DNA from: Peptococcaceae bacterium
GTDB taxonomy: Bacteria > Bacillota > Desulfitobacteriia > Desulfitobacteriales > Syntrophobotulaceae
Direction: 5' to 3'
Assembly: GCA_012839895.1 (NCBI GenBank)
Contig: DUML01000081.1
Coordinates: 1-47,138, forward strand
Length of the DNA: 47,138 nucleotides
This document shows positions 1 to 47,138 of the stretch, one piece after another. A program made the translations under genes and the position numbers. How positions within the stretch are numbered: position 1 is the stretch's first letter; each line of letters begins with the position of its first letter. The notes under the pieces are model-generated. The model had not been told where the DNA came from and did not search any database. It saw nothing but the letters and a program-made list of their open reading frames with translations.

Positions 1-154
1 GGCTTCGCCTTCGATAAACGTGCTTCGCACGCCCTTGATTCCCGCCAAAGTCTTTCATAATATCAAACTGTCACTTACCATTAAGAGTTCTGTATGGTTT
101 TTGCAAACAACTATTGACAATAACTATAAAATTGTTCCATTTAGAAAATCTTTA
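1..154. other. Left edge, no gene assigned
   Basis: No coding frame with a credible start and ribosome binding site is seen. The first 50 bases contain a small GTGC-TTCG-CAC hairpin and repeated GCTTCGC words, unlike the AT-rich sequence that follows. They could be the tail of a repeat or mobile element lying mostly outside the window. The remainder is AT-rich sequence downstream of the cprD-like gene, with no clear terminator. Confidence 0.3.
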
Positions 155-1741
155 TTAATTAAAAGGGTTGGGGGTACTGTCAATAATCAGTCCCTCCGTC
201 CCGATCACTAAGGAAGCAATGGAAAGTGCGTTTCTTAACGCCGTATACGTTACCTGCACTGGGTCAACAATCCCTGCTTCCAGCATGTCAACGTATGTAT
301 CCTCAGCTGCATTAAACCCCCAATTTCTTGGCAATTTTCTTACCTTTTCAATAACAACATCCCCATTATGCCCTGCATTAGTGACAATCTGGCGAAGCGG
401 TTCTTCTAAAGCCTCCTTTATTATCCGCAAGCCCACTTCTGCTTCGGGTTCCTTCATCTTTACTTCAGCTAAAGACTCACAAGCTCTTATCAAGGCAATA
501 CCGCCACCATGAACTATTCCTTCTTTGATAGCAGCCTGAACAGCGTTAACAGCATCTTCTATTCTGTCTTTTTTTTCCTTTAATTCAAGTACTGTTGGAG
601 CCCCAACTTTAATAAAAGCTACTCGCCCTTGTAGCCATCCCAATCTTTCCTTAAGCTTATCTTTCCTCCAACCAGGCTTAAGGGAATTATATTCCTTCCT
701 TACTTTTTCCAAGCGCATAGCAATTTTTTGGGGGTCACCTAACCCCCCGATAATAGTAGTCGTGTTATTATTGACTACTATTTTCATCGCTTGACCCAAA
801 TGTTCTTCCTTAACTTCTTCCAATTTAAGCCCAGCTGACTCGGCAACTACAGTTGCCCCAGTTATAATCGCAATATCCTGTAAATATTCCTCCCGCCTTT
901 CCCCATGGCCTGGGGTTTGCACAGCCACGACATTCATCGTACCTCTTTTTTTGTTCAGAAGTAAAAGCGCAAGTATATCCACAGAAATATCCTCGGCAAT
1001 GATTACAAGAGGCTTTTTATATTTTACTGCAACCTCTACTATTTCAAAAATTTCGTAAATATAACTAATCTTACAATTTGTTACCAAAATATATGGGTTT
1101 TCTAAAACTTCCGTTTGATTATCCTTAGGACTGACTACTTTTGGGGCAAAACGCCCTTTATCAAAACGGATTCCATTAATAACTTGAAATTCTGTATTCT
1201 GGGTTCTACCTTCTTCGACTTGAATAATGCCATTAAAGCCAACCTCTTTTACCACCTCGGCGATTAATAGTCCTATATTTCGGTCTCCTGCCGCAACAGT
1301 TGCTACCTTAGCTACATCATTAATATCTGATATCTTTATAGCACTATCCATTAAAGCTTGGACAACCACTTCTACCCCTTTTTCCATCCCTTTTACAAGA
1401 AGTGTAGGGTTAGCACCGGCAGCAATATTTTTCATCCCTTTTTGGATCATTGCTTGCGCCAGTATAATCGCAGTAGTTGTCCCATCGCCAACTCTATCAT
1501 TTGTTTTATCTGCTACTTCTTTAATTATTTCACATCCCAGGTTTTGAAACCGATTTTCCACAGTGATTACTTTAGCTATACTTACCCCATCATTAGTAAT
1601 TCTGGGCCTTCCAATATATGGATCCAATACTACATTCCTACCCTTTGGACCTAATGTTACTTTAACACATGACGCAATAATATTTATTCCTTCGGCAAGT
1701 GCGATTCTTGCTTGATGGCCAGAGAGCATTCTAGTCTGCAT
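155..1741 (-). CDS. cprD: GroEL-type chaperonin of the cpr cluster (CprD-like)
   Basis: A 528-residue GroEL/Hsp60 homologue, last gene of the dehalogenase cluster; the role in folding dehalogenase components is inferred from CprD of Desulfitobacterium. The ATPase residues of GroEL are present: the Asp52 equivalent in ITNDG, the Asp87 equivalent in the VGDGTTT phosphate-binding motif, and the Asp398 equivalent in RIEDAV. The apical domain keeps the hydrophobic helix pattern that contacts GroES and substrate (KKPLVIIAED). The C terminus lacks the usual Gly-Gly-Met tail. No groES lies in the window, so it would need the housekeeping co-chaperonin or none. The ATG start follows GAGGGG at a spacing of about 9 bases. 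A 147-bp gap separates it from cprC. Confidence 0.88.
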   Translation of the reverse strand: MQTRMLSGHQARIALAEGINIIASCVKVTLGPKGRNVVLDPYIGRPRITNDGVSIAKVITVENRFQNLGCEIIKEVADKTNDRVGDGTTTAIILAQAMIQKGMKNIAAGANPTLLVKGMEKGVEVVVQALMDSAIKISDINDVAKVATVAAGDRNIGLLIAEVVKEVGFNGIIQVEEGRTQNTEFQVINGIRFDKGRFAPKVVSPKDNQTEVLENPYILVTNCKISYIYEIFEIVEVAVKYKKPLVIIAEDISVDILALLLLNKKRGTMNVVAVQTPGHGERREEYLQDIAIITGATVVAESAGLKLEEVKEEHLGQAMKIVVNNNTTTIIGGLGDPQKIAMRLEKVRKEYNSLKPGWRKDKLKERLGWLQGRVAFIKVGAPTVLELKEKKDRIEDAVNAVQAAIKEGIVHGGGIALIRACESLAEVKMKEPEAEVGLRIIKEALEEPLRQIVTNAGHNGDVVIEKVRKLPRNWGFNAAEDTYVDMLEAGIVDPVQVTYTALRNALSIASLVIGTEGLIIDSTPNPFN

Positions 1742-1888
1742 AACTGATTCCCCTCATAATAACATTAGGAATTCCATGCTTCGAGAACAACCAGAAAAGA
1801 AAAAAGCAGGATTAAACTATAGAAAACAAAGAGTAGAATATTTGATTTATCAAACCGCTCTTTTGTTTGTTTTTCATTATTAACTGTA
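1742..1888. other. cprC-cprD intergenic spacer
   Basis: AT-rich spacer between two minus-strand genes. On the minus strand an AAACAAAAGAG arm and a CTCTTTGTTTT arm could pair imperfectly around an AT-rich loop, which might slow or end transcription. No convincing dehalobox or -10/-35 pair was found, so cprD is probably read through from upstream. Confidence 0.3.
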
Positions 1889-3070
1889 TTATTTTGCATT
1901 ATTCACATCCACCGACCTATTTGATATTGAAGAAGTACGCGAAAATATACTTTTGATTTTACGGGTCAAACCTGCTACTTTGTCAAGGAATGTCCCTACT
2001 GGGCAAAAAGCAAAACACCAAAAACGACGATAAAAAAAGCTGGCGAGTAAGATTATAAAAAGCAAATACCATTGATAACTAGAGCCGTTTAACCCAAACA
2101 TAGTACCAAATGGTTCGAAGCTTGATACGGAAGGGTTAAGGGATATAAAAGCCAAAAACAGAACTATGAATAGTAAAATTTCTTTAACCAAGCGAAACCA
2201 CTTCAAGTATTTTCCCATAGGTAAATTAATTCTGCTAATTTTATGAGTTATTTCCTGCAAACCACAAAACGGACATACATAATTACAATATATATTTTTG
2301 CCGGTGAACAGGATAGGACCTATAACACCTATCAGCACTATATACCAAATAAGATTATCGCCTGGTGAAGGCAAATATCCTAAAAATAAGGCGCTAATTT
2401 GAGCCATTGAAATAGATCTATTTAGCCAAAAACCCAATATTAAAATACTTATTATCAAAAACTGGAACCTAAACCTGGATAATTGCTTGAATCTAGGCAT
2501 AAAAACAGAAAGTACAAAAAGTAAAGAAATAATTATTTCTTGCATGCCTATATTCCATTTTACTTCTGCTTTCTTTGGTGTAACCTTTAAGTCTTCCAAT
2601 GCAACTACGTGAGCTACATCTTGGACACTAAGAGCTATTGCCCGAGTGGATAAAGTCGCACCTGACACACCTTCAATATCATAATCAAAACTCAAAGCAT
2701 CTCCTGCTTGTTTATTGGCGAACTGACGGAAAAAACCGGCTTTAATAATCTTATTAATATAAGAAGGAGTCTCTTTGTGTTCTAAAATAATAACATCTGT
2801 CACAGCTCCACTTGTAGACAAAACTGTACCCACTAAAATTGGCCCGCCATAACCAACATGACTGCTGATTCCAAGATAAGCCAAAACGTCACCATCTGCA
2901 CCCACTGCTTTAGCTATCCGATCGTTTATCGGTTCAAATTTGTCTGCACTAGGGAGCATTTGACGGTAATATTTCTGGACGGTATTGGCATCAAATTTAC
3001 TGGCATAATGCCCATATCCATACGCTAGAACAAGAACTATAATTGCTATTAGAGGCAAGAATTTCTTCAT
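1889..3070 (-). CDS. cprC: NosR/NirI-like flavo-iron-sulfur membrane protein (CprC/RdhC-like)
   Basis: A 393-residue membrane protein of the RdhC type. It has an N-terminal membrane segment (about residues 5-20), an exported FMN-binding domain ending in the SGATLST motif (about 136-142) whose threonine carries covalent FMN in this family, then about five membrane helices. Two polyferredoxin-like cysteine clusters follow: Cys262, Cys266 and Cys269 in a CxxxCPFC motif, and Cys352 and Cys356 in CxxxCP. CprC was first annotated as a regulator from its similarity to NosR; an electron-transfer role from menaquinol to the exported dehalogenase, or a maturation role, is proposed for the family. It lies about 105 bp downstream of cprA behind a strong hairpin. 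The Shine-Dalgarno is weak (AGAAGG). Confidence 0.87.
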   Translation of the reverse strand: MKKFLPLIAIIVLVLAYGYGHYASKFDANTVQKYYRQMLPSADKFEPINDRIAKAVGADGDVLAYLGISSHVGYGGPILVGTVLSTSGAVTDVIILEHKETPSYINKIIKAGFFRQFANKQAGDALSFDYDIEGVSGATLSTRAIALSVQDVAHVVALEDLKVTPKKAEVKWNIGMQEIIISLLFVLSVFMPRFKQLSRFRFQFLIISILILGFWLNRSISMAQISALFLGYLPSPGDNLIWYIVLIGVIGPILFTGKNIYCNYVCPFCGLQEITHKISRINLPMGKYLKWFRLVKEILLFIVLFLAFISLNPSVSSFEPFGTMFGLNGSSYQWYLLFIILLASFFYRRFWCFAFCPVGTFLDKVAGLTRKIKSIFSRTSSISNRSVDVNNAK

Positions 3071-3110
3071 TAAGAATGACCTTCTTTCATCGCATCTTAA
3101 TGGGGTAGGT

Positions 3111-3144
3111 TTCTAAGCGGCAAGTTTAAACTCACCGCTTAGAA
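3111..3144 (-). terminator. cprA-cprC intercistronic stem-loop
   Basis: A perfect 10-bp inverted repeat (TTCTAAGCGG at 3111-3120 and its complement at 3135-3144) with a 14-base loop lies 32 bases after the cprA stop. No U-run follows on the minus strand, so it looks more like an mRNA processing or stabilising element, or a partial attenuator, than a full intrinsic terminator. It would raise cprBA over cprCD transcript levels. Confidence 0.6.
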
Positions 3145-3175
3145 CATTGATATTGAGCTACTTTGCAATGAACTT

Positions 3176-4510
3176 TTAATACAATTCAGGCCATTCCAGC
3201 CACCATTTATATTTTTCAATAGTTTCCGTACCATATCCGAACATGTCATCAATGGATTTGAGAAGTTGTGAACTCATTTCTCCTCTGCTACCAATCCAGG
3301 TCCCAGCTAGATGGAACCAGGAATCTTCTTTGGAGTTCCAAGGACAAACTTTCATACACCTTCCACAGGAAGAGCCTTCTTTATTGGTTGTGCGGAAAAC
3401 TGCGCATTTCCTAAAATCAGAATTCCAACGCAGATAACCATTGTATTCAACATAATCGTCATCAAATGATATTGCTCCTGCCGGACAGTTTTCTGCACAT
3501 TTCCGACATACCCTACAAAAATCCTGTAAACCAAAATCAATTGGTTTATCAGGCACAAGTGGAAGATCCGTTGTCACAGCAGCAACTTTATGCCGGAATC
3601 CTAGACGGGGATGGATTGTACTGTCTCCTGTACGGGAAAGTTCCCCTAGCCCTGCCGCAATAATTACTGGTGGCATGACTGCTGCATAATTTCTGGCATG
3701 ATGTGCCCTGGCATTGTATCCAAGGTTTCTGATGTACTGAGCAAGGATAGTGGCGATATTTCCGGTAGCGTGATAACCACGGAAAGACTGAGCACTACTA
3801 ATGCCATCATAACCGGTAGAAGCAAGAGTTGTCTCCAAATGCTGATCGACCATTACAACAATTACATACGGCAATCTCTCTTCAACAGGAACAGTCCAAG
3901 ATTCAACAGGCAATGATGCCATTAAATCCCTTCCGACCGTAGCTCTATGTGAGTAGTAGGCGTAAGGAGGCATTTTCCCGATACCGACCTCATCTGCCCG
4001 CAGGAAGTAGGCAACATCTTTAATGTGCTTAGACATTTGCTCCGGATCAGGAATTGGCAGTTTTTTCTCCGCGGGTTTACCTTCTACGGCACTATCTGGA
4101 GCAATGGCTGAAAGAACTTTACTTAATGCTGCAGAAAGAGGATATTTACTCACAAACCTAAGTACTTCCTTCTGCGCTTCTTCTCCAAGTAACCCTCTTG
4201 CCGCTAGGTTAAAGCCCATATCGGCTTCACTTACATTTTTTATCTTACCTACTATTCTTGTCGTTCCCAACCATTCATCATTATGCTCTACATAACGCAC
4301 CGCAGCCCCTGAGTAGTCAGGATTGGGATGAAGCTTCGACCATTGTCCCTTCTCTCCCGGAACATAGTTAAGGGTCTCATTTGCTGCATTTGCTACCTTT
4401 GTAGATGCTTTTAAAGCTCCCATTACACCCATTGCTGTTGCGGCTGCGCCAACTTTCAAAAAACCTCTGCGATTAATTTTATATGTCTGCTTTTGTTCTT
4501 TATTATCCAT
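3176..4510 (-). CDS. cprA: Reductive dehalogenase catalytic subunit, CprA-like
   Basis: The terminal reductase of organohalide respiration, removing halogen from an organic acceptor on the outer face of the membrane; cobamide and two [4Fe-4S] clusters are the family cofactors. The 444 residues begin with a Tat signal (Arg14-Arg15 in NRRGFLK) and a hydrophobic stretch ending near ANA-A at about residue 42. Cluster motifs are Cys332, Cys335, Cys338, Cys342 (CxxCxxCxxxCP) and Cys369 with Cys382, Cys385, Cys389 (CxxCxxxCPW). The C terminus ([11 protein letters not shown]) and much of the body closely resemble, from memory, the ortho-chlorophenol dehalogenase CprA of Desulfitobacterium, so an ortho-chlorinated phenol is the likely substrate. 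As in other RdhA there is no DxHxxG cobalamin motif. The start follows AGGGGGGTG; cprB ends 17 bp upstream. Confidence 0.95.
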
Positions 4511-4527
4511 ATTTTCACCCCCCTTTT

Positions 4528-4839
4528 TTATAACTGTGATGTAGCTGAATCACTTACTTTTTTAACTTTAATAAATCCTAATAATCTAGCTAAAATAAAC
4601 CCAAGAACAACAGATATTCCTAAGAATAAAAAGATTGCAGTACTTGTAGCCTTGACATGACCAACTGAGGCATTAATATAGATAAAAGAAATCCCCATCC
4701 ATGTAATGGCATACCATACTACAAACAAAACCCAGTTGAGAACTGTCTTCCAAATTTCTTTCTGCTTTGCCCGAGGTTTAATAAAAAAAATTGCAGCCAT
4801 GAATAACATGCCCGCCAAGAAAACTAAAAAAGTACCCAT
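4528..4839 (-). CDS. cprB: Reductive dehalogenase membrane anchor, CprB-like
   Basis: A 103-residue integral membrane protein with three hydrophobic helices (about residues 2-20, 34-53 and 66-90), the size and topology of RdhB anchors that hold the exported RdhA on the outer face of the membrane. The loop between helices 2 and 3 carries a conserved-looking ASVGHVKAT segment. It is translated from an ideal AAGGAGGTG ribosome binding site, directly upstream of cprA and in the same transcript. This B-before-A order is the Desulfitobacterium and Dehalobacter cpr arrangement; in pce and Dehalococcoides loci A precedes B. The promoter with dehalobox lies about 50-100 bp upstream. Confidence 0.92.
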
Positions 4840-4893
4840 ATTCCTTTCACCTCCTTTTTGGTTAATAGAAGATGATGAAGTCTATATGAGTAC

Positions 4894-4935
4894 ATTGTAA
4901 TTCAATACCTAAAATAAATTTTTAGCATACATTAA
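4894..4935 (-). promoter_or_regulatory. cprBA promoter with dehalobox
   Basis: A 14-bp near-palindrome at 4922-4935 reads TTAAT-GTAT-GCTAA on the minus strand, matching the CprK dehalobox TTAAT-N4-ATTAA in eight of ten half-site bases. A TACAAT -10 hexamer lies at 4894-4899. If this hexamer occupies -12 to -7, transcription starts at about 4887 and the box is centred at -41.5, the position known for CprK-activated promoters. There is no -35 hexamer, as expected for a promoter that needs an activator. Confidence 0.82.
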
Positions 4936-4962
4936 ACAGTGATACAATTTATTGGTAACATT

Positions 4963-6558
4963 TCACTCTCTATTATCACCTTTACGAGATTTATTACCTA
5001 CCGACCCTTCCACAGTAAAAAGAAGCGAAGCAATTCCCATCGCATTCCTTAAAGCAGTTATAGTCACTTTAGCTGGATCGACTATTCCTACATTGATCAT
5101 GTCTACGAAAATTCCGGCCACTGCATCATACCCGGTATTTTTATCATGCTTCTTTAGAAGTTCAACAATGTTTTTGCCGTTGCCACCGGCGTTATTAACG
5201 ATTTGTATTAATGGTGCTTCTAATGCCTGCTTTATTAGGCGAATCCCAGCCATCTCGTACCAATTGTCTGTTTTAATTTTATCCAAAGCCTGAGCAGCCC
5301 TTATAAAGGCTGTTCCTCCTCCTGGGACAATCCCCTTTTCAATTGCTGCCTTGGAAGCCTTGACCCCTTTGATTACTCTGTCTTTTAATTCCTTTAAAGC
5401 CATATCTGTATCAGCACCCACTTGGATAACTGCAATTCCACCAGAAAGTAATGTCAAACGTTTTAAAAGTCTATCCCTATCTTCAGTTTGGGATGTCTGA
5501 CTAATAAGGGTTTTTACCTTCCTTATTTGTTTGTCAATGTTTTGACGACTTCCATCGCCACCGAGAATTGTAGTTTTATGGCGTGTAACAATAACCTTTT
5601 CCGCCTTCCCTAGCATGGCTTTTTCAATATTTCCAAGTGACATGCCTAATTCTTTCGTAATAAATGTTCCATTTGTAACTAGAGCCAAATCTTCCAGAAG
5701 ACCTTGACGGAAATCTCCAAACCCTGGAGCCTTGACAGCAACAACTTTTCCAGTTTCAGCAGTATTATATGAGAATAATACCCCTAAAACATCTTTTTTG
5801 ATATTTGGCGTTATAATAAGAAGCGCCTTTTTCTCCCAGGAACACCAACTTAAAACACGCTTGACATCAGATGTTTCATTCAGAACATGATCTGTAATAA
5901 GAATATAGGGACTCTCAAGACTGATATCCATTCCTTCAGAGGCAAAATACGGAGACATATAGCCGTTATCCAATTCTAGGCCTTGGGATATTTCAATACT
6001 AGTACTTCGCTCTGTTGATTCCTGTACGAAAACTGTACCGTCTTTACCAATTTTATTAAAAGCCTTAGCAATTAATTCGCCAATATAAGTATTTTTCGAA
6101 GAGATAGCTGCCACTTGAAATACCCCATCTGGTATCGTTACAGGAATGCTTAAATTTTCGATTTCTTCTATAGCAGTATTTACTGCTTTTTCAATGCCTT
6201 TTCTGAGTTGAATGGGATTTAAACCTGCTTCGATAAGAGGAAGACTTCCATTTATTATTGCCTGAGCAAGCACAATTGAAGTAGTCGTTCCATCGCCAAC
6301 CAATTCATTAGTCCTCATGGCAACTTCCCGGCATAGCTTTGCTCCTAGATCTTCTTGCAGGTTAGTAAGTTTTATGTATTTGGCGACTGTTGCTCCATCT
6401 TTTGTTATTAATGGATAACCCAGTGCTCTCTCAATTACTATATTTTTGCCGCAAGGACCAATGGTTGGTTTAACCATATCGGCAACTTGATTAAATCCAG
6501 AAATCAATGCATTACGTGCTTTAACATCATTAAGGAAAGTACTTGTTTGGAAGTTCAT
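4963..6558 (-). CDS. cprE: GroEL-type chaperonin of the cpr cluster (CprE-like), catalytic Asp replaced
   Basis: A 531-residue GroEL homologue, paralogous to the chaperonin at 155-1741 but divergent. The Asp52 equivalent (ITKDG) and the Asp87 equivalent in VGDGTTT are present. At the position of GroEL Asp398, where GroEL has RVEDAL, this protein has RVIKGV, putting lysine in place of the aspartate needed for ATP hydrolysis; the codon is AAA at 5368-5370. The apical domain also departs from GroEL, with a tryptophan/cysteine-rich segment (LSWCSWEKK) where the GroES-binding helices lie. The C terminus is charged and has no GGM tail. The ATG overlaps the cprZ stop by 4 bp (ATGA), so the two are translationally coupled. 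The role in dehalogenase folding is inferred from the cluster. Confidence 0.88.
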   Translation of the reverse strand: MNFQTSTFLNDVKARNALISGFNQVADMVKPTIGPCGKNIVIERALGYPLITKDGATVAKYIKLTNLQEDLGAKLCREVAMRTNELVGDGTTTSIVLAQAIINGSLPLIEAGLNPIQLRKGIEKAVNTAIEEIENLSIPVTIPDGVFQVAAISSKNTYIGELIAKAFNKIGKDGTVFVQESTERSTSIEISQGLELDNGYMSPYFASEGMDISLESPYILITDHVLNETSDVKRVLSWCSWEKKALLIITPNIKKDVLGVLFSYNTAETGKVVAVKAPGFGDFRQGLLEDLALVTNGTFITKELGMSLGNIEKAMLGKAEKVIVTRHKTTILGGDGSRQNIDKQIRKVKTLISQTSQTEDRDRLLKRLTLLSGGIAVIQVGADTDMALKELKDRVIKGVKASKAAIEKGIVPGGGTAFIRAAQALDKIKTDNWYEMAGIRLIKQALEAPLIQIVNNAGGNGKNIVELLKKHDKNTGYDAVAGIFVDMINVGIVDPAKVTITALRNAMGIASLLFTVEGSVGNKSRKGDNRE

Positions 6559-6968
6559 TGTCTTATCTCCATAACAACTCCGTCTTTTAATATTATTTCC
6601 GCTTTAACGGCTGAATCTAGATTATCTCCGACTTTGAGTTCATAAGGCCCTTCGATGGACCCGATAACAGCCTCCTCACCAATTTTTAAATCATCTATCT
6701 CAGCCAGACAAGTTCTAATCTCATCCTGCCTTCTATGATAATCGCTTGCCTCGGAATCAAACTTTTTACGAATCTGCTCGAGTTGAAATTCATCAGCGCC
6801 TTTAAGAGCAAATTCAGTAATCATTTTATTTTTTTTTTCCTCTAATTCCCTTTGTTTATTATATATAGCCAGTAACTCGTCCTCCAGTTGTCGACGGGTA
6901 ACCTCTTTAGCCTTTTCAGTAATAATTTGTTTAATAGTTATTTCTCTGAAAATAGTAATTGACCTCAA
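6555..6968 (-). CDS. cprZ: YlqD-like coiled-coil protein (CprZ position)
   Basis: A 137-residue soluble protein. Residues about 15-95 are charged and helical, with Lys/Glu/Gln-rich stretches typical of a coiled coil; the last 40 residues form a compact region ending in ILKDGVVMEIR. This layout and the ending match what I remember of the YlqD family (PF11068), of unknown function in Firmicutes; the match is from memory. Position between cprK and cprE equals cprZ of Desulfitobacterium. The start is TTG: no ATG occurs until residue 49, and GGAGG lies 7 bases before the TTG. It overlaps cprE by 4 bp, suggesting it works with that chaperonin. Function unknown. Confidence 0.75.
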   Translation of the reverse strand: MRSITIFREITIKQIITEKAKEVTRRQLEDELLAIYNKQRELEEKKNKMITEFALKGADEFQLEQIRKKFDSEASDYHRRQDEIRTCLAEIDDLKIGEEAVIGSIEGPYELKVGDNLDSAVKAEIILKDGVVMEIRQ

Positions 6969-7003
6969 CCAAATTCCTCCAATTCCTTTAGCTAATTCAT
7001 TAA

Positions 7004-7048
7004 ATTATACTATTTGATTATTGTCTTAAAATCCTTAGAGTATACTAA
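7004..7048 (-). promoter_or_regulatory. cprZE promoter with dehalobox
   Basis: A 14-bp dehalobox-like palindrome at 7035-7048 reads TTAGT-ATAC-TCTAA on the minus strand. Downstream lies the overlapping hexamer pair TAGTAT (7007-7012) and TATAAT (7004-7009). With TAGTAT as the -10 the box is at -41.5; with the perfect TATAAT it is at -44.5. No -35 hexamer is visible. This supports CprK-dependent expression of cprZE separately from cprBA. Confidence 0.72.
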
Positions 7049-7092
7049 ACCTTCTAAGTTTCTTATCGGACTTTACTCCTACAAAAAAAGTT

Positions 7093-7794
7093 TTAATAAT
7101 AGGTAGATTGTTCGGAAAGTAATTTAAGTTTTTCTAGATCATAGACTATTATCTTATCTTTATTCTTATTAAGGATTTTCTCTTTCTTAAGACAATTTAA
7201 AACCCTGGAGACAGTTACATAATGAGCCCCGGTTATTTCTGCAATGTTGGCTTGTGACAATTTAATAACTATCTCATGAGCATTTTCCAATTGCTTTCCA
7301 TGTAAAACACAAAGTCTATAAATTAATCTCAGTATTCTAATTGTTGGATTATAAGAATTTATCTCGGCAACTTGTCTCATAAAGTAGCTTGCTTTGGCAA
7401 GATAATTCTTCAAAATGTCAAATGGCATTTCTTCATTGTCCCGAAAGATTTCTTTTAGGTTATCTTTGGTGAATCTACATATCGTGCTATTCTCAATAGC
7501 AACAGCATGAATATTATCCTCAGTAGGGAACAATCTTCCTAACAAACAGTTCTTACCAGCAAAATAAAGTAACACTTCTCTTCCATCATCACTTATTAAA
7601 TTAATTCTTATTCTACCCTCTAGTACAATTATTAAAGCGTTGGTAGGCTCACCGGGAATAATAACAGAACTATTCTTTGCATAATTTTTTACAGTACCTA
7701 AATGTACATATTGCCTTAAACTATCAACTGGATAGAATGAATCAGGAATGACTACTCCACAATTATCCATTTTTCTCCTATAGGACATAGTCAT
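7093..7794 (-). CDS. cprK: CprK-like halophenol-sensing Crp/Fnr-family activator
   Basis: Transcriptional activator of the cpr genes, 233 residues from the ATG at 7794. This start is chosen because GGAGG lies 5-6 bases before it and the length matches CprK (232). An upstream ATG at 7818 has no such site. The N-terminal half is a cyclic-nucleotide-type beta barrel, the C-terminal part a Crp helix-turn-helix (ITGAHYVTVSRVL). Aligned with CprK at a constant offset of one, the ligand residues are all kept: Tyr77, Tyr131 and Lys134 for CprK Tyr76, Tyr130 and Lys133, which bind the ortho-chlorophenolate. Cys12, Cys106, Cys162 and Cys201 match Cys11, Cys105, Cys161 and Cys200; Cys11 and Cys200 form the redox disulfide in CprK. 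Confidence 0.93.
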   Translation of the reverse strand: MTMSYRRKMDNCGVVIPDSFYPVDSLRQYVHLGTVKNYAKNSSVIIPGEPTNALIIVLEGRIRINLISDDGREVLLYFAGKNCLLGRLFPTEDNIHAVAIENSTICRFTKDNLKEIFRDNEEMPFDILKNYLAKASYFMRQVAEINSYNPTIRILRLIYRLCVLHGKQLENAHEIVIKLSQANIAEITGAHYVTVSRVLNCLKKEKILNKNKDKIIVYDLEKLKLLSEQSTYY

Positions 7795-7988
7795 TTTTAC
7801 CTCCTCAAACCATCGCAACTTTTTTATTCCTAAATAGAAGGCATCAGATAAGAATAAAATTGTTAAACATAATCTATGTTAAATATAGTACAATTAATTT
7901 GTCACCCCCTCGAAAAATTAATCAGGGGATAATTGATTTCCACCCCATTAGACCAAGGGTTAAATTTCTATGAATAAAGAGTGCTTTA

Positions 7989-8006
7989 ATTTAGTGTACA
8001 CTAAAT
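7989..8006. promoter_or_regulatory. Dehalobox-like 18-bp palindrome
   Basis: The 18 bases form a perfect inverted repeat with core TTAGTGTACACTAA at 7991-8004. It resembles the box before cprZE (TTAGT half site). It overlaps the -10 expected for a leftward promoter driven from the box at 8021-8034, so occupancy could repress it. Confidence 0.65.
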
Positions 8007-8020
8007 AAATGCTCAAATCT

Positions 8021-8034
8021 TTAATGCATATTAA
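8021..8034. promoter_or_regulatory. Consensus dehalobox
   Basis: TTAATGCATATTAA matches the TTAAT-N4-ATTAA consensus of CprK operators in all ten half-site positions. The only downstream -10 at a suitable distance on the minus strand is TACACT at 7993-7998, giving a start near 7986 and a leader of about 190 bases before cprK. No good -10 is found at that distance on the plus strand. Confidence 0.72.
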
Positions 8035-8235
8035 AACTTAAAATCCTAGGGTTTTTAAAACTGCTTTTCCTCTCCTATCGGGATATTTTGTCGTAAAAAC
8101 ACATCAATCAAACCATAGCTCTTAGGTAATCTAGATTTTAATCTTGCAGGTAAAATGAAATTCAAATGGAATATAATATAGATAATTATGGAAAAAGCTA
8201 ATTCCAATAGTTTGGAAAGAAAGAGGGAGCCAAAA

Positions 8236-8868
8236 ATGAATGATTCCTTTCGCCTCACACAAATAGCGACCGTTGTTTATCTGATTACCAAAGTCAAACA
8301 ATTATCAAATTATATTCATTTTTTTAAGCAAGGAATTAATGAAAACCTGGAAATACCTATGGATTTTGCTTCCTATGTAAATAATTACGGGGAACGGGAG
8401 GCTCAAAAAGCCTTAGATAAAGCAGTTGCCAGGCTGCTGGACAGTACGGATAAAAAATCCCAAATATCTGTAGGCGATTACTTACTTAATATACCCAAAG
8501 TGCATACTTTTCTGGCTGAGGTCACAACTCTTGATGATCTGGTTAAAAGCCTTGATAAATACCTTCAAGCTTATCCCAGAAAACAAAAAAAATTAGTTGA
8601 ATACCATGAGCCAAAGAAAATAGGTGTTTTTTGCCCCTTTACAGAACTTCCTTTATATGAAGCTGAAGCCTTTATTAATAAATTCCACGAAGTCCTTAAT
8701 CAGCCCCCGGAACTTCCCTTCGTTGTCACTCCCGATAATTTAAACAGAGAACTTAAAATCCTCTTTAACAATAAAGAAACTGCCGAAGAATACGCCCGTA
8801 AGCTCTGTCCTTCCGAGCTTTGGCAAAGGCTTAAGGACGGTTCCTTAGAAAAAATCGGCAGTTATTAA
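8236..8868 (+). CDS. Hypothetical protein, unrecognised
   Basis: A 210-residue soluble protein; I do not recognise the family. The start at 8236 is chosen over an in-frame ATG at 8188 because AGGGAG lies 6 bases before it. The N-terminal third is helical with hydrophobic spacing (TQIATVVYLITKV); the middle is charged; the C-terminal half contains a Cys-Pro-Phe segment (GVFCPFTELPLYEAEAF). No signal peptide or membrane segment. It is the only plus-strand gene in the first 39 kb, divergent from cprK and convergent with addA. A TATAAT at 8172-8177 may be its -10. It sits where a dehalogenase chaperone such as the trigger-factor-like CprT might be expected but does not look like a trigger factor. 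Expression in step with cprK is possible but unproven. Confidence 0.7.
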   Translation: MNDSFRLTQIATVVYLITKVKQLSNYIHFFKQGINENLEIPMDFASYVNNYGEREAQKALDKAVARLLDSTDKKSQISVGDYLLNIPKVHTFLAEVTTLDDLVKSLDKYLQAYPRKQKKLVEYHEPKKIGVFCPFTELPLYEAEAFINKFHEVLNQPPELPFVVTPDNLNRELKILFNNKETAEEYARKLCPSELWQRLKDGSLEKIGSY

Positions 8869-8924
8869 AGATGATTAAGAAATAGAAATATATGAACATA
8901 TGAATATATAAATTTCTTTAAAAT

Positions 8925-11900
8925 TTAATTAATTAATAGGGCTTTCCCGCTGTAAAAAAGATAAATATATTTCTCCTTGACAATCTTCCCGGTCAATTTT
9001 TCTAAGGCCCGGGCATAATAAGCAATCTGCAGCCTGTACCTGTCCATGATAATCTCCTCCCCGCCTTCCGGTACATAATCGGTCTTATAATCCACTAAAA
9101 CAAGCCCATCCTGCTCTTCAAAGTAACAATCAACCACACCTTGCAAGAGAACAGTCTCTTGGGCATAGCGTTCATCCTGAAGTTCCGGATATACCTCCCG
9201 GCAGGGGATCTCAATGTTAAAAGGCACTTCCCTATAGACAGCCAAGGATTTAAACATCCTTTGCCCTAGGTCCGAAGTCAGGAATTCTTTAATTTTAGGG
9301 ATATCTACCGTTTTAGCCTGCTCTTCAGTCAATAATTCTTTATCAACCATTTGCTCAATCTGTTCCTCGATACTGTTTACGCTATCCGGCTTAAGTTCCA
9401 AGCGCTGCATACAAAAATGCATAATTGTCCCCACTTCGGCCGAACTCAAACCTTTTTTCTTCTCCAGGAAAAGGGGTTTTTTAATTAATGTCGGGGTACC
9501 TTGGCTTAAATACGCGCTATCCTCATCCTTTTCCTGAAAACGCCTCTTTAACTCCGTTACGGTTAATTTCGCAGGTAATTTGGTCAATTTAGAGTAAGGA
9601 TATTGCCAGCTTAACCTTCTGACAATTTCTGCTTCCAAGCTATGAGCCCCGGCCGGATCTGTTTCTTCCTTCAATTGTTCTTCCTTCAGCGTTTCTTCCT
9701 GCAGCAGTGCCGCTTTTCCCGCCAAACTTTTAAGCCATTCCAGGAAGCTCTTCTCATCTTTTTCTTCTCTGGAGCTTCCTTTAAGAAGTTCTGTTTTCTG
9801 CCAATAGCGGATAAGCCAACCTGCAGCGCCTTCCGGCTTAAAGAAGGTGTCTTTGCAGGCTACTTGAGCTATCCCCTCGCCGGAACCCAGCACAACTGGG
9901 CCTATCCAGTCTAAGTAGTTTTCAGCATTTATGGTCTGATAGGCGGGCAATTTTTCTTCCTTTGCTCGGCCGTATTTGTTCCACTTGGCTGTAGCTTTAG
10001 CTATATCTTTTACTGTCCCGGTAATAATCAGTTTCTCTTTAGCCCTGGTCATAGCCACATAGAGAATCCGCATTTCTTCCGATAACGTCTCCAACTTAAG
10101 TTTTTCCCTGATTGCCAGCTTGGGAAGAGAGGGGTAAACAGTTCTCTTCCTGTAATCCACTACATCTGGCCCAAAACCTAAGGAATGATGAAAGAGGATA
10201 CTCTTCCTAAGATCCTGAAGGTTAAACTTTTTGCCGCAGCCACCGAGAATAACAACCGGAAATTCCAGCCCCTTGCTCTTGTGGATGCTCATAATCCGCA
10301 CTACATTATCCTTTTCACTAAGCATTTTGGCGCTGCCCAGATCCCCTTGGCCGCTTCTAAGCTTATCAATAAAGTAATTAAAGTTAAAAAGCCCTTTAAA
10401 ACTGGTTTCTTCAAACTGCCTGGCTCGCTCAAAGAGAATCCGCAAATTGGCCTGCCTCTGCTTTCCACCCGGCATTGCCCCTATCGCGGCAAAATAGCCG
10501 CTCTCTTGATAAATCCGCCACAAAAGCTGATCGGTAGACAGATAGAGAGCCGTTTCCCGCCACCTGGCTAAGTCTCCTAAAAACTTACGAGCTTTTTGGG
10601 AAACTGTACCTCCGTCTTTTTGGGCAAGAGCTCGTAAAGCCTCAAAAAGTAAGCCATTGGGAGCCGTAAGCCTGAGCTCGGCCAGCTCATCCGTAGTAAA
10701 AGAAACAAGGGGCGACCTTAAAACCGAAAGCAAAGGGATATCTTGGAAAGGATTATCAATTACTTGCAAAAGGGATAAAATAACCTGGACTTCAACAGTT
10801 TTAAAAAAACCGGTACCGGTGTCGGCAAAAGCCGGTATCCCCTCTTGGGCCAGCTCTTCTACAAAAACCTCCGCCCAGTTCCTGGTTGTACGCAAAAGAA
10901 TTACAATATCTCTGTATTCCACCGGCCGGTAATTCTTTGTATCTCTATCCAGGACACAAAAGACTTTTCCAGAATCATCAGGCCGGAGAAGTTGTTTAAT
11001 TCTTTGGGCGATCAAACGAGCTTCACATTGAATGTTATCAAGCATCTCCTCCTCCGGAGGATTATCGGCCTCGTTTTCAGAAGAATCCGCACTTAAGTCC
11101 TGAAGATCTGCTTCAGCAATACCTTCAAGCTGAATTGAATTATTTTTATCATTGCCCTCGGTCTGCAGAAGATGAAGCTCAATTTCTCCCCCGATAAGGA
11201 CAGCCGGATCTTCGCTTTCAGGGTAAGCCGCTCCCGGATATAAAGCCTCCTGAGCAGTATAATCCAGTTCTCCCACAGTTTGGGACATAATTTGCCGGAA
11301 GATAAAATTTACTCCGTCGATTACTTCCTTGCGGCTCCGAAAGTTCTGGGAGAGGAGAATCTTGCAATAAAGGTTCTTATTGGGCTGCGCCAAAGAATAT
11401 GTAGGATAATTATCGTATTTTTCTTGGAATAACTCCGGTTTGGCCTGCCTGAAGCGATAAATGCTTTGCTTAACATCACCGACCATAAAGACATTAGGCC
11501 GGCCAAGCTGAGCCCTGGAAATCATTCTGAAAATAGTTTCCTGAACCTCATTGCTGTCCTGGTATTCATCCACTAAGATCTCGTCGAAACGCTCCCGGTA
11601 ACTCTGAGCTATTTTCGATGGCCTTCTTTCTCCTTGCTCATCTTCCTCGGAAAGGATCTCTAAACAATAGTGCTCTAAATCATTAAAATCAACCAGCGCT
11701 TTGGCACTTTTCTTCGCCTTATACCTGGCGGTAAAATCTTTTACCAAATCCACCAAACCTTTAAGGAGCGGGTACAACTTCTCCAAATCCTGCCGTGCTT
11801 CCGCCGAAGGAGCGATAAAGACATTCTCCCGTAAATAGCCGATTCTTTTTTTGACCGTATCCCTGATTTCCTTGACGAAGTCTCTTTGCTCAGGATCACA

Positions 11901-12914
11901 GTCTTTCCCTGCCCGGGGTAGCTTTTCAAATCTAAAATTCTGAAGTAGTTCATAAATGACATCCCATTTAGGAACTTTTTCCGGTCCGGCTGCCTCCCCT
12001 TCCTGCAAAGAATTATCCAAAATATTATCCAGACAGTCTTCCTTTTTAGGCTTACTTGTCTTTTCTGCCTGGCAAATAAGCAGCAGCTTTTCTATTTGGG
12101 ACTGTTCCTCTTGAAATACCGGGTAATAACTCATAAGACCCGGGTCACTCTCAATTATTTGAAGGGCCCTAGCCAGCATATTATGAAGTCTTTGGAGCTC
12201 CAAAGCCGCTGCCCTAATGAGGATTTGCCCCCACTCGCATTCGCTTAAGTCCTCCCAAACCGGGAAATTGAATAAGGTTAGCTTTTCATCCAGCCATTTA
12301 TCCGGCCAAGGATTACTCTGAATAAAGTCATATAAATCTAATACCATATTCTGTAAAGCCCGGTCGTCCCGGTTGCCGCCATAGCTTTCCAAAAGTTCGA
12401 AAAACACCTGGCTCCCCCTGCCGGTCTCTTCGTATTTTTCTTCAAAAAGCTCCTGGAGAACTTCCAGCTTCAAAAGTACAGCTTCGGTCTCATCTGCAAT
12501 TCGGAAGCCTGGATCAAGATCCAGCATTTGAAAATTGTTGCGAATAACTTCCAAGCAAAAAGAATCAATGGTTGTAATACTTGCTTTATTTAACAAAGTC
12601 AGCTGCCGGCGCATCCTTTCGGCATTGAGGTTCTCTTCCAATGCTTTCGAGATAGCCTCAGCGATCCTCTCCCGCATCTCCGTAGCAGCAGCCTTAGTAA
12701 AGGTCACAATCAGGAGATTATCTATATCAATTGGCTTCTCATCGGTTTGAAATTCTTGCCCGGCAATTTGTTGAGGCTCAGCTGTTATCATCCGGATGAT
12801 TCTCTCAACCAAGACCGCAGTTTTTCCTGCCCCGGCAGCAGCAGCTACCAGAAGATTACAATTCCTGGTCTGAATTGCTGCCAACTGCTCGGCAGTCCAG
12901 CTCATTTCACCCAT
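8925..12914 (-). CDS. addA: ATP-dependent helicase/nuclease subunit A (AddA)
   Basis: The helicase-nuclease subunit of AddAB, which processes double-strand DNA ends for RecA loading. At 1329 residues it is at the upper end of the family. It carries a UvrD-type Walker A (AAAAGAGKT, about residues 24-32), a Walker B/DEYQDSN motif, helicase motifs including QNFRS and SIHKSKGLEFP, and a C-terminal RecB-type nuclease with D-x(n)-VDYKTDY. An acidic, low-complexity insertion around residues 600-640 is unusual. The ATG at 12914 is preferred over the GTG at 12926 because AAGGGTGG lies 8 bases before it; that Shine-Dalgarno is within the end of addB, which overlaps by 8 bp. No terminator is seen downstream; the convergent hypothetical gene ends 56 bp away. 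Confidence 0.96.
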   Translation of the reverse strand: MGEMSWTAEQLAAIQTRNCNLLVAAAAGAGKTAVLVERIIRMITAEPQQIAGQEFQTDEKPIDIDNLLIVTFTKAAATEMRERIAEAISKALEENLNAERMRRQLTLLNKASITTIDSFCLEVIRNNFQMLDLDPGFRIADETEAVLLKLEVLQELFEEKYEETGRGSQVFFELLESYGGNRDDRALQNMVLDLYDFIQSNPWPDKWLDEKLTLFNFPVWEDLSECEWGQILIRAAALELQRLHNMLARALQIIESDPGLMSYYPVFQEEQSQIEKLLLICQAEKTSKPKKEDCLDNILDNSLQEGEAAGPEKVPKWDVIYELLQNFRFEKLPRAGKDCDPEQRDFVKEIRDTVKKRIGYLRENVFIAPSAEARQDLEKLYPLLKGLVDLVKDFTARYKAKKSAKALVDFNDLEHYCLEILSEEDEQGERRPSKIAQSYRERFDEILVDEYQDSNEVQETIFRMISRAQLGRPNVFMVGDVKQSIYRFRQAKPELFQEKYDNYPTYSLAQPNKNLYCKILLSQNFRSRKEVIDGVNFIFRQIMSQTVGELDYTAQEALYPGAAYPESEDPAVLIGGEIELHLLQTEGNDKNNSIQLEGIAEADLQDLSADSSENEADNPPEEEMLDNIQCEARLIAQRIKQLLRPDDSGKVFCVLDRDTKNYRPVEYRDIVILLRTTRNWAEVFVEELAQEGIPAFADTGTGFFKTVEVQVILSLLQVIDNPFQDIPLLSVLRSPLVSFTTDELAELRLTAPNGLLFEALRALAQKDGGTVSQKARKFLGDLARWRETALYLSTDQLLWRIYQESGYFAAIGAMPGGKQRQANLRILFERARQFEETSFKGLFNFNYFIDKLRSGQGDLGSAKMLSEKDNVVRIMSIHKSKGLEFPVVILGGCGKKFNLQDLRKSILFHHSLGFGPDVVDYRKRTVYPSLPKLAIREKLKLETLSEEMRILYVAMTRAKEKLIITGTVKDIAKATAKWNKYGRAKEEKLPAYQTINAENYLDWIGPVVLGSGEGIAQVACKDTFFKPEGAAGWLIRYWQKTELLKGSSREEKDEKSFLEWLKSLAGKAALLQEETLKEEQLKEETDPAGAHSLEAEIVRRLSWQYPYSKLTKLPAKLTVTELKRRFQEKDEDSAYLSQGTPTLIKKPLFLEKKKGLSSAEVGTIMHFCMQRLELKPDSVNSIEEQIEQMVDKELLTEEQAKTVDIPKIKEFLTSDLGQRMFKSLAVYREVPFNIEIPCREVYPELQDERYAQETVLLQGVVDCYFEEQDGLVLVDYKTDYVPEGGEEIIMDRYRLQIAYYARALEKLTGKIVKEKYIYLFYSGKALLIN

Positions 12915-15900
12915 CTGTCTGTCCACCCTTATCTATACTTATTTGCTCCTCGGTGATAAGCTTCCAGACCTCTTCATCCTTTCGCTCCGGAAGCAACCGG
13001 TAAGTGTTCTCCTTTAAGGAAGGATCAAATTGGCAAATTGAAGTAAAGTTACAATAGCGGCAAGAAGTCATGCTTTTCTTTTTATATGGGCTTATCTCCA
13101 CTTTCCCGCGCATAATCTCCTCTCCCAACCCTTTGAGGAGTTTGCGCAAGTATTTTCTTAAAACTTTAAAGTGAGCGAGGGAAGCTACCGAAGAAGATTT
13201 TCCAATCTGGCCTTGCTTCGTAAGAGAAGCAGGAATTATTAAGGAACTGCCTTCCATAGTCTTATCCATGGCTTTGAGCAGCTTGACATCGGCTAGAAGA
13301 AGTCCTTTCATTTTCAGTGCTTTCATTAAAGCCTTTTCGATTTCTTCCTCACTGCCAAGCCCTTTGACCAAAGGATCATCGATTTTAAAGTAAAGCACGC
13401 CCCCCGGCAGGACCTGGCCTTCAATATTTGGCCCCGGATTCTCCCATAAAGCGTCAAGGTAGGTAAGGAGCTGAATCTGCAAGCCATAATAGGCATCTGC
13501 CAATTTAAAATCTTTACTTCCCGATTTATAATCTATAATCCTAAGATAAGTTCCTTCCTCTGTTCTCAAAGCGTCAATCCTGTCTATCCTGCCGGTTAGC
13601 TTGATTTTTTGGCCCGAGTCCAGTTCCAGGACAATAGCCGGCAAATCTTCATTATCGCCAAAACCGACTTCATAGCCAACCGGTTCAAAACTGCTACGTC
13701 GCATCTGTTCCGCAATCAGCCAAAGGGCTCTGGCCACTACTCTTTTAAGCCTTAAGGCCAGCATAGTGTATCTTTTGGAAGCGGCCAGGCCGGAGCCCTG
13801 CATTTTTTCCAGCATCTCCTCCACTATCTCGGAGACCTTGTCTTCACACCATTTCCGGTCAACATCCCTCCAGGAAATCTTTTGCTCCGCCAGGAGACGA
13901 GAAAACCTTTCAATAACTGCATGCATGAAAGTCCCGATATCAGGCGGACTAAGGCGGTAGATTTTCCTTTCTTGAGCTTTGAGTCCATACTGGACATAAA
14001 AACTAAAGGGGCAAGCAGTATACTTTTCCAAGCGGGAAACACTGGTATAAACAGGGCTGCCAAACAATGCAGTAACCTTCTCCCTGCTGACCGGCTGGGC
14101 AATATTCTTATAAGTAAAAGCAGTACAGGCTGCCCGGCATTTTTCCTGCCAAGCTTCCTGGGCTACAAACCAGTGATAAACGGTTTCCCAAAGGGGAGAG
14201 ATTTCTTCCCCGTCGGCCTTCTTCCTTAAAGCGGTAATCATCTCTCTAAAGGCAGAATGCCGGGCGACGATTAATTCCAGCTCGGTTTGCTCTTTTTCCC
14301 CAACCAAATCGCTCTGAACTTCAATTGCCGGGAAGAGTTTTTTCAACCGCGAAATAATGAGGGAAGGCCGCATGCTTCTGCCTTCCTGATCGGCAATAGG
14401 CCAGCTCAAGCGCAGGTATTTTCCCGGGATGGTCAAGGTTTTATAAACCAAATATTGTTCCTCAAAAGCCTGGGTTTTCGTGTCTTTGGCCAACTCCACT
14501 CCTGCCTGGTGCAAAATAAAGCGCTCGGCATCGGAAAGAATCCCTTCCTCCATTGATGAAGAAGGAAATACCCCGTCATTTACCCCCAGGACGTAAAGAG
14601 CTTTTAACTCGTGGCTTTTGGAGCGATCTACGCTTCCAACCAGCACTTCGTCCAAAGAGGCGGGTATCAAGCCAATTTGATATTCTGCCAAACCCACCTT
14701 CAAAACATTTGCGAATTTTTCCAGCCCAATTGTCTCTTCACCCATAACTTCCACGGTTTGCTCCAAAACTTGCATAAGAATGTTCCAAACTTGAGAATAC
14801 TCGTTAGCTAAATTGAGCTGGCCACTGTCCTGAAACCTCCTGATAAATTTTTCCAGCCTGGCAGGCACACCAATGCCAACTAAGAAATCATAGATAGCCG
14901 TACACCATTCCAGAGCTGTATTCCTGCCTTTAGTCCTCTGCCTGAACTCCTTAAGAGGCTTAACGACACTTTGCCTAATGCTATTAATCTCCTGCAGCAT
15001 TTTTTCCTGCCGGACCAAATCCTTTTCATCCGGCAAAAAATTGGGGCTCATTCTCCAGTCTTCTTCAGCGGCCCAGCGGTTGCCCCTAATACCGCAGGCT
15101 AAAACATAGTTTTCCAGACGGTCAATATCCTCTCTTTCTAGCCCAGTAAGCCCAGTCTTTAAATAACTGAACACCGCCTCATAAGACCAGTTGTCAATGA
15201 AGATCTCAAAAAGAGACAAAATCATTCTAACCAAAGGATGGTTAGTAATATTTACTTTGCGGTCCAAGAAAAACGGTATCTCATACTCTGTAAAAATAAC
15301 CTCAATCAATCTTTCATAGCCGGCCAAATTTCTGGCTACAACCCCAATATCCCGGAATCTAAACCCCTCATCCCTGGTCAAGCGAATAATATCCCTGGCC
15401 GCTGCCTCAATTTCGGCAAAAATATTGACTGCTGCCAAGAGTGAAATGTCCTTGGTCGGCTTAAGAAAAGTTTTATAAGGATAGGCATAGAGGTTTCGTT
15501 CTAAATGGGATAATTCCGGGCTTGTTTGAAACCTGAGTAAAGTATTTCCATGCAAAAAAACCGCCGGTTCTATTTCAATTCCACTTTCCCTGGCAATCTT
15601 GACCAGGCGCCGGTAAGCAGCTTTGACTGCCGCGAAAATATCTGTATCCGGATTATAGCCCCTTTCCTCCAACTTATCAGTACAAAGGCTGATATTGACC
15701 CTTTTGGCCAGAAGCAGCAGTTTGCTGATAACCTTATATTCCTGGGGAGTAAAACCGGCAAAACCGTCAATCCAAATTTCTGCACCGGCGTACAAATCAG
15801 TTTGTTCCAACTTGGCTGCAGCTAAAGTCAAATCATCGTCGTTATCCCGGTACCGCAAGGCAAGAGTTTCTTCATAACGGGCATAAATAAGATGTAACTC

Positions 15901-16371
15901 TTTTAATTTATCTTTAAGAGAATTGCCCTCCTCCAACTTATCGGCCACAGCCTTCAGATCCTCGGGGGTAACATTATAGCGCTTAAATTCAGTAATTAAA
16001 GTCGAGATTGTACTGACAAAACCCTGCCGTTCAGCTGATCTGGCAAAGACTTTCAGCTCTTTTTGGGCTTTGCTTAAAATCCTGTAGATAATCATATTTT
16101 TACCGGCAGGATGGATATGAGGGTAGGTTATACCCCCTGCTTCATTAAAAATTCGGAAAGCCAGCCGTCGGAAACTCAAGACCTCAACTTGGAGAATTCC
16201 GCCGGTCTCAAGGACCTTGATCAAATCTCGTTCCGCTTGAAAGGTGTACTGTTCGGGGACTAAAAGCACTAGAGAATTAGCTGCTCCGGCAGCTATTTTC
16301 TCTTTTATTTCCTGCAAGCAACGGTAGGTTTTGCCGCTGCCTGAGCGGCCATAGATAAATCTCAAACTCAT
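12907..16371 (-). CDS. addB: ATP-dependent helicase/nuclease subunit B (AddB)
   Basis: Chi-recognition and nuclease subunit of AddAB, 1154 residues, the usual length. It has a Walker A at residues 8-15 (GRSGSGKT), an inactive-helicase body, and a C-terminal nuclease with IIDYKSG. The four cysteines of the AddB iron-sulfur staple are visible: one in ACPFSFYVQYG and three near the end in SCRYCNFTSIC (CxxCx5C). The start ATG is directly in front of the GRSGSGKT motif as in other AddB. It is the first gene of the addBA operon and overlaps addA by 8 bp. The two subunits act together in the cytoplasm. Confidence 0.97.
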   Translation of the reverse strand: MSLRFIYGRSGSGKTYRCLQEIKEKIAAGAANSLVLLVPEQYTFQAERDLIKVLETGGILQVEVLSFRRLAFRIFNEAGGITYPHIHPAGKNMIIYRILSKAQKELKVFARSAERQGFVSTISTLITEFKRYNVTPEDLKAVADKLEEGNSLKDKLKELHLIYARYEETLALRYRDNDDDLTLAAAKLEQTDLYAGAEIWIDGFAGFTPQEYKVISKLLLLAKRVNISLCTDKLEERGYNPDTDIFAAVKAAYRRLVKIARESGIEIEPAVFLHGNTLLRFQTSPELSHLERNLYAYPYKTFLKPTKDISLLAAVNIFAEIEAAARDIIRLTRDEGFRFRDIGVVARNLAGYERLIEVIFTEYEIPFFLDRKVNITNHPLVRMILSLFEIFIDNWSYEAVFSYLKTGLTGLEREDIDRLENYVLACGIRGNRWAAEEDWRMSPNFLPDEKDLVRQEKMLQEINSIRQSVVKPLKEFRQRTKGRNTALEWCTAIYDFLVGIGVPARLEKFIRRFQDSGQLNLANEYSQVWNILMQVLEQTVEVMGEETIGLEKFANVLKVGLAEYQIGLIPASLDEVLVGSVDRSKSHELKALYVLGVNDGVFPSSSMEEGILSDAERFILHQAGVELAKDTKTQAFEEQYLVYKTLTIPGKYLRLSWPIADQEGRSMRPSLIISRLKKLFPAIEVQSDLVGEKEQTELELIVARHSAFREMITALRKKADGEEISPLWETVYHWFVAQEAWQEKCRAACTAFTYKNIAQPVSREKVTALFGSPVYTSVSRLEKYTACPFSFYVQYGLKAQERKIYRLSPPDIGTFMHAVIERFSRLLAEQKISWRDVDRKWCEDKVSEIVEEMLEKMQGSGLAASKRYTMLALRLKRVVARALWLIAEQMRRSSFEPVGYEVGFGDNEDLPAIVLELDSGQKIKLTGRIDRIDALRTEEGTYLRIIDYKSGSKDFKLADAYYGLQIQLLTYLDALWENPGPNIEGQVLPGGVLYFKIDDPLVKGLGSEEEIEKALMKALKMKGLLLADVKLLKAMDKTMEGSSLIIPASLTKQGQIGKSSSVASLAHFKVLRKYLRKLLKGLGEEIMRGKVEISPYKKKSMTSCRYCNFTSICQFDPSLKENTYRLLPERKDEEVWKLITEEQISIDKGGQTDG

Positions 16372-16749
16372 AAATAATTTACTCCAAATCCATTTTTTCT
16401 AAGTACCCAAGAATAAGTACCTAAAACAACTATTAAGCTTTAAAGCTTTGCTGAAAGTCGCCCCTTATTTTTGGGTTTTCAGTATATTTTTAGTATATAT
16501 TATACTACAAATCTATAAAGCATTTTTAAAAAGCAATTCAAAAAAGCATTTATAACGCAAAACCCGAAAACATATCACAATATAGGCTTTCGTGATATGC
16601 TCTCGGGGTTTTTTTAGAAATTTATTGTATGCTATCTGTTTTTCTAAGAGTTCTTAGAAGTTCTTAATTCTGAAAAATTCTATTTTACTTCTAACCATCT
16701 TAAAAGATTAAAAAATTCTAAAATATATTATTCTATATCTCTAGCTATT
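16372..16749. other. addB upstream region and terminator
   Basis: An AT-rich spacer between two minus-strand genes. It holds a hairpin at 16559-16616 and, nearer addB, a TATAAT hexamer on the minus strand at 16499-16504 that could be the addBA -10; no good -35 is present. No open frame of note. Confidence 0.5.
16559..16616 (-). terminator. Intrinsic terminator downstream of the propeller lipoprotein
   Basis: An inner perfect 8-bp stem (CATATCAC at 16571-16578 with GTGATATG at 16592-16599) is extended by an outer AACCCGA/TCGGGGTT stem with one bulge. On the minus strand it ends in a T4 run, on the plus strand in a T7 run, so it could work in both directions. The minus-strand role fits the neighbours. 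Confidence 0.65.
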
Positions 16750-17916
16750 TTAAAATGAATCATCCATTATCTCCGGATAGGTTAGAATCATCCTTATAAC
16801 TTTATTATCCGGCTTAATGTCTTCAAGAGTCTGTCCTTCCTTGAGATCAAAGTTAAAGAATAGGGCGGCGGCACCTTCAACTTTAAAAAGCCCATAAATT
16901 TTCCCGCCATGGATACTTTCCGGCTCGATATATTTTGGCCGGTACACTTCAAACACTTTCGTAGCAGGATCCCCCATTTTAATTCCTAAATTGGTCTCAG
17001 CTTTTGGGGATTCCGCATATATTTCCAACACTTTGCCTGAATCTTTGCCTATAAAAATTTTATATCCATCATAGTCCCAGCGATAAACCTGCTCTGGGAA
17101 GTGCCCTGTTTCACCACTGGGCGGGGTTTCTTTATAATTATTGCCCAAAGCGGCTTTTACTTGTTCTTTGGTATCCCCCAAATGAACCCCGGAAATACTT
17201 GGCCTGATATTCTGGACTGTCTTTTTAGTTTCTTGACCGTTTATATTTATTTCCGTATAGGCGATATTGCCTTCCATATCCCAGGATTGGACTTTATAAA
17301 AATAATCTCTGGCTTTAAAGATATATTCGCTTTTCTCAGCACCTATTTGATACACTTCAAGATATCCCCAGTTTGTGCCGTATTCATGGGATTCATTGCC
17401 ATAGGCAATAACAGTACTGTCCGGGCTCCAAACAGGGATCCCAATGCTCTTAGGTTGAAAGGCTTCTACTTGCAAAGTGTCAGCTTGAACTATACTGTTT
17501 ACCGCCCCATCTCCCAACTTCTCACTAATGATAAAATACTTACTGTCCGGAGACCAGGCAAAACCGTGCGTAGTTGGAGAAACATCCCGGACAAACTTGG
17601 CTTCTTCCTGGCCGACTGTCCAAAGATAAGCTTCATCCTTTCCCTGCTTCTCAGGCTTACCTTGCATAATATAGATAACCTTTTTTTCATCCGGTGACCA
17701 TGTGATTTTAAAAACATCATCCTTAACAGTTAAAAGGGATTCGATTTTTTCTTTTGTCCACTCTTCACCAGTCTGGACTTCATTTGGTTGGCCATTGTTT
17801 TGCTGATCGCCCGGCTGAGCCGGCGTTGCTTTACAGCCTGCCAAAACAACCAGTAAACCAATCAGTAAGAATCCAAGAAGAAAAGTCTTAAAGTTTTTAA
17901 ATTTCAGTTGTTTCAT
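16750..17916 (-). CDS. Lipoprotein with TolB-like propeller and tandem C-terminal repeat domain
   Basis: A 388-residue lipoprotein. A signal peptide ends in the lipobox LAGC at about residue 31. Residues about 60-220 contain repeated WSPD motifs (ITWSPDEKKV, FAWSPDSKYF, PVWSPDSTVI), typical of TolB/PD40-type beta-propeller blades; only four or five blades are evident. The C-terminal part has two copies of a GxxxGDxxxxV segment (GVHLGDTKEQV and GIKMGDPATKV), as in DUF4309/SmpA-like domains. The start at 17916 is chosen because GGAGG precedes it; earlier in-frame starts lack this and would hide the signal. It follows an ECF sigma/anti-sigma pair by about 200 bp on the same strand. Function unknown; surface sensing or envelope upkeep is possible. 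Confidence 0.72.
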   Translation of the reverse strand: MKQLKFKNFKTFLLGFLLIGLLVVLAGCKATPAQPGDQQNNGQPNEVQTGEEWTKEKIESLLTVKDDVFKITWSPDEKKVIYIMQGKPEKQGKDEAYLWTVGQEEAKFVRDVSPTTHGFAWSPDSKYFIISEKLGDGAVNSIVQADTLQVEAFQPKSIGIPVWSPDSTVIAYGNESHEYGTNWGYLEVYQIGAEKSEYIFKARDYFYKVQSWDMEGNIAYTEININGQETKKTVQNIRPSISGVHLGDTKEQVKAALGNNYKETPPSGETGHFPEQVYRWDYDGYKIFIGKDSGKVLEIYAESPKAETNLGIKMGDPATKVFEVYRPKYIEPESIHGGKIYGLFKVEGAAALFFNFDLKEGQTLEDIKPDNKVIRMILTYPEIMDDSF

Positions 17917-18060
17917 TGTTAACCTCCGCTCCATTAGCCTCATTTCCGCCCTCATCGCCGGCGGCATAAACTCATTATAATTCTTAGTTTTTCCAGGTTT
18001 TTATATCTCCCTCTTTTTTTTCTTAATTATTTCTCTTACTTAGCATCATAATTAACCCCA

Positions 18061-18134
18061 AAGATCCTTCAGTCGTTCCTCCTTCAGGATGACAAGAAAA
18101 TCTTTTAACCAGGATGACAAGAAAATCTCTTAAC
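18061..18134. repeat. Tandem 24-bp repeat plus dispersed-repeat-like sequence
   Basis: A 24-bp unit beginning AGGATGACAAGAAAATCT occurs at 18086-18109 and 18111-18134 with one mismatch. The second copy contains the stop codon of the anti-sigma-like gene, which indicates a local duplication. The preceding CTCCTTCAGGATGACA resembles CTCCTTTAGGATGACA at 37206-37221, suggesting a dispersed intergenic repeat. Confidence 0.6.
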
Positions 18135-19698
18135 GCTGGTCGTAGCCCACTACCGTCCAAATACCTGATTCATCCTGCCGGACAAGGCGTTTCAGATATA
18201 CTTTGCTGACCGGGCCACTTAAAACCTCAACTATTGCCTCTTTGCCGGTATTTTTTCCAATTTTAAAATCCTCATACGGTATCTTTGGCTCCCCGACAAT
18301 TCCCTCCGGGGTTACTAGAAGGTTGACAAAGGTTACCGATACATATAAGGGATCTAACTGCCAAGGAGTATGCCCGGCATCAACTTGTTTCTGGTCATTT
18401 CTCACTATTTCCATATCAACCGGCACTTTCACTTGCGCCTGGGAGGACAAATCTGTATCTTTGTCAGGCAGAATCATATCTGGAGCGATTTGACGGGCTA
18501 GCTCCAAACTCCGAGGACCTTCAACAGTAATTTCCAAGCCCTCTTGCTGCCAGCGCAACCGGTCTCTTATTATCTCTACCGGCTGGCCGTTTAATTCGCC
18601 CCAAGCCCCGAAACCTGCAGGTTCCCAGGGTAAAGAAGCCGGTGTTTCGATAATTGAAGTCTCGCCATAATCTAGAACAATCTTTTTGGGGAAAGCATAA
18701 ATGCCTTGCGGAACCTCTTGGGGAAGAAGCGGCGTGATCTCGCTGACATGAATCGCTTCCCTGACAGTAGCCACTAATTGGCCGGGGTCTTCTTCAATTA
18801 CCTTAAATCCTTCAGGTACTTTTAAGGTAAAAATTTGGGGATTAATCTCAGCGTTGGCTTCAAAAGAGACAAAGGTATAAGTGGTTTGTAAAGCGTTTTG
18901 CATGGCGGTTTGAAGTTTAAGAGGCAAATTCGTGGCGACATCAAGCCAAAGGTAATAGGGTTCTCCTCCCGGGGGGGAAATTTTAAGCTTATGGGCTTCC
19001 CTTCCGGCAACCTGTTCCTGACCGACAATAGTATGCGGATACTGCTTAGCTCGCAAAGCTTCATCCCGCAAAGCAAAACCCTGTTTAGTATAGTCCGGCA
19101 CTAAAGGAAGGATAGCCACTTCTTTATCTCTTTCTCTTACCTGCCATTTCTGCTTACCATTATTGACGGTTAGGGTCTCTCCATTCTGACGCAAAGCATA
19201 TTTATCCCCTTGGTACCAAATTTCCACTTGCCGGACTAACCATTTTTCGCCTTGAGCATTTTCTGTAGTCATTTCCATTATGCCATGGTAGCTGGAAAGC
19301 TTTTGAACAGCCTTCTCCATAGCCAGGACAACATCTCCTTTAAAGAGGTTGTTCCAGAAAGTAAAAGCAAAAACTAAAAGTATGCAGGCGGCAAAAACCC
19401 CGATTCTAAACGGGTTCTTCTTTGGCGCCGCTTTTTTGCCAGTTTGCTCAGTTGTAAACAGTTTGGCGAGTTTGGCTCCAAAGCCGGGACTTGGTTCGGC
19501 CTGCGGTCTCAAACTGCGTAATATCCTTACTATTGCCACATCTTCCAAACCCAGATCTTTCCCCTCCCCCTCGCTTCCTGGGTGCAACTCAATTTCCAAG
19601 GTCTTGGAAGGATCCCGTTCTTGGTTAAAGAGATCTATGATTCGATCAAGCCTTTCTTCAGCAGCTTGTCTATTTAATTCTTCAGGACTGGTTTTCAC
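18130..19698 (-). CDS. Membrane-anchored anti-sigma-like protein with LolA/RseB-like domain
   Basis: A 522-residue protein encoded 3' of an ECF sigma factor and overlapping it by 17 bp, which points to an anti-sigma role. Residues 1-95 are cytoplasmic and charged, with no HxxxCxxC zinc motif. One membrane helix lies at about 99-116 (IGVFAACILLVFAFTF). The outside region starts with a domain like the lipoprotein-sorting/MucB-RseB fold (VLAMEKAVQKLSSYHGIME to about residue 305), followed by a DUF4367-like section and a C-terminal domain of about 120 residues that I cannot assign. The sensing input and sigma binding are inferred from position and layout only. Confidence 0.72.
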   Translation of the reverse strand: MKTSPEELNRQAAEERLDRIIDLFNQERDPSKTLEIELHPGSEGEGKDLGLEDVAIVRILRSLRPQAEPSPGFGAKLAKLFTTEQTGKKAAPKKNPFRIGVFAACILLVFAFTFWNNLFKGDVVLAMEKAVQKLSSYHGIMEMTTENAQGEKWLVRQVEIWYQGDKYALRQNGETLTVNNGKQKWQVRERDKEVAILPLVPDYTKQGFALRDEALRAKQYPHTIVGQEQVAGREAHKLKISPPGGEPYYLWLDVATNLPLKLQTAMQNALQTTYTFVSFEANAEINPQIFTLKVPEGFKVIEEDPGQLVATVREAIHVSEITPLLPQEVPQGIYAFPKKIVLDYGETSIIETPASLPWEPAGFGAWGELNGQPVEIIRDRLRWQQEGLEITVEGPRSLELARQIAPDMILPDKDTDLSSQAQVKVPVDMEIVRNDQKQVDAGHTPWQLDPLYVSVTFVNLLVTPEGIVGEPKIPYEDFKIGKNTGKEAIVEVLSGPVSKVYLKRLVRQDESGIWTVVGYDQR

Positions 19699-20218
19699 TC
19701 TCGTTTCCCTCCTTCAAGCTTTCCAAAAAGAGCACTCGTAAGTTTTGAATGGCTCGGTATTGCAACCCGCGTACTGCAGCTTCGCTTTTAGCCATCTTCC
19801 GGGCTGTCTCAGCCCGGGAATAACCTTCAATAATGCGCAATCTGAGAACCATTTGCTGATCTTCGGTAAGTTTTTGCAAAATTTCCTCCAGGACAGCTTT
19901 GTCAAGCAAACGCTGAAGATCTTCGTCCTCGCTTAACAGTATTTCTTCCAGCCCAACCTCGTTCCCCCGTGCTTTGCGCCGGCGCCAGCGATCACGGATA
20001 ATATTTAGGGCTGTTACTTTAAGATAATTAAGGGAAGGAAATTCAGCCGTCAAGTCTGCCGAAGAACAGCCCTTAAAGCTTTCCTGGGAAAAAACCCGGG
20101 CAAAGGTTTCTTGAGTCACATCTTCGGCTTCTTCCCGATTGCGAACCCGGTAATAACTATAGCGGTAAATTTCAGGCCAAGTCTGAGTACACCACTTTTG
20201 AAACCTCAATTTGCTCAC
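19682..20218 (-). CDS. ECF RNA polymerase sigma factor
   Basis: A 178-residue sigma-70 family factor of the ECF type. Region 2 contains YYRVRNREEAEDVTQETFARVF, which binds core polymerase and the -10 element; region 4 contains LTEDQQMVLRLRIIEGYS followed by a helix-turn-helix (RAETARKMAKSEAAVRGLQYRA) for -35 recognition. The GTG at 20218 is chosen because GGGAGG lies 8 bases before it and it matches the usual N terminus; the longer frame starting at 20266 has no ribosome binding site. Co-encoded with the anti-sigma-like gene, so it is probably released by an envelope signal. Its target promoters are not identifiable here. Confidence 0.9.
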   Translation of the reverse strand: MSKLRFQKWCTQTWPEIYRYSYYRVRNREEAEDVTQETFARVFSQESFKGCSSADLTAEFPSLNYLKVTALNIIRDRWRRRKARGNEVGLEEILLSEDEDLQRLLDKAVLEEILQKLTEDQQMVLRLRIIEGYSRAETARKMAKSEAAVRGLQYRAIQNLRVLFLESLKEGNESENQS

Positions 20219-20539
20219 TTCTTTTCCCTCCCATCTAATAAGACGCAGCAGGAAACTAAATGTCACGCCAAATCTTCAATTAAATTTAAACCATTAATTG
20301 TTCAAACACACTCGGAATCCCGGTTCTTATCCCCATACTTTATATGATAATTTAAATGGCAAAAAAAGATGCCCCCACAAATGTACTGACCCCCAAAAGT
20401 TAGACCAGAAACTAATAATTGGGGGTCACCTGAAAGGATGAAGACATCTTCTTCAATATTTTGGTTTATTTATTCTTACCGCAATGGTACCCTGCATCTG
20501 ACAGAAAGCGGTTTTTCAGATTAGAGTTTGATTTTATAG
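20219..20539. other. Spacer upstream of the ECF sigma gene, with possible IS end
   Basis: AT-rich spacer. It includes the inverted-repeat element at 20382-20440 described separately, and a 28-codon plus-strand frame (20438-20524) whose peptide I do not recognise. No clear promoter for the sigma gene was found. Confidence 0.45.
20382..20440 (+). mobile_element. Possible terminal remnant of an IS3-type element
   Basis: The sequence TGTACTGACCCCCAAAAGTT followed by TAGACC looks like the left end of IS3-family elements. TGACCCCCAA (20387-20396) is exactly inverted as TTGGGGGTCA (20419-20428), 22 bases apart. No transposase is recognisable nearby, so this would be an isolated end or a small non-autonomous piece. 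The family attribution is from memory. Confidence 0.4.
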
Positions 20540-21367
20540 CTAAAAGGCTACAATAAGTCCCGCCTTACCGGCATAGGTAGAGATAGTGGCACCCATTTCA
20601 TGAACTAATACATCCTGAGGTTGGTAACGAACCTTTATCTCCTGAGCCAGATGCTCTGCATCCTCCAAATTATCCACATGGGTAATCCCAATAATTTTGG
20701 AAGAAAAATCCTCACAACGTTCTCCGAGAAGGTCAATAACTCGTTGCAGAGATTTATTTTTACCCCTTACTTTTTCTAAAACTTCTACACTGCCTTTAAC
20801 ATTGTGCAGAATAACTTTTATATTGAGGAGTTTGGCAATGGAACCTTGAAATTTGCTTAACCGGCCACCTTTTACAATGTTCTCCAAAGTATCCAAGAGG
20901 ATTATGAATTTCATTTCTTCCCGCATTTTATGGAGAAACTCAAGGACATGTTCCAGAGAAAGGCCGGAATTAATTAGTTGGGCAGCCTTAATAACTTGGA
21001 GTCCCTGGCCGATAGAAGCAGCCAAGGTATCGAAAACTGTAACATTGCTGTTACCGGCGATCTCCTTGCCAAGAACAGCCGACCCATAAGATCCACTCAA
21101 CTTAGATGAAATAGTTAAACAGAGTACTTTTCCTTTCCCTGCCAATTCTTTAAAAACGTTGGCAAATTGAGCCGGCGTAGGTTGAGAGGTTTGCGGCAGT
21201 TGGACAGAGGCAGCCATTTCCCGGTAAAATTCCCTAGGAGTGATATTCACGCCTTCCATAAACTCCTTGCCATTAACTCTTATGGACAACGGTACAACCC
21301 TGATATTGTACTGCTTAAGCAAGTGAGCCGGAAGATCAACACAACTATCCGTAACAACGTGAATCAT
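20540..21367 (-). CDS. DegV family fatty-acid-binding protein
   Basis: A 275-residue DegV-domain protein; in Gram-positive bacteria these bind a fatty acid as part of the FakAB kinase that activates exogenous fatty acids, though the window has no FakA. The N terminus MIHVVTDSCVDLP is the family signature, followed by VVPLSIRVNGKEF and the SQPTPAQF and TISSKLSGSYGSA segments that line the lipid pocket. The ATG at 21367 follows AGGAG by 8 bases; the longer frame to 21493 has an N-terminal extension not found in the family. It stands alone, with a terminator from hsp20 just upstream. Confidence 0.9.
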   Translation of the reverse strand: MIHVVTDSCVDLPAHLLKQYNIRVVPLSIRVNGKEFMEGVNITPREFYREMAASVQLPQTSQPTPAQFANVFKELAGKGKVLCLTISSKLSGSYGSAVLGKEIAGNSNVTVFDTLAASIGQGLQVIKAAQLINSGLSLEHVLEFLHKMREEMKFIILLDTLENIVKGGRLSKFQGSIAKLLNIKVILHNVKGSVEVLEKVRGKNKSLQRVIDLLGERCEDFSSKIIGITHVDNLEDAEHLAQEIKVRYQPQDVLVHEMGATISTYAGKAGLIVAF

Positions 21368-21537
21368 ATGAATTACTCCTTTTATATCAGAATAAGTAAT
21401 AACACTTTTCCTGCAAACTCTTAAATAGGCTAAATTAATTAATTTAATTTCATTAATTTCAATTAAAATTATTTCTTTATTTCTACAGCTCAAAAAAATA
21501 TCCTCCCTAGTTAAAACAAAATTATTCTGTTTCCCTC

Positions 21538-21576
21538 AAAAAAAATTTTGGCCGGCTCTAATTTTTAGTGCCGGCC
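21538..21576 (-). terminator. hsp20 terminator
   Basis: A perfect 7-bp GC stem (GGCCGGC at 21550-21556 with GCCGGCC at 21570-21576), extended inside by CTAA/TTAG, is followed on the minus strand by AAAA and a run of eight T. It lies about 55 bases after the hsp20 stop. Confidence 0.85.
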
Positions 21577-21631
21577 GGCCATTATAATATCAACCATTAT
21601 TTATATGCTTATTAAGCTTACTAATAATCTT

Positions 21632-22078
21632 TTATTGGATTTCTATTCTTCTGTACTTAGAAACAGTTGCATCTTTCTTAGGCAGGACTATGGTGAGAAC
21701 ACCATTTTCAAATTTTGCGGTGGCCTTTTCCGGTAGGATATTCTCAACAGCGAAGGAACGAGACATGGAACAGGTGCGTCTTTCTTTCCGGATGTAGTTG
21801 TCCTGTTCTTCATTAATTTCCTCATTTCTGTCTACGGATATAGTGAGTCTGCTTTCGTCAATTTCCAGGTTTATTTCATCTCTTTTAGCGCCTGGAATTT
21901 CTGCTTCCAGTATATATTCTTTTTCATTCTCTTTAATATCAACTTTCATCTGACCACTGGGAGCAAAGTAGACCGGAAACATTGCATCGTTAAAAAAGCT
22001 GTCAAAGATGCTGTCCATGTCCCAAAAATCTCTTTGTCTACTCAAACCTCTTTTTCTAAAAGGAACCAAACTAAACAC
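21632..22078 (-). CDS. hsp20: Small heat-shock protein, Hsp20/alpha-crystallin family
   Basis: An ATP-independent holdase of 148 residues that binds unfolding proteins. The alpha-crystallin domain spans about residues 43-138, with the conserved EIPGAKRDEINLEI and the FENGVLTIVLPK segments; a short IEIQ tail follows. Translation starts at GTG after GGAGG with 9-10 bases between. It is monocistronic between its own sigma-A/CtsR promoter and a strong terminator. Confidence 0.94.
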   Translation of the reverse strand: MFSLVPFRKRGLSRQRDFWDMDSIFDSFFNDAMFPVYFAPSGQMKVDIKENEKEYILEAEIPGAKRDEINLEIDESRLTISVDRNEEINEEQDNYIRKERRTCSMSRSFAVENILPEKATAKFENGVLTIVLPKKDATVSKYRRIEIQ

Positions 22079-22124
22079 AGTACAACACCTCCAAAATTAT
22101 AATCATTTTGATCATTTTTGATCT

Positions 22125-22181
22125 TCTGACCTTATTTGACCTTTCTGCTAATAATATACATCTAAGGTCAAAGAATGTCAA
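22125..22181 (-). promoter_or_regulatory. hsp20 sigma-A promoter with CtsR-type operator
   Basis: On the minus strand TTGACA (22176-22181) and TATATT (22153-22158) are separated by exactly 17 bases, predicting a start near 22146. Just downstream, GGTCAAA-TAA-GGTCAGA (22141-22125) fits the CtsR direct repeat GGTCAAA-N3-GGTCAAA in 13 of 14 positions. A further GGTCAAA (22166-22172, plus) lies in the spacer. Repression by CtsR with heat induction is the expected control. Confidence 0.82.
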
Positions 22182-22307
22182 TATAGTTAAAGGTGTAATT
22201 AGCAAAAAATTTTAAAAATTAAACGGGCCAAATACTGCCATTTTTAATTCTTGGTATTTCAACAAATAACTTTTACCCTTACATAAAGAAAATTCCCCAT
22301 ACAAAGC

Positions 22308-22337
22308 AAAAAAGTCCAGTGTTACCGGACTTTTTAT
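22308..22337 (-). terminator. tRNA-Val terminator
   Basis: A stem with arms AAAGTCCGG and its near-complement GGACTTT around a short loop is followed on the minus strand by a T-run. It lies about 35 bases past the tRNA 3' end. Confidence 0.75.
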
Positions 22338-22368
22338 GTTCTTTTATCGTATAAAAGTTTAAGTTTTA

Positions 22369-22445
22369 TGGTGGGCTTGAGAGGGTTCGAACCTCCGACC
22401 CCCGCGATGTGAGCGCGGTACTCTGACCAACTGAGCTACAAGCCC
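22369..22445 (-). tRNA. tRNA-Val (anticodon CAC)
   Basis: A complete cloverleaf of 77 bases, including an encoded CCA. The acceptor stem is GGGCTTG/CAAGCCC with discriminator A. The D arm contains AGCTCAGTTGGTCAGAG, the T arm GGTTCGAACC. The anticodon stem CCGCG/CGCGG encloses the loop CTCACAT, placing CAC at positions 34-36, which reads the valine codon GUG. Confidence 0.93.
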
Positions 22446-22527
22446 AAAGCTCTGAATTTTGCTGTTATCAATATATAATTATAGAACTAACCAATTCAAT
22501 TAGCAATTCGGAAACGCAAAAAAGCTC

Positions 22528-22565
22528 AAAAAAAATCAGTACCAATATTGAATATCGGTACTGAT
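22528..22565 (-). terminator. Terminator after the amino-acid ABC ATPase gene
   Basis: A perfect 9-bp stem (ATCAGTACC at 22535-22543 with GGTACTGAT at 22557-22565), partly continued by the AT-rich inner sequence, is followed on the minus strand by seven or more T. An outer pair of arms (about 22517-22529 and 22580-22590, GCTCAA/TTGAGC) nests around it. Confidence 0.85.
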
Positions 22566-22631
22566 GACCTTATTTTGACTTGAGCCTTTTGCTTGAATTC
22601 TTTGGTTTTGTTTTGGCCTGAGTATTAGGTA

Positions 22632-23354
22632 TTATAAGATTTTACTTAAAAATAATTTTGTCCTTTCTTCCTTGGGATTACCAAAAAGCTCGCTGGGTTT
22701 TCCTTCTTCCACAATCCTGCCTTCATCCATAAACAAGACCCTGTCGCCCACTTCTCTGGCAAAACCCATTTCATGAGTTACCACAAGCATAGTCATGCCT
22801 TCCTTGGCCAAATCCTTCATGACAGCCAACACTTCCCCGACCATTTCCGGGTCAAGAGCTGAAGTCGGCTCATCAAAAAGCATTACAATTGGGTTCATAG
22901 CCAAAGCACGAGCGATAGCAACCCTTTGCTGTTGACCTCCCGAAAGCTGATCAGGATAAGAATGTGCCTTATCTTTCAGGCCAACTTTCTCCAATAAAGC
23001 ATAGGCTCTGTCTTCAGCTTCTTTCTTACTTAACTTTAAAACTTCCACCGGGCCGATAGTAATATTTTGCAACGCAGTCAAGTGCTGAAACAAGTTAAAG
23101 CGTTGAAAAACCATGCCTACTTCTTTGCGCACTTTGGATAGGTTAGTCTTACTGTGGGTTATTTCCACGTTATTAATGAAAATTTCTCCTTTCGTAACCT
23201 TCTCCAAGCCATTTAGACAGCGCAAAAAAGTACTCTTACCAGAACCAGACGGGCCGATAATTACCACAACTTCTTGAGGAGCGACTTCCAATGAAACATC
23301 GGTAAGAACGGTAAGATGGCCAAATTTTTTGGTAATATTCCTAACGCTTATCAA
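22632..23354 (-). CDS. Polar amino-acid ABC transporter ATP-binding protein (GlnQ-like)
   Basis: Energises uptake of a polar amino acid; 240 residues, standard length. Walker A is GPSGSGKST (about residues 33-41), the signature is LSGGQQQR, and Walker B is [14 protein letters not shown], followed by the switch histidine in VVTHEM. The strong [13 protein letters not shown] and the [10 protein letters not shown] segments are typical of the GlnQ/HisP group. The start is TTG at 23354, supported by AAGGTGG six bases before; it overlaps the permease gene by 14 bp. Last gene of the three-gene operon. Confidence 0.93.
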
Positions 23355-24033
23355 TTTGCCACCTTCTTTCTAATTTGGTGGATATTGCTGTGAGACTGAG
23401 AATAACAATTAGGTACATAATGGCAACCGCAGTCCAGATCTGGAGCGCGGCAAAGCTTGTCGAAATATATATTTGTCCTTGTCTGGTAAGCTCGGCCACA
23501 GAAATAGCGGATAAGAGGGAGGTATCTTTAATCGTTTGGATAAATTGATTCATCAAAGGTGGAATCATTCTTTTAAAAGCTTGCGGCAAAATGATAAAAC
23601 GCATGGCTTGAAATTTATTCATTCCAATGCTGTATGCAGCCTCTGTTTGCCCATGGTCAATTGATAAAATACCTGCCCGAATAATCTCGGTAATGTAAGC
23701 CCCTTCATTTAAGGTGAGGGCAATTATCGCTGCAATAAACCTGTAGGAATCTCCGAACCAGGCATGCATGGGCAAAACATGAGGTACAGCGAAATAAATA
23801 TAAAATATTACCACCAGGAGAGGCAGACCGCGAAAAACGTGCACATACACTTCACCAATGCGTCTTAGAAAACCAAGAGAGGAGAGTTTTAAAAGAGCAA
23901 AGATCAGACCAACAATAGTCGCCGGAATAATGGCAGCTATAGAATAAATTACAGTAAGTTTAACACCTTCAATGAGCATAGGCATAGCATCGAAAATAAT
24001 TCCTAATGTTCCTGAATCCAAATCTTTCACCAA
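23341..24033 (-). CDS. Polar amino-acid ABC transporter permease
   Basis: A 230-residue membrane protein of the His/Glu/Gln/Arg permease group with about five helices. The first helix region is [22 protein letters not shown], and the EAA loop that docks the ATPase is in [22 protein letters not shown]. The annotated start is TTG at 24033 with AGGGAG immediately upstream; the next codon is GTG and the true start may be either. A GC-rich hairpin lies between it and the binding-protein gene, so less permease than binding protein is probably made. Confidence 0.92.
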
Positions 24034-24079
24034 CTCCCTATGATGTAAATCATTCCATTTCGCCGGTCATTTAAAAATG

Positions 24080-24097
24080 GCGCAGCCGAGGCTGCGC
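24080..24097 (-). terminator. Intercistronic hairpin between binding protein and permease genes
   Basis: A 7-bp GC-only stem GCGCAGC/GCTGCGC with a four-base loop lies 60 bp after the binding-protein stop. A CATTTTT run follows on the minus strand. It probably attenuates transcription or protects the upstream mRNA. Confidence 0.6.
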
Positions 24098-24159
24098 GCT
24101 AATTCCACCTTAACACACCACAACTATTTAATTAAAAACTATATAATTATTTGTTATTA

Positions 24160-24972
24160 TTATTTGTTTACTAAACCGTATTCATCGGAGAAATATTTTT
24201 TATAAATTTCTTCATATTTTCCGCTTTCAATCAGCTTATCTAGGCCTGAATTAATCTTTTCCAAAAGTTCCGGCCTATTTTTGGAAACGGCGATTCCATA
24301 GTCCTCACCGGTTAACAGCTCACCCACAACTTTGACTTTACCTTTACCTGCAGTATTAATGTAATGTTGATGGATAGGGTTATCAAAAGGTACTGCATCG
24401 GCCCCGCCGTTCACCAGTTCACGGTAAGCCTCGTCGATATTGTTGAAACGTTTAATTTGAATACCTTCTTTTTCACTAAACATGATATCGCCAGTGGTAC
24501 CTAATTTAACGGCGATAGTCTTACCAACTAAATCGTCCACCCCAGTGATATCGCTATCAGCTCTTACCAGCAAAGTAATTCCGGAATGATAGTAAGGTTT
24601 GGAGAAATCAACTTGCTTAGCACGGTCTTCTCTAATGGTGATTCCGGCCACCGCAACATCAATGGAACCAGTCTGAATAGCAGGAATCAACCCTTGGAAA
24701 TCCATGGTCTGAATCTCACCGTCAATTTTGATGTTTTCCACTTCAGCGATAGCCTTAATGAGATCAATGTCAAAACCGGTGACAACACCATTCTCCATCA
24801 TTTCAAATGGCGGGAATGTAACATCTGCCCCGACTTTCATTGTTAATTGCTCTTCTTCACCTTTCTGCTCACCTTGCTGGTTGCCTGGCGGAGCTTGCTT
24901 GGACCCACATCCCACCGCAACTAAGCACAATACAAGCATTGCAACAAGAAATACCAATAACCTCTTTTTCAC
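24160..24972 (-). CDS. Polar amino-acid ABC transporter substrate-binding lipoprotein
   Basis: A 270-residue family 3 solute-binding protein, tethered outside the membrane. The signal peptide ends in the lipobox VAVGC (about residues 18-22), followed by a Gln/Gly/Glu-rich linker. The family signature GFDIDLIKAIAEVENI is at about residues 67-82, and the ligand-binding region includes VAGITIREDRAKQVDFSKPYY. The exact amino acid cannot be read from the sequence; glutamine, cystine or arginine types are possible. The GTG start follows GGGAGG. First gene of the operon. Confidence 0.92.
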   Translation of the reverse strand: MKKRLLVFLVAMLVLCLVAVGCGSKQAPPGNQQGEQKGEEEQLTMKVGADVTFPPFEMMENGVVTGFDIDLIKAIAEVENIKIDGEIQTMDFQGLIPAIQTGSIDVAVAGITIREDRAKQVDFSKPYYHSGITLLVRADSDITGVDDLVGKTIAVKLGTTGDIMFSEKEGIQIKRFNNIDEAYRELVNGGADAVPFDNPIHQHYINTAGKGKVKVVGELLTGEDYGIAVSKNRPELLEKINSGLDKLIESGKYEEIYKKYFSDEYGLVNK

Positions 24973-25006
24973 TTTTTTAACCTCCCTCTTTTCCCTTGAA
25001 CCATAG

Positions 25007-25411
25007 CATTTTTAGGTTAACAAGGTGTATTAAAATATACAGACCTTTGTCTTATTCGCCACCAACTATCAAAATCCTCTTACCAAAGATGGAAAATATA
25101 TCAATTTTATTAGAATTGTTCGTTATTCTTCCAAATCACCATTCACAAATTTATTAGTTTTATCGGCAAGTTCAATAATAAGCGTATTCGTAAACTGTTT
25201 TTTAGCATCTTTTACCGGTAATTCCGTTCCTAGAGAAAACTTGTTCCCAACATCATTAAAAGGATTATTGACTATCCAGGCAGGTTTATAACACTGCTTA
25301 ATTCCTATAATCTGATTTTCGTTGTCGTAATCGTAAATAAATTCGAAAAGACCAGCCGCTGTTTACTTTGCAAGCTGACTTCTATTGATTATGGTTAATA
25401 ATCTTTTTATC
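25007..25411. other. Spacer with gene remnant
   Basis: About 400 bases without an intact gene, upstream of the amino-acid transporter operon. It contains the open but start-less reading frame at 25123-25362. No clear promoter with both hexamers was identified for the transporter. Confidence 0.5.
25123..25362 (-). pseudogene. 5'-truncated gene remnant of unknown family
   Basis: A minus-strand frame of 79 codons ending in TAA at 25123-25125, with no start codon near its 5' end and a TAA in frame directly upstream (25363-25365). The peptide is protein-like (segments FEFIYDYDNENQ, KPAWIVNNPFNDVG, LPVKDAKKQF, IIELADKTNKF) with normal codon use, so it looks like the surviving C-terminal part of a gene. 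I do not recognise the family. Confidence 0.45.
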
Positions 25412-26083
25412 TTAGGTAATTATTCTCCATTTCTTCTCCTCGGCAACTTCTTTAAGCATACTGTCCGGCCTGACAGCTACCGGGTTCCCTACTTTAAGCA
25501 GCAAGCCTAAATCTGAATAACTGTCGGCATAAGCCCTGCTTGCTTGCCAGTCAACATCTTTATTCCCGAAAACCTCTTGTATTTTGCTCATTTTAATATC
25601 TCCTATAATGGGTTGAAATTCACTCATGTGGTCATACAGACCATCTTTGAAATGCATCTCGCTGCCGATAACCGTATCAAAACCCAAATAGTCACCGACA
25701 TTTTTTAATAGATAATGATAGGCACCGGACAAGAGCACCGTATGAAACCCATCCGCTTTAGCCTTCTCTACTTCTGCTACAACATTTTCATTTAAGAGCC
25801 CTGCTATCTCCATAGCACAAGTTTCAAAATATTCTCTTAGTTCTTGTTCCGACCTACCATAAAAAAGCCGGTTAAACTTTCTTACTGCCTGCAGCTTAAT
25901 TTCTTCCCGGGATAGTTTGCTCGCATTCTCTAATTTATACTTAACGAAAAGCGGCAGAAGAGAGAGGACAGTTTTATATAAAGTAAACCTGGAACATTTT
26001 AAATATTTCCATCTCGAGAGTAGAAATGGAAGCGTATCTTTCAAAAAAAGTGTTCCATCGAAATCAAAAATAGCTAATTTCAT
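25412..26083 (-). CDS. HAD-superfamily phosphatase (SerB-like subfamily IB)
   Basis: A 223-residue cytoplasmic hydrolase. Motif I is DFDGTLF (Asp8 nucleophile and Asp10 general acid by position), motif II is LLSGAYHY, and motif III/IV is ADSYSDL near residue 190, giving the magnesium site. The helical cap between motifs I and II is that of HAD-IB phosphatases such as phosphoserine phosphatase and the GPAT/CicA group. Substrate not assignable. ATG after GGAGGG; no operon partner. Confidence 0.85.
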   Translation of the reverse strand: MKLAIFDFDGTLFLKDTLPFLLSRWKYLKCSRFTLYKTVLSLLPLFVKYKLENASKLSREEIKLQAVRKFNRLFYGRSEQELREYFETCAMEIAGLLNENVVAEVEKAKADGFHTVLLSGAYHYLLKNVGDYLGFDTVIGSEMHFKDGLYDHMSEFQPIIGDIKMSKIQEVFGNKDVDWQASRAYADSYSDLGLLLKVGNPVAVRPDSMLKEVAEEKKWRIIT

Positions 26084-26236
26084 ATACCCTCCGGTTTTAA
26101 CTGATTAAATATTACTTACATTAAACAATTCCATTATTCCGCAGCGTTCTTCGCCATTACATCCGCTGCTCATTTCTTCTCGAGTATACCACTATTTTCT
26201 ATTAATTTACAACTCAAAAAGTTTATAACAAAACTA

Positions 26237-26280
26237 AACCACTGCTTAAGGAAATTAATTACTGCCCTAGAACAGTGGTT
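26237..26280 (-). terminator. Possible weak terminator after DUF445 gene
   Basis: An 8-bp inverted repeat AACCACTG (26237-26244) and CAGTGGTT (26273-26280) encloses a 28-base loop and lies about 60 bases past the stop on the minus strand. The following T-run is short and broken, so function is uncertain. Confidence 0.4.
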
Positions 26281-26340
26281 GTTTTAAACAAGCTCTTTAC
26301 TCTTGAATCTATTTTTTAATCGAAAACATTTAATGGATTA

Positions 26341-27234
26341 TTAAATGAATATATTAATAGTCCCTATTATCAAGCCAATTAATGCTCCTAAATTAATAAC
26401 AGCGTTTAACTCCCGTTTCATAACGGACAAAACCAGTTGTTCAATCTCCAAGACATCCATAGCCTTGACTTTCTCTTCCACTACACCGGCGATATCAAAC
26501 TCCTTGATAAATTCAGCTACTTTTTCCCGAATAAAGTAGGTATATATCTTATCAACGCCTTCAAAAAGTTGTTCCTTCCTAAAGCCCATCTCGGCAACGA
26601 GATCACTGATTGGCCTGTTTTCAAGGGTTTCCAGCTCTTTATGCACAAGCGGCCTTATAGTATTGAAACCATTACTCTCAATGTAAGCTTGGACCTTTGC
26701 GCCTATGGGAGCAGCGAGGGAAATAATTAGTTTGTCATTGGCTATAAAAGAAAGCGGTGTTCCCTGTGTTTTATCTTTAATTGCCCGTGCGCTTTCCCTG
26801 GAGATGATTTCCCCCAGATCCAATTGAGAAATGCCGGAGATAATTTTTTCACATATCCATTTTTCTAATTGCTCTTTTCCATTTAAATAAGTTTCTTCCT
26901 GGCAATAGTTTTCCAGTATTTTTTTCAGTGTCTGTTCTTTTTCGGCAGATAAAAAGCTGCAGACCTGACTAATAATTTTTTCTTTAACCTCCGCAGCCAG
27001 AAACATATTCTCGATATCCTCGCAGGTTAGAAGGTTATTGCCCACTGCCTTCCCTAAAGCTTTAGCCAATTGTTCTTTTCTTTTGGGAAAAATCCCGGGG
27101 GTGAAAGGCAACCGCAAATTCCCTATCATTATAGGGCGTAAAGGTCGAAACAACATCTTAACGGCAATATAGTTTGTAACATAGCCTATTAAGGAACCAA
27201 TAATAGGCCCTGCCAGGATATTAATAACACTCAC
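26341..27234 (-). CDS. DUF445 family membrane protein
   Basis: A 297-residue member of the DUF445 (YheB-like) family, function unknown. It has a hydrophobic N-terminal helix (INILAGPIIGSLIGYVTNYIAVKMLF) with the conserved GYVTNxxAxxMLFRP motif, then PFTPGIFPKRKEQLA, a long helical middle region, and a C-terminal helix (about 278-297) that would return to the membrane. Translation begins at GTG after AGGAG. It stands alone. Confidence 0.88.
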   Translation of the reverse strand: MSVINILAGPIIGSLIGYVTNYIAVKMLFRPLRPIMIGNLRLPFTPGIFPKRKEQLAKALGKAVGNNLLTCEDIENMFLAAEVKEKIISQVCSFLSAEKEQTLKKILENYCQEETYLNGKEQLEKWICEKIISGISQLDLGEIISRESARAIKDKTQGTPLSFIANDKLIISLAAPIGAKVQAYIESNGFNTIRPLVHKELETLENRPISDLVAEMGFRKEQLFEGVDKIYTYFIREKVAEFIKEFDIAGVVEEKVKAMDVLEIEQLVLSVMKRELNAVINLGALIGLIIGTINIFI

Positions 27235-27469
27235 GCTTGATCTCTCCTGTCAAAACAAGTTGTCTTAAGTATTGATTAATAAATAAAAAAACCAATTAAC
27301 AAATAATAAACGACTTAATTTTATTATATCCGCTCACTTTCCTCAAGTATCGCCCCATTAACTCCAGTTTCTCTCGTTGTCTCAAACATCGCCCCACTCC
27401 ATAGGTAACGCCACATTTTACCAAGTGACGCCTCGCACCTTAGCAATAATTACATCATTCCTTGAAAAT

Positions 27470-28366
27470 TTACCTGCGTTCTTTAATCTTGTCACCGGGT
27501 TCAACACTCCCGATAAGCAAAGGCGAATTGGGGTCATGTTTGGCAACATTATTCTTAACAGCACTATCACTATAATTGGCATAACAATATAAGCACCCAT
27601 GCCGGCAGGAATTATAAGCCCCGAGATCAACGCTGGCTACACAACCGCAAACCTCCCGTTGATTTTTATCTTTGAGGACTTTTAGTTCCCGGCCGGTAAT
27701 CCTGGATATAAGACTGTCGTCGATACACCTTGCATGTTCAATACCAAGGAAAGACAGGTCCAGTTGCTCGCAGCAAGTCATTAGCTTAAAATTATTTTCC
27801 CCAGCCAGCTCGGCTAACACTTTGGCAATTTCCAGTTTTTTAGCTTCAGTAATTAACTTAGGCTTAATAGGCTTTAGGTTTCGCTCTGTCTTTTGATAGA
27901 CATAAACAAAACTGATAATGCACCGCTCCGTATATCCTTTTAATTGGGAGGCTATTTTTCCAAAGTTCTCGGCATGATACCGGACATCCATATCTTTAGT
28001 CAAAATGATTGGGTCATAGCGCCAGATTGTTTTTTCTTTGCCAATTTTTTCGGCAAGGGCTTGAAAAGACTTAATAATTTCCTCCTTGGGAGGTAAATAC
28101 CTCTCCAGCCTCTGATCATAGGCGTTAAGGGTAATCTGAAAATAGTAATTGTAAGGGGAAAGATCTTTTAGCTTGGGCAAAATCTTCCCGGGATTTTTTG
28201 TCCAGAAGACAATACAGTCAACCACCGAGGGATCTAACTTTACTTTAAATACTTGGTGATAATTAAAGGGATTACGCACCAGGGCAAACCCTTCCCGGAG
28301 ACGGTTAAAAAACCATTCTGTAAAAAAAGCAGGAATATCCGTTCTCCTGCTGACACTTATAATCAT
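27470..28366 (-). CDS. DUF1848 family protein with C-terminal CxxxCxxC motif
   Basis: A 298-residue DUF1848 protein, function unknown. The start at 28366 is taken because AGAGGA precedes it and the family begins MIISVSRRTDIP. Recognised segments are WTKNPGKI, the aromatic YNYYFQITLNAYD, WRYDPIIL and the C-terminal CRHGCLYCYAN. That last motif (CxxxCxxC followed by aromatic-Ala-Asn) resembles the radical-SAM iron-sulfur motif, but it lies at the C-terminal end, not in the first strand of a barrel. Five further cysteines in the second half (CCEQ, RCIDD, VCGCV) make more than one metal site possible. Confidence 0.82.
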   Translation of the reverse strand: MIISVSRRTDIPAFFTEWFFNRLREGFALVRNPFNYHQVFKVKLDPSVVDCIVFWTKNPGKILPKLKDLSPYNYYFQITLNAYDQRLERYLPPKEEIIKSFQALAEKIGKEKTIWRYDPIILTKDMDVRYHAENFGKIASQLKGYTERCIISFVYVYQKTERNLKPIKPKLITEAKKLEIAKVLAELAGENNFKLMTCCEQLDLSFLGIEHARCIDDSLISRITGRELKVLKDKNQREVCGCVASVDLGAYNSCRHGCLYCYANYSDSAVKNNVAKHDPNSPLLIGSVEPGDKIKERR

Positions 28367-28571
28367 CAGTAATCCTCTGCCTTGTCCATTTTCGTATTCA
28401 TTAGACAACTTCCTTGGTCTACATGTTTTCCTGCTATGGTCTATAGCTTCGCACTTGCATTTATTCTACTCATTTTTCTAACAATTTGCAGGATACCGTC
28501 GCAACGGGTAGGACCAAGATAAAGTATACTTCTTTAAAATTTTATAAATATATTTAAAAATAAGATATTCA

Positions 28572-29792
28572 TTAATACGTACTTGTCAAATGAGCTGTTG
28601 CAAAAACATAAATTCCGTGGAGATTTGGAACGCTCACCGCAGAACCCAGCAGAAACATCTTGGTACTGTATTCTAAGACTTTCTGTTCTGTTAGTTTTCC
28701 TTTTTCCCCTTCTCCGGCTGGGCTGTCTTCTATTCTGACAATATTGACATCTTCTACAGAAATGTCAGTTGTATAAGGATTGACAGTTCTATTCACCATA
28801 TCCACCACCCCTTCCGGCGAAAGAAACAGGTAATTTTGGCCCTTGTAGTTACCATCAGCCAGGTGTGGTAGGGTTTGTACCGTGATATCTGTTTCCGGGT
28901 TAAGTTTAATCGCCTGCTGGGCAAACCATTGCAGGTCCCGCAATCCGATATCAGTTTTAACGTTTTGGCTGAATATTTCGATGAAAGTACCTATCTTTGG
29001 AATATTGGCAGAAGATAAGACCTTCTTAGCCAACTCTTTTAAGAATTTCTGCTGGATCTGCATCCTGCCCAGGTCAGCATTGGGATAACCTCTGAATCTG
29101 ACCAGTTGAAGGGCTTTATCCCCGTCTAAAAGCTGCAATCCTTTTTTCAGATGAATGTGCAGGTTCTGAGTGCCGTCATCCATATCCATGTCCTGAGGCA
29201 CATCAAATTCCACTCCCCCTACGGCATCCACCAGTTTAGGGAAAGCCTCCAGATCCACCCGCACGAAATAATGGGGCTCAAACCCCAGAATGGACTCCAG
29301 CTGCCTTTTCAATTCCTTCGCTCCGCCGTTGGCATAAGCTATATTAATCTTCTTATAATCACCTGGCACATCTACCTGGGAATCTCTCGGAACCGAAACA
29401 ATATTGACTTTGTTGGCAGCCGTATCAAAAGAAGCCACCATAATGGTATCGGTATGATAACCGCCAAAATCTGTTCCTATCAGGACAAAGGTATAAAAAT
29501 TTTCCTTATACTGCCTAGGAGGCTTGGTGAGAGTTTCTTCCTTTTCTTCAGCAGTTTCCTCTGTTGTCCCATTAGTCTCTTTTACAGGAGAATTACCTGG
29601 TGTAACATCCGTAGCCTCTTCCTGTCGGCCTTGCTCCTGCGTAGGCAACGCCGGAGGCCGGCTCAAGTAAGCGCTGAAAGCGATTCCCGAAATAATCAGA
29701 ATCGGCAAAAGCGCCAAGGTAATTGTTAGAAATAAGTTCCTAGGCTTTTTTCTGTGCTCTTTCTTTGTTTTTCGGCCTTTGGCATATAACAT
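28572..29792 (-). CDS. LytR-CpsA-Psr (LCP) family glycopolymer ligase
   Basis: A 406-residue membrane-anchored enzyme of the LCP family, which transfers wall polymers such as teichoic acid or polysaccharide from lipid carriers to peptidoglycan. A positive N-terminus precedes one membrane helix (about residues 22-42) and a Glu/Thr-rich linker. The LCP domain begins with YTFVLIGTDF at about residue 101 and includes DTIMVASFD, SVPRDSQV and LVRFRGYPNADLGRMQIQQ, with the arginines that hold the lipid pyrophosphate. The last about 100 residues may be a LytR_C domain. It is the last gene of the two-component operon, 65 bp after the Nudix gene. Confidence 0.92.
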   Translation of the reverse strand: MLYAKGRKTKKEHRKKPRNLFLTITLALLPILIISGIAFSAYLSRPPALPTQEQGRQEEATDVTPGNSPVKETNGTTEETAEEKEETLTKPPRQYKENFYTFVLIGTDFGGYHTDTIMVASFDTAANKVNIVSVPRDSQVDVPGDYKKINIAYANGGAKELKRQLESILGFEPHYFVRVDLEAFPKLVDAVGGVEFDVPQDMDMDDGTQNLHIHLKKGLQLLDGDKALQLVRFRGYPNADLGRMQIQQKFLKELAKKVLSSANIPKIGTFIEIFSQNVKTDIGLRDLQWFAQQAIKLNPETDITVQTLPHLADGNYKGQNYLFLSPEGVVDMVNRTVNPYTTDISVEDVNIVRIEDSPAGEGEKGKLTEQKVLEYSTKMFLLGSAVSVPNLHGIYVFATAHLTSTY

Positions 29793-29857
29793 CTCTAAAC
29801 TACTCCTTAATTAAGGAAAAACTTTTATTATATCCTCAAATATGTAATATCTTAATT

Positions 29858-30280
29858 TTATCCTTTTCCGGTGCAATTATCCCCTTGGATTTCCGAAAGC
29901 CTCCGGGCGACTTCCACATCGGCCGGACAAAAAGCATAAAATCTAAGTTCCTCCGGCTTCACCCATTCAATTTCTTGGTGAACTTTCATTTTCAGCTCAC
30001 CGCCAATAATCTCGGCACTAAAGAAAATAAATTCTAAATCTTTGTCCCCATAATTATAAGAAGTACGAGCAAAGACGTCCTTTATTTTTAGGTGAAGCCC
30101 CAACTCTTCCCGGCATTCTCTGAGCAAACATTCTTCCAGGCTTTCCCCTTGCTCCAGCTTTCCCCCGGGAAATTCCCAAAGACCGGAACAGCTCCCGCCC
30201 TCAGCCCGTCGGCAGATTAGTATCCGGTCTCCCTGGCGAATAATAGCTGCAGTGACATATGCAGAGCTTATCTTTCCCAT
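29858..30280 (-). CDS. Nudix hydrolase, MutT-like (8-oxo-dGTP type)
   Basis: A 140-residue pyrophosphohydrolase. The Nudix box is complete: GGKLEQGESLEECLLRECRE followed by ELGL, matching Gx5Ex7REUxEExGU. The flanking LWEFPGG and FFSAEIIGGE segments match MutT enzymes that remove oxidised dGTP. The ATG at 30280 follows GGAG by 8 bases; the longer frame from 30313 has no site. It lies 44 bp after the lipoprotein gene on the same strand. Confidence 0.88.
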   Translation of the reverse strand: MGKISSAYVTAAIIRQGDRILICRRAEGGSCSGLWEFPGGKLEQGESLEECLLRECREELGLHLKIKDVFARTSYNYGDKDLEFIFFSAEIIGGELKMKVHQEIEWVKPEELRFYAFCPADVEVARRLSEIQGDNCTGKG

Positions 30281-30324
30281 GCGGTTCACTCCAAAAACGG
30301 CGTTCTGTATCAAATATAGCTATT

Positions 30325-31797
30325 TTATTTTTCAACTGCGCCATAAGCGAGGAACGCTTTCTCCCAACTGTCGACATAAGACCCAGTTGACCATTCGGCC
30401 ATGATTACAGTTGTCCCTTCAGGCAATTCAAGCACTGTCAAAGGTTTACCAGCCAAATGTTCGCCGCTTATGGCAAAAACATATATTTTATTTTTCGTTC
30501 TAATCAGCGCAATATCTTTATTGGGCGAAGTATAAGCATCCACGGCATCCGGAACACGGTCTTTAATGTTTCGCCAGCTTAAAGTTAAAGTATCGTAGAT
30601 AATCAAATTGGACGGTGGAATGATATTAAGCCGGAAGTCTTCATAAGTAAACTTATCGCCTATTTGGTAGTTTACCCTCCCTACCAAATACCAATGGCCG
30701 TTTTTCCGCATGAGGCCGATATTTTCCCCGGTGTCATCTCCGTCTATCCAAGTTATTCCTTGTTGGCGTAAATCCCTAACCACTTGTTCCCTTGTGCCCC
30801 GATAAACTTCCAGTCCCTTATCCCCAAACAGATCGGAAATTTTTATCCCTTCAGGCGCCGATAGTTTATCAACCGGCAATATCCGCAAATCCCTCCGCCC
30901 GTTAGATTCCACCTCAAAAGCCATATAATCATTGCCAACATACATAATGCTTTTAGCTGCAGGTTCCAACTGAGCCTCAGCATTAATCTTGTCCCTGTTT
31001 TCGCCTGCTATTCCTTCGTTACTTAATTGCCTTTCCAAGGCTAAGATTCCCATAGTATCTACCACCACAGGCTGTATTTGCTGGGCCTTAGTGGTTACAT
31101 CCTTAAGTTCCCAAAAGCCGCTCTTTCTCGGGAAAAAAATACCTTGGACCTCCAAGAGAGGGTGAAGGGACTGCTGATCGGCCGCCACCCAATAAGTCTG
31201 GTAGGCAAAACCGTTGCTTGAAGGAATTTTTAGCCCCAGAAGGATGCCTGATTTTCCCTTATTACTCTCCTCCAGCTCACCGTCTACTTTTTCCTTGGCA
31301 GTTTTTAAAAAACTGTCAGCTTTATCCGCTACCTTTTGCAAAAGAAAAACTTGGTTTTGCACAAAGGAAATCATCCTGGTTTCATCGACCTTCATAAACT
31401 CCCCGAGAAAATTGGTCGCCGTAGAGACGGTTACCACTTCGACCTCTTGGTTATCCGGCAGGAACGCATCAGAAAGGGAGACATATTTAGTTAGCAAATA
31501 TTGAGCTACATTGACCCGCTTAATTTTATAAGAAGGCTTGTCCCAAACATGACTGCCGAAGAAGGCGGCATCAACAGTAAACTGGACATTGCTTCCCCGA
31601 CCTTGCGGCGTTGGTTCTTCCTTATGCACATCGTTACCCAACTCCTCAATAACCTCCCACTTACCTTCCAAGGGGCAATGTTGAAGAGCCGGGGGGATAA
31701 TCTTGCCGGCCGAAGCACCCGGTGAATTGGCACAACCGCCCAGAAGCAAAAACATCAGAGCAGACGCAATCAGGTAAAGCAAGCTTTTCTTAAACAC
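30325..31797 (-). CDS. Lipoprotein of a two-component operon
   Basis: A 490-residue lipoprotein whose signal peptide ends in the lipobox LLGGC. No family recognised beyond that; the mature part appears all-beta with long soluble stretches. The start is GTG at 31797, chosen because GAGGTG lies 7 bases before it inside the end of the kinase gene; this overlaps the kinase by 8 bp and places the signal peptide correctly. Order regulator-kinase-lipoprotein is like WalRK (YycFG) followed by YycH, so it may modulate the kinase from outside; that is inference, and I see no sequence similarity to YycH. Confidence 0.75.
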   Translation of the reverse strand: MFKKSLLYLIASALMFLLLGGCANSPGASAGKIIPPALQHCPLEGKWEVIEELGNDVHKEEPTPQGRGSNVQFTVDAAFFGSHVWDKPSYKIKRVNVAQYLLTKYVSLSDAFLPDNQEVEVVTVSTATNFLGEFMKVDETRMISFVQNQVFLLQKVADKADSFLKTAKEKVDGELEESNKGKSGILLGLKIPSSNGFAYQTYWVAADQQSLHPLLEVQGIFFPRKSGFWELKDVTTKAQQIQPVVVDTMGILALERQLSNEGIAGENRDKINAEAQLEPAAKSIMYVGNDYMAFEVESNGRRDLRILPVDKLSAPEGIKISDLFGDKGLEVYRGTREQVVRDLRQQGITWIDGDDTGENIGLMRKNGHWYLVGRVNYQIGDKFTYEDFRLNIIPPSNLIIYDTLTLSWRNIKDRVPDAVDAYTSPNKDIALIRTKNKIYVFAISGEHLAGKPLTVLELPEGTTVIMAEWSTGSYVDSWEKAFLAYGAVEK

Positions 31798-33184
31798 GGG
31801 AACGCACCTCTTGCGGTAAAGTAACCACAACGGTAGTGCCAACATTCAGCTCGCTCCTAATATCTAGTTTACCACCCATTAGGCTTATGATCTCCTCACA
31901 AATAGATAAACCAATTCCGTTTTTGGATTGTGAACCCTTGCCTTTATAAAACTTTTCTTTGACCATCGGCAGTTCTTCAGCGGAGATGCCGCACCCGCTG
32001 TCGGTGATTGTAAACTTTAATTCTTTTTCCAGGACTTCAGCTTCAAATTTCACTAAACCTCCCGACTCGGTAAAATTAAAAGCATTATCCAGGATGTTAA
32101 TAAAAACCTGTTTCAGGCGGTTGGCATCTGTGAAGAGATCAGGCAGGTTTTCCGGATACTCCACAGTAAACCGGATATTATCCCGTACGGCTCGCGGTGT
32201 GAGTTGTTTCCGGATATGTTCCATTAGGTTAACCAAACTGACTTTTTTATATTCCAATTTAATCCGGCCGGAAACAAACTTGGAAAAATCCAAGAGTTCT
32301 TCCACCATATGGGTAAGCCTCTCACTTTCTTTAGCGATAATGCCCAAGCCGTCGTTTAACATCTCTTTCTGCTGGAATTTTTCGTTTTGCAAGGTAATGG
32401 CCCAGCCCATAATCGAAGTCAACGGTGTCCGCAATTCGTGGGATACGGAAGATATAAAATCATTTTTCAGTTTTTCCTTTTTGGTAATTTCATCCGCCAT
32501 GTAGTTTAAAGTGTCTGCCAGCTTGCCAATTTCGTCATCCCGCTTTTTTTGGCATTTTATTTGAAAGTTTCCAGCAGCCATGCTCTCGGCAACACTCGTC
32601 ACTTCTTTTAAAGGAATAAGGATGGTATTAGCCAAAAAGATGCTAAGCAGACCGACAACTAGGACTACAAAAAGGCCAATTATGATAAAAATTTTCGCCG
32701 TACTGTAAATATCATGATCTATAGCTTCGGTAGAAGCAATAAAGCGCAAAGCTCCGACAATTTGCCCGTTTGCTTTTAAAGGATAAGCAACAGCCATTAC
32801 TTTTTGGCCGTTTATTTTTCCGACCCATTCTCCCATTCGGTCATTTAAAGCTTCTCTGATATCGTTGGCCGGTTCACTTCCTTCCGGGATTGTCCCCAGG
32901 GAATCCATGACAATTCTCCCGTCTCGGTTAATAATCTGTACTTCAGCGTTACTTTGGTTCCAAAAGGCATCTACATTGTACAGGATGTTTTCTTCCAAGG
33001 AGGTATCGGAGTAGTATTTGGCATACATATCGGCACTGATTCTAATCTGACTGGTTAAAGCTCCTTTCAGGCTGCTGTAGTAACTCTGCTGGACGGTATA
33101 AATAAGCAGCACTTCCAGTATGGCCACCGAAACAATTATTACGACCATGAAATAAACTGTAAGTCTCCCTCGAATCCCTTTCAT
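31790..33184 (-). CDS. Sensor histidine kinase with HAMP domain
   Basis: A 464-residue membrane kinase. Membrane helix 1 is at about residues 10-32, an extracytoplasmic sensor domain follows (about 33-158), helix 2 at about 163-188, then a HAMP linker, the HisKA box SHELRTPLTSIMG with the phosphorylated histidine, and the HATPase with N box (NILDNAFNFTE), G1 (DSGCGIS) and G2 (GIGLSICEEI). The sensor domain looks like a single Cache/PAS-like fold. The ATG overlaps the regulator stop (ATGA), so both are made together. Confidence 0.94.
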   Translation of the reverse strand: MKGIRGRLTVYFMVVIIVSVAILEVLLIYTVQQSYYSSLKGALTSQIRISADMYAKYYSDTSLEENILYNVDAFWNQSNAEVQIINRDGRIVMDSLGTIPEGSEPANDIREALNDRMGEWVGKINGQKVMAVAYPLKANGQIVGALRFIASTEAIDHDIYSTAKIFIIIGLFVVLVVGLLSIFLANTILIPLKEVTSVAESMAAGNFQIKCQKKRDDEIGKLADTLNYMADEITKKEKLKNDFISSVSHELRTPLTSIMGWAITLQNEKFQQKEMLNDGLGIIAKESERLTHMVEELLDFSKFVSGRIKLEYKKVSLVNLMEHIRKQLTPRAVRDNIRFTVEYPENLPDLFTDANRLKQVFINILDNAFNFTESGGLVKFEAEVLEKELKFTITDSGCGISAEELPMVKEKFYKGKGSQSKNGIGLSICEEIISLMGGKLDIRSELNVGTTVVVTLPQEVRSRV

Positions 33185-33894
33185 GACCTTCTCCTGCCGG
33201 GCAACGGCTGCCAACGATAGCCTGAACCCCAGACGGTTTTAATATAGTTGGGATCGGACGGATTGTCCTCAATTTTCTCCCTTAGCCTTCTGATGTGAAC
33301 ATCCAGGGTTTTAGTATCGCCAAAGTAATCTTCTCCCCAAATGGCGTTGAGGATTTCATTTCTGTTCAGAGCTATCCCCGGATTCTCCATAAACATTTTT
33401 AGTAAAGAAAACTCCGTCGGAGTCAGTTCCACTTCCAGATCATTTTTATACAGCTTCTTGGCGGCAACATCCAGACTAAGGCTGTCATAAGTATAGACAG
33501 GTGTATTTCCCTGGAAGGATCCCCGTCGTCTAAGCATAGCCTTAATCCTGGCGATCAACTCAAAAGGATTAAAAGGTTTGACCATGTAATCGTCTGCCCC
33601 TAGCTCCAGACCTAAAATCTTATCTGAATCCTGACTCTTGGCCGTTAAAATAATAATAAGTATTTCCGGGGCCACATCACGCACCCTTTGGCAAACTTCC
33701 AGCCCGTCCATCCCCGGCAGCATCAAATCGAGAACCAGAACATCGGGAGCAAAAGTCATCAACTGCGTAAGGGCTTCTTCTCCGCTTACCGCTTCCCCCA
33801 CTTCATAGCCGGCAGCTTCCAAGTTAAGGGTAATAAAACGCCGGATTGAGTCTTCATCTTCAACCACCAATACCTTGGTTTTCTTAGCACTCAT
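33181..33894 (-). CDS. Response regulator, OmpR/PhoB family
   Basis: A 237-residue transcription regulator. The receiver has the acidic pair in VVEDED, the phosphoacceptor Asp in VLVLDLMLPGMDG, Thr in ILTAKSQD and Lys in YMVKPFNP. The C-terminal winged helix ends in TLDVHIRRLREKIEDNPSDP and VWGSGYRW, which is the OmpR/PhoB ending. The start at 33894 is favoured by GGGGAG and the family N terminus; a longer in-frame start at 33921 has a poor site. First gene of an operon running to the LCP gene. Confidence 0.94.
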   Translation of the reverse strand: MSAKKTKVLVVEDEDSIRRFITLNLEAAGYEVGEAVSGEEALTQLMTFAPDVLVLDLMLPGMDGLEVCQRVRDVAPEILIIILTAKSQDSDKILGLELGADDYMVKPFNPFELIARIKAMLRRRGSFQGNTPVYTYDSLSLDVAAKKLYKNDLEVELTPTEFSLLKMFMENPGIALNRNEILNAIWGEDYFGDTKTLDVHIRRLREKIEDNPSDPNYIKTVWGSGYRWQPLPGRRRS

Positions 33895-33997
33895 TAGGCT
33901 CCCCACTTCCAAAAAGATCATCTTTAGGATACATCCTTAGCTTAGCCGCTTCAACAATAGCTTATATCACAGAGTAATTATTATAGTTTAACCATTA

Positions 33998-36049
33998 TCA
34001 CAACTGAACCCATAAAGATATTTCCCGAATAAGAAGTTCAGCATAAGCCTCAGCCCCTGTCGGGTTCAAATGGACGCCATCCTTGTAAAAATATTCATTA
34101 TGGCCCTTGCTGGCCGTAAACCAGTCTACAAGTTTAGTTCGCGGGTAAGTTTTTGCGACTTCAGCCAAGGTTTGATTGACTACATCCTGCCAGGGCCTTG
34201 GAACCCGCGAATTTAAGAGCACAATCTGTTCCACCCCTTGCAAAGAATCCAAAGTCTTGGTTAATTGTTCCGCCGTAAAAGAGCCATTTGTCCCTAATCC
34301 TATTATTACAATTTTTCCCACTTTACCTTGCGCTTGAAGTTCCGTAATTACGTCAATAGCCTCATACATCTGCCTGCCTACTTTGGCATCGATTACAATA
34401 CCCGGGAGGCGCTCTTCCAGAATAGGCTTGAGGTTCAACATCACGGAATCACCAATGAGTGTAAGCCCTTGACCTGTATATTCTTTTTTTTCAGCCACCG
34501 AGTCCTCTTGGTTAGGCTCGGGATTGGTCGCAGGAGGCCCCTCAGGGTTCTCCTGAGGTATCTCCGGCTTAGTCTGCGTGGGCATCTCCGGCTTCGCCTC
34601 CGGAGACATTTCAGGCTTAGCGCCCGAAGATATATCCGGCTTAGCTTCAGGATTATTTTCACTAATTACCTCAGGACTACTCCTATCTTGCATTTTATCT
34701 TGCCCTGACTGAGGAATTTGCCCAATAGCCCCAACCTCACCCACCTGTTCTTGGGCAGGCAAAGAACCAGTATCTTGATAAAGCTGCATGCTCCCATAAA
34801 CAGTCAAACAAAATACCGATAAGACCATGCTAATACTAACCAGGGCAATCTTGCCTGTAACGACCAAAGATTTCCAACGCCATCCAGGTTCCAACTGCTT
34901 TTGTCCAGATATCTTCCACCTGCCGCGCCGGATAGGCTCTTCAATGAAGTAAAAAGACAAAGCTGCTAAGGCTACGCTGATTGCAATTTGCGCCAAAGAG
35001 CGTAGAATGTCCGTCCCCCCTGTATTGACAACCGGATTGGTAAGGACAATAACCGGATAATGCCATAAGTAAATACCATAAGAACAAGCTCCTAACCAAC
35101 GTAAAGGCTGAAGAGCGAAAACCTTACCGAGGCGGCTTGCCGGATGAGCAAGCACGGCCACAACCACTGCCGCTGCTATAGAGAAGAGCAGGAGGCCGCC
35201 TTGATACAAAAAAGTCTGATACTCATTAGTTTTGACCATCATTATCAGTATAATAAGTAACCCGGCGCCCCCGGCCAAATCCAGAGTTAAACGTTTAGTG
35301 CCGGACAAGGCTGCAGACAGCCTGTTACTTGGCCAAACTAAAGCCAATACAGCACCGATGAGCAGGGCAAAAGCACGGGTATCTGTTCCGTAATAAATCC
35401 GGCTGGGATCAAGGCCTGGGACATAAAGCAAAGCCATGACCAAAGCGGAAATTAAAGCTATGGCAACTGTTCCTCCTACTAATAAACTCCGTCGCGGCAG
35501 ATACCGTAATCCTAAACCCAAAAGCAGCGGCCAGAAAAGATAAAACTGTCCTTCCACCGCCAGCGACCATAAATGTCCTAGAGGGGATAAAGGGCCGAAA
35601 CTTTCAAAATAGGAAACCTGATGGAATATCTGGCGCCAGTTACTGCTATAAAAGAGTGCGGCCAATGCCTCCCACCCCAGGGACGGCAGGCGGTCAGGCG
35701 CCCAAAAAGCCGCCCAGGCCAACACGCCACCGAGCATCACGAACAAAGCAGGCAGCAACCGGCGTGCCCGCCGCAGCCAAAAATCCTTAAAATTAATACT
35801 TCCGGTACTTTCCCATTGCCTGAGGAGAATCGAGGTAATCAGATACCCAGACAGCACAAAGAACACGCACACTCCCAAAAGCCCTCCTGGAGCCCAAGCC
35901 AAATCCAAATGGTAAGCGATAACAGCCAGGACCGCTAAAGCTCTTAGCCCGTCTAAACCGGGCATATAACTTAGGGAATCCGGTTTAGAGCCTTTCACTT
36001 TTGGAACTTGCTCCTTAAGAGGGATTTGGCTGATTATTCTGCAGTTCAT
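33998..36049 (-). CDS. OatA-like membrane acyltransferase with SGNH domain
   Basis: A 683-residue two-part enzyme. The N-terminal acyltransferase-3 domain (about residues 25-420) starts with PGLDGLRALAVLAVIAYH and has about eleven hydrophobic helices; its histidine (YHLD) and the SGYLIT motif are the catalytic features of the family. A Pro/Glu/Lys linker with repeated AKPE units (about 440-510) leads to an extracellular SGNH esterase domain with block I GDSVM, block III GLGTNG and block V DGVHLNPTG. This layout is that of OatA peptidoglycan O-acetyltransferases. Substrate is inferred; other wall polymers are possible. The start follows GGAGAG. Confidence 0.88.
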   Translation of the reverse strand: MNCRIISQIPLKEQVPKVKGSKPDSLSYMPGLDGLRALAVLAVIAYHLDLAWAPGGLLGVCVFFVLSGYLITSILLRQWESTGSINFKDFWLRRARRLLPALFVMLGGVLAWAAFWAPDRLPSLGWEALAALFYSSNWRQIFHQVSYFESFGPLSPLGHLWSLAVEGQFYLFWPLLLGLGLRYLPRRSLLVGGTVAIALISALVMALLYVPGLDPSRIYYGTDTRAFALLIGAVLALVWPSNRLSAALSGTKRLTLDLAGGAGLLIILIMMVKTNEYQTFLYQGGLLLFSIAAAVVVAVLAHPASRLGKVFALQPLRWLGACSYGIYLWHYPVIVLTNPVVNTGGTDILRSLAQIAISVALAALSFYFIEEPIRRGRWKISGQKQLEPGWRWKSLVVTGKIALVSISMVLSVFCLTVYGSMQLYQDTGSLPAQEQVGEVGAIGQIPQSGQDKMQDRSSPEVISENNPEAKPDISSGAKPEMSPEAKPEMPTQTKPEIPQENPEGPPATNPEPNQEDSVAEKKEYTGQGLTLIGDSVMLNLKPILEERLPGIVIDAKVGRQMYEAIDVITELQAQGKVGKIVIIGLGTNGSFTAEQLTKTLDSLQGVEQIVLLNSRVPRPWQDVVNQTLAEVAKTYPRTKLVDWFTASKGHNEYFYKDGVHLNPTGAEAYAELLIREISLWVQL

Positions 36050-36413
36050 CTCATTTCACTCTCCATGCTGTCAGGTTTCTCTATGTTGGCAGGTTTCTCA
36101 ATGTTGATATGTTTAAAGTTCTTTATTCATCGACATATTCCTCTTCTTTAACATATCAAGTTTCGGCATATATTACTTTACGAAAAGTTTAATTTTCTTC
36201 ACTAATAGTTATTTAATTCGTTCTTTTTTTCACTATAATTATTATACTGTTTCTTCCCTTAAAATAGCATTGCAATAATTCGGTAAAAAAATAAATATCC
36301 CTGATAGCTAAGATTACAAAGACCACGGTCACCCAAATAGAAATAATGGACAGCCAAATGAATTAATCTTAACTACGGGATAAGCTTAAAACAGAGAATT
36401 AAAACTCAGGAGC
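36050..36413. other. Spacer with short tandem repeat, upstream of acyltransferase gene
   Basis: A 360-bp AT-rich spacer. Two imperfect 18-bp units (36069-36086 and 36087-36104, core CAGGTTTCTC) lie just before the acyltransferase start. A TATAAT hexamer near 36250 on the minus strand could be its -10, without a good -35. No gene is seen. Confidence 0.5.
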
Positions 36414-37163
36414 TTACGCCAAGGAAAGCAGCTTAATAATTTGCCGTTTATAATTTAAGAATGCATCAGACACCAAGAAATCGTCTCCTCTCGGCCGGGG
36501 CGGCTCAATGATAAGCTCACTGGCGATGACCCCCGGCGGCCCGGTCATGATGTAGATCCTGTCCGAGAGCAAAATAGCCTCATCAATATCGTGGGTAATA
36601 AACAAAGCCGCCATGTTAATGCGCTCCATCAAAGCCAGGTACCACCGGTGCATGGCCCGTTTAGTGATAGCGTCAAGGGCGGAAAAAGGCTCATCAAATA
36701 AAGCCACATCCCGGGAAAAAAGGTACGTCCTAAGGAGTGCGGCCCGCTGGCGCATCCCTCCTGAGAGCTGAGTCGGATACTTATCTTCTGTGCCGGCAAT
36801 GCCAAAGTCCTCAAAATACTTTAAAGCTTCTGTCCTGGCCTTACTCTTTTTCATTCCTCGAATAAAAAGGGGTAAAGCTACATTATCCAAAACTTTTAAG
36901 TGAGGCTGGAGAAGATCCTTCTGCTGCATATAGCTGACTTTTCCTGCTTGCCCGGTTATATCCCGACCGTCCAGGAAGACTTGCCCGGCTTCTGGGGCAG
37001 TAACCCCGGCAATGACATTGAAAAGAGTACTTTTGCCGATGCCGCTTACCCCAAGCAAACTGACCAGCTCGTTTTCTCTTAAATAAATATTTATATCTTT
37101 GATAATTAACTCCCCGGCGTAATTTTTACATATATTATGGGTCTCAAGCCTAACTTTCTTCAT
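36414..37163 (-). CDS. thiZ: Thiamine-precursor ABC transporter ATP-binding protein (ThiZ-like)
   Basis: A 249-residue ABC ATPase. Walker A is GVSGIGKST, the signature LSGGMRQRAALLR, Walker B VALFDEPFSALD, and the switch histidine is in FITHDIDEAILL; this form groups it with the SsuB/TauB/ThiZ importers of nitrate-taurine-HMP type. It is the last gene of a TPP-riboswitch-controlled operon and energises the ThiX permease. The gene name rests on operon context more than on its own sequence. Confidence 0.88.
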   Translation of the reverse strand: MKKVRLETHNICKNYAGELIIKDINIYLRENELVSLLGVSGIGKSTLFNVIAGVTAPEAGQVFLDGRDITGQAGKVSYMQQKDLLQPHLKVLDNVALPLFIRGMKKSKARTEALKYFEDFGIAGTEDKYPTQLSGGMRQRAALLRTYLFSRDVALFDEPFSALDAITKRAMHRWYLALMERINMAALFITHDIDEAILLSDRIYIMTGPPGVIASELIIEPPRPRGDDFLVSDAFLNYKRQIIKLLSLA

Positions 37164-37179
37164 CTTTTATTCCTTACAA

Positions 37180-37230
37180 ATAATTTTTGCGAAGCAAAGG
37201 ATTTTCTCCTTTAGGATGACACTTAATTTA
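37180..37230. repeat. Possible dispersed intergenic repeat copy
   Basis: Between thiY and thiZ the sequence CTCCTTTAGGATGACA matches CTCCTTCAGGATGACA at 18079-18094 in 15 of 16 bases, and the flanking GCGAAGC word recalls the left edge of the window. It may be a copy of an intergenic repeat family; only a genome search can tell. Confidence 0.4.
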
Positions 37231-37256
37231 TTCCTTGAATAACACCTAATTGGCTT

Positions 37257-38258
37257 TTACTCTGGCAGATACTTGTTGGTAAATCCTGTTCCCGGCTCCA
37301 ACTTCTTAGATATGAGCTCGTTTTCATACATCCAGGCGTAGAAATTATCCCAACGCCCGGGATCTATATAACCCCACCGCTCAACTTCAGCCTTATACTG
37401 GCCGGCTAGATATTTTTGGCTGGCTATAGCAATCTCCAAATCTACTTCCGGAGCATACTTGACTAAAATCTCGGCAGCCTTTTCCGGATTCTCAATAGCG
37501 TATTCATAGCCTCTGGCTACTGCAGAAAGAAATTTCTTAGCCGTCTCTTCATTCTTTTCAAGGTAAGCGGGGCTGGCAGCAATTACCGGTGTATAAAAGT
37601 CCAAAACAGGGTCGATGTCCTTAAAAGCGAAAAAGTTAGTATCCAAGCCTTTAACTTCAGCAGCAATGCCATCCCAGCCGTAATAAATCCAAACGGTATC
37701 CACATCGGTTTGCAAAGCGGAAATAACATCGGTCACGGTGTTAGGCACCATTTTCACCTTGCTGTAATCCCCGCCGTCTTTGGTAATGACCTGTTTTAAA
37801 ATGGCCTTTTCGATAGGGGTATCCCAGGAAGCGTAAATTTTATTCTCCATATCCTTAGGCCCTAAGATTCCCTTTTCTTTTAGAGAAATAATACCCGAAG
37901 TATTATGCTGCAAAATAGTACCTACCGCTGTAACATTCAACGGATTGTTAGAAGTGAGGGCTGCTGCAATTTCCTCCTGGAAGCTCACACAAAACTCCGC
38001 TTTGCCTGCCGCTACCAGGGGTAAAGCTCCACCTTCCGGCGGCTGGATAATCTCTACTTCCAAGCCGGCTTCTGCAAAATAGCCTTGATCCTTCGCTACA
38101 TATAGTCCTGTATGGTTGGTATTAGGTGTCCAGTCTAAAACAAAAGAAATCTTTACCTTTTCCTCACTGTTCGGTATACTTTCCTGAGGCTGCGCCCCAC
38201 AACCGGCCAGGCTGAAAAGAAGTAATAATGCAACCATAAAAACAAAAATCTTTTTCAT
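37257..38258 (-). CDS. thiY: Thiamine-precursor (HMP) binding lipoprotein (ThiY-like)
   Basis: A 333-residue NMT1/THI5-like solute-binding lipoprotein. The lipobox is LAGC at about residues 17-20, the start of the mature fold is ISFVLDWTPNTNHTGLYVAKDQGYF, typical of hydroxymethylpyrimidine-precursor binding proteins, and IIQPPEGGALPLVAAGKAEF follows. The TPP riboswitch upstream supports a thiamine-pyrimidine ligand, such as formylaminopyrimidine or HMP. It feeds the ThiX/ThiZ importer. Confidence 0.88.
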   Translation of the reverse strand: MKKIFVFMVALLLLFSLAGCGAQPQESIPNSEEKVKISFVLDWTPNTNHTGLYVAKDQGYFAEAGLEVEIIQPPEGGALPLVAAGKAEFCVSFQEEIAAALTSNNPLNVTAVGTILQHNTSGIISLKEKGILGPKDMENKIYASWDTPIEKAILKQVITKDGGDYSKVKMVPNTVTDVISALQTDVDTVWIYYGWDGIAAEVKGLDTNFFAFKDIDPVLDFYTPVIAASPAYLEKNEETAKKFLSAVARGYEYAIENPEKAAEILVKYAPEVDLEIAIASQKYLAGQYKAEVERWGYIDPGRWDNFYAWMYENELISKKLEPGTGFTNKYLPE

Positions 38259-38323
38259 AAACCACTTAACCCCTTTTGCTTCTTAATTTTCTCTTGTTAT
38301 TTGATTTTTAGCTCTCTCATTAT

Positions 38324-39109
38324 TTAATTCTCCTGCCACTCTTCTTCCCGGGTTGTGAAAACCCAAGGCATGGCCCTCTTTTCCAAAAGTTCTACTCCTT
38401 TCATCAGGAACAAACTCAAGAAAGCTATAAGGAAAATAACAGCAAACATCTTATCAAAAGCATAAGATTTGCGCACCCGGGTCATATAAACCCCCAACCC
38501 GCTGTTGCCACCCAGCCATTCGGCAATAACAGCACCGACAATGGCATAAGAAACAGATATGCGTAAACCCGAGAAAAAGCCCGGCAAAGCGTTAGGGAGC
38601 TTAATATAGCGGTAGATTTGCCACTTCTTGGCGCCCATGGCCCGCATTAAATTTATGGCATCAAGATCGGAGCCTTTAAACCCTCCTAAAAGGGAAATAG
38701 TCATAGGGAAAAAACAAGTTAAAACCACAAGGGCGATCTTGGGAGCCATATCGTACCCAAGCCACAGGACCAACAAAGGAGCAATGGCAACGGTCGGTAT
38801 AGTCTGGCTGATAACTAAAAGAGGATGCAAAGCCTTATATAAGCCTTCAAAACGATCCATCAAAAGGGCGATGACAAAAGCCAAAATTATACTTAAGCCC
38901 AAACCTGTAAAGGCTTCCGTTAAAGTTACCCTCGCATGGCGCATCAGCTCCGAAAAGGAATCAATGAAGGCTCGCAGCACATCCAGCGGCGAAGGCAACA
39001 TAAAGCCGGGCACCAAGCCGGTTGCAGTCGCTAAATACCAAGCAACAAACAAGGTGGCTAATAATAATGCCGGATAAATATTATTGCTGATGTTTGCTGA
39101 CTTTTTCAT
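38324..39109 (-). CDS. thiX: Thiamine-precursor ABC transporter permease (ThiX-like)
   Basis: A 261-residue permease with about six helices. The EAA loop is in AINLMRAMGAKKWQIYRYIKLPNALPGFFSGLRIS, and VGAVIAEWLGGNSGLG follows, as in the SsuC/TauC/ThiX group. The start at 39109 is preferred because an upstream in-frame ATG adds a polar extension and would further overlap the preceding gene. Even so, it overlaps the preceding gene by 29 bp and no strong Shine-Dalgarno is seen, so translation is probably coupled. Confidence 0.88.
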   Translation of the reverse strand: MKKSANISNNIYPALLLATLFVAWYLATATGLVPGFMLPSPLDVLRAFIDSFSELMRHARVTLTEAFTGLGLSIILAFVIALLMDRFEGLYKALHPLLVISQTIPTVAIAPLLVLWLGYDMAPKIALVVLTCFFPMTISLLGGFKGSDLDAINLMRAMGAKKWQIYRYIKLPNALPGFFSGLRISVSYAIVGAVIAEWLGGNSGLGVYMTRVRKSYAFDKMFAVIFLIAFLSLFLMKGVELLEKRAMPWVFTTREEEWQEN

Positions 39110-39377
39110 CGATAGTCCAAATCCCGCCGCCCGGAACATAATTAATCTTGACATAAGACATGACACTTGGCGCCCCCTGTTTGATACAGATCAACTGGCA
39201 GCGCTTGACAATCTCCATAAGCTCCTCGAATTCTCCCTCAATCGTTGTTTCGAAAGGCCCAACAAAGACTTTTAAACCGGTTGACTTAAGATAAGCAATA
39301 ACCTCGTCCACTATCCTTAGGACTTCCTGGTCCTCAACTTTAGGCAACACCTGAATAGCTACACTGGCATTAACCAT
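39081..39377 (-). CDS. MTH1187/YkoF-type thiamine-binding protein
   Basis: A 98-residue protein of the PF01910 family of small ferredoxin-like-fold proteins that bind thiamine or its precursors in the cytoplasm. Matching segments are VNASVAIQVLP, the TTIEGEFEELMEIV stretch and a VKINYVPGG near the C terminus. First gene after the TPP riboswitch; role in the import system is inferred from the family and its position. Confidence 0.85.
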   Translation of the reverse strand: MVNASVAIQVLPKVEDQEVLRIVDEVIAYLKSTGLKVFVGPFETTIEGEFEELMEIVKRCQLICIKQGAPSVMSYVKINYVPGGGIWTIDEKVSKHQQ

Positions 39378-39411
39378 TGGACTTAATTTCTTCCCTTCTT
39401 TTTATTTTTGT

Positions 39412-39445
39412 AAAAAAAACCTTCTGCCGGGTAAAGAGCAGAAGG
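39412..39445 (-). terminator. Riboswitch-controlled terminator
   Basis: On the minus strand an 8-bp stem (CCTTCTGC with GCAGAAGG, arms at 39438-39445 and 39420-39427) is followed by a run of eight T at 39412-39419. It lies between the TPP aptamer and the first gene, so it is the expression platform: TPP binding should favour it and stop transcription. Confidence 0.9.
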
Positions 39446-39472
39446 CTTCATCCTAATAGTATTGCAAATATA

Positions 39473-39552
39473 ATCCCTCCGCTAGCATTACCTAGATCAG
39501 GTTATAGGGTCGGAAAACACATTTCCCTCTCAGCCGTTTCCACAGCTCCCCT
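39473..39552 (-). promoter_or_regulatory. TPP riboswitch (THI element)
   Basis: Read on the minus strand the element contains GGGGAGCT, GGCTGAGAGG and ACCTGATCTAGGTAATGC followed by GCGGAGGGA, which are the conserved thi-box sequences in order. It binds thiamine pyrophosphate and controls the MTH1187-ThiXYZ operon through the terminator just downstream. Confidence 0.96.
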
Positions 39553-39561
39553 TTTTAGTAA

Positions 39562-39590
39562 ATATTAGCACTCCCTGAAGCAAGTGTCAA
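39562..39590 (-). promoter_or_regulatory. Promoter of the thiamine-transport operon
   Basis: TTGACA (39585-39590) and TAATAT (39562-39567) on the minus strand are separated by exactly 17 bases. The predicted start near 39555 lies just before the aptamer 5' end. Confidence 0.75.
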
Positions 39591-39599
39591 TTTATTTAT

Positions 39600-39838
39600 A
39601 AATAGCTATTTCAGTGTCAAATTTTGCTAAAAATTTATACAATTAATTAAGACTATAATTATCTAAAATGATGTTGTAAGAAGATCAAAAAATTAGTATA
39701 ATTCGATAAAACTTAACTATTTATGTTATTATCACGTCATATTGATTATTCATTAGTTAAAAGTATTTTTAATAACTCTTTTTCTAAAATTCAACCGGTT
39801 TATTTTTAATATTTATAAACAAAGAAGGTTGATTAAAG
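39600..39838. other. Spacer upstream of pilin-like gene
   Basis: An AT-rich region between divergent transcription units. A TATAAT hexamer near 39697 (plus) could be the -10 of the pilin gene, without a clear -35. Signals of c-di-GMP riboswitches were looked for and not seen. Confidence 0.4.
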
Positions 39839-41068
39839 ATGAAAAAAGAGAAAAATACCGGGTTTACTCTAATTGAATTAATGATTGTAATTGCCGTCAT
39901 TGGCATTCTGTCTATGGTGCTAGTACCCAAAGTTTTGGCAATAAAAACCCAGGCTAAAGAGGCCGGTTTGGACACTAATGTCCGAATGATCCAAGCCTAT
40001 GCCGAAAGCAAAATTGATCTTTGGTCTTTGAAAAAAATCCCGGTATCAGATATTCAAAATTCCATAGCTCAAGCCTTTGGCACTGGAAAAGAGCTCACAA
40101 ATCCAATAACCATGCAGACTACCCCGGCTCCGGCAGTAGGAGCCGACCTTGAGAACTTTCCCCAGCCCTCTGTTTATGTTGCTGGGACTTATGACGGTCT
40201 GGATATTGGCAATGAAGATAACCGACAATACCTTATTGGAACAATCGTTGTTGCGGTGAAAGGCACAACCAATGAAGCTACTGCTTCTGTTCAGAGCATT
40301 CATATTTATGCACATAATCATAACGGTGTAGTGATAAGCGAAACCATTGTTTCCGCCGGTGGAAGCGCAACTTCCGGAACTCCCGGAACTCCGGGAAGTG
40401 TGACCGGTATAAGCTTGAATAAAACTAACCTAATTTTATCTGTTGGTGCCAGTGAATTATTAATAGCAACCATAACCCCTGCCGACGCAATAAACCGCAA
40501 TGTAATCTGGAGTAGTGATAATCCGGGAGTAGCCAGTGTGACTTCCAATGGCCTTGTGACCGGAATTAGCGAAGGTACGGCCACAATTACGGCAGAAACT
40601 GAAAATGGCGGTTATCAAGCCTTTTGTACCGTAAGGGTTAATCCTGACTATCCGTTATGGGATCCAAGTAAAGATTATCCGCTTGGTTCTTATGTTCTTT
40701 ATGATGGTCGTGTTTTTCAGAACTGGTATTATGCAAACACCGGGATAAGACCAACAGAGATTGATCCTTATGGGAATGGTGCCTACAATCCCTGGAAGGA
40801 AATAACGAACGAGTGGAGGCCCTACAACAGGTATTGGGGAGGGGAAATAGTCTGGCATAACGGCAAACAGTATAAAGCAAAAAATGATTGTTATAATGAA
40901 GAACCAGGAGTATCTGCTAGCTGGCAAGAAATAACCAACGAATGGCGACCAAACAACACGTATGTTTATGGAGATATAGTCTGGCACAACGGTAAACAGT
41001 ACAGAGCAAAGTATTGGAATCAAAATGAAGAGCCAGGAAATTCTCCAGCATGGGAACTTATAGAATAA
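39839..41068 (+). CDS. Type IV pilin-like protein with Big2 and carbohydrate-binding modules
   Basis: A 409-residue protein with a class III prepilin signal: Gly8-Phe9 cleavage site, Glu13 at +5, and the hydrophobic helix TLIELMIVIAVIGIL. Residues about 9-170 are the pilin part. A Ser/Gly/Thr/Pro linker (about 172-186) leads to a Big2 immunoglobulin-like domain (187-268, SLNKTNLILSVGASELL to CTVRV). Three related modules follow at about 273-323, 326-366 and 370-409, each ending in a W-x-E-I/L motif with conserved WHNGKQY; they resemble CBM5/12 chitin-binding modules. It is the first of the plus-strand genes in this part and has no pilus genes beside it. Product is probably exported and polysaccharide-binding. 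Confidence 0.82.
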   Translation: MKKEKNTGFTLIELMIVIAVIGILSMVLVPKVLAIKTQAKEAGLDTNVRMIQAYAESKIDLWSLKKIPVSDIQNSIAQAFGTGKELTNPITMQTTPAPAVGADLENFPQPSVYVAGTYDGLDIGNEDNRQYLIGTIVVAVKGTTNEATASVQSIHIYAHNHNGVVISETIVSAGGSATSGTPGTPGSVTGISLNKTNLILSVGASELLIATITPADAINRNVIWSSDNPGVASVTSNGLVTGISEGTATITAETENGGYQAFCTVRVNPDYPLWDPSKDYPLGSYVLYDGRVFQNWYYANTGIRPTEIDPYGNGAYNPWKEITNEWRPYNRYWGGEIVWHNGKQYKAKNDCYNEEPGVSASWQEITNEWRPNNTYVYGDIVWHNGKQYRAKYWNQNEEPGNSPAWELIE

Positions 41069-41151
41069 CTAGCTATGTTTCTTGCCGCAGATATCGTAGT
41101 AGCTTTAATAATTTTTTACCTTACTTTTACTCTGCCAAAAATGTGTTAAGA

Positions 41152-41190
41152 ATGGCCGTTATCCCATAATACTGATGGGATAACGGCCAT
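41152..41190 (+). terminator. Long perfect hairpin downstream of pilin-like gene
   Basis: A 16-bp perfect stem (41152-41167 with 41175-41190, arm starting ATGGCCGTTATCCC) with a 7-base loop, about 85 bases after the stop. No T-run follows. It may be an mRNA-stabilising or factor-dependent terminator, or a small palindromic repeat. Confidence 0.6.
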
Positions 41191-41211
41191 CCTTGATTAT
41201 AAGATACCATA

Positions 41212-41280
41212 TTCTTATCTTTCTTTAAAACCAGTTCTTATCTTACTTTTAAAACCAGTTCTTATATTACTTATAGACCA
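41212..41280. repeat. Three tandem 23-24-bp repeats
   Basis: Units at 41212-41234, 41235-41258 and 41259-41280 share TTCTTAT and an AAAACCAG end; the third is more divergent. They lie between the pilin hairpin and the sigma remnant and have no spacers, so this is not a CRISPR. Confidence 0.65.
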
Positions 41281-41294
41281 AACCTTAGTACTAT

Positions 41295-41734
41295 TTACTC
41301 TTGCCCTGCCGGCGCCATTCTTCCGGGGACAGCAAGCAGCCCAGATCTTTCCAATGGCCCGCCGCAGGTGTAGTTGAAGCCATTGTCCTGCTGATCGAGA
41401 GGCAAATTTTTTATTGCCTGTTCCAATTCCAGCTTTAGGGTAACGACATCTTCCACAGGCAGTTTGCTTCCGCCCGGCAAATCCCCTATTATCCCCGGCA
41501 CTTCCCTGTTTTTAAACCGCAATAAAAGGTAAATCTCATTAGTTAAGATCCGCCGCCACCAACCGACAAAGGCACTGTCATCTTTTTGCCCGCCAGGTTG
41601 TTAAAAACCTTGAGCATACTGTTTTGCACGGCATCCTGAGCCAGATCCCTGTCTCGCAAAAGATAAACGGCATGTTTCCAAGCTTGAGGGTATATATTTA
41701 TGTAAACAATTATCAACCCGCCTTGATGTGTCAA
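41295..41734 (-). pseudogene. Frameshifted ECF sigma factor remnant
   Basis: Region 2 is found in one frame (VYLLRDRDLAQDAVQNSMLK, from 41734 down) and the continuation in another. Near 41581, at an AAAAAG run, the original frame runs to a stop after VGGGGS, while the shifted frame reads DDSAFVGWWRRILTNEIYLL and then RFKNREVPG with a region 4 start LEQAIKNLPLDQQ. The region 4 helix-turn-helix is then lost; another frame reads HWKDLGCLLSPEEWRRQGK at the end, a second lesion or fusion. It is a decayed sigma factor gene, without a partner anti-sigma gene. Confidence 0.72.
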
Positions 41735-41813
41735 TCTCTACAATCTATATTTAGCATCTTCCTTCCGCCTGAATATATTGTAGCAGCAAGCTGAACCAAG
41801 GCGGTGATTACAA

Positions 41814-42707
41814 ATGAATGCTGTCAAGCGGGTTGATCGTGTTTTTCAATCAGCCAAAACAATACCGATTGATGATTCCAGCAAGCTCATTTTAATGAGT
41901 GATGTGCATAGAGGCGACGGCAGCTGGGCTGATGATTTTTTGAGAAACGAAAATCTTTATTTTGGCGCCTTAACTCACTATTACCAAAACAATTTCACCT
42001 ATATTGAGCTGGGTGACGGTGATGAGCTTTGGAAATTCAAAAAAATGGCTGACATTGTATCTGTCCATAAAGAGACCTTTTTGCTTCTGCAAAAATTTTA
42101 TCAGGAAGGACGACTTCATTTTATCTACGGGAACCACGATATGGAAAAATGCCAAGAAAAATTTGTCCAAAAGTGCTTAAACCGTTTCTACGACGTCCAG
42201 ACAAAGGAATCCGTCCCCTTATTTGAAACTATCGAAATACATGAAGGCTTAATCTTACAGTATAAGGACTATGCTAAAAAAATCCTCCTGATTCACGGCC
42301 ATCAAGGCAGTTCTCTCGACTATACTTTTTGGGGCTTGAGAAGGTTTTTAGTCAGACACGTCTGGAGGCGATTAGAGATACTTGGTTTCAATGACCCCAC
42401 CAGCACAGCGAAAAACTACCGTAAAAAAGACTCAATTGAAAAAAGCCTGACCGAATGGGTTACCAGGGAAAATCAAGTGTTAATAACCGGGCACACTCAT
42501 AGACCTATGTTGCCTAGGGTAGGTAAGCCACCTTATTTTAATTCCGGAAGCTGTGTCCATCCTCATTCCATAACAGGGTTGGAAATATCCGAAGGCAAAA
42601 TAACCCTTGTTAAATGGAGTACTAAAACCAGAGCCGATGGCACCTTGTATATAGGCCGGGACATTCTGGCCGGGCCAAGGGAATTGAAAGAATACCTTAC
42701 CACTTAA
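41814..42707 (+). CDS. Calcineurin-like metallophosphoesterase
   Basis: A 297-residue enzyme with the full set of metal-binding motifs: SDVHRGD, ELGDGDE, GNHDME, LIHGHQG and ITGHTHRP. These match the LpxH/UDP-2,3-diacylglucosamine hydrolase-like group, but in a Gram-positive without lipid A the substrate is unknown. GGCGGTGA precedes the ATG. It is 99 bp from the next gene on the same strand. Confidence 0.88.
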   Translation: MNAVKRVDRVFQSAKTIPIDDSSKLILMSDVHRGDGSWADDFLRNENLYFGALTHYYQNNFTYIELGDGDELWKFKKMADIVSVHKETFLLLQKFYQEGRLHFIYGNHDMEKCQEKFVQKCLNRFYDVQTKESVPLFETIEIHEGLILQYKDYAKKILLIHGHQGSSLDYTFWGLRRFLVRHVWRRLEILGFNDPTSTAKNYRKKDSIEKSLTEWVTRENQVLITGHTHRPMLPRVGKPPYFNSGSCVHPHSITGLEISEGKITLVKWSTKTRADGTLYIGRDILAGPRELKEYLTT

Positions 42708-42806
42708 ATGCCTAATCCCTTAAGTCTAATTAAACACTATTCGTTTCCGACAACTTCCATTGTAGCTGGGGTTGGATATTTGTTAAAATTATAACAAGGT
42801 GATTAT

Positions 42807-43871
42807 ATGACTAGAAAAAAGCCCAATTTGACCGCTTTAAAAATTACCTTTGTTATAATTTTACTTATTATTCTAGCAAGTATTATAGCAAGCAGCTTTT
42901 ATATATATGATATTGGGTTTAAAAGAAAAACCCCGGATTTATATACCAAAACCTTTAGACTGGCTGAAAAGCTGCTTCAAAGTGAACAAAGCCAAACAAT
43001 ACAATCAATACAAGCTGAACAAGCTTTTAGCGTTATGACCCTAACCGAGCCCCTTGCTTTGGACCAAACTATCAACTTTGAGCAAATTGAAAACAGCCAA
43101 AGCTGGTCGCAAAGTGAGTTCTATGAGACCTGGACAATAGCTTCTGAAGATAAGTTAAACCTGGTTGGTTATTATTATCCGGCTAAGGTACCGACCACCA
43201 AGACAGCTATTATGGCCCACGGCTATGGGGGCCGGGGAATGGAGATGGAGCAATTTGCACGTTTCTATTCCGAAAAGCTTGGCTTTAATGTCTTGTTGCC
43301 TGATGCCAGGGGACATGGTGCCAGTGAAGGTAATTATATCGGTTTTGGCTGGCCGGATCGCAAGGATTATTTGCTCTGGATTCAAAAAATAATTGACTCA
43401 GTCGGCAGGGAATCTCAAATAGTGCTGCATGGCCTTTCCATGGGGGCATCTACGGTAATGATGGCCAGCGGAGAAAACTTGCCGGAACAAGTAAAAGTAA
43501 TCATAGAAGATAGCGGCTTTACCTCCGTCTATGATGAGCTCGCTTATCAATTAAGACAAATTTACATGCTGCCTGCTTTCCCTTTTATCTCAGCAACAAG
43601 CCTCTTGACTGACATTAAGGCCGGTTATAATTTTCACGAAGCATCTTCTTTAAGGCAAGTGGAAAAGAATAAAACCCCGATGTTATTCATTCACGGGGCT
43701 TCGGATTCGATTGTGCCGGTGGAAATGGCCTGGAAACTATTTGATACCTGCAAAGTTGACAAGCAAATCTATTTAGTGCCAGGTGCCGGCCACGGCATGG
43801 CTTATGAAATTGATAGGCCTGCTTATGAGACTATTGTCTCTGAATTTATCAGCCGGTTTATAGTACCTTAG
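42807..43871 (+). CDS. Membrane-anchored alpha/beta hydrolase
   Basis: A 354-residue serine hydrolase. One N-terminal membrane helix (about residues 9-31, ITFVIILLIILASIIASSFYI) precedes the catalytic domain. Motifs are the oxyanion HGYGG, the nucleophile elbow GLSMG (about residues 210-214), the acid in HGASDSIVP and the base histidine in GAGHG. It resembles YqkD/FrsA-like hydrolases. An exported domain near the membrane is likely. Substrate unknown. AAGGTGAT lies before the ATG. Confidence 0.87.
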   Translation: MTRKKPNLTALKITFVIILLIILASIIASSFYIYDIGFKRKTPDLYTKTFRLAEKLLQSEQSQTIQSIQAEQAFSVMTLTEPLALDQTINFEQIENSQSWSQSEFYETWTIASEDKLNLVGYYYPAKVPTTKTAIMAHGYGGRGMEMEQFARFYSEKLGFNVLLPDARGHGASEGNYIGFGWPDRKDYLLWIQKIIDSVGRESQIVLHGLSMGASTVMMASGENLPEQVKVIIEDSGFTSVYDELAYQLRQIYMLPAFPFISATSLLTDIKAGYNFHEASSLRQVEKNKTPMLFIHGASDSIVPVEMAWKLFDTCKVDKQIYLVPGAGHGMAYEIDRPAYETIVSEFISRFIVP

Positions 43872-43886
43872 GTTTTTTACTTTTTC

Positions 43887-44225
43887 CTAAAGGTTTATTA
43901 CTTTATCGCTTCCGTGCATGATATTTATGATATCAATCATCCCAACGATTTTACCGACTTCAATTCTATCCTTAATCCCATAGTAGTCCAGACAAGTCAT
44001 ACAAGCCATAATCTCTACATCATATTCCTTCTCCAACACTTTAAGGGCATCAATAACCAGAAATTCCGGCTGCAAAAGCTTTACTCCTCTCTCCACTAAA
44101 AGAATATGTGTAGGCTTTTTTGAAGCCTCTAAGAGTTTTAAAAAGAAATTACGCATTAACTTCTGACCCAGTTCAGGATCCTGATTTCCTATTTTATCGG
44201 AAGAAATCAAATAAACTAAGGACAC
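43887..44225 (-). CDS. DsrE/YedF-like sulfurtransferase-type protein
   Basis: A 112-residue DsrE-fold protein. It matches the C-terminal domain of YedF proteins that occur beside selenium metabolism genes; the N-terminal TusA-like domain is absent. The cysteine-bearing ACMTCLDYYGI and the VGKIVGMIDIINIM segments are typical. No selenium gene is nearby. GTG at 44225 is preferred to the GTG three codons upstream because AGGTGA then has proper spacing. It converges with the hydrolase gene, 15 bp away. Confidence 0.8.
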   Translation of the reverse strand: MSLVYLISSDKIGNQDPELGQKLMRNFFLKLLEASKKPTHILLVERGVKLLQPEFLVIDALKVLEKEYDVEIMACMTCLDYYGIKDRIEVGKIVGMIDIINIMHGSDKVINL

Positions 44226-44292
44226 ATTAATCACCTTTCCCTGTTAATGCTTAAGCAACTGGCAGTTTCGATTGCTATTTCTCTATTCTTAT

Positions 44293-46851
44293 CTATTTAA
44301 GTTGCTGCTTATTATGGAAAAACCCCTGCCATGGGTCCTGCATGCCGATCCTCCGCAAGGCTTCTGCCATATCGATACCGTCTGGAGAGACCTTCTCCAG
44401 TTCATCCCAGGCGATGGGCATGGATACCTTGGCTCCTTCTCTCGCTCTAAGAGAATAGGGAGCAATACTGGTAGCTCCCCGGCCGTTGCGAATCCAGTCA
44501 ATGAAAATCTTACCTGCCCGCTTAGCCTTGCGAACATTGCTGGTATAACGATCCGGCCACTTCTGCTCCATCACCTTGGCCACGCCCTTGGCAAAATCAT
44601 AAAATAAGTCCCAGGAAACTGCTGGCTGTAAAGGGACGAGCACATGGTAGCCTTTGCCGCCGCTGGTCTTGAGATAAGAGTTCAGCCCCAGTTCGTCCAG
44701 GATGCTTTTCAAATCCCGTACCCCCTGGCGCACCCTGTTTAAATCCATTCCCTCGTCCGGATCCAAGTCAAAGACCATTAGGTCCGGTTTTTCCAATTCA
44801 TCTACCCGGCTGCCCCAAATATGAAATTCCAGGGTACCCATTTGGGCTTCATTGATTAAACCGGCTGTATTCTCAATATAAAAGTATTCCTCTGTTTCAC
44901 CGTCACTGCCGGCAACAGAGACGGTGACCACCTCTTTGCTGCCCGGACCGGGATGCTTCTTATAGAAACAGGCTTGGGAAATACCTTTAGGACAGCGGAC
45001 AATGCTGAGAACCCTGCGGCTCAAATACGGCAGCATACGTTCTGCCACTTGGGCGTAATAACGGACAACATCCCCTTTAGTGATTCCTGATTGAGCAAAG
45101 ATTACCTTGTCCGGGTTGCTGATTATAATTCCTTCGATAACCAAGTCCTTGTCCTTCATGGTTTTCCTCCCTTCTTCAATAGGCAATACTTTCCGGCTCT
45201 CCCCATTCTCTTTTTCACCGGGTAATGACCTCTGACTCTCCCTTTTCTCTTCTTCACTAGGTAATGATTTCCGGTTCTCTCCCCCCGCTTCTTCCTTGCA
45301 GATATCCTTTGGGTTTTTATCTGTCCGCAAGCCTTGGAAGCTGGCCTGCCGCAACAAATTGTCACCCGTCCATTCGGCAAATTTAACTTCCGCTACCAGT
45401 TCAGGTTGAAGCCAGATAATCTTCTCTTTTACCCTGGGTTTGGGTGGGACTTTAAAAGGAGACTCCCCTCGCTTAAGGGGTTCGAATTTTTCCGCAAGCT
45501 CTTTCCTTAAGACATCGCTGAAGCCGGTGCCGGTTCTCCCGGCATAGACCAGGTCTTCTCCCTCATAGAAGCCAAGGAGCAGGGAACTTATCCCGCTTAT
45601 CCTCTGGGCGGAAATAGTATAACCTCCGATAACAAGTTCCTGCCTGTTCCCGCATTTTATTTTGATCCAATCGCCGTTTCTTGTTCCGCTGTAGACAGAA
45701 TCGGCTTTTTTACCGACAATCCCTTCCATGCCTGCTGCACAAGCCGCAGCGAGACTTTCCTTTCCTTTCCCTCTGACATGCCGGCTGTAGTAGAGGATTG
45801 GAGGGGCACCTTGGAGCAAAGCCATGAGCTTCTCTTTCCTGTCCAGCAGCTGATGTCCTCGAAGATCCTCTCCGTCCAGTGCCAGCAAATCAAAGATAAT
45901 ATAGGTAAGGTTACCTTCCCCTGTTTTTTTCAAATATTTTTGTAAAGCCTGAAAATCTGTCTTGCCCCTTTGGTCTGTGACGACCATTTCTCCGTCTAAG
46001 ACCATAGCCCTGCTTCCGGCCCAAGTACGTAAAGCTTCGGCGGCAGTCCGGAAACGGTGGGTATAATCCTGGCCGTTTCGGGAGAGAAACCGGACAGTGC
46101 CCCCTTCAATATAGGCCAGGATCCTGTAGCCGTCATATTTCAATTCAAAAAGCCACTCTTCTCCATCTGGAACGGTGTCCGCCAATTTGGCCAACTGCAC
46201 CCCGGTACTGCTGAAGGGGTTCTTCATGATCTTTTCCTCTTCTCCTGCTTCAATCTCCGCCATGGTGCGCCCCGTCCTAATGCTGGTGGTATACCCGGAA
46301 ATTCCGTCGTCTGCCTTAGCGTACTCGTCTTTCTCCTTGAGCAGCAGCCAGTTATCTTTCTTATCACCATCTTTGCCTTGCAATCGTACCAAAGCCCACT
46401 TGCCTTTTAGTCTCTGGCCTCTGAGAGTAAACTTAAGCATCCCTTCCCGTAGTCCGTCCTCTACATCACCGTAAGGTTCCCAATATCCTTCGTCCCAGAG
46501 CATAACCACCCCGCCGCCATATTCACCTTGGGGGATCGTTCCCTCAAAGTTCCTATACTCCAAAGGATGATCCTCCACCCGGACGGCAAGCCGCTTATCC
46601 CGGGTATTATAAGAAGGTCCTTTGGGTACAGCCCAACTTAAAAGAGCTCCGTCCCATTCCAGGCGAAAATCAAAGTGGTCTCTGCGAGCCAGATGGTACT
46701 GGACGACAAACCTTAGATCTTTTTCGCCAGAATCTCCTTGTCCAGAATCTTCTTGATCAGAATCCCCTTCTCCTGTTTTCACTTTGCCTTCCGGTTCCAA
46801 TGTCTTGGCAAAATTCCTTTTGCGGTTGTATTCGGACAGTTTGTCAGTCAT
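44293..46851 (-). CDS. ligD: Multifunctional DNA ligase D (phosphoesterase-ligase-polymerase)
   Basis: An 852-residue bacterial NHEJ enzyme that trims, fills and seals double-strand breaks. Order is phosphoesterase (about residues 45-175, QYHLARRDHFDFRLEWDG), ATP-dependent ligase (about 215-520; catalytic Lys238 in ELKYDGYR), linker and AEP-type polymerase (about 575-845; DLDPDEG with metal-binding acids, GGKGYHVLVPL, WPDRYTSN). The phosphoesterase-ligase-polymerase order differs from the polymerase-first order of Mycobacterium. The linker (about 525-575) has three imperfect repeats of an ESRKxLP unit. The N terminus has an acidic Gly/Ser/Asp stretch. No ku gene is in the window, but it may lie to the right. 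Confidence 0.95.
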   Translation of the reverse strand: MTDKLSEYNRKRNFAKTLEPEGKVKTGEGDSDQEDSGQGDSGEKDLRFVVQYHLARRDHFDFRLEWDGALLSWAVPKGPSYNTRDKRLAVRVEDHPLEYRNFEGTIPQGEYGGGVVMLWDEGYWEPYGDVEDGLREGMLKFTLRGQRLKGKWALVRLQGKDGDKKDNWLLLKEKDEYAKADDGISGYTTSIRTGRTMAEIEAGEEEKIMKNPFSSTGVQLAKLADTVPDGEEWLFELKYDGYRILAYIEGGTVRFLSRNGQDYTHRFRTAAEALRTWAGSRAMVLDGEMVVTDQRGKTDFQALQKYLKKTGEGNLTYIIFDLLALDGEDLRGHQLLDRKEKLMALLQGAPPILYYSRHVRGKGKESLAAACAAGMEGIVGKKADSVYSGTRNGDWIKIKCGNRQELVIGGYTISAQRISGISSLLLGFYEGEDLVYAGRTGTGFSDVLRKELAEKFEPLKRGESPFKVPPKPRVKEKIIWLQPELVAEVKFAEWTGDNLLRQASFQGLRTDKNPKDICKEEAGGENRKSLPSEEEKRESQRSLPGEKENGESRKVLPIEEGRKTMKDKDLVIEGIIISNPDKVIFAQSGITKGDVVRYYAQVAERMLPYLSRRVLSIVRCPKGISQACFYKKHPGPGSKEVVTVSVAGSDGETEEYFYIENTAGLINEAQMGTLEFHIWGSRVDELEKPDLMVFDLDPDEGMDLNRVRQGVRDLKSILDELGLNSYLKTSGGKGYHVLVPLQPAVSWDLFYDFAKGVAKVMEQKWPDRYTSNVRKAKRAGKIFIDWIRNGRGATSIAPYSLRAREGAKVSMPIAWDELEKVSPDGIDMAEALRRIGMQDPWQGFFHNKQQLK

Positions 46852-47138
46852 AAAATTACACCGCTTCTTTCATTTCTTGCCTTGAATGTTTATTAGCCTT
46901 TATTTTTGAATAATTCTTAGCCTTTATTATTGGTTTATTATCAGCACCATTTTCTCGAATTATACTGCGTCATTTTTTTAAATAATTAAAGAATTATGTT
47001 GAAAGGTTAGTTTTGTTAATGGCCATGATAAAATCGACATAAATGGTCACGAAAAACCCGCAAAACCGGTCATTTAGAAAAGGAAAAAAGCTCGTTCCCT
47101 ACAACATTTTCATTGGAACCAAAACATTAAAGAAGGGA
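46852..47138. other. Right edge, no gene assigned
   Basis: An AT-rich leader of ligD followed from about 47020 by a more GC-rich stretch with repeated ATGGCC/TGACC-like words (ATGGCCATGA, ATGGTCACGA, CCGGTCATTT). These resemble multiple terminal repeats of a mobile element end, but too little is present to identify it. Confidence 0.3.

Follow-up and report, generated by a model that had tools for sequence, protein, structure and literature searches.

Lysine at the catalytic Asp398 position of a CprE-like chaperonin in a reductive dehalogenase gene cluster, and natural CprE-CprD fusions in related genomes

The analysed window, a stretch of 47,138 nucleotides, carries a reductive dehalogenase gene cluster lying entirely on the minus strand. 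It comprises a CprD-like GroEL-family chaperonin of 528 aa in which D52, D87 and D398 are kept (155..1741); a CprC-like membrane protein with an FMN-binding domain (1889..3070; PF04205, PF12801); the catalytic subunit of a reductive dehalogenase (RdhA/CprA-like, 3176..4510), which has a Tat signal (TAT_signal) and matched the full TIGR02486 profile above its cut-off; a CprB-like membrane anchor (4528..4839), 72% identical to the CprB-position protein of the related genome G032; an intact CprE-like GroEL-family chaperonin of 531 aa (4963..6558; PF00118, 4e-62), 48-63% identical to its orthologues; a YlqD family protein in the cprZ position (6555..6968; PF11068), which occupies the equivalent place in other cpr clusters; and a CprK-like CRP/FNR regulator (7093..7818; PF00027 and PF13545), 55% identical to the CprK-position protein of G032. 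The resulting order, K-Z-E-B-A-C-D on one strand, matches the cluster encoding CprE/RdhE and CprD/RdhD in Desulfitobacterium, published as cprTKZEBACD (PMC3975901). In the window the YlqD frame shares 4 nt with that of cprE; cprZE, cprBA and cprCD of D. dehalogenans form bicistronic transcripts strongly regulated by chlorinated substrate (PMC8905343). An exact dehalobox-like palindrome, TTAATGCATATTAA (8021..8034, plus strand), was found upstream of cprK, in the intergenic region shared with a 226-aa ORF that runs divergently from cprK (8188-8868, plus strand) and for which Pfam and NCBIfam gave no match; the two exact palindrome matches in the window compare with 0.45 expected by chance, which is weak evidence. 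The proteins RdhD and RdhE have been described merely as predicted molecular chaperones (PMC3306737). The genome has one ordinary groES-groEL operon, located on a different contig, and its only GroES (C53:5477-5752) adjoins the housekeeping groEL, so that CprE and CprD are additional paralogues that have no dedicated groES.

The window CprE belongs to the group I chaperonins (GroEL/Cpn60 fold family), with a full-length Cpn60_TCP1 match of 210.9 bits (Pfam cut-off 34.3; profile positions 1-483 of 490). Against the GroEL equivalog model TIGR02348 (cut-off 582.1), CprD scored above the threshold with 618.3 bits and CprE below it with 529.4 bits; CprE is thus a divergent GroEL paralogue and not a GroEL equivalog. 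It departs from GroEL proper in having Lys at position 398, with D52 and D87 kept, and in lacking an adjoining groES. The chlamydial GroEL2 and GroEL3 are also divergent extra paralogues, but the window protein scored only 156 and 204 bits against their models, far below the cut-off of 600. In the tree it was sister to the CprE of G032 (support 99/98) and grouped neither with CprD nor with housekeeping GroEL; identity to the G032 pair was 63% for CprE and 70% for CprD. The position of the gene between cprZ and cprB, near rdhA and with cprD downstream, fits the CprE of cpr/rdh clusters.

The window CprE was aligned with E. coli GroEL, the housekeeping GroEL of the same genome, seven other CprE orthologues and CprD. 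As originally predicted for the segment 5340-5400, RVIKGV (residues 394-399 of the ORF) stands where GroEL has RVEDAL, and Lys397, encoded by AAA at 5368-5370 (minus strand), aligns with GroEL Asp398. There was no gap around this residue against any of the references, so no shifted acidic residue substitutes for Asp398. The paralogous CprD keeps RIEDAV, also as predicted. The rest of the nucleotide pocket of the window CprE is intact, with T30, G32, P33, T50, D52 (in ITKDG), G53, D87 (in GDGTTT), G88, T89-T91, G414-G416, A480, I493 and D495 all kept. An alternative assignment of D52 to the Asp following VVL ('VVLD') was rejected, since this residue corresponds to D41 in E. coli numbering. That the codon reflects an assembly or consensus error is considered very improbable. 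The genome is indeed in 132 contigs, but orthologues have GAT or GAC followed by GCN, whereas the window has AAA followed by GGG (A399G), a difference of at least three bases in two adjacent codons from every orthologue with the frame kept. Turning GAT into AAA alone takes two or more substitutions, and with the neighbouring codon altered as well a single miscalled base would not be sufficient.

In GroEL, D52 and D398 hold the attacking water (PMC10723157), and the laboratory mutant D398A has an ATPase activity of about 2% of wild-type and slowed substrate release (PMC3813556). The window CprE likewise lacks the Asp that acts with D52 (PMC10723157, PMC3813556), but the change is natural, the residue is Lys and not Ala, D52 is kept and an intact paralogue is encoded in the same cluster. 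By analogy with this mutant, hydrolysis by the window CprE would be poor. It is also conceivable, though improbable, that hydrolysis persists despite Lys398 and that CprE is an ordinary ATPase, with the water positioned by the retained Asp52 or by Asp394, one helical turn before the Lys; GroEL D398A is slow yet not dead (PMC3813556). However, almost every CprE and CprD with Asp398 has Asp394 too, so the latter was not acquired as a replacement, and a Lys in the water site would be expected to be worse than an Ala.

The distribution of Asp398 was surveyed across 74 genomes of the order. A clear CprE orthologue was found in seven other genomes, together with three further, more divergent CprE-type proteins. 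Asp398 was present in all ten, as well as in 13 CprD-type or similar proteins and 27 GroELs. The adjacent substitution E397I, giving RVID, is common to nearly all CprE orthologues, as a shared trait and not as a published definition of CprE; the window CprE keeps this Ile and has Lys in place of the Asp. Since the ten other CprE-type proteins keep Asp398, D398K arose on the window lineage alone, a case of one genome with no second strain of its genus in the set. D398K as a general CprE feature was therefore rejected: the suggestion that the CprE family as a whole is hydrolysis-impaired did not hold, the homologue alignment proposed as its check gave an acidic residue in 10 of 10 others where a consistently non-acidic one had been envisaged, and cpr chaperonins cannot in general work through impaired hydrolysis. 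A search of genome contigs with the single CprE protein gave no match, while the CprE alignment recovered three CprE relatives, apparently among the genomes already counted; a plasmid search returned only GroELs of less than 60% identity. One CprE-type protein, in G004 (L043:6280-7896), has the phosphate loop GDGTSS instead of GDGTTT.

Further substitutions distinguish the window CprE. Apart from Lys398, it differs from other CprE proteins by Trp434 and Ile452 at ring-ring contact positions (E434W, R452I), and radical changes occur at other conserved places (G103S, G297N, A399G). All four positions altered in the single-ring mutant SR-1 depart from GroEL (I452, N461, K463, N464), so single rings may also be possible for this protein. 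The predicted alteration of the GroES-contact region was confirmed in part: L234K/R, P235R, A260G and N265Y/H/R are changed family-wide in CprE and V263F in the window CprE only, while Y199, Y203, F204, L237 and L259 are kept. In CprD, the GroES-contact changes lie elsewhere (Y203K/R, F204V/I/M). An AlphaFold model of CprE built from seven sequences was of low quality (pLDDT 61) and was set aside.

The main rival to a functional reading of D398K is relaxed selection, by which CprE would matter less in this lineage and the Lys would be one damaging change on the way to loss, with no division of labour; we regard it as unlikely, yet as deserving serious weight. It is favoured by the long branch of the window CprE (0.56, against 0.29 for its sister), by the radical and ring-contact changes listed above, and by a unique G375R in the intermediate/apical hinge of CprD in the same cluster (155-1741, minus strand; LQGRVAF versus LQGGVA). 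Moreover, the window CprE is changed at 4 of 70 otherwise invariant positions, 20 of which belong to the ATP site, and by simple counting the chance of at least one ATP-site change among the four is about 0.74, so that a chance hit on the ATP site is likely. On the other hand, four changes at invariant positions are no more than in the CprE of G008 or the CprD of G031, and all other pocket residues are kept. Relative-rate tests were significant with one of six outgroups, and accelerated evolution was not accepted as robust. The pN/pS ratio against the nearest orthologue was 0.31 for cprE, comparable figures being 0.28 for rdhA and 0.23 for cprD. With this ratio and an intact frame of 531 codons, a pseudogene was rejected; cprE is under purifying selection and not obviously decaying.

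In the tree CprE and CprD fall into two separate clades, which show the same branching at nodes with good support in each. No CprE was recovered without a CprD from a cpr-type cluster: in ten pairs both genes lie on the same contig, and one pair, in G008, is split over two short contigs that both carry cpr genes. The two proteins are thus co-inherited, and in none of the pairs is Asp398 missing from both partners. In G004, which belongs to the genus of the fused forms described below, the E and D genes are 13 nt apart in the same order as in the fusions. A second, very divergent pair of E/D type was observed as adjacent genes near another rdhA in G002 and G017 (L042:6369-9679, L048:4431-7773); its E-type member keeps Asp398 and has Gly399 as in the window CprE. 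The gap between the paired genes in G002, G017 and G004 is 13-115 nt.

Outside the window, natural fusions of the two proteins were found in related genomes. In two metagenome bins a single long minus-strand ORF replaces the E and D genes; G022 has one such ORF, of 876 aa, and G013 has two, of 877 and 869 aa, at L044:6120-8750, L045:589-3222 and L052:6183-8792, and the end of a fourth fused ORF lies at a contig edge in G018 (L053:5736-6716, minus strand, partial). These complete or partial clusters carry YlqD, and also CprC, RdhA and CprB where the contig permits. BLAST and the tree identified the N half as a CprE-like chaperonin without an apical domain and the C half as a complete CprD-like chaperonin. 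For G022 and the G013 fusion on C166, the best CprE row for the first about 340 residues scored 122-124 bits, against 95-96 for housekeeping GroEL and at most 90 for CprD, and the C half was closest to CprD (332-334 bits). In the N halves of these two, GroEL positions near 190 run straight into positions near 375, with 9-12 of 186 apical positions filled; the third N half has 33 filled and also lacks part of the equatorial domain. In a tree of equatorial and intermediate positions, CprE was joined by the N halves and CprD by the C halves; the branches are very long (2.1-2.4), so the support values overstate how certain the exact placement is. A structural model of the G022 N half (pLDDT 94) superposed on GroEL 10-521 over 332 residues (Z about 41, rmsd 2.2-2.6) with the apical domain skipped. 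Because GroEL-family fragments were in the model's alignment, this marks the half as compatible with the chaperonin fold and is not independent proof.

D52, D87 and D398 are kept in all three fusion N halves, whereas residue 398 of the C halves is Lys in G022, Ala in G013 C166 and in G018, and Asp in G013 C182; the C half of G013 C166 additionally has D52S. An ordinary GroEL is encoded elsewhere in G022, G018 and G004. The catalytic Asp has thus gone missing from the window CprE and, among the fusions, from three of the four CprD-like halves, but never on both sides of a pair; the counts are too small for a test, and the fused cases share ancestry. Of these results, the fusions with their apical-less N halves are more surprising than the D398K of the window.

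These observations suggest the following mechanism. CprE and CprD would make up, as dissimilar subunits, a group I chaperonin dedicated to maturing the adjacent reductive dehalogenase, working together most likely within one ring. The window CprE would bind ATP in its intact pocket, hydrolyse it poorly and stay in an ATP-like state, while CprD subunits would supply the hydrolysis that cycles the ring. If the two act as one complex, the hydrolysis of one partner suffices and the other can drop it. This two-component chaperonin with a shared ring, in which CprE without Asp398 relies on CprD, is given slightly less than an even chance of being right. The original prediction placed an active and a hydrolysis-impaired GroEL side by side; at this locus one partner does have the catalytic Asp and the other does not, and it is the extension to the CprE family that had to be dropped. 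The mixed rings it proposed gain independent support from the strict co-inheritance and the natural fusions, though a shared ring, and the dehalogenase as its client, are what we infer. A seven-membered ring is not buildable from covalent pairs alone, and the fusion therefore gives no ring geometry.

The second option of the prediction, in which CprE would assemble into separate rings that cycle slowly or not at all and hold the dehalogenase until cofactors are inserted, with CprD as a distinct active chaperonin, is consistent with the slowed release of unfolded protein by GroEL D398A (PMC3813556) and with the departure of all four SR-1 positions. It is nevertheless held to be distinctly improbable, because the orthologues keep D398, so the family's job needs no slow hydrolysis, and because the fusions argue for joint action of CprE and CprD. 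Extending the shared-ring reading, CprE/CprD may be an obligate two-subunit chaperonin dedicated to one enzyme class, either partner of which may lose hydrolysis if the other keeps it, and which in one genus would have culminated in one polypeptide combining an apical-less ATPase half with a substrate-handling half without the catalytic Asp. This broader view is put forward tentatively and with some doubt.

Mixed rings of unlike paralogous subunits with unequal ATP use are known from chloroplast Cpn60 alpha/beta, a plastid system. The eukaryotic CCT/TRiC also combines unlike paralogous subunits that use ATP unequally, and with one catalytically dead subunit type it is partly active in a subunit-dependent manner (PMC5413064); by analogy, a mixed CprE/CprD ring, as inferred here, might tolerate some hydrolysis-dead subunits. 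In the literature searched, no description was found of a dedicated bacterial chaperonin pair in which the catalytic Asp has been lost naturally, nor in the open literature a paper on cprD and cprE with GroEL or on apical-less chaperonins, though subscription papers may exist. Most work on how mixed chaperonin rings exploit unequal ATP use concerns the eukaryotic CCT with its eight subunits, and a two-gene bacterial pair with one partner lacking the catalytic Asp, or fused minus one apical domain, would be a far simpler system. Why dehalogenase clusters carry two GroEL paralogues, so far unexplained, would thereby become a testable question.

Two further observations were made. An archaeal-like chaperonin in G028 (L050:3661-5220) scored higher with thermosome models (294 bits) than with GroEL models (182 bits), and the window encodes a multi-domain DNA ligase D with ligase, 3'-phosphoesterase and primase-polymerase domains (44293-46851, minus strand).
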